A stretch of DNA of 64,000 nucleotides from assembly GCA_902777605.1 (NCBI GenBank), contig CACYUI010000017.1:1-64000 (forward strand). The letters run 5' to 3'. Source of the stretch: an uncultured bacterium (GTDB lineage: Bacteria; Cyanobacteriota; Vampirovibrionia; Gastranaerophilales; Gastranaerophilaceae). The stretch's first letter is position 1. Each line of letters begins with the position of its first letter. Shown here in pieces: positions 1 through 64,000 of the stretch. Under the pieces are notes generated by a model. That model was not told the DNA's origin, searched no databases, and worked only from the letters and a program-made list of their open reading frames with translations. The position numbers were made by a program, and so were the translations under genes.

Positions 1-237
<237 letters not shown>

Positions 238-275
238 TTATATCTCCCTTTCCTTTCTGTTTGATTTTGTGTTCT

Positions 276-332
276 GTCGGCTTGGTAAAGCCGACCTATG
301 GTCTATTTCCCCCTCTCCTTTTTAGGAGAGGG
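276..332. repeat. Two adjacent dispersed hairpin repeats
   Basis: A hairpin at 276-295 (arms GTCGGCTT and AAGCCGAC) is followed by CCTAT, so on the minus strand it reads ATAGG plus palindrome, like the GTAGG-hairpins elsewhere here. Next to it, 311-332 is a second hairpin (arms CCCTCTCCT and AGGAGAGGG) followed by TTGGGGTGA. That is the short form of the CCCTC...GGG repeat family also seen at 18640, 26101 and 59465 and inside hydF. Both lie between divergent genes. Confidence 0.7.
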
Positions 333-404
333 TTGGGGTGATGTGAAACACCATTCCCCATTTTTATCAGTTTTTATAAACCGACAAAAATTACTCTTCC
401 GAGC

Positions 405-1337
405 TTGCTATTATTGTATAACAAACAAAAAAAATATTCCTTCAAAATTCAAAAAATATTTTATATTTTAGTAATTATTTTTTTATTTACCCCCAATTTA
501 CCCGCAAAAAATATTTTTACGGTTTTTATAGATAATATGATTACATTTGAATCCAACAAAAACATGCTCAAATCAGCTATGATGATTGAGTCAAAAGCCC
601 GCAACACTTATCCGCATATTTCAACATATAGATTGCGAAAACAAATTGGTTATGACAAAGAAACTGATCCAAAGTTTTTTTCTGAAATGAAAAAGAATTA
701 CAGCTTGGCAAGAAAGATGATTAAAGAAAGCGGTGATTTTTACACAGCAATGCTTTTTGCTTTACGAGAAGGCAAAGTCGGGAATTGCACTGAAGATGCA
801 ATGCTTGCAGAGCTTTTAGGTAAAATTAACGGTCAGACGAATATTTATACCGGAAATATTGCTCTTTCAAGGGACGGCAAAAATGTCGGAAGTTTAAACC
901 ATGTTGTTGCATTCATAACGGAAAAAGCCGTAAAAAATAATGAAAAAAACTTTTTTAAGAACAAAGATGCAATAATTATTGATCCGTGGCTTGGTGTAAC
1001 AGATTATGCGGGTAATTATTTTAACAAATTAAAATCTATTTATCGTAAAACATTTATGCAAGAAAAAGACAATAGATTTGCAACATTTACAAATGATAAT
1101 TTGGCAATGGAGCTTCTAAGAGGTGAAAGTAAAAATCCGAAAGATTTTCATAAAAAGAAAAAAGAATTGTGTCCTATTACAGCTTTAGCGGTAGTGCCGT
1201 TTATTAATAAACTTTTAAATCCTGAAACTCTTGAAGCTATAAAAGAAAGTTTTCCCGAACTTATCATTAAAAACTTTAAACAAATTGATTTACCTTGTAA
1301 AAAAGCAAAAATTATCAAAATGAATATTGAAAAATAA
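405..1337 (+). CDS. Secreted or anchored protein with a transglutaminase/papain-like Cys-His-Asp core
   Basis: About 310 residues. A basic N-terminus is followed by one hydrophobic segment (about residues 18-33), consistent with an uncleaved signal anchor or signal peptide. No named family is recognised, but the order of conserved-looking residues fits a transglutaminase-like or papain-like cysteine peptidase: Cys128 in GNCTEDA at a helix start, His166 in NHVVAF on a strand, and Asp193 in IIIDPWLG. The spacing is right for a catalytic triad; activity is inference. The start is uncertain: the frame has no ATG before the hydrophobic segment, so a TTG at 405 or 414 is likely, and no clear ribosome binding site is seen. 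The gene ends just where a sigma-70-like promoter for the next operon begins, with no terminator between. Confidence 0.75.
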   Translation: MLLLYNKQKKYSFKIQKIFYILVIIFLFTPNLPAKNIFTVFIDNMITFESNKNMLKSAMMIESKARNTYPHISTYRLRKQIGYDKETDPKFFSEMKKNYSLARKMIKESGDFYTAMLFALREGKVGNCTEDAMLAELLGKINGQTNIYTGNIALSRDGKNVGSLNHVVAFITEKAVKNNEKNFFKNKDAIIIDPWLGVTDYAGNYFNKLKSIYRKTFMQEKDNRFATFTNDNLAMELLRGESKNPKDFHKKKKELCPITALAVVPFINKLLNPETLEAIKESFPELIIKNFKQIDLPCKKAKIIKMNIEK

Positions 1338-1355
1338 TTCCGATTATAGGATAAT
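1327..1355 (+). promoter_or_regulatory. Sigma-70-type promoter of the hydrogenase-maturation cluster
   Basis: TTGAAA at 1327-1332, a 17-nt spacer and GATAAT at 1350-1355. It overlaps the stop codon of the upstream gene (1335-1337) and would start transcription near 1362, giving a leader of about 110 nt before the TM1266-like gene. Confidence 0.55.
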
Positions 1356-1393
1356 TGTTATAACCTAACTCTTGAGGGATAAATACTATGACA

Positions 1394-1458
1394 CCTTTAG
1401 AGAAAGGGGGTAACTACTTGTTTAAAAGTCGCACCTCCTTTTGGTGCGGCTTTTTTTT
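1394..1458 (+). promoter_or_regulatory. Putative transcription attenuator in the leader of the hydrogenase-maturation cluster
   Basis: An intrinsic terminator (stem 1428-1435 with 1443-1450, then eight T at 1451-1458) lies 14 nt before the TM1266-like start codon, inside the leader transcribed from the promoter at 1327. An alternative 10-bp helix pairs 1402-1411 with 1433-1442 (two G-U pairs) and would destroy the terminator stem. A small hairpin (1394-1398 with 1403-1407) would in turn block that antiterminator. Three mutually exclusive helices are the usual layout of an attenuator or riboswitch. The ligand or trigger is unknown, and I recognise no known riboswitch class. The terminator could also simply end upstream transcription. 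Confidence 0.5.
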
Positions 1459-1472
1459 GAAAGGAGAAATTT

Positions 1473-1718
1473 ATGGAAACACGAGTTGCAATTATCGGAA
1501 TTATTGTAGAAAACGATGCGGTAGTTTGCGATATTCAAAATCTTTTGACAGAATACTCAAAATATATTATTGGCAGAATGGGAATCCCATATCAGCCAAA
1601 AGCGGTAAGAATTATCAGTATAGTGCTGGATGCTCCTGTTGATACAATCAATGCTTTGACAGGAAAAATCGGCAATTTGCAAGGTGTTAATGCAAAAACT
1701 GTATATTCAAATGTATAG
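1473..1718 (+). CDS. TM1266-family iron-only hydrogenase system putative regulator
   Basis: An 81-residue protein matching the TM1266 family: start METRVAIIGIIVE, the central IIGRMGIPY, and VLDAP followed by NALTGKIGNL. The family has an ACT/NikR-C-like ferredoxin fold and is regularly found beside hydE, hydF and hydG, so a regulatory role in [FeFe]-hydrogenase expression or maturation is assumed; it has not been shown biochemically. The ribosome binding site is AAAGGAG, directly after the terminator T-run. It is the first gene of the cluster with hydG, hydF and hydE; hydG starts 73 nt later, after two tandem hairpin repeats. Identification is strong; exact function is unknown. Confidence 0.88.
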   Translation: METRVAIIGIIVENDAVVCDIQNLLTEYSKYIIGRMGIPYQPKAVRIISIVLDAPVDTINALTGKIGNLQGVNAKTVYSNV

Positions 1719-1785
1719 AATGTAGGTTGGGTGAAACCCAACAAAAAGGGAGAATGTAGGTTGGGTGAAACCCAACAAAAAGGGA
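1718..1785 (+). repeat. Two tandem 34-bp units, each with a GTAG-hairpin
   Basis: The unit is repeated exactly at a 34-nt offset (1718-1751 and 1752-1785). Each copy holds GTAGG followed by the palindrome TTGGGT-GAA-ACCCAA and a purine stretch AAAAAGGGAG. The second copy's AGGGAG serves as the ribosome binding site of hydG. The same GTAGG-TTGGGT hairpin occurs in inverse orientation at 24061-24081. The form resembles REP elements (GTAG tetranucleotide plus hairpin). Confidence 0.8.
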
Positions 1786-1791
1786 GATTCA

Positions 1792-3231
1792 ATGTACGAT
1801 AAAAAATCATTAAAAGCAGAAGAGTTTATTAATCACGAAGAGGTTTTGAGAACTCTTAATTGGGCAGAAGAAAATAAAAACAATTTAGAGTTAATTAACG
1901 AAATATTAGAAAAGGCTCGTCCTACAAGAGTCGGCAGAGATACTTTTTGCAAAGGTTTAAGCCATGAAGAAGCCAGCCTTCTTTTGGCTTGTGAAGACAA
2001 GGGTGTTTTGCAAAAAATATACGATTTGGCAGAAGAAATAAAAGAATCTTTTTACGGTAAAAGAATTGTTATTTTTGCACCGCTTTATCTTTCAAACTAT
2101 TGCGTAAATGGTTGTATATACTGCCCTTATCACAACCAAAACAAGCACATACCAAGGAAAAAACTTACGCAAGAGGAGGTAAAAGCAGAAGTCATAGCTC
2201 TTCAAGATATGGGACACAAGCGCCTTGCGATAGAATCAGGAGAAGACCCTGTTAATAATCCTATTGAGTACATTTTAGAGTGCATAAATACAATTTACTC
2301 AATCAAGCATAAAAACGGTGCAATCAGAAGAGTTAATGTAAATATTGCGGCTACAACGGTTGAAAACTACAGAAAACTTAAAGAGGCAGGTATTGGAACT
2401 TATATTCTTTTCCAAGAAACTTACCACAAAGAATCCTACGAAAAACTTCACCCGACAGGCCCAAAACATAATTATGCATACCATACTGAAGCTATGGACA
2501 GAGCGATGGAAGGCGGAATTGATGATGTAGGATTGGGAGTTCTATTTGGGTTAGAAAGGTACAAGTATGAATTTGCAGCACTTTTGATGCATGCAGAACA
2601 CTTAGAAGCCGTTCACGGAGTCGGACCTCACACAATTTCTGTTCCTCGTGTTAAAAAGGCTGATGATATTGATCCGACAACTTTTGACAACGGAATTGAT
2701 GACGAAACATTTGCTAAAATTGTTGCTCTGACTCGTATTGCCGTTCCTTATACGGGTATAATTATTTCTACTCGTGAAAGTCAAGCCGTCAGAGAAAAAT
2801 TGCTTAAGCTTGGTGTTTCACAAGTTTCAGGTGCGTCAAGAACTTCCGTAGGTGGTTATACGGAAGACGAGCGACCAACTGAAACAGAGCAATTTGATGT
2901 TTCAGACCAAAGAACTTTAGACGAAGTTGTCAGATGGCTTATGGAAAAAGGGCATATACCTTCTTTCTGTACTGCTTGCTACAGAGAAGGCAGAACAGGT
3001 GACAGATTTATGTCACTGTGTAAGACAGGACAAATTCAAAACTGCTGTCAGCCAAACGCTCTGATTACTCTGAAAGAATTTTTGGTGGATTACGCTTCGG
3101 AAGAAACCAAAAAAATCGGTGAAGAGTTTATCAAAAAAGAACTTGATAAAATACCTAACGAAGCAATAAAGAAAGTTCTTACAAACAACCTTAAAGAAAT
3201 CGAAAACGGTAAAAGAGATTTTAGATTTTAG
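1792..3231 (+). CDS. hydG: [FeFe]-hydrogenase maturase HydG, radical SAM tyrosine lyase
   Basis: A 479-residue protein of normal HydG length. HydG cleaves tyrosine with SAM and makes the CO and CN ligands of the H-cluster. The radical SAM cluster motif CX3CX2C is at Cys104, Cys108 and Cys111 (NYCVNGCIYC). The HydG-specific C-terminal auxiliary-cluster motif CX2CX22C is at Cys393, Cys396 and Cys419. This C-terminal region separates HydG from its relative ThiH. The ATG at 1792 is chosen over a GTG at 1765 because AGGGAG lies at the right distance from the ATG and the GTG sits inside a hairpin repeat. A hairpin at 3250-3270 follows the stop. The gene is in the same direction as the TM1266-like gene, hydF and hydE, and all maturases are intact. 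Confidence 0.97.
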   Translation: MYDKKSLKAEEFINHEEVLRTLNWAEENKNNLELINEILEKARPTRVGRDTFCKGLSHEEASLLLACEDKGVLQKIYDLAEEIKESFYGKRIVIFAPLYLSNYCVNGCIYCPYHNQNKHIPRKKLTQEEVKAEVIALQDMGHKRLAIESGEDPVNNPIEYILECINTIYSIKHKNGAIRRVNVNIAATTVENYRKLKEAGIGTYILFQETYHKESYEKLHPTGPKHNYAYHTEAMDRAMEGGIDDVGLGVLFGLERYKYEFAALLMHAEHLEAVHGVGPHTISVPRVKKADDIDPTTFDNGIDDETFAKIVALTRIAVPYTGIIISTRESQAVREKLLKLGVSQVSGASRTSVGGYTEDERPTETEQFDVSDQRTLDEVVRWLMEKGHIPSFCTACYREGRTGDRFMSLCKTGQIQNCCQPNALITLKEFLVDYASEETKKIGEEFIKKELDKIPNEAIKKVLTNNLKEIENGKRDFRF

Positions 3232-3249
3232 AGGGGTAAATATATTAAA

Positions 3250-3303
3250 GGTGCGTCTGATAGACGCGCCTTATTTATTGTTGGGGTAGAAACCCCAACT
3301 TAC
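3250..3303. repeat. Terminator-like hairpin and a second hairpin repeat after hydG
   Basis: Arms GGTGCGTC (3250-3257) and GACGCGCC (3263-3270) form a strong stem followed by an AT-rich, not pure-T, tail, so it may terminate hydG. Its sequence resembles the GGGTGCGTC/GACGCACC hairpin at 56337 and 56577. Next, 3280-3299 (GTTGGGGT / ACCCCAAC) is a GTAAG-hairpin read on the minus strand. The rest of the gap to 3533 is AT-rich; apart from the promoter at its end I see nothing in it. Confidence 0.6.
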
Positions 3304-3517
3304 CTAGCTTTTTGGATTCTGTAATAAACTTCAAATAAAATTAGTCATAATTAAAACCTACTTTCTGCAAGATTAAACACACTTTAATAACTTCTACATG
3401 TTAATAAAGTATTTCGATTTTAATAATAGCACACATTTTTATTCTATTCTATTTAGCATTATACTTGAATTTTAGCCTTGAAAAATTCGTCTTTACAATT
3501 TTAACAATTGCTGTTTT

Positions 3518-3534
3518 GTGGTAAAATTTGGCTA
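3518..3534 (+). promoter_or_regulatory. Extended -10 promoter placing transcription start on the ATG
   Basis: TGG-TAAAAT (hexamer 3522-3527) followed by exactly 6 nt and then ATG at 3534. Transcription starting 7 nt after the hexamer would begin on the A of the start codon. There is no ribosome binding site. The -35 region is weak. Confidence 0.5.
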
Positions 3535-4103
3535 TGAATACACTAAAAACTTTCAAACTTGTCAGAAATGACGGGAAAATTATTGAACCCGTTTTTTATG
3601 AAAACAACTTAGATGAAGTTGTTGAAATTTTAAATATTAAAAATTTAAATTTTGAAGGATTGAAAGCCAAGGACATAAAGAAAAAAAATATTCAAGAAGT
3701 AGTTTTGAAAAATCAAGATAAAATCTATATTAAAAACAAAAAATCAAATATAACGGCATCTCTTTCTAAGAAACATTTGAATAAAATTATCTCAACAATA
3801 TTTATCCGAGATGTTGAGAACAGGCATACTTTTTTAAAGAAAGAACTTATTGCAAATATTGATAAAATATTCTATTTGGCTATCCCAATTTTGAAACATG
3901 CAGAATTAAAACGACCATTATTATATAATACCCAAATTATTTATAGATTTGCATTACCTTTAAAAATTGGCAATATAGATTTTTTAATTATGATAACTAT
4001 TAAAGAAAGAATAGATTACCAAGAAATATCAATTGATGAATTTACAATCTATGATTTTTATGCTGAAAGTAAAAAGTCACCTGATACAATACCAAGTGAC
4101 TAA
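3534..4103 (+). CDS. Unknown protein between hydG and hydF
   Basis: A 189-residue Lys/Ile/Asn-rich protein with no signal peptide or obvious membrane segment and no family I recognise. It appears alpha/beta: a short N-terminal beta-rich part (about 1-80), then helices and strands; the centre (about 100-160) contains alternating hydrophobic residues typical of strands. The ATG at 3534 is preferred over an in-frame TTG at 3528, since a -10-like TAAAAT box lies exactly 6 nt upstream and there is no Shine-Dalgarno sequence, suggesting a leaderless message. It sits between hydG and hydF in the same direction but with its own promoter and a 302-nt gap before it, so it need not belong to the maturation pathway. 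Confidence 0.7.
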   Translation: MNTLKTFKLVRNDGKIIEPVFYENNLDEVVEILNIKNLNFEGLKAKDIKKKNIQEVVLKNQDKIYIKNKKSNITASLSKKHLNKIISTIFIRDVENRHTFLKKELIANIDKIFYLAIPILKHAELKRPLLYNTQIIYRFALPLKIGNIDFLIMITIKERIDYQEISIDEFTIYDFYAESKKSPDTIPSD

Positions 4104-4190
4104 TTATATTATTTACGATTTAATAGAGTTTGTCAAGGTTAGTATTAAAAAGAGCAATGACGAATTTATAAATAAAAAGAGGTTATTAAA

Positions 4191-5981
4191 ATGAATCTGA
4201 CAAAATCAGAACGCCCGCATATAGCATTTTTTGGATGTACCAATTCAGGAAAATCAAGCTTAGTTAATGCAGTTACCAATCAAGCATTGTCTGTTGTTTC
4301 CGATGTTAAAGGTACTACAACTGATGCCGTTCAAAAAGCTATGGAGATTCTTCCTCTTGGGCCTGTTGTTATTATTGACACCGCAGGGGTAAATGATGGG
4401 GTAAATGATGGGGATAAAGGGGTAAATACATTAGGTCAATTAAGAGTCGATGCAACAATGCGTATCTTGGATAAAACAGATATTGCAGTTCTTGTTGTTG
4501 ATTCAACAGTCGGGGTTCAAAAAGAGGACGAGGAATTAATACGAGAGTTTAAAGAAAGAAAAATCCCTTATATTACTGTATTTAATAAATGTGATTTAAC
4601 CTCACCCTCTAACCCTAACCTCTCAGAAAAACTCCAACGATTCGGTTTTTCTTCTGCAGAGTCTCAAGAGGCAGGGGAAATATACCCTCTCCTTGAGGGA
4701 GGGTCGAAATCTTTGATTTCGGGGTGGGGTAAAAATGCTTCTCACAAATTCAATCAAGATATACAAGCTAATGCCATAAAGCTAAGAAATAATGCAACAA
4801 AACAGGAAAAAAAATTATGGCAGTATTTAAATAAATCTCAACTTGGTTATAAATTCAGAAGGCAACAACCCATAGGAAACTATATTGTAGATTTTTTCTG
4901 TTCAACTTTAAAATTAATTATTGAACTTGACGGCGGACAGCATAATGAAAAACAAAGTATTGAATATGATAACAAACGAACCCGATTTTTAAACCAACTT
5001 GGATATAAAGTTATAAGAATATGGAATAATGATATTGATAAAAATATTGAGGGTGTTGTGGAATATATTAAGTCTGAGTTGACCCCACCCCCTACCCCCC
5101 TCCCTCAAGGGGCGGGGGAACCTAGTTTAAGTACTCCTGACACGCTAAGCACCCTCCCTCAAGGGGCGGGGGAAGGCTTATCCTCTTGTGAAACAGAGAG
5201 TTTCACTATTCCTCAAGGAGATGGGGTTTGTTTGTTCGTTTCCGCAAAAACAGGTGAAGGGGTAAATGAGTTAAGAGAAAAATTAGGCCATCTGATTAAT
5301 GAGAATAAAAAAGAAAAGTATATTATCAAAGACAAACTTACAGCAGGTGATGTTGTAATTCTTGTAATTCCGATTGATGAATCTGCACCAAAGGGAAGGA
5401 TTATTCTTCCTCAGCAGAATGTTTTGAGAGAATGTCTAGATGCTCACGCAAGTGCAATTTGTTGTCAAGTAGAAGAATTAGAGCAAATACTTAAAACGAT
5501 AACTCCAAATTTTGTTATTACAGACTCTCAAGCTTTTAACAAAGTAAAAGAAATAGTGCCTGAAAACATTATTTTGACATCATTTTCTATACTTATGGCA
5601 AACTACAGGGGTAAATTAAACGAACTTGTTTGCGCGGCGGAAACAATATCGAAACTAAAAGACGGTGATACGGTGCTTATATCAGAGGCTTGCACTCACC
5701 ACCGACAATGCAACGATATAGGCACAGTAAAACTCCCAAAATGGATAAAAGATTTTTCTGATTCGGATCTCAATTTTGAATTCACTCAAGGCGGAGAGTT
5801 TCCTGCAGATTTATCAAAATATAAACTTATAGTCCATTGCGGCGGATGTATGATTAATGAAGCTGAGATGAAAAGTCGTCAGCAAAAAGCCAAAGAGCAA
5901 AAAATTCCAATGGTAAACTACGGCATGGCAATCGCTTATATGAACGGAATATTAGATAGGGCACTTCAAATTTTCAAATAG
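4191..5981 (+). CDS. hydF: [FeFe]-hydrogenase maturation GTPase HydF with an inserted DUF559 endonuclease-like domain
   Basis: A 596-residue protein; ordinary HydF is about 400. HydF is the GTPase scaffold that carries the H-cluster precursor to the hydrogenase. GTPase motifs: G1 GCTNSGKSS (15-23), switch I Thr at 42-44, G3 DTAG (63-66), G4 NKCD (132-135), G5 SAK (351-353). The C-terminal cluster-binding motif (CTHH, later HCGGC) is intact. Between G4 and G5 about 200 residues are inserted. Residues ~191-295 form a DUF559 domain (VSR-like PD-(D/E)XK fold) with IVDFFC and IIELDGGQH, the expected catalytic Asp234, Glu245 and Asp247. It is flanked by translated repeats giving LPQGAGE (304-310 and 322-328). 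Switch II is also expanded by short GVNDG repeats (67-79). The ATG at 4191 follows AAAGAGG. The frame is open throughout, so a functional fusion is possible, but loss of HydF function cannot be excluded. Confidence 0.93.
   Translation: MNLTKSERPHIAFFGCTNSGKSSLVNAVTNQALSVVSDVKGTTTDAVQKAMEILPLGPVVIIDTAGVNDGVNDGDKGVNTLGQLRVDATMRILDKTDIAVLVVDSTVGVQKEDEELIREFKERKIPYITVFNKCDLTSPSNPNLSEKLQRFGFSSAESQEAGEIYPLLEGGSKSLISGWGKNASHKFNQDIQANAIKLRNNATKQEKKLWQYLNKSQLGYKFRRQQPIGNYIVDFFCSTLKLIIELDGGQHNEKQSIEYDNKRTRFLNQLGYKVIRIWNNDIDKNIEGVVEYIKSELTPPPTPLPQGAGEPSLSTPDTLSTLPQGAGEGLSSCETESFTIPQGDGVCLFVSAKTGEGVNELREKLGHLINENKKEKYIIKDKLTAGDVVILVIPIDESAPKGRIILPQQNVLRECLDAHASAICCQVEELEQILKTITPNFVITDSQAFNKVKEIVPENIILTSFSILMANYRGKLNELVCAAETISKLKDGDTVLISEACTHHRQCNDIGTVKLPKWIKDFSDSDLNFEFTQGGEFPADLSKYKLIVHCGGCMINEAEMKSRQQKAKEQKIPMVNYGMAIAYMNGILDRALQIFK
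4598..4731. repeat. Left repeat block of the hydF insertion
   Basis: Two units of the constant-end, variable-hairpin repeat family, read in frame. The first (about 4598-4680) begins ACCTCACCCTC, has an inner inverted repeat AGAAAAAC / GTTTTTCT and ends CTCAAGAGGCAGGGG. The second, in opposite orientation (4681-4731), has CCTTGAGGGAGGGTC, inner stem CGAAATC / GATTTCG and end GGGGTGGGGT. This second unit is nearly identical over about 50 bp to the reverse complement of 26101-26152 downstream of rpsJ. Confidence 0.8.
5083..5240. repeat. Right repeat block of the hydF insertion
   Basis: It starts GACCCCACCCC, inverted relative to the inner end of the left block, and contains three copies of the constant end at about 5098-5118, 5153-5173 and 5212-5227 (the last degenerate: CCTCAAGGAGATGGGG). 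Before the third copy is an inner hairpin GTGAAAC-AGAGA-GTTTCAC. Left and right blocks together form inverted flanks around the DUF559 coding part. Confidence 0.75.
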
Positions 5982-5987
5982 ATTGTT

Positions 5988-6007
5988 GTAGGTCAGGTAT
6001 TACCTGA
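5988..6007 (+). repeat. GTAG-hairpin between hydF and hydE
   Basis: GTAGG followed by TCAGGT-ATT-ACCTGA. The same stem occurs inversely at 20559-20578. It fills the 46-nt gap between hydF and hydE. Confidence 0.7.
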
Positions 6008-6027
6008 CAAATAAAGAAAATTAAAAT

Positions 6028-7014
6028 ATGAATAAACAAGAAATTATAGATATTTTATCAGAGAATACAAGAAATGATTGGCTTTTCAAAGAAGCCGACA
6101 GAGTTCGCAAGGAAAATGTAGGTGATGAAGTCCACTTAAGGGGGCTAATAGAATTTTCAAATATTTGCAAGCGCCAATGTAAATATTGCGGTTTGCGTTC
6201 CGAAAACAGAGAGATTGAAAGGTATCGTATTTTAAAAGACGAAATTTTAACCTATGTTCAAAATGCCGTTAATATGGGATACAGAACCATTGTTCTGCAA
6301 TCAGGCGAGGACGAGTATTACGATACTGATAAAATGGTCGAAATTATAAGAGAGATTAAAAAGTATGATGTAGCGTTGACTCTAAGTATCGGTGAAAAAT
6401 CTTACGAAGAATTTAAGGCTTTTAAAGATGCGGGAGCGGACAGATACCTGATAAGAATTGAAACTACAGACCAAAACTTGTATCAACAAATGCATCCCAA
6501 TGCAAGTTTCGAAAACAGGGTTCAATGTCTGTATGATTTGAAATCTTTGGGTTTTGAAACAGGAACAGGATGTCTTGTCGGGCTTCCTAACCAAGCGATA
6601 GAATCTTTAGCCGATGATATTCTATTCTTTAAAGAACTCGATGCCGATATGATTGGGATAGGCCCGTTCATTCCTCACGAGCAAACACCTTTGAAAAACG
6701 CGGAAAAAGGCGATTTTTGGCTTGCGCTAAAAGTTATGTCTCTTACTCGTATCAATATGCCGAATATAAATATTCCTGCAACAACAGCTATGGAAACACT
6801 AAACCCCAACGGCAGAATCATAGCGCTGCAAAGCGGTGCAAATGTTGTTATGCCAAATGTGACCTCAAAAGAATATAGAGCAAAATACGAAATCTACCCC
6901 GGAAAAATCTGCATAAACGAAGATCCAACTCAATGCAGAGGATGTATTGAAGGCAAAATAAGAGCCATTGGCAGAACCATAAGTCAAAAAAAAGGATTCA
7001 GAAAAAAAATATAA
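6028..7014 (+). CDS. hydE: [FeFe]-hydrogenase maturase HydE, radical SAM
   Basis: A 328-residue radical SAM protein of the HydE/PylB/BioB group. HydE takes part in building the dithiolate bridge and iron precursor of the H-cluster 2Fe subcluster. The CX3CX2C motif is at Cys47, Cys51 and Cys54 (FSNICKRQCKYCGLR). The second, non-essential HydE cluster motif CX7CX2C is visible near the C-terminus (CINEDPTQCRGC). Context with HydG and HydF distinguishes it from PylB. It is 46 nt downstream of hydF, separated by a GTAG-hairpin repeat. The ribosome binding site is weak (AAAGAAA). It converges on the next, minus-strand gene. Confidence 0.95.
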   Translation: MNKQEIIDILSENTRNDWLFKEADRVRKENVGDEVHLRGLIEFSNICKRQCKYCGLRSENREIERYRILKDEILTYVQNAVNMGYRTIVLQSGEDEYYDTDKMVEIIREIKKYDVALTLSIGEKSYEEFKAFKDAGADRYLIRIETTDQNLYQQMHPNASFENRVQCLYDLKSLGFETGTGCLVGLPNQAIESLADDILFFKELDADMIGIGPFIPHEQTPLKNAEKGDFWLALKVMSLTRINMPNINIPATTAMETLNPNGRIIALQSGANVVMPNVTSKEYRAKYEIYPGKICINEDPTQCRGCIEGKIRAIGRTISQKKGFRKKI

Positions 7015-7053
7015 TTTTTCACAAATCCAAATTCTAGTTTTATTTTTTAAGGA

Positions 7054-8724
7054 CTAAAATGTATAACGCGCACCGATTGCGGCTTCGAATATTTTTTCTT
7101 GATTGTGGGAATCAATTCTATAGCTTGCATAACCTGCCTTTGCATATGCATTAAAGTGTTTATTGAATACATAGCTTAATTTTGTTTCTGCGTAATTACA
7201 AAAGTTTTTGGCACTGTCTATAAAAGTTCCTATCCCCAGTTCACCTTTAAATTTACTGTTTTCAGCAATAACTCTAGCATTAGCAATCAAAGTATCACTC
7301 GGTCTGTAACCTGTTAAAATGTTTCGCGATACTTCCAGCAATCCTTTTGTTTTCAGATTCCATCCGTTTCCGAAAGTGATATTCTGACCGGCATTTGCAC
7401 CTAATAATAATGTTGCACCTTCTTTGGACTCATCACCATTTTCTGCCTCTACAACAGTATTTGAAATTTTACCAAACGGTTGAACAAAAGCATAATTATT
7501 ATTTTTTGTTTTGTGTCCAAAATATTGCGCAAATTTAATACCGTATTCTTTGTGATTATTAGTATCTTCAATAATAAGATCTATTGTTGAATTAGGTAAA
7601 GGATTTTTGTGTCCGTCAGCGGGTTTGTCATCAGGTACATAAAGGTTGCTTTGCTTGCCCTCAACATAAGCTTCTTTGCTGTCAATGCCGCCTATTTCTT
7701 CTATTTTACTGTTTTTTGGATTATATTCATCAGGATTCAGAAGTCCTGACTTGCGTCCGATACCTACATCAACATGTGTTGAAGTATATTTTGGCTTTCC
7801 GGGAATAGCAGTTATTTCTTTTTGGAATATTGCGTAGATACCTGTACTGTTTTCCATTGCACCAACATTTATTTCGGTGTTTTTTACACCATCTTTATTA
7901 TTATGTATTGCACCTCCACCATAGGTAAAATAGGAATCTTTGTGTTTCATATAGGCATAAGTATTATAGTCAAGAGTTCTGTTAGTATCTTCTTTATGCA
8001 TATAATTTAAACTGGCAGTTCCACCAAAAATTACTGATGTTTTTTCGTTATTAGTGCAATACAAGTTATCGGAGTATGCTGTTATGTTCAAATCGGATGT
8101 GTTGTCCGTAATATTTCTTTCAAATTTTGAACCTGCAAAATTGTTTGAACTAAATCCTTTTGTTACACTTTTTTCAAAGTAATTCTTTAATAATTTAGAT
8201 TTGCCGCTACCTTGGTCATCATTGCTATCGAACATTTCTTCAATGTCGTTACCATTTTCTTCAATATCAAATAAATCAGAACTATCAAAAGACATATCAT
8301 TATCAATATCGTCATCATCATGATTATTATTGACATTATTAGTTGTATTATTGGCAATATTAGTTGCTTGAGCTGAAAGATTAGCCATTCCCTTGGCAAC
8401 TTTTTTGTCAACGCTGTTTGAAATTGTGCTTGCCATTCCTGTGTTGTTATGAGTCGATGGCATAGATTCTCTAATCCAGTCAGCACCGTTTTCTTTATTC
8501 TGAGAAATTTTTTCTTTTTTTACTTCTTTTGGCTGAGTTGTATTATTAGGTTGATTTCTCCTAATAATAACACAAGAATCTACATTACCATCAGTAGTAT
8601 TCTGCTTTTCAGGGAAAACTTCAATCCCTGCTTGTTCAAGCGCTGCTCTGGATTTGGCAAGAATTTTTTCTCCATATTCTCTATAATTATCTGAATAATC
8701 ATTTAGACCGTTTATATAACTCAT
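7054..8724 (-). CDS. Surface-type protein with a beta-barrel-like C-terminus but no signal peptide
   Basis: About 556 residues. The N-terminal third is hydrophilic and low-complexity, Asn/Asp-rich with a run of acidic residues (about 125-175). From about residue 200 to the end the protein shows repeated amphipathic strands rich in Gly, Asn, Tyr and Thr, and it ends in ARYTF with terminal Phe, as in outer-membrane beta-barrels and autotransporter translocators. No signal peptide is visible, which is odd for a barrel; it may be exported differently, or the resemblance may be to a phase-variable surface protein of another kind. The ATG at 8724 is chosen over an in-frame TTG at 8736 because GAGG lies 7 nt upstream of it. 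It stands alone, convergent with hydE and divergent from the riboswitch operon. No named family is recognised. Confidence 0.75.
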   Translation of the reverse strand: MSYINGLNDYSDNYREYGEKILAKSRAALEQAGIEVFPEKQNTTDGNVDSCVIIRRNQPNNTTQPKEVKKEKISQNKENGADWIRESMPSTHNNTGMASTISNSVDKKVAKGMANLSAQATNIANNTTNNVNNNHDDDDIDNDMSFDSSDLFDIEENGNDIEEMFDSNDDQGSGKSKLLKNYFEKSVTKGFSSNNFAGSKFERNITDNTSDLNITAYSDNLYCTNNEKTSVIFGGTASLNYMHKEDTNRTLDYNTYAYMKHKDSYFTYGGGAIHNNKDGVKNTEINVGAMENSTGIYAIFQKEITAIPGKPKYTSTHVDVGIGRKSGLLNPDEYNPKNSKIEEIGGIDSKEAYVEGKQSNLYVPDDKPADGHKNPLPNSTIDLIIEDTNNHKEYGIKFAQYFGHKTKNNNYAFVQPFGKISNTVVEAENGDESKEGATLLLGANAGQNITFGNGWNLKTKGLLEVSRNILTGYRPSDTLIANARVIAENSKFKGELGIGTFIDSAKNFCNYAETKLSYVFNKHFNAYAKAGYASYRIDSHNQEKIFEAAIGARYTF

Positions 8725-8837
8725 AATATTCCTCAAAAATATCCCTTGTATTTATAAAGAAAAAGTTTTCATAAAAATTGCCTAAAATTTTAACTTTTGT
8801 AAATTAAAGTTTTGTGGTATAAAAATATTATCAATTT

Positions 8838-8903
8838 AATAAGAGGAAACTAAGGGTGTAAGTCCCTGACTGTGCCGCAGCCGTTAAAGTCGGAATACTC
8901 TAA
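8838..8903 (+). ncRNA. Cobalamin (B12) riboswitch, compact type
   Basis: The core reads TTAATA...GGAAAC, then GGGTGTAAGTCCC, then CTGTGCCGCAGC, then GTTAAAGTCGG, which matches in order the conserved B12-box core of cobalamin riboswitches (GGGAA, GGTGnnAAnnCC, CTGnnCCGCAGC, GTAA). The 5' and peripheral arms are short, as in the AdoCbl-variant class. A promoter-like TATAAA is at 8818-8823. It is followed by a repeat insertion (8908-8947) and then a terminator (9007-9042), consistent with transcriptional control of the two genes downstream. The identification rests on the core alone. Confidence 0.8.
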
Positions 8904-8907
8904 AACT

Positions 8908-8947
8908 TTTCCCCTCGCCCAGCGAGAGAGGGAAAGGGTGAGGGGGA
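8908..8947. repeat. Dispersed CCCCTC-hairpin repeat inside the riboswitch expression platform
   Basis: CCCCTCGC and GAGAGGG arms with a short loop, then AAGGGTGAGGGGG. It belongs to the same GC-rich family as 311-332. It lies between the cobalamin aptamer and the downstream terminator. Confidence 0.55.
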
Positions 8948-9006
8948 GATAATTTAGACTTATCCCCTTTCAACAAGGAATAATGCTTCGATTCAAAGTA
9001 TTATTG

Positions 9007-9042
9007 ATACTTTTCTATGCGAAGCACAGAAAGGTATTTTTT
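9007..9042 (+). terminator. Riboswitch-linked intrinsic terminator with a competing helix
   Basis: Arms ATACTTTTCT (9007-9016) and AGAAAGGTAT (9028-9037) with an inner TGC-GAA-GCA mini-stem, followed by six T. The inner arm GCGAAGCA can also pair with ATGCTTCG at about 8983-8990, which would break up the terminator. This is a plausible switching element. Confidence 0.65.
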
Positions 9043-9073
9043 ATTGTCAAATTCTGTGCCACAAGTAAATAAA

Positions 9074-9730
9074 ATGTCATCGGGATTGTGTCCGCACGGT
9101 TGTGCTCCCGGAGCCTGTCCTATTTGTTCAGGAATGGGCGGAGGAAGTATGCGTATGGGTGAGCGCCCTCAAAAGGCCGGTGAAATGTCATATCATCAGT
9201 GTGCAATGATAGGTGCAATGATGAAGGCTCGTGCTGCACAGGAAAAAGCTCATGAAGAAAATATGATGCGTCACATTGAATTGTTGACAAAATTTGAACA
9301 TACAATGGCGAATCTATCTCAAAAACTTGCTGAATTTACAAATAGGATTTCTAATAATATTCTTTTAAAACCTGTAGTTTTTACAATTAATAAGCTATTT
9401 GTTCCGATTTTAAATATTGTTCAAAATATTCCGAATATCATTAGTAATATTGCTGAGAAAATTACACAAATTAAAGAAAAATTTGTTGATATTCAAGACA
9501 AATTAAATGCACTGTTTGGCGAAGCCAAGGCTTTTGTTGAGAAAAAAATATCCGAACTGGTTTCTAATATTAAATCAAAATTAGAAACGCTGTTTAAAAT
9601 TTTTAAGAGAAACAACACAAAAGATGATGAAACAAAAATTGATGAAGATAAAAAAATATTTACATTAAAAACTTTTATACAAAAATTACGGAAGAAAAAA
9701 GATGATACAGAAAATAACGCAAGATCTTGA
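9074..9730 (+). CDS. Unknown helical protein with a Cys/His-rich N-terminus, first gene after the cobalamin riboswitch
   Basis: 218 residues. The N-terminus carries a compact Cys/His cluster (Cys6, His8, Cys10, Cys14, Cys17 in CPHGCAPGACPIC), then a Met/Gly-rich stretch and YHQC, suggesting metal or cofactor binding. The rest is predicted long amphipathic helices, some hydrophobic enough to lie on or in a membrane (about residues 85-130), with a basic, charged C-terminus. No family is recognised. The ATG at 9074 is preferred over one at 9017, which lies in the loop of the riboswitch terminator. It overlaps the next gene by 29 nt, so the two form an operon. Riboswitch position implies expression when cobalamin is scarce, if it is a usual OFF switch; a role in cobalamin or cobalt handling is inferred from this alone. 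Confidence 0.72.
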   Translation: MSSGLCPHGCAPGACPICSGMGGGSMRMGERPQKAGEMSYHQCAMIGAMMKARAAQEKAHEENMMRHIELLTKFEHTMANLSQKLAEFTNRISNNILLKPVVFTINKLFVPILNIVQNIPNIISNIAEKITQIKEKFVDIQDKLNALFGEAKAFVEKKISELVSNIKSKLETLFKIFKRNNTKDDETKIDEDKKIFTLKTFIQKLRKKKDDTENNARS

Positions 9731-11186
9731 ATCTACAAGACATCAAAAAAACATGACGAATACTCAAAAGAAAAATGATTCTTATGTAAAGGAAGGAATT
9801 ATTGTAAATTCGTATGTTAAAGATCCTCTTTTATCTTTAGATGAAACATACGATTCTCTTGTAATATCAAAGAACCCTATTAAACTTCCCGAAAAATTAT
9901 CAGAAAAAGAAAAAAATACAAAAAATATTTTGTACCCTCTTTGCGGTATTACTCTTGGTGTAATGGGTGTTTTGGGCGGATTTACTGCCATGATGAAGAG
10001 ATTTTCTAAGGAAAAATTGGAATCATCCAAAGAATATTTGCTCCCCGGAATTACGAGAAATCATTGTATTAATAATGAAATTCATCAAAGTATTTTCAGT
10101 ATGATACAATCCCCGAACAGAAAAACAATTCTTGCCTCTGTTGGTGTAATAACCCTTGGTTCTATGGCTTTTATGGGAAAAATTTTTATTGACGGATTTA
10201 AGGAAGTATGGGTGAAACAACAAGAAGCAGATATCCAAAAGAACCTTCAAGAAAATCTTATTGCAGTAGAAACACAATCTTTTTCCGGCAAACTGCAAAT
10301 TATTAGAAGTCTTTTATCAACAAAGGCAAAAATGTTTAGTGATGAACTTTCTTTTCAAGGGAAGAATAATAAAGACAGTAAATCCAAAAAATCTTCTGAC
10401 AACATAAAACTGTTTTTGATAGGTGGAGCGACTTTGGCTTCAATATTCGGACTCGGTTATTATGCATTCAGAAACATTAGAAAAAGTGATGAATACATCA
10501 AAAACGGAATTAAAAATACAAAACTTGGATTAGATAACATAATAAAAGAGTTTAACGAAGGAAAACCGTTAAATAATTTAGAAAATCATAAAGGCGAACT
10601 TTTATCAGGGAAAGATGCGTATAAATTTTTGATAGAAAATATGCTGGAAACAGTTTATGCAACAGAAGGTGAAATAGAGGCGGCTCTAAAAAAATTAAAT
10701 ATACCTGAAGAAGAAAAAAAAGAATTTATTAACAAACTCAAATCCGATATGATTCAAGCAACAGAAAAGGTTAATCCTACAATTGGAGGCTCAGGCAGAA
10801 ACAAAATTACATATTTTTCACATGTAAATGATTATCTGTCTTTCTTTTACGATTGGCTTATGAATCCTAAAAATCCTCAGTTCAAGAACTTATTTTTTGG
10901 AATCGCAGGAATTTCTGCGTTGGGTTATAGCGGCAAAGCAGCAGCAGAAGCTATAAAAGAGGTTCAGGTAAAAAAATATAATGCCGATATAGAACTTAAT
11001 TTGCAAAAAAGACTTGTTGCAACAGAGCTTAGGAATTTTAAAGCAAAAAAAGATTCTGCAATTGAACCGTTGTGTGAGGAATTTATTAAGCAAAAAAGAG
11101 CAGGAAAATCTCGTGAGGAGCTGAAAGTAGTTGCTGATAACATACTATTTGAAATTAAAAACGGACCGCCGTTTGTTTATTCATAA
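9702..11186 (+). CDS. Unknown multi-pass membrane protein, second gene of the riboswitch operon, with an internal duplication
   Basis: 494 residues with four likely membrane segments (about 77-98, 142-164, 236-257 and 397-415) separated by charged helical stretches. Residues ~140-198 and ~393-450 are related: each has a membrane segment, then an EV-x-VK motif, ADI-x-x-NLQ and a VATE- or AVETQ-like end, so the protein arose by internal duplication. No known transporter motif is seen. The start at 9702 has GGAAG at proper distance; an ATG at 9753 is an alternative. It overlaps the preceding gene, and a strong terminator follows at 11196-11229. Regulation by the upstream cobalamin riboswitch is expected. 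Function unknown. Confidence 0.72.
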   Translation: MIQKITQDLESTRHQKNMTNTQKKNDSYVKEGIIVNSYVKDPLLSLDETYDSLVISKNPIKLPEKLSEKEKNTKNILYPLCGITLGVMGVLGGFTAMMKRFSKEKLESSKEYLLPGITRNHCINNEIHQSIFSMIQSPNRKTILASVGVITLGSMAFMGKIFIDGFKEVWVKQQEADIQKNLQENLIAVETQSFSGKLQIIRSLLSTKAKMFSDELSFQGKNNKDSKSKKSSDNIKLFLIGGATLASIFGLGYYAFRNIRKSDEYIKNGIKNTKLGLDNIIKEFNEGKPLNNLENHKGELLSGKDAYKFLIENMLETVYATEGEIEAALKKLNIPEEEKKEFINKLKSDMIQATEKVNPTIGGSGRNKITYFSHVNDYLSFFYDWLMNPKNPQFKNLFFGIAGISALGYSGKAAAEAIKEVQVKKYNADIELNLQKRLVATELRNFKAKKDSAIEPLCEEFIKQKRAGKSREELKVVADNILFEIKNGPPFVYS

Positions 11187-11195
11187 ACAAAAAGA

Positions 11196-11231
11196 AAGGT
11201 GCTGAAATTTGGTTTCAACACCTTCTTTTTA
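11196..11231 (+). terminator. Bidirectional intrinsic terminator
   Basis: Arms AAGGTGCTGAAA (11196-11207) and TTTCAACACCTT (11213-11224) with A-rich flank before and T-rich flank after. It ends the riboswitch operon. Confidence 0.8.
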
Positions 11232-11294
11232 AATCCCTAATCAACAAACCAGCAGGATTTTAATTTATTCATAATTTACCTTTCAAACTGAGTA

Positions 11295-12359
11295 TTATAA
11301 CAAGTTAACTGCTATTTGCGGTGTTTGGTTAGCAGTTGCTAATAATGTTGCAGATGCTTGTTGTAATATCTGAGCTTGAATAAATTTAGAAGATTCAGAA
11401 GCAACATCTGTATCACGAAGAGTAGATAATGATGATGTCAAGTTTTGAGATTGAACATCGATTGCAGAAATTGCAGATTCTACTCTGTTTTGAGCGGCAC
11501 CGATTTTGGTAACGCGTCTTGCGATCTCGTCAATTGCATTATCTATAAATCCGATCATTGCTTCTGCGCCATATGTTCCCGCAGTATCTGATAATAGTGA
11601 ATAAGTACCTTCTCCTGTAGCAGCAGGTGTGTATTTCAAAGCGCTACAAGCAGCAGCCATTGCTCTTAAACCATCTTGTGTTTTTAAAGCATCAATTGAA
11701 CCGCCGGCATCTTCAAGCAATTTTGACAATTGTACTGTTACAGGGGTGATATCTCCTTTTGAATCTCTTGTATAAACTTGTGTTTCACCACCTGAGAACA
11801 AGCTGCTTATTCTACCGCTCTTGAATAGTGATATATCAAGGTTAATAACACTATCACCTTCTGAATAAAGACCTACTTGAAGGTTCAAACCGTTGGATGT
11901 AATACCAATACCTGTGTTTTTAGAAGTATCCGAATCATTATAAGACATAAGTTTGATTCCGTTGAATTCAGAATTAGCAGAAATTCTGTTGATTTCTTGA
12001 AGTCTTGCAAAAATTTCAGATTGAACGGCTTTTAATGAACCTGAACCATAAGTTCCGTTAGCAGCTTGTTCGGTCAAATCTCTGATACGCTGTAAGTGAC
12101 CTGTTAACAAACCATAGGTCTGTTCTGCCGTTGTTAACAAATCGTTACCGGTAGAAGCATTGGCAGCCGCGATGTCTAAAGAACTGATTTGTGTAGTCCA
12201 AGTGTCAGCAATTGAATAACCTGCAGCATTATCAGATGCATGGTTAATTTTGTAACCTGTAGACAATCTTTCCAAAGAATGATTCAACTTGTTGGTTGCT
12301 GTGTTTAAGTTTCGTTCCGCAACAATGGACGAAATGTTTGTGTTGATTGTGAGTGTCAT
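11295..12359 (-). CDS. fliC: Flagellin
   Basis: A 354-residue filament protein. The N-terminal D0/D1 part (INTNISSIVAERNL, then LSTGYKINHASDNAAG near residues 32-47) and the C-terminal D1/D0 part (ending in ANQTPQIAVNLL-type sequence) are the conserved flagellin ends that form the filament core; the middle (about 150-260) is the variable outer domain. The length is somewhat short, meaning a small surface domain. The ribosome binding site AGGAG is just upstream of the ATG. It has a leader of about 350 nt with several GGA-loop hairpins (see 12361-12720), suggesting translational control. No other flagellar gene is in the window except a possible FliA-like sigma factor at 29549. Confidence 0.96.
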   Translation of the reverse strand: MTLTINTNISSIVAERNLNTATNKLNHSLERLSTGYKINHASDNAAGYSIADTWTTQISSLDIAAANASTGNDLLTTAEQTYGLLTGHLQRIRDLTEQAANGTYGSGSLKAVQSEIFARLQEINRISANSEFNGIKLMSYNDSDTSKNTGIGITSNGLNLQVGLYSEGDSVINLDISLFKSGRISSLFSGGETQVYTRDSKGDITPVTVQLSKLLEDAGGSIDALKTQDGLRAMAAACSALKYTPAATGEGTYSLLSDTAGTYGAEAMIGFIDNAIDEIARRVTKIGAAQNRVESAISAIDVQSQNLTSSLSTLRDTDVASESSKFIQAQILQQASATLLATANQTPQIAVNLL

Positions 12360-12360
12360 A

Positions 12361-12720
12361 GATTGATCTCCTTTCTCTCTTACGATACGTACTTGTATCC
12401 ACGCTTCCCTGCGCGGATTTTTTATCTATGTTTTTCTCTCTCTTTTTCTGAATTTGGCACAGTCTCTCCTGTGACTGTTTTAAATTTTGTTAAAAACAGC
12501 CTTACTTAAGCCTATATACATAGACTATTTCTGTGATTTGGATAATAGGATTTGTACTTCCTTGAGAATTAATCTGTTGAAACGACTTGTGTATTCCCTT
12601 CGACATCCCTTGTCGAATATTTCAAAAGATACTTCCCTGTGATTGGATAATGGGGTGAGGATTTCCTTTCCTGATTTACCCCGTATATACTTCTTACAAA
12701 TATATTATTGCAACAGTATA
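12361..12720 (-). promoter_or_regulatory. Long structured flagellin leader with repeated GGA hairpins, CsrA-type
   Basis: On the minus strand, hairpins present GGA in their loops: 12599-12617 (7-bp stem TTCGACA/TGTCGAA, loop AGGGA, giving ACAAGGGATGT, close to the CsrA SELEX consensus), 12459-12478 (stem ACAGTC/GACTGT, loop ACAGGAGA) and 12398-12417 (7-bp stem with loop AGGGAA). Further AGGA/AGGGA motifs occur near 12555, 12590, 12635 and 12668, and the ribosome binding site itself is AAAGGAG. Upstream, TATACT (12715-12720) and TTGACA (12740-12745) form a promoter with a long 19-nt spacer; no sigma-28 box is seen. CsrA/FliW control of flagellin is known in other bacteria; here it is inferred. 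Confidence 0.55.
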
Positions 12721-12829
12721 TTTAGAAAGTAAATATTTTTGTCAAGTTTTTTTACAAATCTTTACAAAGAGAGTAAAAAAAGGCAATTTTTCTGAGGTTT
12801 TTGACTTTATATAAATATAAGAGGATATT

Positions 12830-13291
12830 ATGGCTAAAGTAAATCTTTCAAAACAAGAAATAGCTAATTTGATGCAGAAAGGCCGCGTTTTAAAGCAGGA
12901 CGCAAACGGCGGTTATACTGTTGAATACAACGGAAAAAGATATTATATCCCTAAGAATATGGCTATTTTTAATGCCACAAACCCTCTTGAAACTCAAACT
13001 AGAAAATTTATTGCAAAGCGTGATAAAGAAATTGCTCAAAACGAAGCATTACTTTCTATGGATACTGATAATCTAAATAAAATAAAAGGCGAATTTAAGC
13101 ATTATTTGTCATCATATGGTATCACATTAGGCAAAGAAGAAAATCTTAGCGGAGAACAAAAAGCAAAAATTTACGATTTTCAAACAGGAATTTCAAAACT
13201 TAAAAAATCTATTAATAGAGTAAAAATGAGCATAATGGGCGGCTTATTGTCTAATTTTATGGACTATTGTTCAATAATGAAGATGCATTAA
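12830..13291 (+). CDS. Unknown small cytoplasmic protein
   Basis: 153 residues with no signal peptide or membrane segment. The first ~45 residues look like a small beta-containing domain (GGYTVEYNGKRYYIPK, a strand-turn-strand pattern), followed by charged helices (about 60-90 and 110-150), probably coiled. I recognise no family. AGAGG precedes the ATG at good distance. It lies between the divergent flagellin leader and the dehydrogenase; its end is followed by a hairpin whose 3' arm carries the ribosome binding site of the next gene. Confidence 0.72.
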   Translation: MAKVNLSKQEIANLMQKGRVLKQDANGGYTVEYNGKRYYIPKNMAIFNATNPLETQTRKFIAKRDKEIAQNEALLSMDTDNLNKIKGEFKHYLSSYGITLGKEENLSGEQKAKIYDFQTGISKLKKSINRVKMSIMGGLLSNFMDYCSIMKMH

Positions 13292-13342
13292 TTTGAAGCA
13301 TAATTACCTTTTTGTAGAATAGATATAATTTTTAAATTAAGT

Positions 13343-13374
13343 AATACTCCTAAAAAAGAAGGAGTATTTTTTTT
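13343..13374 (+). terminator. Terminator-like hairpin that overlaps the next gene's ribosome binding site
   Basis: Arms AATACTCC (13343-13350) and GGAGTATT (13361-13368) followed by eight T (13367-13374), directly abutting the ATG at 13375. The 3' arm contains the AAGGAG ribosome binding site, so the fold would both terminate the upstream message and hide the start signal of the dehydrogenase. Confidence 0.65.
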
Positions 13375-14373
13375 ATGAAACTGTTATTATTTGATTTTAG
13401 AGAGTCAGAGAAAGAATTTTTTGAAAGAAATTCGTTTTGTGACTTTGATATAAATTTCAAAGAGGAATCTTTGAGTGAAAAAACAAGGCTTGGCGAAGAA
13501 GAATTAGATAATACCGTAGCAATAAGTGTTTATCGTTCTTCTATACTTACGGAAAAAGTATTGAAGCGATTCAAAAATTTGAGAGTTATAGCTACTCGTT
13601 CGTACGGTTTTAGTCATATAGATTTAGAGTACTGTATGAAGAATAGAATTGCGGTTTTAAACATTGAGCAGTATGGTGAAATGGCAGTTGCCGAATATGC
13701 AATGGGGCTGATTATAGCTCTTACAAGAAAAATTAAGCCTGCAGTTTTGGATATTTTAGAACATAAAGTTAATCCAAAAAAATATGAAGGGGAACTTTTG
13801 AATAAAAAAACTATTGGTATTATAGGATGCGGAAAAGTTGGTAAAAAAATCGCACAGATTTCAAAATTATTCGGAATGAACTCTTTTGTATCATCATATA
13901 AGGAATTACCAAAACTTGATGTTGAGTGTAATGTTGTACCGTTTGATACATTGCTTAGAGAGTCCGATATAATTGCACTTCATATGCCATTCACGACAGA
14001 AACATATCAAATCATAGGCAGAGAAGAATTTGAAAAAATGAAAAAAGGTGTTTATATTATTAATACTTCAAGCGTTGAACTTATTGACTTACAGGCACTT
14101 TTAGAAAATATAGAATTAGGAAAAGTAAAAGGAGCAGGACTTGATATATTAGAAAGTGATTATACTACAGGAAAAGTTAAAGATGTGGGAAATGAAACGA
14201 TGAGTACAAAACTTAATCAAAAAGTTACAGAAAAACTTCTGTCATCTCCCAATGTAATCATAACTCCACATATTGCCTATAACACAGTTGACACAATAGA
14301 TTATGTTTTGGAAACAACTATGAATAATTTAAGAGATTTTCTAAAAGGAATAAACTCAAATCGAGTGTGTTAA
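13375..14373 (+). CDS. D-2-hydroxyacid dehydrogenase family protein (D-lactate dehydrogenase-like)
   Basis: 332 residues of the formate/glycerate dehydrogenase fold, with an N-terminal substrate domain and a central NAD-binding domain (TIGIIGCGKVGKKIA at about 146-160). The usual catalytic trio is Arg-Glu-His. Glu260 (in DILESD) and His299 (in TPHIAYNT) are present, but the Arg of the normal NxSRGxL-type motif is replaced: residues 230-238 read NTSSVELID. The enzyme may therefore have altered or lost reductase activity. The family reduces 2-oxo acids such as pyruvate with NADH; the substrate here cannot be stated. AAGGAG is 11 nt before the ATG, inside a terminator-like hairpin. The next gene, ruvB, has its own promoter. 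Confidence 0.85.
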   Translation: MKLLLFDFRESEKEFFERNSFCDFDINFKEESLSEKTRLGEEELDNTVAISVYRSSILTEKVLKRFKNLRVIATRSYGFSHIDLEYCMKNRIAVLNIEQYGEMAVAEYAMGLIIALTRKIKPAVLDILEHKVNPKKYEGELLNKKTIGIIGCGKVGKKIAQISKLFGMNSFVSSYKELPKLDVECNVVPFDTLLRESDIIALHMPFTTETYQIIGREEFEKMKKGVYIINTSSVELIDLQALLENIELGKVKGAGLDILESDYTTGKVKDVGNETMSTKLNQKVTEKLLSSPNVIITPHIAYNTVDTIDYVLETTMNNLRDFLKGINSNRVC

Positions 14374-14405
14374 CTAATATTACTTTTTTTCTATTTATTC
14401 CCGTT

Positions 14406-14422
14406 ATGCTATACTGTTTGTA
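14406..14422 (+). promoter_or_regulatory. Extended -10 promoter for leaderless ruvB
   Basis: TGC-TATACT (hexamer 14410-14415), then 6 nt, then ATG at 14422. Start of transcription would coincide with the start codon. No Shine-Dalgarno sequence. Confidence 0.6.
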
Positions 14423-15480
14423 TGGCAATTATTTCAGATAACGGGGATACAAAATTTACAACAAAGCGTAATCCAATGGTTAAGCCTGAAACGATAGAGT
14501 ATGACAATACTTTTGAAAACAGTATACGACCAAAGGATTTTGATAGTTATATAGGTCAAAGCGCACTGAAAGAAACTTTAAAAATTACTCTTGAAGCAGC
14601 AAAACTCAGAGAAAAACCGCTTGACCATATGTTGTTTTACGGTCCACCGGGACTTGGAAAAACAACAATTGCGGGAGTTATTGCAGCGCAGATGGGAGTT
14701 GAAATAAAAATAACATCAGCTCCTGCACTGGAAAGACCCAGAGATATTATAGGAATTTTAATGTCGCTAAAGGGTGGAGAAATTCTTTTTATTGATGAAA
14801 TTCATCGTTTAAACAAGGTTGCAGAGGAAATTCTGTATCCTGCAATGGAAGATTTTACACTTGATATGACAACAGGTAAAAGTCAAACTGCAAAAACTCT
14901 TAGAGTTCCGCTTCCAAAATTTACATTAATAGGTGCAACTACAAAAGCAGGAGAACTTTCGAGCCCGCTTCGTGACAGATTCGGTATGATTCACAGGCTT
15001 GAATTTTATACAATAGAAGAACTTTCACAAGTGGTGGAAAGAACCGCAAAAATTTTGGAAATTAATATTACCAGAGAAGGTGCAATTGCTATTGCAAGGC
15101 GTTCTCGCGGTACACCAAGAATCGCTAACAGACTTGTTAAAAGAGTCGCAGATTTCGCAATAGTCAAGTATGAAGGTATTATTGACGAATTTGTAGCTAA
15201 TGAATCTTTGGATATTTTAAAGATTGATGAATTTGGGCTTGAACCTACTGACAGAGCGCTTTTGAACCTTATAATAGAAAAATATGACGGTGGTCCTGTT
15301 GGTGTGGAAACTATTGCGGCAGCCTTAAGTGAAGATGTCAGAACTATAGAAGATGTTTGTGAGCCTTATCTTCTTCAGGCAGGATTATTGCAGAGAACTC
15401 CGAGAGGAAGAAAGGTTTCTCCCGAAGGGTACAGACATCTCGGTATTAAATCACCGTCAGAGCAAACTCGTTTATTTTAG
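14422..15480 (+). CDS. ruvB: Holliday junction branch migration helicase RuvB
   Basis: 352 residues, an AAA+ ATPase that drives branch migration with RuvA at Holliday junctions. Walker A GPPGLGKT (74-81), Walker B LFIDEIHR (about 116-123), sensor I GATTKAG and arginine finger region LRDRFG are all present; a C-terminal winged helix (ending [17 protein letters not shown]) binds DNA. Length is normal, with a ~20-residue N-terminal extension. It appears leaderless: the -10 box lies 6 nt before the ATG and no ribosome binding site is seen. ruvA and ruvC are not adjacent. It is followed after 18 nt by the YibE/F gene. Confidence 0.97.
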
Positions 15481-15498
15481 TATCACAGAGAGATTTTT

Positions 15499-16596
15499 AT
15501 GAAAAGATTAATTATATTGTTGTTCGCATTTTTAACTTTTATACCTGCTTTTGCGGAGGAAGCTGAAGTATTACCTTCTCAGATAGGTTTAGTTCAAAAT
15601 GTTTATTATGCAGATATTGAAAATGGTGTTAGTCAAGCTAAGCAAGTTGCAAAGGTTAAGCTTCTATCAGGAGAAAATAAGGGAGAAGTTTTTGTTCTTG
15701 ATAACATGCTTACGGGAAACCCAAATTATGACATAAAATTAAAACATGGTATGAAGGTTATATTGCACGCTGAAAATACAGATGACGGAATCGAATACTC
15801 AGTAGAAGATATTCAGCGCTCCGGGACTCTTGTGTGGTTGTCATTAATATTCTGCGGTTTACTCGTATATGTAGGGAAGAAAAAAGGTATTTACAGCTTA
15901 ATATCAATAGGATTAACCGTTTTATTAATTACGCATTGCTTGTCACCGTTAATACTTATTGGATTGTCACCTGTATTTTCGACTCTTATTATTTGTGTTA
16001 TCTCAACTGCAGTTACAATGTATCTGGTGGGAGGGTTTAATGCAAAAAGTACATCTGCAACACTAGGCGCAATTTTAAGTCTTGTATTTGCAAGCTTACT
16101 TTCGTATCTAACGATGTTTACGGCTCACTTAACAGGTTTTGCGGGAGAAAATACTCTGTTTCTGTATTCATCACATCCGGAGCTCGACTTTATAGGAATA
16201 ACAATTTCGGCAATGATTTTAGCAACGCTTGGCGCAGTAATGGATGTAGCTATGTCAATTGCTAGTACAATAAATGAAATTCATATTACCGATAAAACAA
16301 AATCTGTAAAAGAGCTGTTTATTTCAGGCATGAATGTCGGAAGAGATATTATCGGAACAATGGCTAATACTTTAATCTTAGTATATCTTGGAGGCTCGCT
16401 TCCGCTTTTAATGTTAGCGGGAAATATTGATTTACAAAAATTTGTTAATCTTAATCAAGTAGTAACAGAAGTAGCCTCTGCGCTTATTGGAAGTATTGCA
16501 ATTGTTATTTGCGTTCCGTTTACTGCACTTGTTGCATCAAGTTTGATATACAAATACGCAAATAAAATTGATATAAAAACATTAGATTTAGATTGA
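15499..16596 (+). CDS. YibE/F family membrane protein
   Basis: 365 residues. A cleavable signal peptide (about 1-19) is followed by an extracytoplasmic beta domain (about 25-105) and seven or so membrane helices from about residue 110. The arrangement and motifs such as MDVAMSIAS and MANTLILVYLGG identify the YibE/F family, whose function is unknown although it is often called a putative transporter. GAGAG precedes the ATG. It is 18 nt after ruvB and could be co-transcribed. The gene is complete. Confidence 0.87.
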   Translation: MKRLIILLFAFLTFIPAFAEEAEVLPSQIGLVQNVYYADIENGVSQAKQVAKVKLLSGENKGEVFVLDNMLTGNPNYDIKLKHGMKVILHAENTDDGIEYSVEDIQRSGTLVWLSLIFCGLLVYVGKKKGIYSLISIGLTVLLITHCLSPLILIGLSPVFSTLIICVISTAVTMYLVGGFNAKSTSATLGAILSLVFASLLSYLTMFTAHLTGFAGENTLFLYSSHPELDFIGITISAMILATLGAVMDVAMSIASTINEIHITDKTKSVKELFISGMNVGRDIIGTMANTLILVYLGGSLPLLMLAGNIDLQKFVNLNQVVTEVASALIGSIAIVICVPFTALVASSLIYKYANKIDIKTLDLD

Positions 16597-16646
16597 AAAT
16601 AACTTGTATGAGTGATAGAATATAGTCACATTTTGGAGGAGAGATA

Positions 16647-17324
16647 ATGAAGAAATTTTTAATATCAGTTATGGTTTTATGCTTGACAGTTATGGCTGCT
16701 AATGCAGGAACTTTTAAAGCAGATGCAAAGACCAAAAGAGTTGCAGCAGGTACAAATTTTCAACTTGAATTTACTCAGCCGGTAAGTACTTCTTCCGGCA
16801 TGGAAGGTGATTCTTTCACGGCGGTTTTAAAAAATGAACTTGCAACCGGCTCAACCGTAATATTGCCAAAAGGTTCTGTAGTAAGAGGAAGTATAGCGAA
16901 TGTTAATACTTCAAAAAGGTTCTCGCGCGGTGCAAAATTGTATCTTGATTTTGATCATGTTGTAACACCGAACGGAAGACAAATTCCTTTAGATTTGGCG
17001 GTTTGTCATTTTGATAAAATATATTATGATGGCGGTTTATACAAAAATCTTGGTTACGGAGAGGCTGTTAAAGAAAACTTTGATAAAGGTGTTGATATCA
17101 CAAAAAATGCTACTGAATACGGTTTGAGCGTAGGCGATACTCATCCGGGACTTCAATTCTTGACAACACCATTTTGCGCAGTAGGCGGTTTTATCGGCGG
17201 TGTAGGATATTGGTTTGGTGACAGTATTGCCGATATGTTCAGAAGAGGCAAGGAAGTTAGCATAAACAAAGGTGATGTAATTACAGTAAGGTTAATGAAT
17301 CCGATTGATGTTCCTGTATACTAG
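16647..17324 (+). CDS. Unknown secreted beta-rich protein
   Basis: 225 residues. Signal peptide at 1-20 (ending ANA-G). The mature part is beta-rich, with a pattern of large strands around GSTVILPKGSVVRGSI and GAKLYLDFDHVVTPNGRQIPL, resembling the soluble beta-barrel seen in VirB10/TrbI-like or other envelope proteins; this is a fold-level similarity only. A Gly-rich hydrophobic stretch (about 178-200) may be a membrane-associated hairpin. GGAGGAGAG precedes the ATG. It lies between YibE/F and rarA in the same direction. Function unknown. Confidence 0.75.
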   Translation: MKKFLISVMVLCLTVMAANAGTFKADAKTKRVAAGTNFQLEFTQPVSTSSGMEGDSFTAVLKNELATGSTVILPKGSVVRGSIANVNTSKRFSRGAKLYLDFDHVVTPNGRQIPLDLAVCHFDKIYYDGGLYKNLGYGEAVKENFDKGVDITKNATEYGLSVGDTHPGLQFLTTPFCAVGGFIGGVGYWFGDSIADMFRRGKEVSINKGDVITVRLMNPIDVPVY

Positions 17325-17331
17325 TAGTTTA

Positions 17332-17347
17332 TGCTAGAATATTGTTA
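17332..17347 (+). promoter_or_regulatory. Extended -10 promoter for leaderless rarA
   Basis: TGC-TAGAAT (hexamer 17335-17340), 6 nt, then ATG at 17347; the same geometry as ruvB and no ribosome binding site. Confidence 0.55.
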
Positions 17348-18573
17348 TGGATTTATTTACGCAACTTGAAGAAATCAATAAGCAGACACCTCTTGCTGAA
17401 ATACTTAGACCAAAAACCTTAGATGAATTTTTAGGTCAGTCCAATGTTGTTGCGCCAAATTCTCCGCTTTTAAATTTATTAAAAACTCAAAGACTTTTCT
17501 CACTTATTCTTTGGGGAACTCCTGGGTGTGGAAAAACTACTCTCGCCAGACTCATAGCAACAAAAGTCAATGCGCAGTTTATTGAACTTTCTGCCGTAAC
17601 TTCAGGCATTAAGGAGATTAAAGAAACTGTTGAAAAAGCTCGTGAGGCACTCCGAGCAGGGCAGAAAACAATTTTATTTATTGATGAAATCCACAGATAC
17701 TCAAAAACACAACAGGATGCATTGCTACCTCATGTAGAAAATGGTACTCTGTTCTTAATTGGTTCAACTACGGAAAACCCTTCTTTTCAAGTTGTTCCCG
17801 CTCTTCTTTCGAGGGTTCAGGTCATAAGGTTAAATCCAATTAATGACATAAGTATGGCTAAAATTATCAATAGGGGTTTTAAGTATTTAGAAGAAAATTA
17901 TCAACCGATACAGTATGAAGACGATGTTGTAAAATTCATTGTTAATAATTCAAGAGGTGATGCAAGATGCGCTCTCAATCTTGTTGAAAACTCATATTTT
18001 GCAAGTAATTTCAATAATGATACAAGACTTTTAACAATAGAAATATTAGAAAGTATTACCCAAAAAAGAAATACAAGATATTCTCAACAAGAGCATTACG
18101 ATTGCGCCTCAGCTTTCCAAAAAAGCCTAAGAGGGTCAGATGCTGACGCGGCAATATATTATCTCGCTAAAATGATTGAGGCAGGAGAAGATCCTCGTTT
18201 TATAGCCCGCCGTTTAATAGTTTGTGCAGCGGAAGATGTAGGAATTGCTGACCCTAACGCTATGAATATTGCCGTTTCAGCATATAGGGCAGTTGAAATA
18301 ATAGGGCTGCCGGAGGGAAGAATACCGCTTGCTAATGCTGTTGTTTATGTAGCAAATGCGCCAAAATCAAACAAGGCTTGCTTGGCTATAGACTCAGCGT
18401 TAGCTGATATAGAAAGCGGTTTAGATTATCCTCCTCCAATGCATTTAAGAGATGCACACTATAAAGATGCAGCTAAATACGGTTTTGGAAAAGGCTACAT
18501 TTATACTCACGATGCGCCTGATATCAAACAACAATTTATGCCTGATGAATTGAGGGATAAAAAATATTTATAA
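17347..18573 (+). CDS. rarA: Replication-associated recombination ATPase RarA (MgsA)
   Basis: 408 residues, an AAA+ protein related to clamp loaders and eukaryotic WRNIP1, acting at stalled replication forks. Walker A GTPGCGKT (57-64), Walker [10 protein letters not shown] (about 104-112), sensor GSTTENP and the arginine-finger region LLSRVQ are present, followed by the family C-terminal tetramerisation domain (PRFIARRLIVCAAEDVG and YPPPMHLRDA). Length is as expected. It appears leaderless. A strong bidirectional terminator follows at 18583-18612, separating it from the ribosomal protein operon on the other strand. Confidence 0.96.
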   Translation: MDLFTQLEEINKQTPLAEILRPKTLDEFLGQSNVVAPNSPLLNLLKTQRLFSLILWGTPGCGKTTLARLIATKVNAQFIELSAVTSGIKEIKETVEKAREALRAGQKTILFIDEIHRYSKTQQDALLPHVENGTLFLIGSTTENPSFQVVPALLSRVQVIRLNPINDISMAKIINRGFKYLEENYQPIQYEDDVVKFIVNNSRGDARCALNLVENSYFASNFNNDTRLLTIEILESITQKRNTRYSQQEHYDCASAFQKSLRGSDADAAIYYLAKMIEAGEDPRFIARRLIVCAAEDVGIADPNAMNIAVSAYRAVEIIGLPEGRIPLANAVVYVANAPKSNKACLAIDSALADIESGLDYPPPMHLRDAHYKDAAKYGFGKGYIYTHDAPDIKQQFMPDELRDKKYL

Positions 18574-18582
18574 AACCACAAC

Positions 18583-18612
18583 AAAGCGACTTGACGAAAA
18601 TCAAGTCGCTTT
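18583..18612. terminator. Bidirectional terminator after rarA
   Basis: Perfect 12-bp stem AAAGCGACTTGA / TCAAGTCGCTTT (18583-18594 with 18601-18612), loop of 6, between convergent rarA and the ribosomal operon. Confidence 0.8.
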
Positions 18613-18639
18613 ATTGAATTATTTTGTTACTTTTTGAAT

Positions 18640-18710
18640 ACCCCTCACCCGCAGTTCTAAAACTCTCTTTCGTTCGTCAAGAACTGCAACCTCTCCCTCA
18701 AGGGGCGAGG
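18640..18710. repeat. Constant-end, variable-hairpin repeat after rpsN
   Basis: Ends ACCCCTCACCC and ACCTCTCCCTCAAGGGGCGA; the centre carries an inner inverted repeat GCAGTTCT (18651-18658) / AGAACTGC (18680-18687) not shared with other copies. Confidence 0.75.
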
Positions 18711-18730
18711 TAAGAGTACTGTATTTAATC

Positions 18731-18937
18731 CTACCAGCTTGCTTTAGTTACACCAGGAAGTAAGCCTTGGTGAGCCATCTTTCTCAAGCAGATTCTGCAA
18801 AGACCGAAGTCTCTGTGGAAACCGTGAGGACGACCGCAGATTGAGCATCTGTTGTGAAGCCTTACTGAAGGATATTTTCCTTTAGCTGCAAGTTCGCGTC
18901 TTGTTTCTTCTTTGTTTATCATCGCTTTCTTAGCCAT
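18731..18937 (-). CDS. rpsN: 30S ribosomal protein S14, zinc-binding type
   Basis: 68 residues, binding 16S rRNA in the small-subunit head. Two CxxC pairs (CSIC and CRIC) make it the zinc-binding short form. The start at 18937 (MAKKAMIN) is chosen over an in-frame ATG at 19012, whose extension is only translation of a repeat; AAAGGAGA precedes it. It is the last gene of this operon; rpsH, rplF and the rest of the usual spc order do not follow. A MITE-like element (18957-19115) separates it from rplE and abuts its ribosome binding site. Confidence 0.96.
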
Positions 18938-18956
18938 GAATTTATCTCCTTTTACT

Positions 18957-19115
18957 AGTGGAAAGTTGAAAGTTGAAAGTTGAAAGTTATTTTCAATTAT
19001 ACAATTTCTCATTTCCGATTTTATTTTTGTACTAACTTTTGTTAACTTATGAAAAACTTCAAATGGGACTGGAAATATTTAACAACTTTCCATTTTCCAT
19101 TTTCCACTTTCCACT
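18957..19115. mobile_element. MITE-like inverted-repeat element between rplE and rpsN
   Basis: About 159 bp bounded by ~32-bp imperfect inverted repeats made of GTGGAAAGTTGAAAGT-type units (18957-18988 and 19084-19115). The outer ends read TAGTGG...CCACTA. The right end supplies the TAG stop codon of rplE (19114-19116). No coding capacity. Two relatives lie at 23042-23190 and 25098-25248. Confidence 0.7.
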
Positions 19116-19671
19116 ATTTATTCATCCCTTTAAAAGGCATACCGAGCAATCTGAGAAGTTCTCTTGCTTCATCATCTGTATTAGCAGTTGTAATAACAGA
19201 TACATTCATACCTTTTACCAAATCAACTTCTTCATAAGTGATTTCAGGGAACAATGATTGTTCCTTTAAACCAAGAGTATAATTTCCTCTTCCGTCAAAG
19301 CTCTTAGCTGAAACTCCACGGAAGTCTCTGATACGAGGAAGTACAACGCAGATTAACTTTTGCAAGAAATCATACATTCTTTCTCCTCTAAGTGTAACCA
19401 TAGCACCTACAGGCATACCTTCACGAAGCTTGTATGATGCGATTGATTTTTTAGCCTTTGTAACAACTGCATGTTGACCGGCTATTTTTGTTAGTTGAGC
19501 TTGAATTGCATCTGCAATTTTTGAGTTATGTGAAGCTTCACCAACGCCCATATTCAAAACGATTTTGTGAAGTTTAGGAATCATCATATCGTTTTTGTAG
19601 CCAAATTTTTCTTTTAGTGCTGATTTAACTTCTGAGTTGTATTTTTCTCTTAAGCTTTTTGTTTTTGTCAT
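19114..19671 (-). CDS. rplE: 50S ribosomal protein L5
   Basis: 185 residues, binding 5S rRNA and contacting the P-site tRNA in the central protuberance. Family motifs are visible: [11 protein letters not shown] and [16 protein letters not shown], and [20 protein letters not shown]. The start at 19671 ([11 protein letters not shown]) is favoured by AAGGAA and by length over a TTG-containing extension to 19716. The stop codon TAG appears to be created by the end of the adjoining repeat element, and the C-terminus (PFKGMNK) is close to the family end, so little or nothing is lost. Confidence 0.96.
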
Positions 19672-19786
19672 TTTTCTATTCCTTTTCTTGAACACGATTA
19701 GCACAGGCGGAGTCATATAATTTTCAACTTGTAGTTTGTAATCAGGTTACCTTCTTACTCCCCCGGCTGCGTGTTTACTATTAGTA

Positions 19787-20122
19787 CTATACGTCTAACT
19801 GTTCACCGCATTTTTTACAAACGCGAACTTTTTTGCCATCAACCACTTTGTGAGCGATTCTTGTAGCTTTTTCACAACTTGGGCAGATAATCATTACATT
19901 TGATGAATCAAGAGGAGCTTCTTTCTTAATCAAACCGCCTTGAATACCATATGCCGGATTTGCCTTTGTTGCTTTGGTAATCATGTTAACACCTTCAACG
20001 ATAACTTGACCTTCTGAAGGTATTGCTTTTTTGATGTTACCTTGTTTTCCTTTATCTTTGCCTGCTGTAACAACGACTCTGTCGCCGGTTTTTACATGAA
20101 GGCTTTTTCTTGAATTTGCCAT
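19787..20122 (-). CDS. rplX: 50S ribosomal protein L24
   Basis: 111 residues, one of the first proteins to bind 23S rRNA. The KOW motif (KTGDRVVVTAGKDKGKQG) is at the N-terminus. The C-terminal extension carries four cysteines in CxxC pairs (CPSCEKA and CKKCGEQ), a zinc-ribbon-like form found in many bacteria. GGAGAAAA precedes the ATG. Between rplN and rplE in the usual order. Confidence 0.96.
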   Translation of the reverse strand: MANSRKSLHVKTGDRVVVTAGKDKGKQGNIKKAIPSEGQVIVEGVNMITKATKANPAYGIQGGLIKKEAPLDSSNVMIICPSCEKATRIAHKVVDGKKVRVCKKCGEQLDV

Positions 20123-20166
20123 TTTATTTTCTCCATTTATATTTTGGTCTTTGTTATTGTTTTGTG

Positions 20167-20535
20167 TTAAATAACCTCAGGAGCCAAAGAAACTATTTTC
20201 ATAAAGTTCTTATCTCTGAGTTCTCTTGCAACAGGTCCGAATACACGAGTTCCTCTCGGGTTTCCGTCTTTTGCAATAATTACTGCAGCGTTTTCATCAA
20301 ATCTGATAACAGAACCGTCAGCACGCTTGATATCGTGTTTTGTTCTGACAATAACTGCTTTAACTACTTCAGATTTTTTTACTGTCATATTAGGAGTTGC
20401 ATCCTTAACAGTTGCTACAACAACATCACCTACTGATGCAAATTTCTTATTTGAGCTGCCCATTACACGAATTACTAATAATTCTTTAGCACCCGTATTG
20501 TCTGCAACTACAAGTCTTGTTTCTTGTTGTATCAT
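20167..20535 (-). CDS. rplN: 50S ribosomal protein L14
   Basis: 122 residues, normal length, start [18 protein letters not shown], and [14 protein letters not shown] near the C-terminus, both diagnostic. It binds 23S rRNA near the subunit bridge with S12 and 16S rRNA. AAAGGAAAG precedes the ATG. A cluster of hairpin repeats (20559-20627) fills the gap to rpsQ. Confidence 0.97.
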
Positions 20536-20558
20536 TTTTCTTTCCTTTTCAGTTTCTG

Positions 20559-20627
20559 TCAGGTAAAACCTGACCTACATTTCTTGGGTAACCATTTACC
20601 CCCAGCGCATTACTTGTTAAGTAATGA
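20559..20627. repeat. Three consecutive hairpins between rpsQ and rplN
   Basis: GTAG-hairpin on the minus strand (TCAGGT-AAA-ACCTGA, then CCTAC; 20559-20578, same stem as 5993-6007), then GGGTAA/TTACCC (20586-20601), then CATTACTT/AAGTAATG (about 20609-20627). Confidence 0.6.
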
Positions 20628-20641
20628 TGTTTACTTATAAA

Positions 20642-20887
20642 CTACTTAGCTTTTTCTACGATTGATTCAACAACCCATTTTTTGTCGCCTGAAATTGGTT
20701 TTGATTCAATGATTCTAACTATATCACCAATGCCGCATTCATTTTTTTCATCGTGAGCTTTATAGTTTTTGTTAGATTCAATAATCTTTTTATACTTAGG
20801 GTGTGGTTCGTAAGATGCAACTTTAACTACTACTGTCTTGTCCATCTTATCAGAAATAACTACACCTTGTTTTTCTTTCTTAGGCAT
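20642..20887 (-). CDS. rpsQ: 30S ribosomal protein S17
   Basis: 81 residues with the S17 OB-fold signature (GVVISDKMDKTVVV, then PKYKK). Binds 16S rRNA early in assembly. The start at 20887 (MPKKEKQG) overlaps the end of rpmC by 8 nt, consistent with translational coupling; a longer reading frame upstream merely runs through rpmC in another frame. Confidence 0.95.
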   Translation of the reverse strand: MPKKEKQGVVISDKMDKTVVVKVASYEPHPKYKKIIESNKNYKAHDEKNECGIGDIVRIIESKPISGDKKWVVESIVEKAK

Positions 20888-21077
20888 TAGCTGCCTCCTT
20901 TTCTTTAATAACAGTCTTTGCTTGAGCGATTGCACGCTTTGTTTTTGATATCTCTGCAGTATTTTCCAATTTATGCATAGATAATTTGATTCTTGCATCT
21001 AACAATGCTTTTTTTGAATCTAAAACGAATTGCTTAAGTTCTTCAACTGTTTTTTCACGCATTTCACTTAATTTCAT
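20880..21077 (-). CDS. rpmC: 50S ribosomal protein L29
   Basis: 65 residues, two helices, typical start MKLSEMREKTVEELKQ and a Leu/Lys-rich second helix. It sits near the exit tunnel where signal recognition particle and trigger factor dock. AAAGGATAAAACA precedes the ATG. It overlaps rpsQ at its 3' end. Confidence 0.95.
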   Translation of the reverse strand: MKLSEMREKTVEELKQFVLDSKKALLDARIKLSMHKLENTAEISKTKRAIAQAKTVIKEKEAANA

Positions 21078-21186
21078 TGTTTTATCCTTTAATTAGTTTT
21101 TATTTCGTCTTGTTCACTCGCAATTAAGGCTTTTTGAGTTTATGACTTCTGTTTAGAAAAAGTCCTTCAGCCTCAGCTCGTTCACG

Positions 21187-21603
21187 CTACGCTTGTGGTT
21201 CTTTTTCTATAACTTTTACTTTGATAGGAAGTTTTTGTGCAGCAAGCTCTAAAGCGTGCACTGCAACACTTCTGTCAAAGTAATCAAGTTCAAATAGAAT
21301 TCTGTTCGGCTTAACTACAGCTACCCAGTATTCTACATTACCTTTTCCTGAACCCATACGAGTTTCGGCAGGTTTTGCAGTAATCGGTTTATCCGGAAAT
21401 ATTTTAATCCAAACGTTACCGCCACGTTTGATTTCACGAGTCATTGCGCGTCTTGCAGCTTCTATCTGACGGCTTGTAATCCAACCCGGCTCAAGAGCTT
21501 TTAGTGCATAACGACCGAATTCGAAATCAACACCTCTTGTTTCGGTGCCTTTCATTCTACCCTTCATTTGTTTGCGGTATTTTGTTTTCTTCGGCATTAA
21601 CAT
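21187..21603 (-). CDS. rplP: 50S ribosomal protein L16
   Basis: 138 residues; the start [19 protein letters not shown] and [15 protein letters not shown] are L16 signatures. It organises the A site and peptidyl-transferase region. The ATG at 21603 has GGAG at 6 nt spacing and gives the usual ML-x-PK start. It lies 20 nt after rpsC, with a 109-nt gap to rpmC that holds nothing recognisable. Confidence 0.97.
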
Positions 21604-21623
21604 TATATTGTTCTCCTAATTTA

Positions 21624-22358
21624 CTATTTTGTTTCTACAGCTTTACGTTTTCCGCGTCTACCTTGGAAGCGTTCACCTGAATTGTTTTCCTTTGAGCTTT
21701 TTGATTTGATGTTCATATCAGCTTTTTCACCGGGCATTAAGTTGCCTTTGAAAATCCAAACTTTAACACCAATTTTGCCCATAATTGTATCTGCTTCTGT
21801 AAAACCGTAGTCAACATCAGCACGAAGTGTTTGAAGAGGAATTCTTCCTTCTTTTGCCCACTCAGAACGAGCGATTTCTGCACCGCCTAAACGACCTGAT
21901 ACCATGATTTTTATACCTTGAGCACCAGCTCTCATTGTTCTTTGCATTGCTTGTTTCATTGCTCTTCTGAATGCGATACGCTTTTCTAATTGTTGAGCTA
22001 CTGACTCAGCAACCAAAAGTGCATCAACATCAATTCTTGCAACTTCAACAACATTGATAATTACAGGTTTTCCTAAATATTTAGAAACTTCAGCTTTAAG
22101 TTCTTCAATACCTTGACCGCCTCTGCCAACTACTATACCAGGTTTAGCTGTTACAACAGTAATTGTAGTGCTTTGAGACTTTCTGTCTATCATGATATTT
22201 GCAACACCAGCTGCATATAGTTTCTTCTTGATGAATTTTCTGATTTTTGCATCTTCTGCAACATTTGCGGCATAATCTTTAAATCTTGCGTACCATGTGC
22301 TGTCCCAAGGTCTGATTATACCTACTCTAAATCCTTTTGGATGTGTTTTTTGTCCCAT
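21624..22358 (-). CDS. rpsC: 30S ribosomal protein S3
   Basis: 244 residues: start [18 protein letters not shown] domain with [10 protein letters not shown], and a C-terminal domain with [15 protein letters not shown] and [12 protein letters not shown]. It lies at the mRNA entry site. The C-terminal basic tail is long but usual. AAAGGTAGAAAAA precedes the ATG. Confidence 0.97.
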
Positions 22359-22387
22359 TTTTTCTACCTTTATCTTCTTTTACTAAC

Positions 22388-22729
22388 TTACGCTTTAGCA
22401 CCGTCACTTACTTTAACGGTAAGATGAGATGTTCTTTTGAGTCTTTTGTATATTCTACCTTGAGCTCTTGGTTTACCTCTTTTGTATGTTGCGCTTTCAT
22501 CTGCAAAGATTTCTGAAATCTTTAATGATTCAGCTCTTACACCAGCTTTTTCAAAAGCATTAGCAGCAGCAGCTTTTACATTCTTTTCTACAACTTTTGC
22601 TGCAAAATATGGCATAAATCTCAACATATCAAGAGCTTCATTAACAGCTTTTCCTCTTACTTCGTTGATTACTCTGCGAAGTTTTCTTGCTGTCATTTTA
22701 ATATCAGTTTGTCTTGATTTAGCTTCCAT
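22388..22729 (-). CDS. rplV: 50S ribosomal protein L22
   Basis: 113 residues with the L22 pattern: RKLRRVINEVRGKAVNEAL, then KRGKPRAQGRIYKRLKRTSH for the beta-hairpin that lines the exit tunnel. Normal length. Follows rpsS after 67 nt. Confidence 0.97.
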   Translation of the reverse strand: MEAKSRQTDIKMTARKLRRVINEVRGKAVNEALDMLRFMPYFAAKVVEKNVKAAAANAFEKAGVRAESLKISEIFADESATYKRGKPRAQGRIYKRLKRTSHLTVKVSDGAKA

Positions 22730-22796
22730 TTTTATTTTCCGTCTTTACTACAGGTTTGATTAGTTTTTGTTAATTTTTAATTAACTGTTTTGAGGA

Positions 22797-23015
22797 CTAA
22801 CCTCTTTTTGCTGTCTTATCTGAACCAGCATGCCCTTTGTACATTCTTGTAGGTGCAAATTCACCTAATCTGTGTCCAATCATTTGTTCTGTTACATATA
22901 CCGGAACATGAGTTTTGCCGTTGTGTACAGCAATTGTGTGTCCCAACATATCAGGAATAATCATGGATGCTCTTGACCAAGTTTTTACAACTTTCTTTTC
23001 TGAATTTTCATTCAT
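22797..23015 (-). CDS. rpsS: 30S ribosomal protein S19, shortened N-terminus
   Basis: 72 residues; usual S19 is about 92. The body is well conserved ([40 protein letters not shown]), but the normal N-terminal stretch of about 20 residues (the MxRSLKKGPF segment and the following helix) is missing. No alternative start restores it: in frame, only repeat-derived codons lie upstream, and these run to a stop. The upstream sequence is the end of a MITE-like element (23042-23190), which supplies ACTAGTAAAAGGAGA including the ribosome binding site. The same junction precedes rpsN. Insertion or rearrangement probably replaced the original 5' end. S19 is needed in the 30S head, so this form may still work or another copy may exist. 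Confidence 0.93.
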
Positions 23016-23041
23016 CTTGTTGATTTTCTTTCTCCTTTTAC

Positions 23042-23190
23042 TAGTGGAAAATTGAAAGTTGAAAGTGGAAAATTATTTTAAATCTTCGTTATTCTATTTT
23101 CAGTTTTCCTTTTTATATTTGTTTCTACCTTGAAAAGCGGGATTTTGAATTTTATAAAACTTTCAACTTTCCACTTTTCATTTTCAACTA
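23042..23190. mobile_element. MITE-like inverted-repeat element between rplB and rpsS
   Basis: About 149 bp; ends TAGTGGAAAATTGAAAG... (23042-23074) and ...CAACTTTCCAC-type to TCAACTA (23158-23190) are imperfect inverted repeats. Its AT-rich interior has no reading frame. Confidence 0.7.
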
Positions 23191-23195
23191 ATTAA

Positions 23196-24023
23196 CTACT
23201 TGGTTCTTCTTCTTACGATAAGTTTATCAGAAGTCTTACCTTGTTTTCTTGTCTTATAACCAAGAGCCGGTTTACCCCAAGGTGTTTTAGGATGTCCGCC
23301 GGGACCTGTTTTACCTTCACCACCACCGTGTGGGTGATCACATGGGTTCATCGTTACACCACGAACTGTAGGTCTTACACCCATATATCTCTTTCTGCCG
23401 GCTTTACCAATCTTCAAGTTCTTGAATTCTGAATTTCCAAGAGTTCCGATTGTAGCCATACATTCTTTTCTAATCATTCTCATTTCGCCTGAAGGTAGTT
23501 TTACTGTTACATAATTGCCTTCTTTTGCCATAACTTGTGCAAAGTTACCTGCTGAACGAACAAGTTTTGCACCTCTTCCCGGAATCATTTCTATATTGTG
23601 TACAATAGTACCCAAAGGAATCAATTCCAAAGGAAGAGCATTCCCTGTCTGAACAGGAGCTTCCGGTCCTGAAATGATAATATCACCTACATTTAATCCT
23701 TCAGGTGTCAAGATATATCTTTTTTCACCATCTGCATAATAAACTAATGATATTCTTACATTTCTGTTTGGATCATATTCAATTGTCTTAACTGTTGCCG
23801 GTACTCCGAATTTTTCTCTACGGAAATCAACTATACGGTATGCTTGCTTTACACCGCCACCTTTATGACGACAAGTTATTCTACCGGTGTTATTACGACC
23901 GGCAGTCTTTTTTATTTTCATCAATAAAGATTTTTCAGGAGTTTGTGTAGTGATTTCTTGATAATCACTCTTTGTCATACCTCTTTGTCCCGGAGATGTC
24001 GGATTAATTTTACGAATTGCCAT
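23196..24023 (-). CDS. rplB: 50S ribosomal protein L2
   Basis: 275 residues. Signatures: start [31 protein letters not shown], and the C-terminal [12 protein letters not shown] with the His needed for peptidyl-transferase function. Normal length. It is followed by a MITE-like element, and a GTAG-hairpin lies between it and rplW. Confidence 0.98.
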
Positions 24024-24060
24024 TTTATTTTCTCCTATTATTATCTTTTTTTTGGCTTTT

Positions 24061-24081
24061 GTTGGGTTTCACCCAACCTAC
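24061..24081 (-). repeat. GTAG-hairpin between rplW and rplB
   Basis: On the minus strand GTAGG-TTGGGT-GAA-ACCCAAC, the same hairpin as the two tandem copies at 1722 and 1756. Confidence 0.75.
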
Positions 24082-24095
24082 TTAATTTTTGACGC

Positions 24096-24401
24096 TTATA
24101 TAGCTGTCAATTCTTCTATTGGGTCACCTTCTACAGTAACGATTGCTTTCTTAGAAGAATCTGTTCTGCCGTATTTCATACCCATTCTTTTTTCGTGAGA
24201 AGGCATATAAACTGTTTGAACCTTCTTAACTTTTCTTCCAGGGAATGCAAGTTCAACTGCTTGTGCAATTTCAACTTTTGTAGCATCCTTTTGAACTTCA
24301 AAAGTATATTTTCCCTGAGCTGTTGCCATCATTGATTTTTCTGTAATGATAGGCTTTTTAATAACATCATATAATTTTTCTTTGTTTGTTCTTGTACTCA
24401 T
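24096..24401 (-). CDS. rplW: 50S ribosomal protein L23
   Basis: 101 residues; DVIKKPIITEKSM and FPGRKVKKVQTVYMP are L23 signatures. It forms the docking site for trigger factor and SRP at the tunnel exit. Start and rplD stop overlap by one base (TAATG), implying coupling. Confidence 0.96.
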   Translation of the reverse strand: MSTRTNKEKLYDVIKKPIITEKSMMATAQGKYTFEVQKDATKVEIAQAVELAFPGRKVKKVQTVYMPSHEKRMGMKYGRTDSSKKAIVTVEGDPIEELTAI

Positions 24402-25027
24402 TATTTCAACCTTTCTGTAACATCATTTACAGCCTTTTCAGTCATTACAACAAAATCAGCTTCTAATAAATCTTTTACATTTAAGTTTGAAGGTAATAAT
24501 AACTTGATAGAAGGTATATTACCTGCAGCAAGACTTAAGAATTTGTTTTCTTCTGCCTTTGTATCAGCTACAACTAAAATCTTGCCTGACAAGTTTAATG
24601 ATTTTACAATACCTGCCATCAATTTTGTTTTTGGTTCAGATATTGCAGAAAAATCCTTAACTACTATAATTTGTTCTTCTCTTGCAGAAAGTGCTGATTT
24701 AAGAGCTAACTTTCTTGCTTTTTGAGGCATATTGATTTCATAGCTTCTTGGTTTTGGTCCAAATACTACACCACCGCCTGCAAATAATGGAGAACGAAGT
24801 GAACCTGCTCTTGCACGACCTGTACCTTTTTGTTTCCAAGGTTTTTTACCACCGCCTGATACTTCAGCACGAGTCTTTGCACAAGCAGAACCTTGTCTTG
24901 CATTATTTAGTTGTCTTCTTAATGCTAAATGCATTACATGAATGTTAGGTTCAACACCAAATACTTCTTTTGCTAATTTGATTTCACCTATTGCTTCACC
25001 GTTTGTATTTAATAATTGTTTTGACAT
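24401..25027 (-). CDS. rplD: 50S ribosomal protein L4
   Basis: 208 residues. The extended tunnel loop is clear (KPWKQKGTGRARAGSLRSP, GGGVVFGPKPR). In some bacteria L4 autoregulates the S10 operon; no such leader is evident here. AAAGGAAAAAGGAAA precedes the ATG. A MITE-like element separates it from rplC. Confidence 0.97.
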   Translation of the reverse strand: MSKQLLNTNGEAIGEIKLAKEVFGVEPNIHVMHLALRRQLNNARQGSACAKTRAEVSGGGKKPWKQKGTGRARAGSLRSPLFAGGGVVFGPKPRSYEINMPQKARKLALKSALSAREEQIIVVKDFSAISEPKTKLMAGIVKSLNLSGKILVVADTKAEENKFLSLAAGNIPSIKLLLPSNLNVKDLLEADFVVMTEKAVNDVTERLK

Positions 25028-25097
25028 TTTCCTTTTTCCTTTTGCTTTCCGTCTACCCCTTGAACTTTCGAACTTTATATGGCAGAAGCGGGTTTCG

Positions 25098-25248
25098 TGA
25101 GTGGAAATTTGAAAGTGGAAAGTTGAAAGTAATTATCAATTTTTCATTTTCTATTTCCGTTTTACTAATTTTGTATTTTTCTGTGGTCTGTCGATTTGGA
25201 TAAATGAAACTTTACTAACTTTCAATTTTCCACTTTCGACTTTCCACT
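25098..25248. mobile_element. MITE-like inverted-repeat element between rplC and rplD
   Basis: Ends GTGAGTGGAAATTTGAAAG... (from 25098) and ...CGACTTTCCACTTA (to 25248), about 35-bp imperfect inverted repeats around an AT-rich interior that shares short words with the copies at 18957 and 23042. Confidence 0.65.
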
Positions 25249-25250
25249 TA

Positions 25251-25886
25251 TTAATTCCATTTTGTGCGGCTTGGTACGATTGTAACCAATCTTCCTTCAC
25301 AACCCGGAACTGAACCCTTAATTAAAACTAAACCGTTTTCTGAATCAACTTTAACAAGTTTTAGTTTTGTGATTGTAACTCTTTCATTACCCATGTTACC
25401 TGCCATTCTTTTACCCTTGATAACACGAGATGGAGTTGTACCTGCACCAATTGAACCAGGTTCTCTGTGATTCTTTGAACCGTGAGCCATTGGTCCTCTT
25501 CCAAAGTTCCATCTTTTTACTGTACCTTGGAAACCTTTACCAATTGAAGTACCTGTTACATCAACTTTTTGTACATCACTCAATACAGACAAGTCTAATT
25601 CTTGACCAACTTTGTAATCAGCAGGATTTTCTACCCTGAATTCTTGCAAATGTCTGAAGTTGTCTAAACCGTTTTTCTTGAAGTGACCAATTTCTGCTTT
25701 TGTTAAATGTTTTTCTTTAGCTTCAATTGTACCAACCTGTATTGCGTTGTAACCGTCAGTTTCTACTGTTTTAACTTGAGTAACAACTGTTTTACCAACT
25801 TGAATTACAGTAACAGGAACTGCCAAACCTTCTGAATCAAAGATTTGAGTCATTCCAACTTTTTTACCTATTACACCTAATGTCAT
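25251..25886 (-). CDS. rplC: 50S ribosomal protein L3
   Basis: 211 residues; start MTLGVIGKKVGMTQIF and FGRGPMAHGSKNHREPGSIG with the central loop near the peptidyl-transferase centre. The ATG at 25886 has AAAGGA upstream and is chosen over one at 25916. The stop TAA directly follows the MITE-like element's end. Confidence 0.97.
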   Translation of the reverse strand: MTLGVIGKKVGMTQIFDSEGLAVPVTVIQVGKTVVTQVKTVETDGYNAIQVGTIEAKEKHLTKAEIGHFKKNGLDNFRHLQEFRVENPADYKVGQELDLSVLSDVQKVDVTGTSIGKGFQGTVKRWNFGRGPMAHGSKNHREPGSIGAGTTPSRVIKGKRMAGNMGNERVTITKLKLVKVDSENGLVLIKGSVPGCEGRLVTIVPSRTKWN

Positions 25887-26100
25887 GTGTTTTTCCTTTC
25901 CGACATAAATATACACAGAATTATCTGCTATACTGTTATGCCTTTCGTCTTGCGAGCGCTACCTTGTCTCTTTACCAATTCTAGGGATTTTTAACCCTGC
26001 GAGGGATTTCTTACCTTATTTATGCCCCCGTTGTAGTTCACATTATATGCATAATGCTATTATTAAATTTTCAAATTCGGAACTAGTGTTCTATGGGGAA

Positions 26101-26152
26101 TAACCCCACCCCGAAATCAAAGATTTCGACCCTCCCTCAAGGGGCGGGTATA
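26101..26152 (-). repeat. Variable-hairpin repeat downstream of rpsJ, twin of the hydF copy
   Basis: ACCCCACCC, inner stem CGAAATC-AAA-GATTTCG, then ACCCTCCCTCAAGGGGCGGG. Its reverse complement matches 4681-4731 inside hydF with about three differences. It lies 7 nt after the rpsJ stop, in the gap before rplC. Confidence 0.85.
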
Positions 26153-26159
26153 AAGTTAA

Positions 26160-26480
26160 TTATAACTTAACTTCAATATCTACACCAGCAGGTAAGTCTA
26201 ATCTACTCAATTCTTCTGTAGTTTGTTGAGTAGGTTCGTAAATATCGATAATACGCTTATGAGTTCTAATCTCAAAGTGTTCACGAGATTTTTTATCTAC
26301 GTGTGGTGAGCGTAATACGCAATAAATACGTCTTTTTGTTGGTAAAGGAATAGGTCCGGCTACCTTAGCGTCTGTTCTTTTTGCAGTTTCTACGATTTTT
26401 TCAGCTGATACATCAACCAATTTGTGTTCGTAAGATCTTAAACAAACTCTAATTCTTTGTCTTTTTGCATCTGTTGCCAT
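26160..26480 (-). CDS. rpsJ: 30S ribosomal protein S10 (NusE)
   Basis: 106 residues, first gene of the operon. [16 protein letters not shown] and [29 protein letters not shown] are diagnostic. S10 also works as NusE in antitermination. The ATG at 26480 is chosen because AAGGAA is at good distance; an ATG at 26495 is possible. Promoter at 26586-26614. Confidence 0.96.
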
Positions 26481-26585
26481 CGTTTTTTCCTTCATTTTTG
26501 TATTAACTTTCTAACCTTCATAACGCAGTCGGAAACCCTTCCAGCCACAGAAGATTAGGCTATTACTTTCGACTATAGCAAGATA

Positions 26586-26614
26586 ATCTTAAATCAAACA
26601 AAATCAAGAGTCAA
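26586..26614 (-). promoter_or_regulatory. Promoter of the ribosomal protein operon
   Basis: On the minus strand TTGACT (26609-26614), 17-nt spacer, TAAGAT (26586-26591), about 100 nt before rpsJ. The leader contains only a weak GGAA/TTCC hairpin. Confidence 0.5.
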
Positions 26615-26675
26615 CAGGGGGGTAAATATATTTTAGGTGAAATTAAAATTATTTACAAAAATTTACATTAAGACA

Positions 26676-26700
26676 AAAAAGATGTGAAAATTTCACACCT
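26676..26700 (-). terminator. Terminator of the 26734-28047 gene
   Basis: GGTGTGAAA / TTTCACATC stem (26681-26699) followed on the minus strand by TTTTTT; the reverse strand is also T-rich, so it can act both ways. Confidence 0.7.
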
Positions 26701-26733
26701 TTTTCGTTTATATATCTTATACGGCAAGACTTT

Positions 26734-28047
26734 TTAGATAGTTGCCGATGTGTAATCACCATAAATTGACGAAGAACCTTCTTGGTAATTTTTTCTGTAT
26801 CCAATTTTTTCTAAATAAGCCTCAAGTTGTTTATAATCATCAATAACGGTCTCTGCACCATTTCTCTTTATTGTTGCAGAATATGGTTTATAGCGAGAAT
26901 CGTTTATCTTTAGTGTTACTTGAGTTCCGTCTTTTAATTTTAATTTTTCTTCACCGATTCTATATTGATTATCAAACGCAAATTTTGCGGTTTTTATAGG
27001 CGATGATTTTGGATAAGTATACTCAATTATAGGATGTGATTTGTCATAAAATCCGAACTCGTCAATTTTTGCCTTAGCAGTACGTTTCATCCCTGATGGC
27101 AAAATATAATTGGATTTTATTGCAGTTATTCCGTCTTCTGCATAAAATTCTGCTTCATAGTATTTTGTTCCGTCTTCAAGATCAAATATCCTTTCGTACT
27201 TTGTTTGCTTTCCTGTTTCCGGATTAAATTCCCATGTTTTGTATCCTATTTGCCCGTTATAATAATCAACTTGTTTCTCGCCGATTTTCTTACCTTCGGA
27301 ATTCATTTTTATTGATTTTACAATAAGATTTTTTTCTTTATTATAATCAATAAGTTCGTATGAACCATCTGAGTAATTTTGCTGAATTTTTGCCCAATCT
27401 CTGCTATCTTCCAAAGTTTGTTTTGTAGTTTTAAACTGTTTTCCAGCTTTCTTCACATTAACTCGTTTTACTTTTGTACCATTTGGCAAATATTCATAAT
27501 TGTGACCGCCGTTTGTGTCAGTATATGTTCTTACCGGTTTTCCCGTTGCGGGATTTAGCGTTGTCTTTCTGACGGATCCATCTATATCTTCTACTGTATA
27601 AGATAATGGAGTTTTTGCTTCATTTTGTGCATACTCAACGGTCATCCTTGCGCCGTTTTTGTTAGATTTTGTAATTTCGATATTTCCGTTAGAATTGATT
27701 TTAGGTTTTCCGACTTTTGTCTTTCTTGCTGCCTTCAAGTTCTCTGAGACATTTTGTAAAGCCTCTTGTGCTTTATCGCGTTCACTTGTAACTTGTTTTA
27801 AATGAAACTCAGCAGAATCTTTCCTATTGGTCATTTCGACCAATTGTCTGTGCAAATCGCCCTTTTCAGCATTCAATTGCATTCTAATCTTTGCAACTTC
27901 TTTATTTCCAACATCTTCAACACTTCGTGCAACACTTTCGATAGCTTTTTGAGCACTATCTGTTGTAACTCCGCCAAGAGCTTTTTTTTGCAGCAAATCT
28001 TTACCGTTACTTATAATAATCTCAATTGCATCACTTTTTATTGACAT
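26734..28047 (-). CDS. Unknown protein with N-terminal coiled coil and beta-repeat C-terminus
   Basis: 437 residues, no signal peptide or membrane segment. Residues ~45-115 form a coiled coil rich in Glu, Lys and Gln. From ~120 on there are irregular repeats of about 20-25 residues with strand-turn patterns (Tyr-x-x-Asp-Gly and Asn-Pro-x-Thr-Gly-Lys type turns), similar in style to MORN or RHS-like/antigen repeats, though not enough to assign a family. Possibly a structural or surface-associated protein. It is monocistronic, with a terminator after it and 93 nt of AT-rich sequence before it. Function unknown. Confidence 0.75.
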   Translation of the reverse strand: MSIKSDAIEIIISNGKDLLQKKALGGVTTDSAQKAIESVARSVEDVGNKEVAKIRMQLNAEKGDLHRQLVEMTNRKDSAEFHLKQVTSERDKAQEALQNVSENLKAARKTKVGKPKINSNGNIEITKSNKNGARMTVEYAQNEAKTPLSYTVEDIDGSVRKTTLNPATGKPVRTYTDTNGGHNYEYLPNGTKVKRVNVKKAGKQFKTTKQTLEDSRDWAKIQQNYSDGSYELIDYNKEKNLIVKSIKMNSEGKKIGEKQVDYYNGQIGYKTWEFNPETGKQTKYERIFDLEDGTKYYEAEFYAEDGITAIKSNYILPSGMKRTAKAKIDEFGFYDKSHPIIEYTYPKSSPIKTAKFAFDNQYRIGEEKLKLKDGTQVTLKINDSRYKPYSATIKRNGAETVIDDYKQLEAYLEKIGYRKNYQEGSSSIYGDYTSATI

Positions 28048-28140
28048 AACAAAATCCCTTTCCTGTTTCTTACATACATTTACAAAAAACTAAGAAACAA
28101 AAAATTTGCTCATTTTTTACAAATATTTACAATAAAATAT

Positions 28141-29565
28141 TTATTCTTTAAAAGTTAAATCAGGATGTCTTGCAGCAAGGGTTTCATCAACTTTTTTGAT
28201 TGGTGTCTTTTGCGGTGATTTTAAAACTTCTTCAGGATTTTCCTCAATTTCACTCGCAATCTTAAGCATAGTATCAATAAATCCGTCCAAAACCTCTTTA
28301 GACTCAGATTCTGTCGGCTCTATCATAATTGCTTCGTGAACAATAAGCGGAAAATAAACCGTTGGCGGATGGCAATTTGAATCCATCAATCTTTTAGCAA
28401 TACCTAATGTTGAAACACCTTGATGATGTTGTTTTTCGCCTGACAATACAAACTCGTGCATGCAAGGCTCGTCATAAGGTAAGTCATAAATACCTTTTAG
28501 TTTTTCTTTTATATAATTTGCATTTAATACAGCATCTGCGCTTGCAAGCTTCAAATTTTCGCCCATCATTAAAATATAAGCGTAAGCTCTTACAAGGACT
28601 CCAAAATTGCCATAAAAGCTTCTAACTTTACCGATTGAATGTTTTATATTGTAATCTCTTATATATTTTTCTCCGTCTTTTTTGATAACAGGAGATGGCA
28701 AAAACTCTTTTAAATATTCTCTTACGCAAACAGGACCTGCTCCGGGGCCGCCTCCTCCATGCGGAGTTGAGAAGGTTTTGTGCAAATTCAAATGAACAAC
28801 ATCAAATCCCATAAGTGCAGGGTTTGTCCACCCCATAATTGCGTTAAAGTTGGCTCCGTCATAATAAAGCAGCGAGCCGTTGTCGTGCATTAATTTTGAT
28901 ATTTCTAAAACTTTTTCTTCAAAAATACCTAAAGTATTTGGGTTGGTCATCATTATTGCTGCAACATTTTCATCAAGTAATGATTTCAAAGATTCTATAT
29001 CAACCTGACCTCGTTCGTTTGATTTTACTTCAACAATATCAAAACCGCACATTTTTGCACTTGCAGGATTTGTACCGTGAGCCGAATCAGGAACTATAAC
29101 TTTTTTACGGTTTAACTCACCTTTTACTTCAAAATATTTTTTTATAACCATCATACCGGTAAGTTCACCGTGCGCGCCTGCTGCCGGCTGAAGAGTAACC
29201 GCATCCATGCCGGTAAGTTTTTTTAGCGCTTCTTGAAGATTATACATAAGCTCCAACGCACCTTGAGAATCTTCATCACTCTGCATGGGATGTAAATTAC
29301 AAAAACTTTCCAAAGATGCTAAAAGTTCGTTTACTTTCGGATTATATTTCATAGTACATGAACCAAGCGGATAAAATCCTTTTTCTATGCAAAAGTTTCT
29401 GTCGCTCAATTCTTTATAATGGCGCATTACTTCTAATTCGCTAAGCTGTGGAAGTCCAATAGAATCTTTTCTTAATAAATCCTCCGATACAAACTGGCTA
29501 TTCAGCTTAATTTCGCCGATACTTACCCCTTCTACCCCATTACTTTTTTCAAATATTGTCTTCAT
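28141..29565 (-). CDS. gcvPB: Glycine dehydrogenase (decarboxylating) subunit 2, P-protein beta subunit
   Basis: 474 residues, the PLP-bearing half of the two-subunit glycine cleavage P-protein. The PLP lysine is Lys263 in LNLHKTFSTPHGGGGPG. Conserved GFYPLGSCTMKYNPK and SAHGTNPASA motifs are present. With GcvPA it decarboxylates glycine and loads the aminomethyl group on the H-protein; gcvPA, gcvT and gcvH are not in the window. Its start overlaps the end of the upstream sigma-factor gene by 17 nt, so the two are translationally coupled, an unusual pairing. Confidence 0.95.
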   Translation of the reverse strand: MKTIFEKSNGVEGVSIGEIKLNSQFVSEDLLRKDSIGLPQLSELEVMRHYKELSDRNFCIEKGFYPLGSCTMKYNPKVNELLASLESFCNLHPMQSDEDSQGALELMYNLQEALKKLTGMDAVTLQPAAGAHGELTGMMVIKKYFEVKGELNRKKVIVPDSAHGTNPASAKMCGFDIVEVKSNERGQVDIESLKSLLDENVAAIMMTNPNTLGIFEEKVLEISKLMHDNGSLLYYDGANFNAIMGWTNPALMGFDVVHLNLHKTFSTPHGGGGPGAGPVCVREYLKEFLPSPVIKKDGEKYIRDYNIKHSIGKVRSFYGNFGVLVRAYAYILMMGENLKLASADAVLNANYIKEKLKGIYDLPYDEPCMHEFVLSGEKQHHQGVSTLGIAKRLMDSNCHPPTVYFPLIVHEAIMIEPTESESKEVLDGFIDTMLKIASEIEENPEEVLKSPQKTPIKKVDETLAARHPDLTFKE

Positions 29566-30184
29566 CTAACTCTTCCTGTTTCAGTAATTCTTTTTTTATT
29601 TTATCCAGTGCATTTTGTATTATTCTTGATATTCTTGATTGTGAAATGTTAAACTCTACAGAAATATCTTTCAATTTTTTATCATAAAAATATTTTGCTT
29701 CTATCAAATCCTGCTCTCTTTGAGAAAGCTTTTTCATTTGTTCCTGTATACGCTTTTTAAGTTCAAAAATCTCTGCTTTTTCTTCGGGAGTTCTTGATGT
29801 ATCCTTTATTTGAGTAGGATTTTCCGCTTCTGCCATTTCTTCAATTGAAAGAATTGTTTTGTATACGGCATCCTTTATTTGCTCTTTTTCGGAGCCTTCA
29901 TTTTTCATCGTATACCACTTGTATCTGCGGCGCATTTCGTTTCTTATCGCCCATTTTATTGCTTTTGTAAGGTAAGAAGAATTGAAAATTTCCTTGGATT
30001 TAGAATTGTTTGTAAGATAATAAACCGTATAATTTGCAAGCGCAATAACCTCACTCAGTTCAATTAAACCAAGATTGGAAAACTTTTTAAACTCTACTTT
30101 TGATACAGTTTCAATTAATTCTTTATATTGAGAAAGATTAGCTCTGCCTTCTCTCTCCTTGTTTATGGTTTCTAAATCCTTCAT
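29549..30184 (-). CDS. RNA polymerase sigma factor, sigma-70 family (FliA-like)
   Basis: 211 residues. A region 2-like core (YLTKAIKWAIRNEMRRRYKWY, about 68-88) and a region 4 helix-turn-helix at the C-terminus (LSQREQDLIEAKYFYDKKLK then ISQSRISRIIQNALDKIKK, about 152-203) are visible. Region 2 and the S-R-I-S-R-I recognition helix are closest in style to flagellar or sporulation sigma factors (FliA/WhiG/SigF group), which fits a motile organism, but no sigma-28 promoter was found before the flagellin gene. It overlaps gcvPB by 17 nt. The assignment as sigma factor is firm; the regulon is not known. Confidence 0.85.
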   Translation of the reverse strand: MKDLETINKEREGRANLSQYKELIETVSKVEFKKFSNLGLIELSEVIALANYTVYYLTNNSKSKEIFNSSYLTKAIKWAIRNEMRRRYKWYTMKNEGSEKEQIKDAVYKTILSIEEMAEAENPTQIKDTSRTPEEKAEIFELKKRIQEQMKKLSQREQDLIEAKYFYDKKLKDISVEFNISQSRISRIIQNALDKIKKELLKQEELDEDNI

Positions 30185-30230
30185 ATAATATAATATTATA
30201 AGAAACTATTATCAAATGCAATATTGTTAA

Positions 30231-30261
30231 TGTTGTAACAACAAATAATGCATGCTAAAAT
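30231..30261 (+). promoter_or_regulatory. Promoter with an operator-like palindrome over the -35 box
   Basis: TTGTAA (30233-30238), 17-nt spacer, extended -10 TGC-TAAAAT (hexamer 30256-30261). The perfect palindrome TGTTGT-A-ACAACA (30231-30243) covers the -35 box, so a dimeric repressor may bind here. It serves the gene at 30286 and is divergent from the sigma factor gene. Confidence 0.5.
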
Positions 30262-30285
30262 AGAAGAAAGAAGAGGTTAGTTATT

Positions 30286-30792
30286 ATGAATACAAAATAT
30301 ATAAAGTCTTTTATGCTTGTAGTTATAAGTGCAGGTATTTTTACGACAAGTGCTGTATGTTTAGAGAAAGTTAATGCAGAACCTGCAGCAACAGCTGTTC
30401 AGAAAGTTCAAACAGATGTTTTGCAAAAGGTTGCGCCATTAGCAATAGTAAATAATCCTAAAGCGTATCTAAATAAAAATATTGTAATGAATGCAAAATT
30501 TGATAAATTCTCAACATTAGGTTTGGATTACAAACCTGCATTCAGATCTTCTGAAAATTATATTTCTTTTCTGATAAAACGCGATGATACAAGTTTTAAT
30601 ATACCCCTATCAGAAATGAAACTTTTCTTAAAAAGAGATAAAGCGGAAAAATTTATTGACCTAAAAACAAATGATGAAATACAAATTAAAGGTACAGTTT
30701 TTTCAGATGCACTCGGAGATGCTTGGATTGAAGTTAATGAGCTTACCGTAATAAAGAAAGCTCCAGAAGAAGAAAAAGCTGCAAAAAAATAA
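30286..30792 (+). CDS. Unknown exported protein
   Basis: 168 residues. Hydrophobic signal segment at 7-25 with a possible cleavage after SAVC or at Ala-rich sequence; a Cys at 25 hints at, but does not prove, a lipoprotein. The mature part (about 50-155) has the strand pattern of an OB-fold-like domain (NKNIVMNAKFDKFST, then DEIQIKGTVFSDALGDAWIE). The C-terminus is Lys/Glu-rich. AAGAGG precedes the ATG. It is followed after 30 nt by the GH57 gene and may be co-transcribed. Function unknown. Confidence 0.72.
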   Translation: MNTKYIKSFMLVVISAGIFTTSAVCLEKVNAEPAATAVQKVQTDVLQKVAPLAIVNNPKAYLNKNIVMNAKFDKFSTLGLDYKPAFRSSENYISFLIKRDDTSFNIPLSEMKLFLKRDKAEKFIDLKTNDEIQIKGTVFSDALGDAWIEVNELTVIKKAPEEEKAAKK

Positions 30793-30822
30793 TAGTTAAA
30801 ACTAATTATACTGAGGATTTAT

Positions 30823-33321
30823 ATGACGGAATTAACGAATGATAAAGATAAAGTCTTTTTAACAATACATGGTCACTTTTACCAACCCCCGAGAGAAAAC
30901 CCGTGGTTAGAAGCAATTGAAGAACAAGATAGTGCACATCCTTTCCACGATTGGAACGAACGCATTAATTCAGAGTGTTATAACCCAAACTCTGTATCGA
31001 AGATTGTAACCTCGGATAACAAAATCCTTAATGTTGTTAATAACTATGAGTATATTAGCTACAATTTTGGTCCGACACTTTTATCGTGGATGGAAGAATT
31101 TGCTCCGCTTGCATATGAAAGAGTAATCAGAGCAGATATAAATTCAAGAAAAATGCATGGCGGGCATGGTAATGCAATTGCGCAAGTTTATAACCATATG
31201 ATTATGCCGCTTGCCAATGAAAGAGATAAACAGACACAAGTAAAGTGGGGTATCAAAGACTTTGAATACCGTTTCGGAAGAAAGCCGGAAGGTATTTGGC
31301 TTGCAGAAACTGCCGTTGACGATGATACATTAAGAGTTTTAGTTGAAAATGGTATTAAATTTACAATTCTTTCACCTTATCAAGCTCAAAAAATCAAAAA
31401 GGAAAATGAAAATAACTGGCAGGATGTAAGCTGGGGAAATATTGATCCTGCTCGTTCATACAGATATTACATAAAATCTGCTCCGGGTAAGTTTATTGAC
31501 TTATTCTTCTATGACGGAGCAATTTCTCGTTCAGTTGCTTTTGATGAACTTTTAAAAGATGGCAACAAGTTTGTAAACAGATTACAGGATGGCATTTCAA
31601 GACAGAGAAACTATCCTCAACTCGTTAACATTGCTACTGACGGAGAAAGTTACGGTCACCATACTAAGTTTGGCGATATGGCGCTATCTTATGCAGTAAA
31701 ACTAAAAGTTAAGGATTCAGGTTTTGTTATAACAAACTACGCCGAATACCTTGATAAATACAGAAGTGACTGGGAAGTAGACATAAAACCTGTTTCTTCT
31801 TGGAGTTGTTTCCATGGTGTTGGTCGTTGGAGTGACGATTGCGGATGCTCTACGGGCGGTCACCCGGGATGGAACCAAAAATGGAGAAAACCTTTAAGAA
31901 AAGCGCTTGATTTCTTAAGAGATGAGATGATTAGTGTATACAATAAACAAGGCAAGAAATATTTTAAAAACCCTGAAGATGCCAGAAATAACTATATTAA
32001 TGTAATTTTAGACAGAAGTGATATGTCTGTAAAAAGTTTTCAAGATGAGTATTTCGTTGCTGATTTAGACGATATTCAAAAAGTCAGAGCAATGGAGCTT
32101 CTTGAAATTCAGCGTCAAGCAATGCTTATGTATACTTCTTGCGGTTGGTTCTTCTCTGAAATATCAGGAATTGAAACCGTTCAAATAATGAAATACGCAG
32201 CAAGAGTCATGCAGCTTGCCAAATCCTTTGTAAAAAAAGATTTGGAAACTCCATTCTTAGAAATTTTAAGCGAAGCAAAAAGTAATATTTCCGAATTTGG
32301 CACAGGCAAAGATGTATATGAAAAGTTTGTAAAACCATCAATTGTTACTCCAAAACAAATAGTTTGCTTGTGGGCAATTTCTTCTCTATATCAAGATTTT
32401 GAAGATGAAGAGAGTGTATATTGCTACAAAATAAGAAAAAAATCATATAAAAAAGTTACAAAAGGAAATTCAAAACTAATAGTAGGTCATATCGAAATTG
32501 AATCTAAAGTTACATTAGAAAAATCGGATATGATTTTTACGCTGCTGCAATTCTCCGGAGGTGACTTCCATTGTGCTATAAAAGAATATTCTGATAACTT
32601 TGGTGATATTAAAAAAGAGCTTATCAGAACATATTTAGTATCACCGTTGACGGAAATTATTAGAAATATTGATAATTATTTCGGGAAAGAATATTTCACT
32701 CTTAAAGATATATTTATCGAAGAGAGAAGAAAAATCCTTCAAACAATGCTCAGAGGTAAATTACAAATATTCTCTAATACATATGAATCTATGTACAATG
32801 AAGGTAAAGGTTCAATATATCAAATGCAGGGATTGGGGCTTGCTATTCCTGAAGAGTTTAAAATTTCCGCTCAATATGTTCTTACAAAACAATTCAATGA
32901 ACTTTTCGTTGACTCAAAAGGATTTATTGATGCAGATGTAATACAGCAGGCATCTGATATTAACTTTGAGGCAAAAAGAATAGGTATTGAAATAGATAAG
33001 ACACCTACTGCCAAAATATTCAGCAAAAAGGTTGCGCAAAACATAAACAGACTGTCTTATGCGCTTGATCTTCAACAAGTAGATGCAACATTAGAGCTTC
33101 TTGATTGCATATCAAAACTTGAACTTAAAGTTGATATTGCTGAAGCGCAAAGCTATTTCTTCTCAAAAATAGTTAAGAATTTGGAAGAATTAATTCAAAA
33201 CATAAGTTGTCAAGCAGACAGAGATTTGCTAACTATGCTGTTTGAAATCGGTGAAAATCTGAATATTAAAATGACATATTATAAGCAAGCCTTTGATAGA
33301 GCGCTAGTATCACAAAAATAA
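30823..33321 (+). CDS. Glycoside hydrolase family 57, DUF3536-type
   Basis: 832 residues. The N-terminal GH57 barrel is shown by HGHFYQPPREN (16-26), HGGHGNA (about 112-118) and WLAETAVDDDTL with the likely catalytic Glu162; conserved GVGRWSDDCGCSTGG follows. The long C-terminal part is the DUF3536 domain. The family is widespread in Cyanobacteria and related lineages and is thought to act on alpha-glucans (amylase or 4-alpha-glucanotransferase/pullulanase-like); the true substrate is not established. It lies behind a small exported protein and is followed by a strong terminator (33335-33374). A second GH57 is at 42975, so the pair probably serves glycogen metabolism. Confidence 0.92.
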   Translation: MTELTNDKDKVFLTIHGHFYQPPRENPWLEAIEEQDSAHPFHDWNERINSECYNPNSVSKIVTSDNKILNVVNNYEYISYNFGPTLLSWMEEFAPLAYERVIRADINSRKMHGGHGNAIAQVYNHMIMPLANERDKQTQVKWGIKDFEYRFGRKPEGIWLAETAVDDDTLRVLVENGIKFTILSPYQAQKIKKENENNWQDVSWGNIDPARSYRYYIKSAPGKFIDLFFYDGAISRSVAFDELLKDGNKFVNRLQDGISRQRNYPQLVNIATDGESYGHHTKFGDMALSYAVKLKVKDSGFVITNYAEYLDKYRSDWEVDIKPVSSWSCFHGVGRWSDDCGCSTGGHPGWNQKWRKPLRKALDFLRDEMISVYNKQGKKYFKNPEDARNNYINVILDRSDMSVKSFQDEYFVADLDDIQKVRAMELLEIQRQAMLMYTSCGWFFSEISGIETVQIMKYAARVMQLAKSFVKKDLETPFLEILSEAKSNISEFGTGKDVYEKFVKPSIVTPKQIVCLWAISSLYQDFEDEESVYCYKIRKKSYKKVTKGNSKLIVGHIEIESKVTLEKSDMIFTLLQFSGGDFHCAIKEYSDNFGDIKKELIRTYLVSPLTEIIRNIDNYFGKEYFTLKDIFIEERRKILQTMLRGKLQIFSNTYESMYNEGKGSIYQMQGLGLAIPEEFKISAQYVLTKQFNELFVDSKGFIDADVIQQASDINFEAKRIGIEIDKTPTAKIFSKKVAQNINRLSYALDLQQVDATLELLDCISKLELKVDIAEAQSYFFSKIVKNLEELIQNISCQADRDLLTMLFEIGENLNIKMTYYKQAFDRALVSQK

Positions 33322-33334
33322 TTTGTGCAACAAA

Positions 33335-33374
33335 GCGGCGAAAAACATAAAGATTTTCGCCGCGACAATTTTTT
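33335..33374. terminator. Terminator after the DUF3536 GH57 gene
   Basis: 10-bp perfect stem GCGGCGAAAA / TTTTCGCCGC (33335-33344, 33354-33363), then a T-rich tail. It also works for the small minus-strand gene that follows. Confidence 0.8.
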
Positions 33375-33407
33375 AAGGTATTTTATTCTATTTAACCTTA
33401 TTTACCT

Positions 33408-33497
33408 CTACTTACCGTGCTTTTCACACAAAGTCGGAATGCCAATTAACGCAAGGTAGAATACACAACCGAATAACACTAAATTTAAAACTTCCAT
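33408..33497 (-). CDS. 29-residue single-pass membrane peptide
   Basis: A short reading frame with an excellent ribosome binding site (AGAAAGGAGAATAAAAA then ATG). The peptide is one hydrophobic helix (VLNLVLFGCVFYLALIGIP) with a short basic tail CEKHGK, so it is a likely small membrane protein, as often found as subunits or regulators of membrane complexes. It stands alone on the minus strand between two plus-strand genes and shares the terminator at 33335-33374. No family recognised. The strength of the ribosome binding site and the consistent helix argue that it is real. Confidence 0.6.
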   Translation of the reverse strand: MEVLNLVLFGCVFYLALIGIPTLCEKHGK

Positions 33498-33682
33498 TTT
33501 TTATTCTCCTTTCTTGGACCGGCTCGAAGGACAAATAACAGCCCTAAGAAATCCCTACTTTTCTTTAATTCCATATTTTTAAATATTAATAACGCTTTTA
33601 TAAAAAATCGTTACAAAAGTTTACAAGTTTTATTTACTTTGATATCTATTTGAGTGTACAATTATATATAGGAGGCTTTATT

Positions 33683-34327
33683 TTGAGTCAGGGCTACGAA
33701 AACTTTAATAATATGGAAACATCTTTCAGAAAGTCTACGCTTATACAAGAGCGTATCGGATTGGTGTCTTCTCATATGTATAAGCAGTTTTTGGATTATC
33801 AACACGCAACGCTCAACACTACCGAGATTTTTGCGGAAATGATTGATAATCTGAAAGCCATTGCAGATTCTCTCAAACAATCTTTTGCCTCAAGAGGAAT
33901 TACAACTGAAAATATCTATGTTGAGCATGACAAGGACAAAACCGTAGTAGTTATAAATATTCTTTGGCATACTATAAGCTTAACAACAAGATGCAATTAC
34001 GAACCGCAGGCACTTTTTAGAGAAGGCGCATCCCCTATGTTTTCCGGTCGTATTATGGCTATTAACGGAAACTTTAATGAACTAACGGAAGGCTTAAAAT
34101 CCCGCCATGAAGTAATGGAAGTTCTTTTAGACAAAGAAGTTGCCTCACTTTTTGTTCCTGCTGATAAAACTCAAAATTCTATATTTAAAATCAGGCACCT
34201 TGCAAACAGAGAATTTTTCTTGAATAGTTCTGATGCTTCAAGAGAATTCGTACTAAAAATTATTGAAACAGTTTGTGGTGGCGGTCTGTACCACGAGGAA
34301 GGCTCAAGAAAGAGTTTTAACATATAG
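33683..34327 (+). CDS. Unknown cytoplasmic protein
   Basis: 214 residues, probably starting with TTG at 33683, 7 nt after GGAGG (33671-33675); a GTG at 33650 lies before that site and is unlikely. The N-terminal ~75 residues are helical, and the middle (about 80-125) has strands (TVVVINILWHTISLTTRCN). No membrane segment or recognisable motif. It lies before rpsP with a gap of 145 nt that contains the rpsP leader hairpins. Function unknown. Confidence 0.72.
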   Translation: MSQGYENFNNMETSFRKSTLIQERIGLVSSHMYKQFLDYQHATLNTTEIFAEMIDNLKAIADSLKQSFASRGITTENIYVEHDKDKTVVVINILWHTISLTTRCNYEPQALFREGASPMFSGRIMAINGNFNELTEGLKSRHEVMEVLLDKEVASLFVPADKTQNSIFKIRHLANREFFLNSSDASREFVLKIIETVCGGGLYHEEGSRKSFNI

Positions 34328-34386
34328 TAACAAATCTTATGAAAAACTATTGATTTATTAATTGGTTTATGTTTATTTAGAGTTAT

Positions 34387-34438
34387 ACGGGTATCCTCTT
34401 TCAACCCGTGTCAAGTTTGAGGTAACGGCTGAACCTCA
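34387..34438 (+). promoter_or_regulatory. Two-hairpin leader before rpsP
   Basis: ACGGGT/ACCCGT (34387-34392 with 34404-34409) and TGAGGT/ACCTCA (34418-34423 with 34433-34438, loop AACGGCTGA) precede rpsP by about 35 nt. Such leaders can serve autoregulation of ribosomal proteins, but no known class is recognised. Confidence 0.4.
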
Positions 34439-34472
34439 GAAACACTAGACCATAAAAAAGAAGGAATTAAAG

Positions 34473-34886
34473 ATGTTAAAAATCAGATTAAAAAGACTTG
34501 GTGCTAAAAAAGCTCCTACATACAGAGTTATTGTTATCAACTCTACAACTAAAAGAGAAGGTAAGCCTATTCAAGAATTAGGTTACTACAACCCAAAAAC
34601 TAAAGAAATGAAATTGGATAAAGCATCTGCCGAATCTTGGATTTCTAAAGGTGCTCAACCTACAGATACAGTTAAATACTTAATTGCAAACTGTAATGCT
34701 GACGGAAGCTTGAACTACAAGAAAGCTGAAACAGTTAAACTTTCTAAGAAAGCTCTTGCCAAGAAAGCTGCTGAGGAAGAAGCTAAAAAGGCTGCTGAAG
34801 AAGCAAAGAAAGCTGAAGAAGCTGCAGCTGCTGAAGCTGCAAAAGCTGAAGCTGAAACACCTGCAGAAGAAACTACAGAAGCTTAG
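34473..34886 (+). CDS. rpsP: 30S ribosomal protein S16 with an Ala/Lys/Glu-rich tail
   Basis: 137 residues. The first ~85 residues are S16 ([19 protein letters not shown], then [11 protein letters not shown], and [12 protein letters not shown]), which stabilises the 16S 5' domain. The last ~50 are a low-complexity Lys/Ala/Glu helix ([14 protein letters not shown] and so on) ending EETTEA. Extended S16 tails occur in several phyla; their role is unclear. AAGAAGGA precedes the ATG. A bidirectional terminator follows at 34907-34942. The usual partners rimM and trmD are absent. Confidence 0.95.
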
Positions 34887-34906
34887 TTATAAGTTATATA
34901 AAAAAG

Positions 34907-34942
34907 AAGAGATTGGTTTTATAATCAATCTCTTTTTTTTTG
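34907..34942. terminator. Terminator after rpsP
   Basis: AAGAGATTG / CAATCTCTT stem (34907-34915, 34926-34934) followed by nine T; A-rich before, so usable from both sides. Confidence 0.8.
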
Positions 34943-34946
34943 TTGT

Positions 34947-35450
34947 CTATTTTTTTGCTCTGAGCATTTTATTTATAAAATTATTTGCCCACTGCATTAA
35001 ACCTTCATACCTTATATAATCGTGTCCCATTCTCATCCATTCGAGTTGATTACTTAGTCTTGAATCTACACCTTTTAATGTTTTATATATAAATGCATAC
35101 ATTCCTGTTCTGTCGGCTCCTGCTTTGCAGTGTATATGTGCCTTTCCACCTTGTTTGGCAATTTTATCCACTTCAGATAAAAATGTTTTTATATTTGCTT
35201 CAGAAGGTTCTCTTGTAATACTTGGAATATTATGATATTTCATACCGAGTTTTTCGACCTCTTCTTGTTCATTAAAATCAACTGCCGGAGCATACATGGT
35301 TCTAAAATTGAATACATCTGTAACGCCTTGTTCTTTTAACCATGCAAAATCTTCTTTTTGAGGCTGTGCAGAACGGGAAAGATAGTTATCAATCACCGCA
35401 TAATTATTAGGTTTTCCGCAGAAACTCAGAGTTGACAGATGTACTTGCAT
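34947..35450 (-). CDS. Dual-specificity/tyrosine phosphatase-like protein
   Basis: 167 residues. The P-loop HCKAGADRTG (about 109-118) matches the CX5R(S/T) signature of protein tyrosine and dual-specificity phosphatases. Upstream, the general-acid loop region (about 75-85) and the AWLKEQGVTDVFNFRT strand-helix are as in the DSP fold. No signal peptide. The targets are unknown; bacterial members can act on phosphoproteins, phosphoinositides or nucleotides. It converges with rpsP and is downstream of the CCA-adding-type gene on the same strand after 36 nt. Confidence 0.85.
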   Translation of the reverse strand: MQVHLSTLSFCGKPNNYAVIDNYLSRSAQPQKEDFAWLKEQGVTDVFNFRTMYAPAVDFNEQEEVEKLGMKYHNIPSITREPSEANIKTFLSEVDKIAKQGGKAHIHCKAGADRTGMYAFIYKTLKGVDSRLSNQLEWMRMGHDYIRYEGLMQWANNFINKMLRAKK

Positions 35451-35486
35451 AATTACTCCTTTTTTATTTAAAAACTTGTAAAATTT

Positions 35487-36911
35487 TTATTTGCTATTAT
35501 ATTTTAAAACAAATTCTATAGCTTCGTCTCGTGTATTTACTTCTTGATTGAGTTGTGCTTCATATAGTTCTTTTATAATCTCACCTAATAACGGAGACTG
35601 AGAAATGCCTAACAGTTTCATGATTTCGTTCCCATCCAAAAGTTTTGGAAGCGGGGCGAGAGTCGGCTTTACCTCTATATAAAATTCCAGCAACTTATTT
35701 AGTCCGCTAATATTATTTTCTGTCATTTCGTTTGTTACAGCCTCCCCTTGAGCAGATAGCCTGTCAGCTTTAGCAAGGAGGATATTATCTATTACATTAT
35801 CATTCATCTTTCTCACATAGCGCATCATAACTTTTTTGTCTAAATTCGGAGATGATATAACGCTTGAGGGGTAAATGTGATTTCTAATCATATCTGAAAT
35901 ATAATCTATCTGTTTATTAGAAAATTTCAAAGCTTTAAGGATAGGTACAACCATTTTAGCACCTTCCAAGTCGTGCTTTATAAACCTATGGCGATATTTT
36001 TTATTATTAGGATAATCAGTCCCATCTGAAATACTCCAAATACATTTACCCTCAGAATCTTCAATTGTCCAAGTAGATGGTTTTCCGATATCATGCAAAA
36101 AACCTGCAAGTTTGAGATGGTTTATGCGAGGATATCCGCCAAAATCAATTTTATCCAAGTGTTCTCTTATATCACCCTCAGATTTTTCATACTGCAATTC
36201 GATTTGTCTGACAGTTTCTATAACATGGTGTATCAAATCCAAATGGTGATGTGTATTTGGTGGAACTTTTTGCATATCTTTAACGCAAGGAAATATAATT
36301 TCTAAGATTCCGTCATCTAACATTTTTAGTAATGTTTGAGCACAATATTTACCCCCGAAAAGCTTCATTATTTCATCATGCACTCTCTCTTTTGCAGGCT
36401 TTTCGACAAGCGATATATATTTCTTTATTATTTCAATCAACCTATCCGTAGGTTCAAACCCTGTAACAGAGCTAAATCTATAAGCACGCAAAATTCTAAG
36501 CGGATCATCAGTGAAATTTTCTTCTCTTATCTCGCGTAAAGTTTTGTTTTTTATATCCTCAATTCCGCCTGTTATATCTATAAATTTATCATTTGCTAAA
36601 TCATAAGCTATTGCATTTATGGTAAAATCACGCCTTAATAAATCCTCTTCAATGTTTTTACCTTGAAGTTCAGATATATCAAGATAGTTTTCCTTGTCTT
36701 TTAAAACAACCCTAAAAATTTTGTTTTCACTATCAAGAACTATAAATGTTGCATCCAAATCAGATGCAATCTTTTTCGCAAAACTCTCGGCGTTTTTAAT
36801 TGCTATATCTCGATCTTGAGAATTTTTTCCAAGCAAAAAATCTCTTACCATACCGCCAACAAGATATCCTTCGTGAATATTTTTTAGAATAAAATCATCC
36901 TTGATATTCAT
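35487..36911 (-). CDS. CCA tRNA nucleotidyltransferase/poly(A) polymerase family protein with HD domain
   Basis: 474 residues. The N-terminal class II nucleotidyltransferase signature is clear: LVGGMVRDFLLGKNSQDRDI, with Asp residues for metal binding, then RRDFTINAIA and LRAYRFSS. A C-terminal HD phosphohydrolase domain follows (HHHLDLIHH, LHDIGKPSTW). The enzyme adds or repairs the 3' CCA of tRNA, which fits the tRNA gene at 57352 lacking an encoded CCA. Whether it adds CCA or only part cannot be read from sequence. The ATG at 36911 has GGGGGA upstream and lies inside the 3' end of rsmE (17-nt overlap). Confidence 0.88.
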   Translation of the reverse strand: MNIKDDFILKNIHEGYLVGGMVRDFLLGKNSQDRDIAIKNAESFAKKIASDLDATFIVLDSENKIFRVVLKDKENYLDISELQGKNIEEDLLRRDFTINAIAYDLANDKFIDITGGIEDIKNKTLREIREENFTDDPLRILRAYRFSSVTGFEPTDRLIEIIKKYISLVEKPAKERVHDEIMKLFGGKYCAQTLLKMLDDGILEIIFPCVKDMQKVPPNTHHHLDLIHHVIETVRQIELQYEKSEGDIREHLDKIDFGGYPRINHLKLAGFLHDIGKPSTWTIEDSEGKCIWSISDGTDYPNNKKYRHRFIKHDLEGAKMVVPILKALKFSNKQIDYISDMIRNHIYPSSVISSPNLDKKVMMRYVRKMNDNVIDNILLAKADRLSAQGEAVTNEMTENNISGLNKLLEFYIEVKPTLAPLPKLLDGNEIMKLLGISQSPLLGEIIKELYEAQLNQEVNTRDEAIEFVLKYNSK

Positions 36912-37626
36912 AAATAATATCCCCCAATGCAACTGTAACAGCAGTATCCGCCTTTAAAATTAAATCACCTAAAGAAATAACAGGCAAATGTTTTTCTTTA
37001 AACATATCAAATTCTCTTTTTGAAAATCCGCCCTCAGGTCCTATTACAACCAGAATTCTTTCACCTTTTTTTATACCATTTTTCCCCAAATATTCTTTCA
37101 GACTCTGTTCTGTAGAGCGTTCGCCAAAAACAATAATGCGGTCAAATTCAAGTTTTAAAATATTCTCTAAGCTATCAATTCCGTAACAAGTCGGAATTTT
37201 TGCTCTTTCGCACTGCTTTGATGCTTCAAACATAACCTTTCGCCACTTTTCAACTTTTTTTTCTGCGACATCTCTTTTTACAGCACAATTATCAGTCATC
37301 ACAGGGTATACCGCTCTGACTCCAAGCTCAGTAGATTTTTCCATAATACTTAGTTGAGCATCACTCCTGAGCGGAGATTGTGCAAGATACAAATCAAACT
37401 CTAAATCTCTATGAGATTTATATGAGTTTTTAACCTCGCAAATTATTTCTGAGTTTGTAATATTCGTAATTTCCGTTTCGTACTGTATTTGATTTTCATC
37501 AATAAGCAAAAGTTTTTCACCGACTCTTGCACGCAAAGAACGGGCAATATGACGGTAGTTTTCACCGTCTTTTATACAAATTTCTTTATCCTTAACTTCA
37601 CTACTTCCAATAAAGAAATGCGGCAT
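36895..37626 (-). CDS. rsmE: 16S rRNA (uracil1498-N3)-methyltransferase RsmE
   Basis: 243 residues of the SPOUT/RsmE family: an N-terminal PUA-like domain (about 1-70) and a knotted SPOUT domain with LVVIGPEGGFSKREFD and a C-terminal LGDLILKADTAV. The last motif usually reads LG-x-RILR-x-ETA, so Arg and Glu are replaced by Lys and Asp, conservative changes that still allow function. It methylates U1498 in the decoding region. GGAG precedes the ATG; it overlaps the following nucleotidyltransferase gene and lies 2 nt after the MATE gene, forming an operon. Confidence 0.93.
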   Translation of the reverse strand: MPHFFIGSSEVKDKEICIKDGENYRHIARSLRARVGEKLLLIDENQIQYETEITNITNSEIICEVKNSYKSHRDLEFDLYLAQSPLRSDAQLSIMEKSTELGVRAVYPVMTDNCAVKRDVAEKKVEKWRKVMFEASKQCERAKIPTCYGIDSLENILKLEFDRIIVFGERSTEQSLKEYLGKNGIKKGERILVVIGPEGGFSKREFDMFKEKHLPVISLGDLILKADTAVTVALGDIIYEYQG

Positions 37627-37628
37627 TT

Positions 37629-38939
37629 TTAAGACTCCATTTTTCTAAATTTGTTTTGCATAATTACAAACATTGTTGTACATAAAACTATAGCAGAAAG
37701 TCCTATACTTATCCAGAAACCCATCAAATTCAATCCGACTTTTAAAGCTAAAAAACAACCCAGCGGAAATGCCATAAACCAATATGTAATAAAATTTGAA
37801 ATCATGACTATTTTTGTCTTTTTAATTCCTCTAAAAATACCTGACAGAGAAACCTGCCATCCGTCAAAGATTTGGAATGCACAAAGTACATACACAATCG
37901 GCACGCATACCTTTATAAGTTCTGCATCCACAGTAAACAACTTTATTAAAAATTCAGGAAAACATCCTATAAAAATTGCAGAACAAGCCATAAAACCTGA
38001 ACAAACTTTCATGCCTGTAAACGCATATTTTTTAAGTTCGTCATACTGTTTTGCACCGTTTGCAAAACCGACTTTCACAGCCATTGCATTTGAAACGGCA
38101 AGCGGTATCATAAACGATACGCTGGTAAGTGTGCATAGAATATTATGAGCAGCCGCATAAATTCCTGAAATTCTTCCCATAATAACCGCAACGATGTTGA
38201 ACGCGGCAAATTCTATCATTATGGCAATTGATGCCGGCAAACCCACTTTTAATAAGTCTTTGTAGTATAACTTATTATTACCTGATGATTTTTCGATTTT
38301 TATACGCTTAAAGCAATATGCAAAAAGCACAATTCCCATAAAAAGCCTTGTTATCAAGCTTGCTATTGCAAGCCCGATTGCACCCATAGACGGTATAAAT
38401 TTCCAACCGAATACAAATAAAATATTGAGTCCGATATTTAAGAAAATGCAAAAAATATTTAATATATTGGGAAATAAAACAATCTCAAACGATTGTAAAT
38501 ATTCTTTTGCCATGCAGTGCAAATACCCGCCAAAAGTTGCAAACCCCGTTACAAAGAAGTAATCTTTTACAATAGGAGTTAAGCCTTCGCCAAACCCCAA
38601 TTTATCAATCAATGGTATTGTACCAAATATTAAAGCAGATGTAATACAAGCAAGGAGCATCGCAAACTTTAGCGATGGATAAAAATACTTTTCTACGCTT
38701 TTTCCTTCCCCTCTGTAGTTGGAAAGAATTGCGGAAACACTTGCTAAAACTCCTATACCGAGCATCATCAAACAATTAGTAATGGCAGTAGCTAAACTGA
38801 CTGCAGCAAGTGTTTGAGTAGAGTGCCTTCCTGCAACAATAACATCTCCGACTCCAATCATTATGAAACCAAGGTTTCCTAAAATAATAGGAAGCGCCAT
38901 TTTAAATATTTCGGTTAAGTATTTGTTCTTTATCCCCAT
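37629..38939 (-). CDS. MATE-family multidrug/organic cation efflux protein
   Basis: About 436 residues with twelve predicted membrane helices and two homologous MatE halves (GVGDVIVAGRHS in the first, APSSIAIMIEF-like sequence in the second). The family exports drugs and metabolites using a Na+ or H+ gradient; the substrate is not predictable. The start at 38939 (MGIKNKYLTEIFKMALP) is chosen over a longer frame from 38996. No good ribosome binding site is seen. It is the first gene of a minus-strand group with rsmE and the nucleotidyltransferase. Confidence 0.9.
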   Translation of the reverse strand: MGIKNKYLTEIFKMALPIILGNLGFIMIGVGDVIVAGRHSTQTLAAVSLATAITNCLMMLGIGVLASVSAILSNYRGEGKSVEKYFYPSLKFAMLLACITSALIFGTIPLIDKLGFGEGLTPIVKDYFFVTGFATFGGYLHCMAKEYLQSFEIVLFPNILNIFCIFLNIGLNILFVFGWKFIPSMGAIGLAIASLITRLFMGIVLFAYCFKRIKIEKSSGNNKLYYKDLLKVGLPASIAIMIEFAAFNIVAVIMGRISGIYAAAHNILCTLTSVSFMIPLAVSNAMAVKVGFANGAKQYDELKKYAFTGMKVCSGFMACSAIFIGCFPEFLIKLFTVDAELIKVCVPIVYVLCAFQIFDGWQVSLSGIFRGIKKTKIVMISNFITYWFMAFPLGCFLALKVGLNLMGFWISIGLSAIVLCTTMFVIMQNKFRKMES

Positions 38940-39096
38940 AAACTCAATTATATTACAAACAAAAGTTCGACATATACCGCAGTTACTAACGCACAACTGT
39001 TTAAATGTTTATATAAAGTATTTTTATTCTAAAAATTGCGTGTTGATTGCATTTATTTTACAATTTACAATTTAATTTGTTTTTGCCAAACCGAAA

Positions 39097-39129
39097 AATT
39101 ATAAAGGTGCATCAAACGATTCACCCTGC
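39097..39129. repeat. Direct repeat left of the toxin-antitoxin-like pair
   Basis: AATTATAAAGGTGCATCAAA... to CACCCTGC. A nearly identical copy is at 40090-40123. Both are degenerate, minus-oriented versions of the GTAGGGTGCGTC-hairpin of 56334. The rest of the 327-nt gap before the next gene is AT-rich, except a second hairpin at 39189-39206. Confidence 0.65.
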
Positions 39130-39188
39130 TTGCTTACCATTCAATAGAATTATAGGTTGCCATTACTATGCAAACAAAAATATTATTG

Positions 39189-39210
39189 TCGGATTAGTAA
39201 ATCCGACCTA
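39189..39210 (-). repeat. ATAGG-hairpin repeat
   Basis: TCGGATT / AATCCGA arms (39189-39195, 39200-39206) followed by CCTAT; on the minus strand ATAGG plus palindrome, as at 276. Confidence 0.6.
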
Positions 39211-39267
39211 TCTGCTAATTTTCAAAATCAATTTACAATTTGTTACAAATTATGATAAAATGCAATT

Positions 39268-39836
39268 ATGGAAAAGCCTATTTTATACATTATTGCAGGG
39301 CAAATGGGAGTGGCAAAAGCACTTTAGCAAATGAACTCTTACCTGCTAAAACATTAGAGTTTTTAAATGCAGATGAAGTTGCAAAAGAAATTTGTCCCGA
39401 ACATATTGAATCAGTCAAAATTCAAGCAGGCAAAATTGTTTTAAAAAAACTTGATGAATTATTAAATAAGAAAAACTCTTTTGCAATAGAAACAACTTTA
39501 GCAGGCAAAAACCATATCAAAACAATTCAAAAAGCTAAAGAACTGGGATATAATGTTGTCTTAATTTATTCTTATTTGGATAGTCCACTAATGTGCGAAA
39601 ACAGAATTAAAATAAGAGTTTTAAATGGCGGGCACGATATTCCAAAAGACGATATAGTCCGCAGATTCTTTAGAAGTAAGGAAAATTTTTGGAAATTATA
39701 CAAAGATATAGTTGACGAATGGAATTTATTTTACAACGGATTATCAGAATACACATTTGTTGCACACAGCGATAATGGTACGATTGAAATATATAATGAG
39801 AACTTGTATAATGAATTTATAAAGGACTTTAAATAA
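39268..39836 (+). CDS. Zeta-toxin-like P-loop kinase, frameshifted in the P-loop
   Basis: The ATG at 39268 (6 nt after an extended -10 TGA-TAAAAT, no ribosome binding site) opens MEKPILYIIAGQ..., which stops early; from about 39300 the intact reading is in another frame, NGSGKSTLANELLPAKT... to 39836. Restoring one G in the G run near 39298-39300 would give IIAGANGSGKSTLA, the usual P-loop. So this is one gene with a one-base deletion, either real or an assembly error in a homopolymer. The rest looks complete: a Walker A Lys, NADEVAKEI, IETTLAGK and a lid Arg region, as in zeta-toxin/UDP-GlcNAc-kinase-like proteins. It overlaps the small partner gene (TAATG). Confidence 0.75.
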
Positions 39837-39997
39837 TGACAGATTTATCATTAGAAATACTAAAACTTGGCAACAAAGCAGTGAAAAAAGCACAGGAAAA
39901 TAACCGCAAAAACGGTATTCCTAATGTATATTGCATTAATGGTAAAATAGTCTTTGAACTTCCTAATGGGGAATTATCAACTCAGTATAATTTTTAA
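39836..39997 (+). CDS. Small partner of the zeta-toxin-like gene, putative antitoxin
   Basis: 53 residues, starting in the TAATG overlap with the zeta-like gene. An amphipathic helix (LEILKLGNKAVKKAQENNRK) is followed by a beta hairpin (GIPNVYCINGKIVFELPNGE). Small proteins of this shape are often found beside zeta-type toxins, so it is a candidate antitoxin or accessory protein; this is inference from position and size. It is the last gene before direct repeat 40090-40123 and secA. Confidence 0.65.
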   Translation: MTDLSLEILKLGNKAVKKAQENNRKNGIPNVYCINGKIVFELPNGELSTQYNF

Positions 39998-40089
39998 TGC
40001 TATTTTGTCATAAAAAAATACAAATTTTATAAAACCTTTTTAATCATTTTTACCTTTAAAAAGGTAAGGTCTGTTTTAATCGCACCAAT

Positions 40090-40123
40090 AATTATAAAGG
40101 TGCATCAAAACGACACACCCTGC
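40090..40123. repeat. Direct repeat right of the toxin-antitoxin-like pair
   Basis: Second copy of 39097-39129 in the same orientation, so the pair lies between direct repeats about 990 bp apart. Confidence 0.65.
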
Positions 40124-40198
40124 ATAACTACCTCCTACTTTCTACTTTATTACCTAATTTGTTTGTGATAGTATATTGTCAATGGAGAGGATTAGGAT

Positions 40199-42844
40199 AT
40201 GATTAGTTTTCTATTAAAATTAATGGGTGATCCCAACGAAAAAAAAGTCAAAAAAATTATGGGTATCATCGAACATATAAACAAGTTAGAGCCTGAGTTT
40301 GCAGCGCTTAGCGATGACGAACTCAGAGCAAAGACTGACGAATTTAAAGAAATTTTGGCTAAAAGACCAACTTCTGATAACGAAAAAGCTGATAGAATTT
40401 TAGAAAAAGAAGCTTTGGATAAAATTCTTCCTGAAGCTTTTGCAACCGTTCGTGAGGCAGGTAAGAGAGTTCTTAATATGCGCCACTTTGATGTACAGTT
40501 AATTGGCGGATATTTCTTGCATAACGGTCACATTGCAGAGATGAGAACAGGTGAAGGTAAAACTCTCGTTGCAACGCTTGCAGCGTACTTAAATGCCCTG
40601 ACAGGCAAGGGTGTACATGTTGTTACTGTTAATGACTATCTTGCAAAGCGTGACTCTGAGTGGATGGGCAAAATTTACAAATTCTTAGGTCTAACAGTCG
40701 GTGTAATTCTTTCAAATCAGCACGATGCAGAAGAATTTAACAGAAAAAGAGCTGCATATGCCTGCGATATTACATACGGTACAAACAATGAATTTGGGTT
40801 TGATTACTTGCGTGATAATATGGCAGCTTCTAAGGAAATGCTTGTTCAAAGACCTTTTAATTATGCCATAATAGACGAAGTCGACAGTATTTTGATTGAT
40901 GAAGCAAGAACTCCGTTAATCATCAGCGGAAGAGTTGAAAAATCAGCAGATACATACACTCTTATGGCAAAAGTTGCTCCTCAACTTGAAAAACTAAAAG
41001 ATTACGAAGTTGACGAGAAGAATAAAAATGTAATTCTTACAGAAGACGGTATCGACAGAGCACAAGAAATCATAGGGTGCAAGGATTTATTTGATATCAA
41101 CAACCAATATGCACACGATTTATTGAACGCTCTTAAGGCAAAAGAATTGTTTATCAAAGATACGGACTATGTTGTAAAAGATGGCGAAATAATGATTGTT
41201 GATGAGTTTACGGGAAGATTAATGCCGGGGAGACGCTGGTCAGACGGACTTCACCAAGCAATTGAAGCAAAAGAAGGTGTTGAAATTCAAGACGAAACTC
41301 AAACTCTTGCAAGTATAACCTTCCAAAACCTTTTCCGTCTGTATCCGAAGCTTTCAGGCATGACGGGTACTGCAATGACAGAAGAAGCAGAATTCGGTAA
41401 GATTTATAATCTTGAAGTTACTGCTATTCCTACAAACAAGCCGGATATCAGAATTAACTACCCTGATGTTATTTATAAAACAGAAAGAGCAAAATATAAC
41501 GCAGTTGTAGAAGATATAATTGCACAAAACAAAATCGGCAGACCAGTTCTAGTCGGTACAATAAGTATTGAAAAATCAGAATATATTTCAACCCTTCTTA
41601 AACAAAGAGGGATTAAGCACAATGTACTTAATGCAAAGCAGCACGAAAGAGAAGCATATATAATTGCTCAGGCAGGAAGAATAGGTGCTGTTACAATTGC
41701 TACAAACATGGCAGGCCGTGGTACAGATATTCTATTAGGCGGTAACGCAGAATTCTTGGCAAAGGAAGATTTAGAAAAAAGAGGTATAAAAACTGACGGA
41801 CCAAATTATGAAGCGCTTAAGGATGAAGCATTAGCTAAGGCAAGAAAAATAACGGAAGAAGAACATGCAAAAGTTGTTGAACTTGGCGGACTTCATGTTA
41901 TAGGCACAGAAAGACACGAATCCCGAAGAATTGATAACCAGCTAAGAGGTCGTGCAGCTCGTCAGGGTGACCCCGGTTCTACAAGATTTTTCTTATCACT
42001 TGAAGACAACTTGATGAGAATATTTGGCGGTGACAAGATTACAGGTCTTATGAATATGCTTAATGTTGATGAGAATATGGCTATTGAGTCTTCACTCATC
42101 ACAAGACAAATTCAATCCGCTCAAAAGAAAGTTGAAACTTATCACTTTGATATTCGTAAGAATGTACTTCAATATGACGATGTTATGAATATTCAGAGAG
42201 AAAAATTCTATGCTCAAAGAAGAAAAGTTCTTAGCGGAAAAGATTTGAGAAGTGATATTGAATATATGATTGATAAAGAAATAGACAGACTTCTTAAATC
42301 ATACATAGCGCCGGAAATGAATCCTGAAGAATATATTCAAGAGGATTTGGAAACTCTTATCAAAGAACTTCACTCAACTATTCCTCAGCTTTCATATATA
42401 ACAGTTAATGATATTAAAAACAATCGTTTCCACAAAATATATGACTCAATAAAAGAAGCTGCCCAAAAAGCTTACAAAGACCACGAAGAACAGATTATAG
42501 GTTTTTACAATTCAATTTCAGCACAATATGATCCAAACTTCGTTCCGCAAGAAATGTTTAGTGAAGATAATATGATGCGCTCACTAGAAAGAGATATTCT
42601 TCTGAGAGTTGTTGATAACCAATGGATAGACCACCTTCACAATATTGATATGCTCAAAGACGGCATAGGTCTAAGAGCCTATGGTCAAAAAGATCCGCTT
42701 ATTGAATACAAAAAGGAAGCTTACGATTTATTCAACAAGATGATGTACGAAATTCAAAGCAATACCGTAAGATATCTGTTCAGAGCCAAGTTCGGAATAC
42801 AGTTTGTATCAGATGACGGTGATGTAGAGATTATTGAAGGTTAG
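40199..42844 (+). CDS. secA: Preprotein translocase ATPase SecA
   Basis: 881 residues, the motor of the SecYEG translocon. Walker A MRTGEGKT (115-122), DEVD ([13 protein letters not shown] follows), the preprotein crosslinking domain, SGMTGTA and NMAGRGTDI, and [21 protein letters not shown] of the second motor domain are all present. The C-terminal zinc motif is absent, as in many non-proteobacterial SecA. GGAGAGG precedes the ATG. A terminator follows at 42892. Monocistronic. Confidence 0.98.
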
Positions 42845-42891
42845 ACTTTTTATATTAAACAGAATCTGACATATAAGCTAAAAGCATAAAA

Positions 42892-42965
42892 AAAGAGAGC
42901 CATAAACTCTCTTTTTTTACAGATACTAAAAAGCAGAATGTTATTTCTAACAATTCTGCTTTTTA
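42892..42965. terminator. Two terminators between convergent secA and GH57 genes
   Basis: First: AAAGAGAG / CTCTCTTT (42892-42914) plus T run for secA. Second: AGCAGAA / TTCTGCT (42932-42960), with A and T flanks, usable by the minus-strand gene. Confidence 0.75.
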
Positions 42966-42974
42966 AGATTTAAC

Positions 42975-44693
42975 TTATTCGTACAACGGTGCTAATTTCT
43001 TTTCCTGTTGAGGAATTACACCTTCTTCGATTGACTGATATACTCTGTAATCAATTACAGGGAAACAGTTATCAATGCTTTCAATTTCTTTAAGTTTCGC
43101 ATCGTCAATATTACCGCTTTCAATCATATCAGCAATCATGCTAAATCTGTCAACATGTTCATTAAATCTGTCTGTTGCATAATCTTTAGCCTGCCAAGTT
43201 GTAATCAAGAACGGCCAATCTGAAGATTGCAGTAACAAGTTTTCTCTTGCAAGTTGATTCAATGCTCTGTGAAGAAGTTTATCCTCAGGAATAATCGGAT
43301 GAGCATCTGCAATTGCTGACATTCTCTTTTCGCAAGAGTGAATAATCGGCCACATCCATTCGGTCAAGTGGTTTTGCCATACATAGAAATGACCGCCTTG
43401 TCCCCAAGAAGATTCAGGAATTTGAATAGCTTCTTTCGGAGGATACTTAGTAATATATTCACCTGCAGTAAGTCTTTCAACTTCAGGAAGATATTGATTA
43501 AATTTCTTGATAACTTGTTTGATAAATTCAACACCTTCAAACCACCAGTGTCCGAATAACTCTGTATCAAATGATACCATTACCAAACCTTCTTTATTGT
43601 TTGCCATTTTGTAATCATTTAATAAATGGTAAATCAATGTTGTATAGTGATCTGAGTTTTCATTAACTTTGTTAAACGCAAGTACAGGATCATAAAGCAT
43701 CTTGTCACCTAAATCTGTTGTAGGTGAAGTTATTCTCCAATAATGCATTCCTGATTTATCATCACGCTTGTGGAATTCCCTAAAGCATCCGTCACCAGGG
43801 TAACCGTCTGCAGCAGACCAAACTTGGTAACCAGCTCTGTCATTTCTTCCCATTACGGCAACTTGAGCATCAGGAAGCCAGTATGCAGAATATGTATCAT
43901 ATCCTGTTTTTGGTCTGTCAGGAAGCGGAATGTATTCAATATTACCGTACATACCGATTACTCTTCTGTTGCCGATTGAATTACCGCCTTCTATTACATG
44001 AGATTCAGTAAAGAAGTAGTGAATATCGTTATTTTGAAGCGTAACTTCGATAGCCGGTCTCCAATGTTTTTTGCCGTCTTTTCCTACATATTCATAACCT
44101 TGTCTGTATGCACATTCAGGAAGCCAAGCACCCATAGCATTCTTTCCAAACAAGCGTTTTGTTGTATCTTGACCAACTTTGAACTGAGCATTCAAGTTGC
44201 TGTCAGTTGCAAGAAGCGGTGAAAAACCGTGAGTTGCACCTGATGTAGTAATTTCGATACATCCTAAATCTTGATATTTTTTGAAATACTTAATAAGATT
44301 TTTTTCGTATTTGTTAACAAAATCATCTCTCATCTTGTTCCACAAATCAAAATAATATTTTGCAAGATATTTTAAATGCTGAGAATGTGCAACTTTCGGA
44401 TCAGGATATCTTTCCAAATCTTTTGATACGGCTGCAATTTGTGCATCAATATATTTTACAAAACCGTTTTGTAAATGTTCATCATTAAGTTGTTCTGCAA
44501 GAATTGGAGTAATACCTACTGTCAATTTTGCCTTTATACCTTCGTCATACAATTCTGATATCGCATTCAGAAGAGGAACATATGTTTCTGCCATACATTC
44601 GTAAAGATTTTCTTCTCCGAATGGCCACATACCTGCTTTTCTGTAATACGGTAGGTGACTATGTAACATAAATACGAATTGTCCTACTGACAT
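42975..44693 (-). CDS. Glycoside hydrolase family 57, 1,4-alpha-glucan branching enzyme type (DUF1957)
   Basis: 572 residues. GH57 motifs: HSHLPYYR near the N-terminus (His11-His13), the nucleophile region GAWLPECAYR (Glu193), and VSFDTELFGHWWFEG with the acid/base Asp, followed by the C-terminal helical DUF1957-type domain. Archaeal and bacterial members of this type (TK1436-like) are glycogen branching enzymes making alpha-1,6 branches. It complements the DUF3536 GH57 at 30823. GGAGG precedes the ATG; a leader of about 100 nt contains a GCAAAC/GTTTGC hairpin. Confidence 0.92.
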   Translation of the reverse strand: MSVGQFVFMLHSHLPYYRKAGMWPFGEENLYECMAETYVPLLNAISELYDEGIKAKLTVGITPILAEQLNDEHLQNGFVKYIDAQIAAVSKDLERYPDPKVAHSQHLKYLAKYYFDLWNKMRDDFVNKYEKNLIKYFKKYQDLGCIEITTSGATHGFSPLLATDSNLNAQFKVGQDTTKRLFGKNAMGAWLPECAYRQGYEYVGKDGKKHWRPAIEVTLQNNDIHYFFTESHVIEGGNSIGNRRVIGMYGNIEYIPLPDRPKTGYDTYSAYWLPDAQVAVMGRNDRAGYQVWSAADGYPGDGCFREFHKRDDKSGMHYWRITSPTTDLGDKMLYDPVLAFNKVNENSDHYTTLIYHLLNDYKMANNKEGLVMVSFDTELFGHWWFEGVEFIKQVIKKFNQYLPEVERLTAGEYITKYPPKEAIQIPESSWGQGGHFYVWQNHLTEWMWPIIHSCEKRMSAIADAHPIIPEDKLLHRALNQLARENLLLQSSDWPFLITTWQAKDYATDRFNEHVDRFSMIADMIESGNIDDAKLKEIESIDNCFPVIDYRVYQSIEEGVIPQQEKKLAPLYE

Positions 44694-44894
44694 TTTTGCC
44701 TCCGTTCATATCTCGTGTTTCTGCAAACTTTTTTCGTTTGCTGTATATATTTTTACATAATATTTATAACATAATTTTAGCAAAAAATTAACTCTTAAGT
44801 ATTAGTTCGACAGAATAATGTTACAATTGTTAACCATATTTTGCACTTTTTATGTGAAAAAATGTTTTTATATATATCTTATATAAGGTCAGAA

Positions 44895-45716
44895 CTAGCC
44901 AATTGCAAATATTTGACCAATATTTTGTGCGCAAGTGGAACAAAAATCCGTTTCTGCACTAATAGTTTTTGAATAATTTTTTAGAGAAGAACCTACTCTG
45001 CCTCTATAATCATTAGCCAAAAATGGGCATGAATAAATTCCATTTTGGGATAAAACTCTCCCAAACATACAGTCCGTTTTATCATTGATATCGCTTTCGG
45101 AATCGATATTTGAAGGATAGGATTCTGATATTTTCAAATCTGTTCTCTCAATTTCTTTATCTCTAAAAATTTTTGAAAAGTTCTCTTTTATCTCATCTTG
45201 GGAAAGTCGATAATAATTTTGAATATTTAATACAGATAAGAAATCGTATCTTTCGAGGATTTTTAGAGAATTAATAGTCTGCCTGTAATTTCCTCTGTAT
45301 CTGGCTTTGTCACTCATGATTTCATCATAATGAGCCAGAGTTAATGTAAAAAATATTTGATTTTGTCCTTCGTCTTCAACTTTTTTCAAAAAGCGGATTT
45401 TTTTCTCGTTTAAAAAACTTGCATTTGTACAAATACAGACATTACATCTTTTTAAACATAGCCTGAGAATTGTATTAAAGTCAGGATGGGTCATCGGTTC
45501 TGCTCCGCTCAAATATATACAATGAAGATTTTCACACTTAGAGTCCTCTAATCCTTCTTTTACTTTATCTATTGAAATAAAGTCCTTTATGTTTTTTGTA
45601 ACAGGAAACTCTATATAACAGCTAGGACACCTCTGATTACAGTTCTTTGAACTCATTTCTATAAAAAGATTATTTAACTCCTTCATTTTATAAACAGGTG
45701 CTGTACAAATTCCCAT
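44895..45716 (-). CDS. Radical SAM protein with a C-terminal Cys cluster, function unknown
   Basis: 273 residues. The SAM-cluster motif CX3CX2C is at Cys26, Cys30 and Cys33 (CNQRCPSCY), with IYLSGAEPMTHPDF as the glycine-rich SAM-binding part. Four more cysteines near the C-terminus (216, 230, 259 and 262) suggest a SPASM- or twitch-like auxiliary cluster. Such proteins often modify peptides, but no precursor peptide gene was found next to it. AGGAGG is just before the ATG at 45716. It is alone on this strand, flanked by long AT-rich gaps. Confidence 0.82.
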   Translation of the reverse strand: MGICTAPVYKMKELNNLFIEMSSKNCNQRCPSCYIEFPVTKNIKDFISIDKVKEGLEDSKCENLHCIYLSGAEPMTHPDFNTILRLCLKRCNVCICTNASFLNEKKIRFLKKVEDEGQNQIFFTLTLAHYDEIMSDKARYRGNYRQTINSLKILERYDFLSVLNIQNYYRLSQDEIKENFSKIFRDKEIERTDLKISESYPSNIDSESDINDKTDCMFGRVLSQNGIYSCPFLANDYRGRVGSSLKNYSKTISAETDFCSTCAQNIGQIFAIG

Positions 45717-45845
45717 AATAAAACCTCCTATGACTTGTGACTTGATTATGTTAATTCAAATCTTGCATAAAAAAAATTATCGACAGGGGGGATATTAATA
45801 ATTAAAAAGGATTAATGTATAATATTATCGTATCGGAGAGAAGAA

Positions 45846-46868
45846 ATGGCGAAGAAGAACAAAAATATTTTCAGTATATTTACGGAAGCTGTCGGATTGT
45901 ATTTTTCGAATTTCGGCAAATTTTTTAAGTACATGTCATTTCCTGTTTTGGGGCAAATTGCAGGACTTTTGATTGTATTTTTTATAACCTATGTTTTTAC
46001 TCTAAAAATGCCTGATTTGATAGAAAAATTCCCGCAGCTAAATGATTACAAAACATTAATAACTTTATCTGTTATTATTACACTCCCGGGGTTAGCAATT
46101 TTTGTTAAAGCTTTTTGGGAATATGTTGTTGCTTACGGTGCAATAAATTCAATGTATGAAAACATGTCAAAATCTGGCAGAGTATATGATTTTAGTGCAC
46201 ATACAGAATTAATAAAAAGAAGAACACCGGCATTTGTCGGTCTGTGGCTTTTGCTTGGTATAATAACACTGATAGCGGTTCTTCCTCCGTTTTGGATTAT
46301 ATGCGGAATATTTGCCGTTTATTTTGTACTAGTATTTCAAATTTTTACTTTTGAGCCGGAACAATCTCCCATAGGTTGTTTTAAAAGAAGTTTAATACTC
46401 ATAAAAGGCAAATTCGCAAAAACATTCTTGTTGATTTGTTTAGCAGGTGCCCTAACATACCTTGTAATACCGCAAGTTATATTGAAATTGTTAACAATAT
46501 CAGGAGTAACTAACTTTGTATCAAACTTAATCTTGCCAATTGTTAATATTTTCCCTCAAATAAATTTGGAACAATACAATATTCCCGCAATACAAAATTC
46601 AGATATTGCGCTTTTTACTTTTGAAACAATAGTTGCTCAAATTCTTATACAATATACTCTTCCGCTTCGTTCAATACTTTGGTCGCTGTGGTACAAGGAG
46701 TGTAACAAAACTTCCAAAACTCCATATGTAGAGATAAAGAGTTCTTCAAAGAAAAAAAGACCAAGCGAAAAACTTATGGAAGCTTCTAAAAAGAAATATT
46801 CTTCAAAAAAAAGAGTTGATACCAATATACTAAAAAGAGCAATGGAAAAAGACGATGACGAAGAATAA
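45846..46868 (+). CDS. Unknown multi-pass membrane protein
   Basis: 340 residues with six or so hydrophobic segments (about 30-52, 68-90, 120-170, 200-225 and 255-290) and a long, strongly basic then acidic C-terminal tail (KSSSKKKRPSEK... to DDDEE) facing the cytoplasm. The layout resembles the DUF975 / glycerophosphodiester phosphodiesterase membrane domain families; assignment is tentative. GGAGAG precedes the ATG. A terminator follows at 46883-46912. Confidence 0.7.
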   Translation: MAKKNKNIFSIFTEAVGLYFSNFGKFFKYMSFPVLGQIAGLLIVFFITYVFTLKMPDLIEKFPQLNDYKTLITLSVIITLPGLAIFVKAFWEYVVAYGAINSMYENMSKSGRVYDFSAHTELIKRRTPAFVGLWLLLGIITLIAVLPPFWIICGIFAVYFVLVFQIFTFEPEQSPIGCFKRSLILIKGKFAKTFLLICLAGALTYLVIPQVILKLLTISGVTNFVSNLILPIVNIFPQINLEQYNIPAIQNSDIALFTFETIVAQILIQYTLPLRSILWSLWYKECNKTSKTPYVEIKSSSKKKRPSEKLMEASKKKYSSKKRVDTNILKRAMEKDDDEE

Positions 46869-46882
46869 TAAAAACTAAAAGA

Positions 46883-46912
46883 CTCTAAGATTTTCTTAGA
46901 GCCTATATTTTT
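46883..46912 (+). terminator. Terminator after the membrane protein gene
   Basis: CTCTAAGA / TCTTAGAG stem (46883-46890, 46894-46901) followed by CCTATATTTTT. Confidence 0.6.
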
Positions 46913-46929
46913 GTTGATTGATATTATAC

Positions 46930-47133
46930 TTAGTTATTACTCAGCACTAATCTAAAAGTTGCCAAGTTCTTAATTGATAACATTTTGTGTTTATTAGATT
47001 GTTTTTCTGATATAGCAAATATTCTGCAAATTCTCTGTATTTCTTCTATCGCTTGTCTAGAATCTAATTTATAAACATTGTTAATCGGATCTGCGATTAC
47101 GGACATTGTAGCATTCAACTCTTCTTCTTTCAT
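46930..47133 (-). CDS. Small unknown protein
   Basis: 67 residues, mainly helical, with no membrane segment and no family recognised. AAGGAG lies at good distance from the ATG, which supports a real gene. It is on the opposite strand to both neighbours. Confidence 0.6.
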   Translation of the reverse strand: MKEEELNATMSVIADPINNVYKLDSRQAIEEIQRICRIFAISEKQSNKHKMLSIKNLATFRLVLSNN

Positions 47134-47308
47134 TATGAACTCCTTATAAATACCTTATGTATATATAAAGTATTTCACTTTTTAAAAATTGCCTTTTTGG
47201 ATTGATTTTGTAACGAAATGTAAAGTTTAATATTTATATTTGCTAAATTCTTAACATTATTGATAAATAAGTTTGTTTATTGTATCGTTTTTTCAAGGGA
47301 GTAATGAG

Positions 47309-48229
47309 TTGGATTTCAATGAAATTGCAGAAAAATGCGGAGTAGATACAAAGCCTCCCGAAGAGGTGATAAGAAATCTGTCCGAACTTGATCAGATGTA
47401 TAACAGTACAGAGCTTGTGCAGATATACAATTTTCTGTTGAATAATGTAAAAAACAATGTAATACTTGAAGAAATTGTTAAACTCTCTGATTCACACAGA
47501 GATAAATCCACCCTTGATATTTTGCAAAATATACTTCTTCAAAAAATCAGACTTAGTGTTGATGAAGATTTGGTTTCGCTACGCGCTATGTGCGCGAAAG
47601 TTATCGCGAATTATAAAGAAACATCGACTCTTACGGCACTTTTGCACTGCCTTAATGATAAACATGAAAATTATAAGATAAGACTTGCTTGCGCTGATGC
47701 ACTCGGCAGAATTGGCGATCCGTTTGCAGTTGCACCGCTTATTAATGTTGTAAAAGACGAGGACGAAAAGTCTATTTATGTAAAAGAATCTGCAACTTTT
47801 GCGCTCGGTCTTTTAGGTGATACAAGTGCTGTTGACCCGCTTGTTGCTATAATGGAAGCTAAGCAAGGACTTTGGGACAAGTTTTCATTTTTAAAAGAAA
47901 AGATTGTAGAAGCTCTCGGAAAGTTAAATATCAACAGTTATAAGGTATTAAAAGTTTACAAAACCTCACTAATGGATTCTTCACCTATGGTCAGAATTAA
48001 TGCAATTGAAGCACTTATGAACAGTGATTTTGAAGAATCAGAAGACCTGATAAGAACGGCTTTACATGATGAGGATGAAGAAGTTCAAAGAAATGCGCTT
48101 ATTGCGTTATATAATATGATAGGCGGCGATATATTAGAGGAAATTATTTCGCTTCCAAGCTATTCCGAATTTTTGAAAGAGGAGGCTAAAAACCTGCAAG
48201 AAGAATACGAGGAAGAAGAAAATGAGTAA
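47309..48229 (+). CDS. HEAT-repeat protein
   Basis: About 306 residues, probably starting with TTG at 47309, 7 nt after AAGGGAG. From residue ~85 there are repeated helix pairs typical of HEAT/PBS-lyase repeats (RLACADALGRIGDPFAVAPL, KESATFALGLLGDTSAVDPL, VRINAIEALMNSD, VQRNALIALYNMIGG). Such proteins are scaffolds for protein interaction; the PBS-lyase type is abundant in cyanobacterial lineages. The C-terminus is acidic and overlaps queC by 8 nt, so it is in an operon with queC. Confidence 0.85.
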   Translation: MDFNEIAEKCGVDTKPPEEVIRNLSELDQMYNSTELVQIYNFLLNNVKNNVILEEIVKLSDSHRDKSTLDILQNILLQKIRLSVDEDLVSLRAMCAKVIANYKETSTLTALLHCLNDKHENYKIRLACADALGRIGDPFAVAPLINVVKDEDEKSIYVKESATFALGLLGDTSAVDPLVAIMEAKQGLWDKFSFLKEKIVEALGKLNINSYKVLKVYKTSLMDSSPMVRINAIEALMNSDFEESEDLIRTALHDEDEEVQRNALIALYNMIGGDILEEIISLPSYSEFLKEEAKNLQEEYEEEENE

Positions 48230-48881
48230 AAGTATAATTCTTCTCTCTGGTGGACTGGACTCAATTGTTGCACTCGGAGTATCAAAAAAAGAGCTTGGTA
48301 TAGAATTGGCAATAACCTTTGATTACGGTCAAAAAAGTGCCAAAAGCGAGATTGAGGCATCTAAAAAAATATGTGAATACTATTCAATTGAGCATAAAGT
48401 TATAAAGCTCGATTGGTTAAAAGAAATAACTAAAACCTCGCTTGTATCAAGCAATAATATACCTACTGAAAATTTAGGTACAGAAGAAAGTGCAAAAGCA
48501 GTATGGGTTCCAAACAGAAATGGTTTATTCTTAAATATTGCCGCTTCTTTTGCAGACTCTTACGGTTACGATTACATTATATACGGTGCAAATAAAGATG
48601 AAGGTGCAACATTTCCTGATAATACAGAAGAATTTAGGAATCAAATTTCTAAACTTTTTGAAACCTCAACACTCAAAAAACCTAAGGTTCTAGCTCCCTT
48701 GATAAATTATACTAAGAGTGATATAGTTAAAATTGCAATTGCAGAGTCGATACCTCTTGAGTTTGTAAGAAGCTGCTATTCTTCTGATAACAAACATTGC
48801 GGAGTATGTGAATCTTGCAGGCATTTAAAAAATGCATTAGAAAAAAATAACGCACAAGAATATATCAATATATTATTTTAG
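48222..48881 (+). CDS. queC: 7-cyano-7-deazaguanine synthase QueC
   Basis: 219 residues. It makes preQ0 from 7-carboxy-7-deazaguanine with ATP and ammonia, for queuosine in tRNA or 7-deazaguanine DNA bases. The PP-loop SGGLDSIVAL (9-18) is at the N-terminus and the zinc-binding cysteines are in CYSSDNKHCGVCESC near the C-terminus. The start overlaps the HEAT gene by 8 nt. Other queuosine genes (queD, queE, queF, tgt) are not in the window. Confidence 0.95.
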   Translation: MSKSIILLSGGLDSIVALGVSKKELGIELAITFDYGQKSAKSEIEASKKICEYYSIEHKVIKLDWLKEITKTSLVSSNNIPTENLGTEESAKAVWVPNRNGLFLNIAASFADSYGYDYIIYGANKDEGATFPDNTEEFRNQISKLFETSTLKKPKVLAPLINYTKSDIVKIAIAESIPLEFVRSCYSSDNKHCGVCESCRHLKNALEKNNAQEYINILF

Positions 48882-48884
48882 AAA

Positions 48885-49448
48885 ATGAAAACATTATTTA
48901 TAGATAAGGATATTAAGTATATAGGTTCACAACTTGCACCTCATTGGATATACAAAAATTTTAAAATCCAAGGTGATGCTATCGTTGCATTTAAAGGAGA
49001 ATGTAAAGTAGACTTAACAGAAATGGTTGATATTGAAGATGTAATTAACAACGAACCTATTTACAGCAAATATATGCTGAGTTTTATATCGGAACAGTTC
49101 GGGATTGGACTTACTGAAGGTGTATTAAGACAACGGCTCCTTATGTCTGTTATAAAAGAACTTCTTGAAGAAAGAGGAGTTTTTGTTGTTAGAAATGGTG
49201 ATGATTTAATGATAGACGGTAAAAAATTGTCCGTTTCTATTGCAACAAAATCTATCACATCGGTATTAATTCACACAGGATTGAATATACTGTCCGAAGG
49301 TGCTCCAGTTAAAGCTTGCGGTTTATTAAGTGAATTAAATATCAGCGACACTGATAATTTTGCAAAAGAAGTTATGAAAAGATACTCTGAAGAAATTGAT
49401 GATATAATATTAGCAAGTACAAAAGTTCGAGGAGTGACAGAGAGGTAA
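48885..49448 (+). CDS. DUF366 family protein
   Basis: 187 residues. The N-terminus (IDKDIKYIGSQLAPHWIYKN, then GDAIVAFKGECKVDLTEMVD) and the IYSKYMLSFISE stretch match the DUF366 family, whose function is unknown. Only three bases separate it from queC, so translation is coupled. Placement with queC hints at nucleoside or RNA modification but this is weak evidence. A 3-nt gap to the SPOR gene continues the operon. Confidence 0.75.
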   Translation: MKTLFIDKDIKYIGSQLAPHWIYKNFKIQGDAIVAFKGECKVDLTEMVDIEDVINNEPIYSKYMLSFISEQFGIGLTEGVLRQRLLMSVIKELLEERGVFVVRNGDDLMIDGKKLSVSIATKSITSVLIHTGLNILSEGAPVKACGLLSELNISDTDNFAKEVMKRYSEEIDDIILASTKVRGVTER

Positions 49449-49451
49449 AAT

Positions 49452-50048
49452 ATGGCTCGCGGCTACAAAAAGTATATGAAAAAAGATGTTCAGAATGAAA
49501 ATCCGCTAATAAAGATTTTTGTACTGTCGTTTTTTGGTATGCTGCTTGTTTTTACATTTTTAATAAAATCTTTTTCTCCTACTGTTGACACATCAATCGG
49601 TGACTACAAAGAACCATCTGCAATGGAAGATGAAATGGAGCAGAAAAAGATTGTAGATAACAGGCTTGAAATGATTCAAAACGAAGATCAAGGCAAAAAC
49701 TTTACTGATATTATTGCCAAAGCCGATGAAACATCCCAAAATAAAACAGATAATGTAACAATTAATACAAAAGAAGATAATCCGATAATACCTGTAGACA
49801 ATAAACCTTCTGAAAAGGAAGTTGTCTACAAGGTTTATATAGGTTCATACTCTTCTGCTGATCAAGCAAAGGTAGCAAAAGAAATAATTCAAGAATCCGG
49901 AGGAGGTTTTAGCCCTATTGTAAAATGTATAGGTACAAACAATTACACACTTCAAGCCGGAATATTTAAGAGCAAACAAAGCGCGGAAGCGTTATTATAT
50001 ACTATTCAACAAAGCCATCTTCCGGGAAGAATAGTACAGGATTATTAA
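49452..50048 (+). CDS. SPOR-domain membrane protein
   Basis: 198 residues: short cytoplasmic basic N-terminus, one membrane helix (about 22-40), a Glu/Asp/Asn-rich linker, and a C-terminal SPOR domain (about 125-198; VVYKVYIGSYSSADQAKVAKE and YTLQAGIFKSKQSAEAL). SPOR domains bind denuded peptidoglycan at division septa, so a role in cell division or wall remodelling is likely. Last gene of the HEAT-queC-DUF366 operon, followed by a weak terminator. Confidence 0.88.
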   Translation: MARGYKKYMKKDVQNENPLIKIFVLSFFGMLLVFTFLIKSFSPTVDTSIGDYKEPSAMEDEMEQKKIVDNRLEMIQNEDQGKNFTDIIAKADETSQNKTDNVTINTKEDNPIIPVDNKPSEKEVVYKVYIGSYSSADQAKVAKEIIQESGGGFSPIVKCIGTNNYTLQAGIFKSKQSAEALLYTIQQSHLPGRIVQDY

Positions 50049-50071
50049 GCTTTATAAAAAAATCTTTACAT

Positions 50072-50096
50072 CGCGAAATATTTCGGTTTTTTTTTA
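50072..50096 (+). terminator. Weak terminator after the SPOR gene
   Basis: CGAAAT/ATTTCG palindrome followed by nine T. Confidence 0.45.
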
Positions 50097-50176
50097 AAGT
50101 TTTATGGTAAATTAGATAATATAAAAATCCGTTATGGGGAATTAGGACTATCACAGGTTAGTATAGGAGATATTGG

Positions 50177-50794
50177 ATGTCTAATTATTTGACAAAGGAA
50201 GAGATTAAACAATGGAGAAGTTCATTGGAGAAAATAACACTAGAAGAGTTTGCAGCAAGATTAGGGAAAGAAGTTGAAGAAAGTAAACCAACCAATGATG
50301 TTGTTGATATAGTAATGTCAAAAGGAACATCTTCTAATACAGGTAGTATAAGCGATGGTTTTTCAAATATCGCACAAAGAGCATTTGAACGCGAACGCCA
50401 AATCTCTCACACACCTTTCTCAATTACAAAAAAAGATATCAGCATGAATGCTAAAACAACAAATGATGAATCAAAGAACAGTATAAATAAAAAAATAGAA
50501 CAATTGCTTCCATCTAATAAACAGTCTAAAAGTATATCAAGTGAAGCAAAAGAAGCTATCTCTAAAAAAAGTGATACACAAATTGTACTGAAAAAAGCAC
50601 TAACAGATAGAGAACAGTTGGTTTTTGAATACTTGTTGAATAATATCGGAAAAACCGTTTTTGCAAAAGACTTAGCTCAATTATTGGATTTGCCAAGAGA
50701 TTATGTTTACAAATACATAAAAAACTTGAGAGCTAAAATTGATGGTGATAAGTTAAAAAATGTACCATCAGGCGGTTTTGTTTTAAATGAATAA
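50177..50794 (+). CDS. Protein with a C-terminal winged helix-turn-helix
   Basis: 205 residues. The N-terminal ~50 residues are helical; a Ser/Lys/Asn-rich disordered linker follows; residues ~135-205 look like an OmpR-type winged helix (LTDREQLVFEYLLNNIGKTV, LAQLLDLPRDYVYKYIKNLR, GGFVLNE). No receiver domain is present, so it is not a standard response regulator. AGGAG precedes the ATG. It is followed after 3 nt by a DUF262-like gene, so the two are likely one unit. Confidence 0.75.
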   Translation: MSNYLTKEEIKQWRSSLEKITLEEFAARLGKEVEESKPTNDVVDIVMSKGTSSNTGSISDGFSNIAQRAFERERQISHTPFSITKKDISMNAKTTNDESKNSINKKIEQLLPSNKQSKSISSEAKEAISKKSDTQIVLKKALTDREQLVFEYLLNNIGKTVFAKDLAQLLDLPRDYVYKYIKNLRAKIDGDKLKNVPSGGFVLNE

Positions 50795-50797
50795 TAT

Positions 50798-51892
50798 ATG
50801 AGAGTTGTTAATTTATTAAAGTTTTTAAATAGTGTCCATGGCTTGCACGCTTTGAGTTTTGCAAAGTGTAACAAAGAATTGGTAAACTTTTTGGATTTGC
50901 TGACTGAAGATGAGCAATTTACACGAACAATTGATATGGGGATTATTTATATAAGTCAAAAGTCCGATGATCAATATACTATCGTAGATGGACTTGGGCG
51001 TATTGTATCATTATCTCTGCTTTTGCATGCAGTTTGTGAATGCTACAAAAAAACAACTCAAAAAAACGAAAAAGCAATTAAAACAATTCGCTCAAAGTAT
51101 TTATACAGCGGAAAAAATTTAAAACTAAGACTTAATGAAGATGAATCAGAAATTTACGCCAAAATACTTAGCGGAGAAAGATTGTCAGGTCAAGAAAAAT
51201 CAAAACCTATATTTGTACTTTTACATAATTTTTGGTTACAAATCAAGGAAGAAAAACTTTCTGCAGCAAAGATTTTTAATATGCTTGACAAAATACAAGT
51301 TACACTTGTTGAAACAGATGATGTTTCTCCAAGAAACTTGTATTACAAAATAAATAAAGAAAAAAGAAAAATAAATCAGATTGCATTAATTGATGATTTT
51401 TTGAAAGAAAATGGTTTATCAAAAGAGTGGGAAGATATTAAAAACAATTATTTTGTCGAAAAAGAGGATGCTTTACTGTTTTTAAAAGATTTCTTTATTA
51501 CAAAGTTTAATTACAAGACTTTTGACAAAGAAAGACTGTACGAAAGCTTTGTTAATTATTTTGAAACAATGATGCAATATATGTCAGAAGACTCTCTTAT
51601 CAAGCATCTCAAACGCTCTGCAAAATTGTATTATGATATTTTGAATATCAATTTTGAAAACGACAATATAAGACAAGTATTTATAAATATAAAAAAACAT
51701 GGTGGCGAAGACACATATGCTTATATTTTAAATATTTATGAGGATTATTCGGAAAATAATATCTCAGAATCTATATTCTTAGAAATATTAAATACTATTG
51801 ATGAATACCTTAAAAACCGTCAAAATAGCGGTAAAAACATTGACTTCAACGAACTAATACAATATCTCAATGCTTTTATTACTTGCAAATAA
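50798..51892 (+). CDS. DUF262/ParB-like protein, divergent
   Basis: 364 residues. IVDGLGRIVSLSLLLHAV (about 65-82) corresponds to the IVDGQQR-x-x-T motif of DUF262 (GmrS-like ParB/Srx fold) but lacks the Gln pair. Later RNLYYKINKEKRKINQIALI matches the DUF262 interaction motif in order. There is no C-terminal HNH (DUF1524) nuclease, so this is a single-domain, possibly non-catalytic relative of GmrSD-type restriction or of a regulatory ParB-like NTPase. It is coupled to the winged-helix gene upstream. Family call is moderate; role unknown. Confidence 0.65.
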   Translation: MRVVNLLKFLNSVHGLHALSFAKCNKELVNFLDLLTEDEQFTRTIDMGIIYISQKSDDQYTIVDGLGRIVSLSLLLHAVCECYKKTTQKNEKAIKTIRSKYLYSGKNLKLRLNEDESEIYAKILSGERLSGQEKSKPIFVLLHNFWLQIKEEKLSAAKIFNMLDKIQVTLVETDDVSPRNLYYKINKEKRKINQIALIDDFLKENGLSKEWEDIKNNYFVEKEDALLFLKDFFITKFNYKTFDKERLYESFVNYFETMMQYMSEDSLIKHLKRSAKLYYDILNINFENDNIRQVFINIKKHGGEDTYAYILNIYEDYSENNISESIFLEILNTIDEYLKNRQNSGKNIDFNELIQYLNAFITCK

Positions 51893-51982
51893 ATTTTGGA
51901 AAATATATTAACAATAAAAAATCAGCCTGATATATACTGTCTTTGTAGGGATTAAGAATAATATAATATTGGAGGCGCTATT

Positions 51983-52249
51983 ATGGATACGAACCGTAAA
52001 AGTGATTTATTATCGTACCAAAATAAAACATTCGATGAATTATATATTATAAACACACTAATACAAATGACAAAGTCTTCTTGTTCAGAGAAAGAATTTA
52101 AAGGTGTTTATTATGGAACAACAAAAGATAAGCATAATTTAAGCATAGAAAGAAATGAATACATAACAATGCTTACGCTTGCCGAAGACAGACTTTCGCG
52201 CCTAATGCAGCTATGTACTTCTGTAGAAAATATGATATCGTCATTATAA
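51983..52249 (+). CDS. Small unknown protein
   Basis: 88 residues, mainly helical, with no membrane segment and no family recognised. GGAGG lies 8 nt before the ATG. It overlaps the end of the convergent nupC-type gene by 6 nt. Confidence 0.65.
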   Translation: MDTNRKSDLLSYQNKTFDELYIINTLIQMTKSSCSEKEFKGVYYGTTKDKHNLSIERNEYITMLTLAEDRLSRLMQLCTSVENMISSL

Positions 52250-53512
52250 TAAAACCCCAACAATAGCCGCAGATAAGTAGCAGCTGAGAGTACCGCAAAT
52301 CAATGCTCTTATACCTAACCTTGCAAGATTTTTTCTTTGGTTTGGAGCAAGCTCTCCTATACCACCTATTTGAATTGCTATTGAACCGAAATTTCCGAAA
52401 CTGCAGAGTGCAAATGAAGCTATCATAAAGCTTTTGGGTGATAAAGTCGATGCTATATGAGAAAGATTTACATATGCAACCATTTCGTTCAGTACAATTT
52501 TAGTACCCATTAATGAGCCTACGATTGATGCATCTTTAAATGGAACACCTAAAATAAGAGCAAACCACATAAATATTTTCCCTAAAATAAATGAGAGTGA
52601 TAAGTGGTTTAGAAATGCCAAATGAGAACACCCCGGAATATATTTAAACATAAAACATCCGGCGAGCCCAAGAGTCCAGTCTACAAAAGCCACAAGCGCA
52701 ACAAGAGCCAAAATCATTGCAGTAACATTAATTGCAACTTTCATACCCTCGCCTGCGCCATTAGATATGGCATCAATTACATTTATAAAGGTTTTCTTTC
52801 TTGATATCTTTATATTATCTCTTGTTTCGGGTTCACCTGTTTCAGGATAAACAATTTTTGCAAGAATCATTGCTCCAGGGACTGCCATTACTGACGATGC
52901 TAATATATAATGAGCAGGGATTCCCATTCCTATGTAAATTGGCATTATTGCTCCGGAAATACAAGCCATGCTGCCGGCCATAGAAGCTAAGAGTTCAGAA
53001 CGAGTAAGTTTTTCCAAATATGGCTTAATCATAATCTGAGCTACTATTTGACCTACAAAAGCGCTTGCTACATTTGATAATGCTTCCGCACCCGAAACCT
53101 TCATTATCTTATTCATTGCCTTACCTAGAGTTGCTACGACTCTCTGCATTATTCCGTAATAGTAAAGGATGTTTACAAGCACCATCATGAAAATTGTCGA
53201 AGATATTAATTGCAAAGCGAATATACTGCTATTTTTTTCAAATAGCTCTGATAATCTGGCATTCTGTAACAGTGGTCCAAAAACGAAAATACCGCCTTCA
53301 TACGCAAAGTCTAATATCTTACGAATAAATTCACCAATCAAAAGAAAGATTTTTTCACCAAGAGGGACTTTAAAAATAAAAACTGCTAATAATATTTGAA
53401 GCAAGAAACCGACTACTACAGTCCTATAGTTAATGGCTTTTTTGTTATTTGATAATGCAAACGCTATCAAGAATATGACCGCAATGCCTACAAGCCCGAT
53501 AAATCTTTCCAT
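52244..53512 (-). CDS. Concentrative nucleoside transporter, NupC family
   Basis: 422 residues with about ten membrane segments. GLQ/GIVA-type N-terminal, central SGAEALSNVASAFVGQ, and GNFGSIAIQIGGIGELAPNQR near the C-terminus match the CNT family, which imports nucleosides with Na+ or H+. The MTKS-x-L-x-A/MAGSMACISG region is also seen. It follows the L-lactate dehydrogenase gene on the same strand after a 44-nt gap. Confidence 0.92.
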   Translation of the reverse strand: MERFIGLVGIAVIFLIAFALSNNKKAINYRTVVVGFLLQILLAVFIFKVPLGEKIFLLIGEFIRKILDFAYEGGIFVFGPLLQNARLSELFEKNSSIFALQLISSTIFMMVLVNILYYYGIMQRVVATLGKAMNKIMKVSGAEALSNVASAFVGQIVAQIMIKPYLEKLTRSELLASMAGSMACISGAIMPIYIGMGIPAHYILASSVMAVPGAMILAKIVYPETGEPETRDNIKISRKKTFINVIDAISNGAGEGMKVAINVTAMILALVALVAFVDWTLGLAGCFMFKYIPGCSHLAFLNHLSLSFILGKIFMWFALILGVPFKDASIVGSLMGTKIVLNEMVAYVNLSHIASTLSPKSFMIASFALCSFGNFGSIAIQIGGIGELAPNQRKNLARLGIRALICGTLSCYLSAAIVGVLL

Positions 53513-53556
53513 CTAAACTCCTTTAAAATTACTTAGTAATTATACCAAAAAATATA

Positions 53557-54513
53557 TTAATTTTCAGCTAATATATTTTTAAGTGTTTCTGCAGAATTTT
53601 TAAGTTGTTTTATTTCTTCTTCGTTTAATGAAATAGGAACAATTTTTTCTACACCATCTTTTCCAAGAATAGCCGGTACACTCAATGCAATTTCATTTAT
53701 ACCGTATTCGCCATTTATCATTGAAGATATAGGAAGAATAGACTTTTCGTCTCTTATTATAGCTTCGCAAATTCTTTTCACAGACATTGCAATTCCGTAG
53801 TAAGTAGCTTTTTTTCTCGCAATAATTTGATACGCACTGGTTTTAACATCATCAGCAATTTTATCTCGTGAATCTTTATGGTTACAATATCCTCGCATTT
53901 CACAGAATTTATCTAACTGTATTCCTGATACATTTGCGCTGCTCCAAGCTGCAATTTCACTATCTCCGTGTTCACCGATTATAAAGGCATGGACGCTTCT
54001 TGGATCTACATTCAAATGCTCCCCAAGTTCATACTTCAATCTTGCAGTATCAAGCACAGTTCCCGAACCTAAAATTCTATTAGGAGGCAAATCACTGAGT
54101 TTAATTGTTATTGTTGTAAGTATATCTACAGGATTAGCGACAACCAGTATAATACCTTTAAATTGTCTTTTATTAATTTCCGGAATTATTGACTTGAAAA
54201 TTGATATATTCTTCTTTACTAAATCTAATCGAGTTTCACCATCCTTTTGGTTTGCTCCTGCCGTAATTATTACTAAAGAAGCATCTTTTATATCGTCATA
54301 ATCTCCTGCGTAAATTTTCATTGGTTTTGCAAAAGGTATACCATGGCTAATATCAAGAGCTTCACCCTCTGCTCGGCTTTTATCTGCATCTATCATAATC
54401 ATTTCAGAAAACAATCCGCTCTGCATCAGGCTAAATGCAGATGCTGAGCCAACAAAACCGCATCCTATAATTACAACTTTTCTATAATTTATGCATGTTT
54501 CACAATTATTCAT
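53557..54513 (-). CDS. ldh: L-lactate dehydrogenase
   Basis: 318 residues: Rossmann motif GCGFVGSASAF, substrate-binding Arg in GETRLDLV, NPVDILT, and catalytic IGEHGDSE. It reduces pyruvate to L-lactate with NADH, regenerating NAD+ in fermentation. Start ATG at 54513, 6 nt after GGAG; a TTG six bases upstream is unlikely. Malate dehydrogenase is excluded by the Gln/Asp pattern (GANQKDGETRLD), though only assay would prove it. Divergent from the VWA gene. Confidence 0.93.
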   Translation of the reverse strand: MNNCETCINYRKVVIIGCGFVGSASAFSLMQSGLFSEMIMIDADKSRAEGEALDISHGIPFAKPMKIYAGDYDDIKDASLVIITAGANQKDGETRLDLVKKNISIFKSIIPEINKRQFKGIILVVANPVDILTTITIKLSDLPPNRILGSGTVLDTARLKYELGEHLNVDPRSVHAFIIGEHGDSEIAAWSSANVSGIQLDKFCEMRGYCNHKDSRDKIADDVKTSAYQIIARKKATYYGIAMSVKRICEAIIRDEKSILPISSMINGEYGINEIALSVPAILGKDGVEKIVPISLNEEEIKQLKNSAETLKNILAEN

Positions 54514-54579
54514 TATCAACTCCTATTTTTACATATTTTAACATCAAATGTGGTAAAATAATATTGAAGGAGTGGAGTT

Positions 54580-55488
54580 ATGAAGAAAAAATTATTACCT
54601 ATATTGGCAATTCTTGGACTAACAACAGGCATGGTTTTTGCCGCAAAGTATACTATTAATACAAGCGGGACTGTAAAAAATCAACAGGGGCAAACAATAA
54701 CTTCACCTGCAAATACGGTAAATCAAAATTATTATAACAATTATTATGCTCAAAACTATGTAAACAATAATGTTGTTAACTCATCTAATGTAGGAACAAT
54801 AGAAATTGTCATGGATTTTTCAGGCAGTATGTCAAATTGGATAGTTGCAGCAAAACGCTCAATGGCATCTATCGTTGCACAAATCCCTTCAGATGTAAAA
54901 GTAGGATTCAGAGTATTCGGGCATGACAGTAATGGAACAAATCCTACAAGTATTCACACACTTCAAGATGTAAAAAAAATAGTTAAAAAAGGAAATAAAT
55001 TTACTGTTGTAACAGAAAGAGGTCCTATAGGAACTACATCAGGTGCATGCAGTGCAACAAGACAGGTTGCAGCTATTACGGCAGCAAACGCAGCTTCAAT
55101 TCTTAACGGAATGAATTCCGTTGATATAGGTGGAGCAACTCCTCTTGTTTATGCTTTGGATAGAGCAATTTATCAAGATTTTGCGCAATTTGATCAAACT
55201 TCACCTAAAAAAGTTATACTTATAACTGACGGAGGAGAAAATTGTGGCGGAGATCCTTGTTTGTTTGCAAGAAATCTCATGAAAAAACGCTCGGATGTTC
55301 ATATTGATGTGGTATTAGCTTCATCATATTCCCGCTCACTTACTTGTTTGGCATCAACTACCGGCGGGCATTTCTACCCTGTAGATAATCTTTCGGATTT
55401 TTCTAAAACACTAACTCGATCAATACAACAGGAACCTGCTACACAGCAAGAAATAAAGAAACAAAATTATGAATTCTTAAGTGAATAA
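54580..55488 (+). CDS. Secreted von Willebrand factor A domain protein
   Basis: 302 residues. Signal peptide at 1-21 (ending VFA-A). After a Tyr/Asn-rich stretch (about 48-70), the VWA domain begins at IEIVMDFSGSMS; the metal site DxSxS is at Asp79, Ser81, Ser83, with the Thr in GGATPL and the Asp in LITDGGEN. It probably binds a protein or matrix partner outside the cell. GGAGTGGAG precedes the ATG; TAAAAT at about 54556 is a likely -10 box. Monocistronic. Confidence 0.9.
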   Translation: MKKKLLPILAILGLTTGMVFAAKYTINTSGTVKNQQGQTITSPANTVNQNYYNNYYAQNYVNNNVVNSSNVGTIEIVMDFSGSMSNWIVAAKRSMASIVAQIPSDVKVGFRVFGHDSNGTNPTSIHTLQDVKKIVKKGNKFTVVTERGPIGTTSGACSATRQVAAITAANAASILNGMNSVDIGGATPLVYALDRAIYQDFAQFDQTSPKKVILITDGGENCGGDPCLFARNLMKKRSDVHIDVVLASSYSRSLTCLASTTGGHFYPVDNLSDFSKTLTRSIQQEPATQQEIKKQNYEFLSE

Positions 55489-55630
55489 ATATTTAAATTG
55501 TGTGAATGCAAAAAAATCACAATATAATAGGCTTGCAATGTTTATTTGTTGTAAATATAATACCATTGTTAGTTGAGTGCATTTACTCAGAAATTTAAGA
55601 CAAATACTAGACGAAATTGAGGAGATTTTT

Positions 55631-56206
55631 ATGCGTATTAACGCTATAAATGGTGTTTGCTGTGCCAAAAAGCAAAATAAGCCAAGCTTTAAAAAATTAA
55701 TAAAAGACAATTCTGCTTTAAATATTATAAATAACATGTCAGAAAATGACAAAATTGAATTTAAACAAATAGAAAAACGACTTTCAAAAACAACACATTG
55801 GGATTTAAAAATATTAAGCATTGGAAATCAATTTAAAGAGTTTTCTTACCAATTTATTGACAAAATGAATAAACATGGCATTATTACAGGAGGAATTCAT
55901 CCATATCATCAAATAGGTAAGACTATAAGTATTTATTCTATTATCTATGGTCCAGAAAATATTTCTAAAAATACAATTGAAACTCTAAGATATAAATCAA
56001 AAAAAAGAGCAGCAGATTTGTATGAAAAATATGTAGAAAATACAGAATATGCAAGTAACAGAGGATATAATATTACTCCTCTGGAAAGTCTAAAGATGAA
56101 AGAAGTTGAACTAAGTATGCTGGAAGAGGCAGTTGGTACTATTGATTCAGAAATTTTAAATACCGGATATATAACAAAAAATACAATCGGTAATGATTTA
56201 AAATAA
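55631..56206 (+). CDS. Unknown protein
   Basis: 191 residues, start ATG 55631 after GAGGAG; an upstream in-frame start at 55577 lacks such a site. The N-terminus (MRINAINGVCCAKKQNKPSF) is short and polar, followed by helical segments and a central part with mixed strands; no signal peptide or membrane helix. No family recognised. It is followed by about 1.1 kb of repeat-rich non-coding sequence. Confidence 0.68.
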   Translation: MRINAINGVCCAKKQNKPSFKKLIKDNSALNIINNMSENDKIEFKQIEKRLSKTTHWDLKILSIGNQFKEFSYQFIDKMNKHGIITGGIHPYHQIGKTISIYSIIYGPENISKNTIETLRYKSKKRAADLYEKYVENTEYASNRGYNITPLESLKMKEVELSMLEEAVGTIDSEILNTGYITKNTIGNDLK

Positions 56207-56330
56207 ACCAAAAGAAAACAAATCAAAAATGTAGTCTTACTTCACAGACCTTGTTGAAGCTAATAGTTTAGCAAGTAGATAATGTCTACAATGTCAAGTT
56301 TTTCTTTTTTGGGGAAAAATGTATATTTTA

Positions 56331-56733
56331 AGTAGGTAGGGTGCGTCGTTTTGACGCACCGAAATATTATTGGTTCGGTTAAAACCAAACCCTGCATTCT
56401 GCTCTTAAAACGAAAAAGCAGCTGTAGGGTAGACTTTAGTCTACCGATTATCAAAAGTAAACCTTACATTGAGTGCATATTGAGATCAAAGGTTTTGTTA
56501 CTAAAATCGGACATATCGGACATTTTAACTCAGCCGACTTCCAATCATAATGTCACCCTGAATTTATTTCAGTAGGTAGGGTGCGTCGTTTTGACGCACC
56601 GAAATATTATTGGTTCGGTTAAAACCAAACCCTACATTCTGCTCTTAAAACGAAAAAGCAGCTGTAGGGTAGACTTTAGTCTACCGATTATCAAAAGTAA
56701 ACCTTACATTGAGTGCATATTGAGATCAAAGGT
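56331..56733. repeat. Tandem 163-bp repeat, each copy with three GTAG-type hairpins
   Basis: Copies at 56331-56493 and 56571-56733 (offset 240) differ at one base in the core. Each has: GTAGG plus GGGTGCGTC / GACGCACC; an inverse GTAGGG-TTTGGTT / AACCGAACC; and GTAGG plus GGTAGACT-TT-AGTCTACC. Orientations alternate +, -, +. The similarity extends, weaker, into the following ~35 bp. Confidence 0.85.
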
Positions 56734-56883
56734 ACATTTTTGTTACCAAAATCGGACATTTCGGACTTTTATACTCAACCAATTTCTGACCATATTTTGT
56801 CATTCCGAACTTGTTTCGGAATCTTACTAATTTGGCGTGTTTACTAGATTCCGACAAGACCCTGAAATAAATTCAGGGTGACA
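56551..56883. repeat. Dispersed TCATTCCGAA/TCACCCTGAA-type repeats
   Basis: TGTCACCCTGAATTTATTTC at 56551-56570 (cut by the following hairpin block), GTCATTCCGAACTTGTTTCG at 56799-56818 (hairpin), and its relative GACCCTGAAATAAATTCAGG at 56858-56877 inverted. The rest of 56207-57351 has no gene that I can see. Confidence 0.6.
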
Positions 56884-56920
56884 GCACGCTTATTTTCTTC
56901 CGACCAAAAGTCCTGAAAAA

Positions 56921-57336
56921 GGGAGCCGCGCGCTCCGTGAAACCGAAGTTTGAAAAACAAGGTTGAACGGGTTGTGAAACAACTGCGCTCGGCGAATAAC
57001 TCGCAATTAAGCACCTGTGCAATCAAAGATTGCTTCGTGAATAAAATTCACAACGGTGCAATCGTAGTGTTGTCCTGCTCGTCTTTGCCTGCGCAAAGCC
57101 GACACCGACAACACCGGCAAACGCAACAACCTAGCAAGGGAGAGATTCGTTTTTCTCTTCACTTCCGAGTTGGTATAGTTACTACAAGCCCCATCGTTTA
57201 CCCCCACTCGACCTCGCGGACAGTGCCGACTGAGAAAGACTGATTGTCTTTCGAAGGAGAGGGAGCCACGCGCTCCGTAAAACCGAAGTTTGAAAAACAA
57301 GGTTGAACGGGTTGTGAAACAACTGCGCTCGGCGAT
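56921..57336. repeat. 76-bp direct repeat with tRNA-derived pieces
   Basis: 56921-56996 and 57261-57336 (offset 340) are nearly identical. The first copy contains GAGCCGCGCGCTC, identical to 13 nt of the nearby tRNA-Met (57391-57403). Between them, 57131-57149 repeats the tRNA 3' end and T arm exactly, followed by foreign sequence, and then TCGACCTCGCGG at 57208-57219 repeats the adjoining tRNA part. These are broken tRNA remnants. Confidence 0.7.
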
Positions 57337-57351
57337 TACCCGCAAAAAAAC

Positions 57352-57425
57352 TAGCAAGGGAGAGATTCGAACTCTCGACCTCGCGGGTATGAGCCGCGCG
57401 CTCTCACCAACTGAGCTACCTTGCC
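57352..57425 (-). tRNA. tRNA-Met (anticodon CAU)
   Basis: 74 nt fold as a cloverleaf: acceptor GGCAAGG / CCTTGCT, D stem GCTC/GAGC, anticodon stem CGCGG/CCGCG with loop CTCATAC, T stem GAGAG/CTCTC with loop TTCGAAT, discriminator A; CCA is not encoded. The 1-72 pair is G-U. CAU could also be initiator or the Ile2 type; C1-A72 typical of initiator is absent, so elongator Met is the best call. Confidence 0.88.
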
Positions 57426-57607
57426 ATAAGTCTATATTATTCAATTGTTTTTGGCTCAGTTACCATGTTGGCAACTGTCCGTAACTTATCTTCCCACAAA
57501 CATTTTTAAATATCAAGAGCAGAAAGCAAAATTTATATTTGTATCCAAATCAAATTAGCTTATAAAATAAGAGAGGGTAAAATTACCCCCTCTAGTGAAA
57601 AAATGGA

Positions 57608-57946
57608 TTAATCATCTTGTTCGGGTTTTAAATCTCTTGGACCGTCAAAAGGAGCTTTTTTGTGCTCACCCTGTTTTTTTTCAAATTTTCCTTCTTCGCC
57701 TTTAAAATGATGTTTGTGCATACATCCGCAAGGACACGGTGCTACTATAGGAGCAGGTCCTCCAAATCCTTGGTGGTGCATCATTTGTGGTTTATGCAGT
57801 GCTGCAAACAAGCTTAGCGCACAATAAAAACCTACAAAAGTACCCAAAGCTATAACTAAAAATCTTCTAAAAAATTCACTTTGGCAAATACATTTGTGTT
57901 CCGATTTGTTTTCAATTTCGTTAGTTACTTTAATTTCATCTGACAT
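57608..57946 (-). CDS. Small membrane protein with a Cys/His-rich metal-binding-like tail
   Basis: 112 residues: N-terminal charged part with CIC, one membrane helix (about 28-50), then MMHHQGFGG and CPCGCMHKHH, followed by a Lys/Glu-rich end. The Cys/His cluster suggests binding of a metal such as copper or zinc. GGAG precedes the ATG. It lies upstream, on the same strand, of no other gene but just after (85 nt) the ccdA-type/thioredoxin pair, so they may cooperate in thiol or metal chemistry. No family recognised. Confidence 0.68.
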   Translation of the reverse strand: MSDEIKVTNEIENKSEHKCICQSEFFRRFLVIALGTFVGFYCALSLFAALHKPQMMHHQGFGGPAPIVAPCPCGCMHKHHFKGEEGKFEKKQGEHKKAPFDGPRDLKPEQDD

Positions 57947-58031
57947 AATTTACTCTCCTATTTGGTTAATATTTTTACCTACATTTTGTAAACGAGAACT
58001 AAAATATTTTGTTCATTATTAAAAAAAGATT

Positions 58032-58742
58032 CTATAAAAGCGGAGAAAAAACCTTATAAAATAAATATATAGACACAAGAATAATAAGCCATCCGCTTAT
58101 TTTCATTAAACCATCAGTAAAGCCCGAAAACTTTTTGATATTTTTAAGTGTTGATGTAAACAAACCTGCAATTATAAGTATTACACCTTGACCAATCGCA
58201 AACAGAAATAACATAATTATTGCCGCCCAAAGGTTTTTACCCATAGCTGCAAAGACCATAATTCCGGCTAGAATTGGAGTTGAACAAGGAGTTCCTGCAA
58301 GTGCAAATGCAACACCTAAAAGCAGCGGATAAATAACAAGCGAATTTGTATTGGTCTTTGGCATAGATTTTATTATTACAGGAATTTCAAAGTCTAATAT
58401 TCCAGAAATTTTAAGCCCTATAACCAAAAGTAGTGATGCCATAACGAGTGTAAAGTAGCCTCCGAAAGCCGAGGCAAATACACTACCCGTAATTGCACAT
58501 ATAATACCAATAATGGTAAATACTATTGCTGTTCCGAGAATAAAAAAGCTTAGCTGAACAAATGTTCTGTATGGTGTTTCCTTAGAGCATCCGCCAACAT
58601 ACCCAATCATCAACGGAAGCATAGCAAGAGAACAAGGCGAGATTGAAGCAATCACACCACCTGCAAACGCGGTTACAAACATCAAAAGCCAAGTCATATA
58701 GCCGATATTTCCTGAAGTAAATATTTCTGCTAAATTAGTCAT
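58032..58742 (-). CDS. CcdA/DsbD-type transmembrane thiol transporter
   Basis: 236 residues with six membrane helices. The conserved Cys pair lies in SPCSLAMLPL (helix 1) and GTPCSTPILAG (helix 4), as in CcdA, which carries reducing equivalents from cytoplasmic thioredoxin across the membrane. Its partner is the thioredoxin-like protein overlapping by 8 nt upstream. The target of the reducing power (cytochrome c or another thiol protein) is unknown; no cytochrome c biogenesis genes are here. Confidence 0.9.
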   Translation of the reverse strand: MTNLAEIFTSGNIGYMTWLLMFVTAFAGGVIASISPCSLAMLPLMIGYVGGCSKETPYRTFVQLSFFILGTAIVFTIIGIICAITGSVFASAFGGYFTLVMASLLLVIGLKISGILDFEIPVIIKSMPKTNTNSLVIYPLLLGVAFALAGTPCSTPILAGIMVFAAMGKNLWAAIIMLFLFAIGQGVILIIAGLFTSTLKNIKKFSGFTDGLMKISGWLIILVSIYLFYKVFSPLL

Positions 58743-59127
58743 TGATTAACTCTCTTAAATAATTATCCAATATTTTTGGCTGCATAGAACCTTCAATTCG
58801 TCTTAGCATTCTTCCGTCCTGATTTCTGAAAACCGTAGTCGGAACTAAAGTTACATTATATTCTTTTATAAGTTCTCTAACTTTTTTATCTCTGCTTGTA
58901 ACATCAATTTTTGTAAGCTTTACATCCTTGCTATATTTTGGAAAAACTTCATCAAAAACTTTTTCAAGCTCTTGACACTCATAACACATCGGTGAGGCAA
59001 ACTTAATTACGCAATCTCCTTCAGCAGCGATTGACGGCAATGAGCCCAAATCGTTTCTTGTTAATCCCCAATAAACAGCTATCGGCACAATAAAAATCAA
59101 TGCAATAAAAATAAAACTTTTATTCAT
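58735..59127 (-). CDS. Membrane-anchored thioredoxin-like protein
   Basis: 130 residues: N-terminal anchor (about 4-22), then a thioredoxin fold with CYEC (Cys-x-x-Cys) after FASPM and the cis-Pro region NVTLVPTTVF. It would receive electrons from the CcdA-type protein and reduce disulfides outside the cytoplasm. It overlaps that gene by 8 nt. The gap upstream (to 59833) is non-coding. Confidence 0.88.
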   Translation of the reverse strand: MNKSFIFIALIFIVPIAVYWGLTRNDLGSLPSIAAEGDCVIKFASPMCYECQELEKVFDEVFPKYSKDVKLTKIDVTSRDKKVRELIKEYNVTLVPTTVFRNQDGRMLRRIEGSMQPKILDNYLRELIND

Positions 59128-59412
59128 TCTAAACCCCTTTCTCTAAGTTTACCACAGAATAAAATAAGCAAAAGTTTTAATAAATGAGTTGATTGGGGAA
59201 TTTTTGATTTTTATTATTTTAAACTTTTTGTCAGATTATAAACAATTTCCAGCTTTTTTGTATAGTTAGAAATAAGCGCCAATAATTTGTTTTAATATAA
59301 AATATATTCAACCAAAAACCAAAGCTTAAAATCAATCGTCTTTCTGAAGCGGGGATAATATATTTGCCGCTGAAGAATCAACAAAACATTTTGTTATTAA
59401 AACAGTTATGGC

Positions 59413-59719
59413 GATACTTCGCATCCGCCCCACTACCGTCAAGAATAAAATATTTGAGTCAAAACTCCTCTCCCCTTGAGGGAGAGGGAAGAATTTCAAT
59501 ATGAGAGCTTTGCTTGAATATTAGAAATTCGAGTGTGGGGTATTTTTCAAGCTAATATGGATAAAAAAATTATAAATAATTATATTTAATTCATAAACTT
59601 ACCCCATACCCTGTTTTCTTACTTTCGGCATTTTGCCTCAAGTTAAAAACAGACCTCTCCCTCAAGGGGCGAGGTTTTTAAAAAATTGTTTGGAACAGTA
59701 GTGGCATTCGCTCAGTATC
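59413..59719. repeat. Composite repeat block with inverted ends holding two variable-hairpin elements
   Basis: Outer parts 59413-59436 and 59698-59719 are imperfect inverted repeats (GATACTTCGCAT... and its inverse). Within them, 59465-59542 is one element (CTCTCCCCTTGAGGGAG, inner stem GAATTTC/GAAATTC, GAGTGTGGGGTA) and 59600-59674 another in opposite orientation (TACCCCATACC, inner stem CTGTTTT/AAAACAG, ACCTCTCCCTCAAGGGGCGA). The rest of the 706-nt gap 59128-59833 shows nothing else I can name. Confidence 0.7.
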
Positions 59720-59833
59720 ACAAAAAAGCGAAATTAGATTTTTGCTTGCAATAAAATTTTGAGCAAAGTAGAATATAAAAGGTCGAAATATTATTCAAGT
59801 TTGGAATCTTGAGAAAAGAAAGAAGGTTAGGTT

Positions 59834-60034
59834 ATGAAAGACGGAATACATCCTGATTATAAAAAGACTGTTATCAAATGTGTTTGCGGTAACGAAATTG
59901 AAACAGGTTCAGTTGTAGATGATATCACTGTTGAAATTTGTTCACACTGCCACCCATTCTACACAGGTCAACAAAAAATTCTTGACTCTGAAGGGCGTGT
60001 TGAAAGATTCAAAAAGCGTTACGGTCAAAAATAA
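59834..60034 (+). CDS. rpmE: 50S ribosomal protein L31
   Basis: 66 residues. Zinc-type L31 with CVCG and [13 protein letters not shown], plus [13 protein letters not shown], the family signature. It bridges the subunits. GAAGG precedes the ATG. A strong terminator (60054-60088) follows. Confidence 0.95.
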
Positions 60035-60053
60035 CGGTATTAAAAACTTTAAT

Positions 60054-60090
60054 AAAAAAAGAGAACGATTTATTCGTTCTCTTTTTTTGT
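60054..60090. terminator. Terminator after rpmE
   Basis: AAAAAAAGAGAACGA / TCGTTCTCTTTTTTT stem (60054-60067, 60074-60088), T-rich tail. Confidence 0.85.
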
Positions 60091-60097
60091 AAAGAAT

Positions 60098-60134
60098 TTG
60101 ACAGGAATATCAAACTAAATGTAAAATCAATGTA
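60098..60134 (+). promoter_or_regulatory. Promoter of leaderless folK
   Basis: TTGACA (60098-60103), 18-nt spacer, TAAAAT (60122-60127), then 6 nt, then ATG at 60134. A full -35/-10 promoter whose start falls on the ATG; no ribosome binding site. Confidence 0.7.
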
Positions 60135-60643
60135 TGGCAATAGCATATTTATCATTAGGTTCAAATTTAGGTGACAGACTGGGGTATGTTCAGCAGGCTG
60201 CAAGTATAATCGGCTCAACTGAAAATATCAGCATTGTTGCATCGTCATCTTTTTATGAAACAGAACCTTGGCAGATGGATACAAAAAACTGGTTTGTTAA
60301 TGCTATTGTGCAAATTTCAACATCATTATCGCCGGAAGAGTTACTTATTGTATGCCAAAGAATAGAATACCAATTGGGCAGAGAACAGAGTGGTCAAAGA
60401 CCTTATACAGACAGAACAATTGATATTGATATACTTTTCTATGATGATAAGCTAATCAACACAAAAGATCTTGTTGTTCCGCATAAATTTTTCCACAAAA
60501 GAGCGTGCATGCTTGTTCCGATGCTTGAAATTAATGATGACTTTGTTCATCCGTTATTTAAGAAAACAGTATCACAACTTTATGATGAACTCGAAACCCC
60601 TGAACAAGTTTACCTATACGGCACACGGGGAGCAGATGTATAG
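60134..60643 (+). CDS. folK: 2-amino-4-hydroxy-6-hydroxymethyldihydropteridine pyrophosphokinase (HPPK)
   Basis: 169 residues. SLGSNLGDR near the N-terminus, FYETEPWQM, and RTIDIDILFYDD are HPPK signatures. It transfers pyrophosphate from ATP to the pterin in folate synthesis. Leaderless, from the promoter at 60098. The next gene starts directly after its stop. Confidence 0.96.
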   Translation: MAIAYLSLGSNLGDRLGYVQQAASIIGSTENISIVASSSFYETEPWQMDTKNWFVNAIVQISTSLSPEELLIVCQRIEYQLGREQSGQRPYTDRTIDIDILFYDDKLINTKDLVVPHKFFHKRACMLVPMLEINDDFVHPLFKKTVSQLYDELETPEQVYLYGTRGADV

Positions 60644-61768
60644 ATGTCTGTTTGCATTATAGGAGCAGGCGCATCGGGTTGCATATGCGCATACTACCTT
60701 CTAAAGTCAGGTATTGAAGTTACACTATTTGATATAAGTGCACCATTAAGGACTCTTTTGCCAACAGGCGGAGGGCGTTGCAATTTAGCGCATGCAGAGT
60801 ATGATTTCAAAGAACTGGCAAAAAATTACCCCAGAGGGGAAAAGTTTTTGTACTCTGTTTTTTCAAAGTTTTCAACTTATGACACAATATCACTTTTTGA
60901 AGAAATTGGTGTAGAAACATATACACAAGATGACGGCAGAATTTTTCCTAAATCTAACAGTGCAAAAGAGGTTAGAGAAAAAATACTTTGCGCAATAAAT
61001 AATGCCAATATTAATAAAGAAGGTGTAAATGAGATTTTACCTTGCGGCAGTGGATTTAAAATCAAAACAAATAATGCAGAGTATTATTTTGATAAGGTTG
61101 TTATCGCGACAGGAGGACTGAGAAATAATCTTATAAAAGGATTAAACCAGCCTGTTACAGAGATTAAGCCGTCACTTGTCGGTTTAAAATGTGAAATCAA
61201 AAGTTTAAGCGGTGTAGTTTTACAAAATGTTTTTTCAATAGATTGCAACATCGAAGGCGATATTTTATTCACCCACTTTGGAGTCTCAGGGCCTTTAATA
61301 TACAAAATCTCATCTGTTAAAGCATTTGAGAAATACCCGTATGATTTGACATTTGACTTATACAGAAAGGATTTTGATTTACAAAACTTATTAGACACCA
61401 ATCCGCATAAAGAATTCAAAAATATTTTATCTGCTTTTTTCCCGCATAGATTTTCCGAATACATAACAGGAGAGTTTGCCAAGAGAAAAGGACATGCAAT
61501 AGATGGAAAAACAAGGGATAAAATATTGGATAAAATTCACAATTTTAAAATCAATATAGAAGGAACCGATAAAGGAGAAGAAACTGTAACTGCCGGAGGT
61601 TATGATTTAGACTATATATACCCCAAAACTATGGAGTCTAAAATATACAAAGGGCTTTATATTATCGGTGAAGTCTTAAATATTGACGGTTTCTGCGGAG
61701 GATTTAATCTTCAAAATGCTTGGTCTACAGGATTTGTCGCTGCCGAAGGAATAAAATCATCGGACTAA
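60644..61768 (+). CDS. NAD(P)/FAD-dependent oxidoreductase, BaiN/HI0933 (YhiN) family
   Basis: 374 residues. N-terminal FAD motif IIGAGASGCICAYYL, the family hallmark LLPTGGGRCNLAHA, VIATGG, and C-terminal VTAGGYDLDYIYPKTMESK and GEVLNIDGFCGGFNLQNAWSTG, all typical of HI0933-like flavoproteins. The physiological reaction of most members is unknown; one clostridial member reduces bile acids. Adjacent to folK with no gap. Its end overlaps the next gene tail-to-tail by 12 nt. Confidence 0.92.
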   Translation: MSVCIIGAGASGCICAYYLLKSGIEVTLFDISAPLRTLLPTGGGRCNLAHAEYDFKELAKNYPRGEKFLYSVFSKFSTYDTISLFEEIGVETYTQDDGRIFPKSNSAKEVREKILCAINNANINKEGVNEILPCGSGFKIKTNNAEYYFDKVVIATGGLRNNLIKGLNQPVTEIKPSLVGLKCEIKSLSGVVLQNVFSIDCNIEGDILFTHFGVSGPLIYKISSVKAFEKYPYDLTFDLYRKDFDLQNLLDTNPHKEFKNILSAFFPHRFSEYITGEFAKRKGHAIDGKTRDKILDKIHNFKINIEGTDKGEETVTAGGYDLDYIYPKTMESKIYKGLYIIGEVLNIDGFCGGFNLQNAWSTGFVAAEGIKSSD

Positions 61769-62401
61769 AATAACATACCAAGGAGATTCTGAGGTTGGAT
61801 GATTTTCACTTGAAAACTGAATCATTCCGTCAGATAAAATTGTTACAAAACCGTTTAAACTATATTTAGAAAATTTTGTGTTTCCTGAGGTAAAAGTATA
61901 ATCTTCAAATGATTTATCCGTATCATTATAGATAAAAACTTTTTGAGAACCCATACCTTTTTTCATTTTGTAAGCATTTGTACTTTTTGTAAAATCAGAA
62001 ATTTTAATAATTTTATAACCGCTTAACAGTTCAGTAATTTCCTCTTCACTAAGAGGTGACTTGATAACATCGTTTTCACTCAAGCTAATTTGATAAAATT
62101 TCAAATCTGCATTTGAATAACATAGAAATTTTCCGTCATAAATAGCTTCATAATCACAGCTTGTATTAAATGCGAATTCTTTATCCTGATTTATATAATC
62201 GGGAACATCGCCAAAACCTTTTGTTTTTACAAAATAGTTTCCTGATTGTTTGTCAGCGCCATAAGACCACTTATCTGTATCCTGATTATACGAAATTTTC
62301 TTATTAAGGTTGATATTACTGAATTTTAACGGTGGAAAATCAGCTGCAAATACACTTAATGAAAAAATCGAAAGAATTAATAATATTGATAGCTTTTTCA
62401 T
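61757..62401 (-). CDS. Unknown exported protein
   Basis: 214 residues, start at 62401 (MKKLSILLILSIF) giving a clean signal peptide cleaved near VFA-A. The mature part is beta-rich with many Tyr, Ser, Asn, Lys; no domain recognised. It overlaps the BaiN-type gene convergently by 12 nt. Confidence 0.72.
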   Translation of the reverse strand: MKKLSILLILSIFSLSVFAADFPPLKFSNINLNKKISYNQDTDKWSYGADKQSGNYFVKTKGFGDVPDYINQDKEFAFNTSCDYEAIYDGKFLCYSNADLKFYQISLSENDVIKSPLSEEEITELLSGYKIIKISDFTKSTNAYKMKKGMGSQKVFIYNDTDKSFEDYTFTSGNTKFSKYSLNGFVTILSDGMIQFSSENHPTSESPWYVILVR

Positions 62402-62483
62402 AGGAGTATTATACATAAAAATCAATCTCTATTCAACTCTTTGAAGGATGTATGGGGGAATGTAATAAAGTAAGATATTTAGT

Positions 62484-62948
62484 ATGAATTTAGCAACGAC
62501 ACCAATTAAAACTTTTACACCGCCTCCGATATTTGGAGACACAATCGAAGATACTATTACTGCAGATAACGCAGGCTCTTTTGAGGATATTCTTCAAAAG
62601 CAATTTTCTATAAGAAACGAAAGCGCACTCCAAAGTCCTTCAGGCTTATACGGAATTCCTACGGGACTTGATATACAAGCATTAGGGCAAGAATACAACG
62701 ATGTTCAAAAAAACATTGAATCAACAAATTCTATATCTTCAAATTTAAATGCCCAACAAGATTCTGCTCAAAAAGCAAATGTTGGTGTTACAATACCTTC
62801 TTTAGATACTGAAACTAATCACGATTTTAGTTCACAACTATTTAAGTTTGCAAAAAAGCATGCTGCTAATTTCTACGGCAAATGCGCAGGAAATGTTGTT
62901 ATGAACTTGGATGAATTTGTAAATGACACTTTAAATTTAACTAAATAG
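62484..62948 (+). CDS. Unknown small protein
   Basis: 154 residues, polar and Thr/Ser/Asn-rich in the N-terminal half, helical in the C-terminal part (FAKKHAANFYGKC). No signal peptide or membrane helix. TAAGAT (62471-62476) lies 7 nt before the ATG with no ribosome binding site, so it may be leaderless. No family recognised. Confidence 0.65.
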   Translation: MNLATTPIKTFTPPPIFGDTIEDTITADNAGSFEDILQKQFSIRNESALQSPSGLYGIPTGLDIQALGQEYNDVQKNIESTNSISSNLNAQQDSAQKANVGVTIPSLDTETNHDFSSQLFKFAKKHAANFYGKCAGNVVMNLDEFVNDTLNLTK

Positions 62949-63047
62949 CATTTTTATAAATAATTCCTTATTTCTCAAATTTATGTTTGTTATATAATAA
63001 ACATATTAGGAGATATTAGCTTTATTTTTGATTAATAAGGAGGTCAA

Positions 63048-63749
63048 ATGGGCAAAATAGAAATTACTAAGGAAATCGAAGAAAAATGCTGCGTACACCG
63101 TGGTGTTAAAGGTTCTCCTGCTCCAATCCCTCAAGAAGGTGAATGGACAAAATGTAAAGAAATTAAGGATATTTCAGGTTTAACTCACGGCTGCGGATGC
63201 TGTGCCCCTCAACAAGGTACTTGTAAATTAACCCTTAATGTTAAAGAAGGTGTTATACAAGAAGCTTTGGTTGAAACAATCGGTTGTTCCGGCATGACAC
63301 ACTCTGCTGCTATGGCAGGTGAAATCCTTCCGGGAAAAACAATTCTTGAAGCTTTGAATACAGACCTTGTTTGTGACGCAATCAATGTTGCAATGAGAGA
63401 ATTGTTCCTACAAATAGTTTACGGCAGAACTCAATCTGCTTTCTCTGAAAACGGTTTGCCTGTAGGTGCAGGTCTTGAAGATTTAGGAAAAGGACTTTGC
63501 TCTATGTGTGGTACAATCCACTCTACTAAGCAAAAAGGTGTAAGATATCTTCAACTTACAGAAGGCTACATCTTGAAACTTGGTTTAGATAAGAATGATG
63601 AAGTTATCGGTTATCAATTCATCAATATGGGCAAATTTATGGATGCTATCAAAAAAGGTGTTGATCCAAAAGAAGCATTTGATAAAAATGTTGGTACTTA
63701 CGGCAGATTTGCTGATGCGGTTAAGTACATCGACCCTCGTGAAGAATAG
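63048..63749 (+). CDS. NifU-like iron-sulfur scaffold-type protein, partner of GGGtGRT
   Basis: 233 residues. A cysteine-rich N-terminal region (GCGCCAPQQGTC) is followed by a NifU/IscU-like core (ETIGCSGMTHSAAMAGEILPG), then GKGLCSMCGTIH. It resembles proteins annotated as iron-sulfur cluster assembly scaffolds found next to GGGtGRT genes in gut anaerobes. The cysteines could hold a cluster. AAGGAGG precedes the ATG. It is followed after 107 nt by the GGGtGRT-type gene. Function of the pair is not established. Confidence 0.8.
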   Translation: MGKIEITKEIEEKCCVHRGVKGSPAPIPQEGEWTKCKEIKDISGLTHGCGCCAPQQGTCKLTLNVKEGVIQEALVETIGCSGMTHSAAMAGEILPGKTILEALNTDLVCDAINVAMRELFLQIVYGRTQSAFSENGLPVGAGLEDLGKGLCSMCGTIHSTKQKGVRYLQLTEGYILKLGLDKNDEVIGYQFINMGKFMDAIKKGVDPKEAFDKNVGTYGRFADAVKYIDPREE

Positions 63750-63856
63750 GGGTAAATGTATTGGGTCGGCTTCAATAGGAACTACAAAATTTTATTATTC
63801 CTACTAACTCCGCCTCAATGGTTAAATTACAATAATAAAGTAAAGGAAATAAAAAT

Positions 63857-64000
63857 ATGACAGTAAAATTTGAAGGACAAGACAGACGCGAAGCAACTCT
63901 TGCTAAAGTTTTACCTGAATACGGTTTTAAATCATTAGAAGAAGCTCGTGATTTATGTCTATCAAAAGGCATCGATGTAGATGCTATTGTTAAAGGCATT
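63857..64000 (+). CDS. GGGtGRT family protein, N-terminal part
   Basis: 48 codons to the right edge. The N-terminus (FEGQDRREATLAKVLPEYGF, then LEEARDLCLSKGIDVDAIV) fits the start of the GGGtGRT family, which is of unknown function and lies beside the NifU-like gene in other anaerobes. AAAGGAAAT precedes the ATG. The signature motif itself would be beyond the window. Confidence 0.78.
   Translation, partial: MTVKFEGQDRREATLAKVLPEYGFKSLEEARDLCLSKGIDVDAIVKGI

Follow-up and report, generated by a model that had tools for sequence, protein, structure and literature searches.

Which function is kept under B12 control in a lineage of gut bacteria whose genomes mostly lack those markers of import and synthesis of the vitamin that were searched for? 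Reliance on corrinoids from other organisms is common among gut bacteria, some of which appear to have no known importer. The question is raised by a locus in a 64,000-nucleotide stretch of DNA (contig CACYUI010000017.1 of assembly GCA_902777605.1, positions 1 to 64,000; hereafter the window) from an uncultured member of the Gastranaerophilales, a widespread order of gut bacteria that retains a B12 switch in front of two uncharacterised membrane-associated proteins (Table 1). Should these proteins import B12, they would represent a new kind of vitamin transport and explain the cofactor supply of the NrdJ-dependent auxotrophs of the order; should they not, they would constitute a new target of B12 regulation. 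Our literature search found no account of B12 riboswitches or B12 uptake in this order. We tentatively favour the reading that genes 1 and 2, joined by a third gene in most relatives beyond the closest genus, form a new, lineage-specific module for corrinoid acquisition. The link of the operon to B12 is strong, and uptake is the best-supported, though unproven, function.

Table 1. Coordinates of the features of the riboswitch-operon locus in the window.
Feature	Position	Strand	Basis
AdoCbl-II cobalamin riboswitch aptamer	8832..8908	+	cmscan RF01689; P4/P6 covariation in 38 leaders
P5/L5 region UGUGCCGCA; complement in the RBS-hairpin loop, split in the window	8871..8879	+	sequence; loop UGCGGCA or near variant in many leaders of the genus
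Palindromic GC-rich insert separating the aptamer from the expression platform	8911..8945	+	single match in the window
Leader hairpin UAAUGCUUCGAUUCAAAGUAUUA	8981..9003	+	fold; similar hairpins in many leaders of the genus
P13-like hairpin that sequesters the Shine-Dalgarno in its 3' arm and, with the U-run behind it, also resembles a terminator	9006..9038	+	fold
Gene 1 (228 aa, initiated at TTG) with the Cys/His motif CPHGxxxGxCPIC at the N terminus, a Gly-rich linker and amphipathic helices	9044..9730	+	
Gene 2, 494 aa membrane protein; internal duplication, long helices, C-terminal EIKxGxP motif	9702..11186	+	alignments, duplication, model
Hairpin, possible terminator shared by the operon and the convergent flagellin gene	11195..11225		terminator scan

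The preliminary description of this DNA had proposed a cobalamin riboswitch, to be checked with cobalamin covariance models, and the search bears it out: cmscan reported an AdoCbl-II match (RF01689) that spans the full model (1-81) and, with 39.1 bits, exceeds the gathering score of 36.5 (E 8.9e-6). It is the only cobalamin riboswitch in the window; the older model RF00174 gave a sub-threshold score only (22.5 bits over 8799-8988), and a search of the whole genome of origin with both models returned no second match. In 38 homologous leaders, compensatory changes were found at four of the seven predicted pairs of P4 and P6, with both sides changed in 17, 16, 12, and 6 sequences. The aptamer is predicted to bind a cobalamin and to change expression.

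The further claim of a terminator with a competing helix stands in part. The hairpin at 9006-9038 is indeed followed by a U-rich run, but its 3' arm also holds the Shine-Dalgarno sequence AAAGG (9030-9034), which is fully paired there and lies nine bases 5' of the TTG at 9044; the competing helix is putative. Folding of the final 66 nt of the leader gives a z of -3.6. Although the terminator scan did not list this hairpin, it combines the architecture of an RBS-sequestering switch with that of a terminator, and translational control is no less likely than termination, since the 3' arm carries the Shine-Dalgarno sequence of gene 1. The arrangement recurs: among 76 homologous leaders, 73 have a Shine-Dalgarno-like motif, which in 60 of these 73 lies within the 3' arm (counted when at least three of its five bases do), and a U-run is found in 56.

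Kissing-loop (L5-L13) control of an RBS hairpin has been established for E. coli btuB and env8HyCbl (PMC10653944), and this leader may conceivably be controlled in the same way, as the hairpin loop of many leaders of the genus (UGCGGCA or a near variant) is complementary to UGCCGCA in P5/L5. In the window this complement is split (UGCG-AA-GCAC), a complementary loop is mostly not seen in the RBS hairpin of other genera, and the pairing yielded no clean covariation count. Like the btuB/env8HyCbl type, the leader comprises a full-model aptamer, an RBS hairpin, and, in many relatives, a loop complementary to P5/L5; unlike that type, it has the AA interruption of the loop complement, a U-run after the hairpin, and an intervening palindrome of 35 nt, which occurs once in the window where no match is expected. 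Roughly where the window has this palindrome, other genomes have leader inserts of a different sequence, GC-rich or tandem. The likeness of the hairpin at 8981-9003 to others in the genus was judged by eye. As for the hairpin downstream of the operon, the scan reports it on the minus strand, and T-rich sequence follows it on the plus strand as well.

For gene 1 the most likely start codon is TTG 9044, judging from the conserved spacing to the Cys/His motif: in most of the 77 homologous loci with the motif, a start codon lies 15 codons 5' of the first cysteine. The alternative ATG at 9017 was rejected because it falls inside the leader hairpin and departs from this conserved position. The Cys/His-rich motif CPHGCAPGACPIC to which the preliminary description had drawn attention is real, with C16, H18, C25, and C28 invariant in both an 18-sequence and a 44-sequence alignment. 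The amphipathic helices make up the C-terminal half of the protein; weak Pfam matches (Cob_adeno_trans with 13 bits, apolipoproteins, baculovirus PEP) are below cut-off and typical of such helices and were therefore discarded. The structure models of both proteins are of low confidence (pLDDT 59.8 and 61.2 for genes 1 and 2), and the Cys/His motif falls in a low-confidence part of the gene 1 model.

Gene 2 overlaps the end of gene 1 (9702 versus 9730) and had been described as encoding a duplicated four-helix membrane protein. The duplication is evident from comparison of its halves by hhalign (97.6%, E 2.9e-12, 86 columns) and BLASTP (38% over 50 aa). By a simple threshold, the protein has three hydrophobic segments (76-94, 143-161, and 235-253); the second of them has a lower-scoring counterpart in the duplicated half, at about 395-413, so that the four-helix membrane part is plausible but not proven. 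Two helices of about 75 residues are predicted in the model, and the C-terminal EIKxGxP is conserved across the order. The statement that both genes match no known B12 family likewise held: neither has significant relatives in Pfam, NCBIfam, PHROGs, or PDB, and a PDB fold search with the gene 2 model returned nothing significant. In particular, Pfam gave no FecCD permease and no TonB plug or barrel, Pfam and NCBIfam gave no match above cut-off (PF02310 included), and no enzyme signature was found in either protein.

The recurrence of switch and genes together also links the operon to B12. Gene 1 is encoded by 96 of 144 relatives, and in 90 of 97 gene 1 matches an AdoCbl-II match lies 5' on the same strand at a distance of 86-412 bp (median 145); such loci occur in several families of the order. 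The preliminary description was to be abandoned if the cobalamin models found nothing or if homologues occurred elsewhere without a link to B12; what was found instead is a model match and a riboswitch ahead of 90 of 97 homologues. Within its own genus (65 genomes), gene 1 is present in 62 genomes and the riboswitch in 61, and the three genomes without gene 1 (G024, G048, G058) are also without the riboswitch. Outside the genus, every one of the 20 loci read has gene 2 after gene 1, and 14 of these 20 as well as most of L191-L215 continue with a conserved third gene. This third gene, noted downstream of gene 2 at L063-L078, encodes some 150-190 aa, has the motif EE(I/V)GGA close to its end, and is not in the 64,000-nt window. 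Other flanking genes are unconserved; switch and operon thus travel as a single unit through changing surroundings.

What the operon may contribute is suggested by the supply of and demand for B12 in these genomes. On the supply side, BtuC-type FecCD permeases occur within the family (f1) only in G076 and G082, and TonB plug domains only in G076, G082, and G068; the genome of origin has neither. No ECF T-component (PF02361) was found in this genome or the family, and no CbiC in the family. On the demand side, NrdJ, the B12-dependent ribonucleotide reductase, is found in most other genera of f1 and families of the order, and in none of the own genus (65 genomes). Among NrdJ-positive genomes across the order outside the own genus, gene 1 is present in 27 of 28 without FecCD or CbiC versus 3 of 8 with either (Fisher p = 0.0008) and, with one genome per genus, in 23 of 24 versus 2 of 6 (p 0.0026), figures to be read in the light of the shared ancestry of these genomes, of their being mostly MAGs, and of distant gene 1 homologues that may have been missed. 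With the caution as to ancestry and MAGs, this is the classical missing-transporter pattern. Against this reading, three genomes (G076, G091, G096) carry both the operon and a known import or synthesis marker. As the genomes of the order are mostly without the importers and synthesis markers searched for, the operon may be an undiscovered route of B12 acquisition. Of the functions listed in the preliminary description (uptake, storage, substitute), it is accordingly uptake that the distribution of FecCD, TonB, ECF, CbiC, and NrdJ favours as the putative function.

The main doubt lies in the own genus, whose need for B12 is no more than putative, given that NrdJ is absent, QueG was not found above cut-off, and a MetH-sized frame with a B12-binding domain was seen in only 6 of 65 genomes. 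The one B12-binding-domain match in the genome of origin is a radical SAM protein with sub-threshold resemblance to HpnJ and BchE. Some members of the genus (such as G041 and G059) have no PF02310 match, though their switch and gene 1 are intact. The adenosyltransferase PF01923 scored above cut-off nowhere in the class, de novo producers included, and its search hence says nothing about B12 use. As a separate observation, an ORF of the window (48222-48881, plus strand) reads like QueC and QueG was not found in the genome, a combination that would suggest a B12-independent route to queuosine.

If corrinoid acquisition is indeed the function, the operon would be translated at low cobalamin, when the AdoCbl-II aptamer is empty and the hairpin at 9006-9038 opens. 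Upon cobalamin binding, P5/L5 would pair with the hairpin loop, stabilising the hairpin and hiding the Shine-Dalgarno sequence, and the operon would be off; the stabilised hairpin may also end transcription at the U-run. Gene 2 would provide the inner-membrane component and gene 1 its partner, equipped with the Cys/His motif and presumably membrane-active amphipathic helices. The operon resembles the BtuB-BtuCD-F operons in cobalamin-riboswitch regulation, in the likely membrane location of gene 2, and in a nearly complementary distribution in the order, but it differs from them in having no TonB receptor, FecCD permease, or ATPase and no sequence relation. That genes 1 and 2 are unrelated to any transporter, either by sequence in the family searches or by fold in the gene 2 search, argues against transport. 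A precedent is offered by BtuH and BtuG of Bacteroidetes, accessory cobamide-binding, riboswitch-linked proteins whose fold was once unknown and whose role turned out to lie in B12 uptake (PMC8941943). The likeness lies in riboswitch-linked proteins of gut bacteria without a recognised fold; the difference is that the BtuH and BtuG loci hold canonical transport genes, whereas genes 1 and 2 are without any family match.

The company that the same riboswitch keeps elsewhere in the class bears on the alternatives. In relatives, AdoCbl-II also precedes nrdDG, metE, a TonB receptor with FecCD permease and ATPase, cbiM, and a prpBC-like cluster (genes at loci without a Pfam scan were assigned by reading the sequences), and G082, which has no gene 1, carries it before a btuB-btuC-btuD-like cluster. 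The genes prpB, prpC, and prpD represent a B12-independent propionate route; in one locus (L117 of G123) the switch precedes genes that read like all three, the first alone having been scanned against Pfam. In another (L090, G076:C7) it precedes an uncharacterised 94-aa ORF, in a genome that also has gene 1 and FecCD.

With nrdDG, metE, and prpBC-like genes, B12-independent alternatives do stand behind this riboswitch in the same class, and the own genus keeps the operon despite the few B12-dependent enzymes found; still, it appears unlikely that the operon is itself a substitute or back-up for a cobalamin-dependent process, turned on when B12 is short, as neither protein bears an enzyme signature, the architecture is one of membrane segments and coiled coils, and the presence of the operon tracks missing import and synthesis genes, which a substitute would not require. 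We give little credence to a role in corrinoid or cobalt storage, chaperoning, or remodelling at the inner membrane, in which the Cys/His motif would bind the metal. Riboswitch control and the four invariant residues would fit, but B12 should induce rather than repress such proteins if the switch is an OFF switch, and a Cys3His motif, situated moreover in a low-confidence part of the model, suits zinc equally. A structure of the envelope or surface that has nothing to do with B12 chemistry, and for which B12 were a nutrient signal only, would agree with the two predicted helices of some 75 residues, the lineage-restricted families, and the little B12 dependence of the own genus, but is improbable in view of the association of the operon with genome B12 status and the joint loss of switch and gene.

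Returning to corrinoid acquisition, a second riboswitch-linked pair without assigned family was encountered in the class-level families f12 and f10 (L084, L085, L089, L097, L106, L108, L109), gene A of the pair being present in L086 and L091, too. It encodes a protein of 480-590 aa in which segments are repeated and a smaller one with a Gly linker, and the one pair scanned had no Pfam match. The parallel to genes 1 and 2 is twofold: a large helical and a smaller Gly-linker protein lie behind the same riboswitch, and the genomes concerned are without FecCD, CbiC, and ECF matches. Homology between the two pairs was not supported, as hhalign found none for the large proteins and, for the small ones, a 36-column helical match only. 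It is possible, if rather doubtful, that the Gastranaerophilales have replaced the BtuBCDF and ECF routes by a B12 importer of unrecognised families, with a second, unrelated apparatus in sister families.

Two minor points concern other proteins of the window. An F-x-G motif considered as a common feature of window proteins was not above chance. Upstream of the riboswitch, on the minus strand (7054-8736), lies a divergently oriented gene with no Pfam or NCBIfam match and no relative among the fetched loci; its 560-aa product has a C-terminal half that looks like a beta-barrel and ends in Phe.
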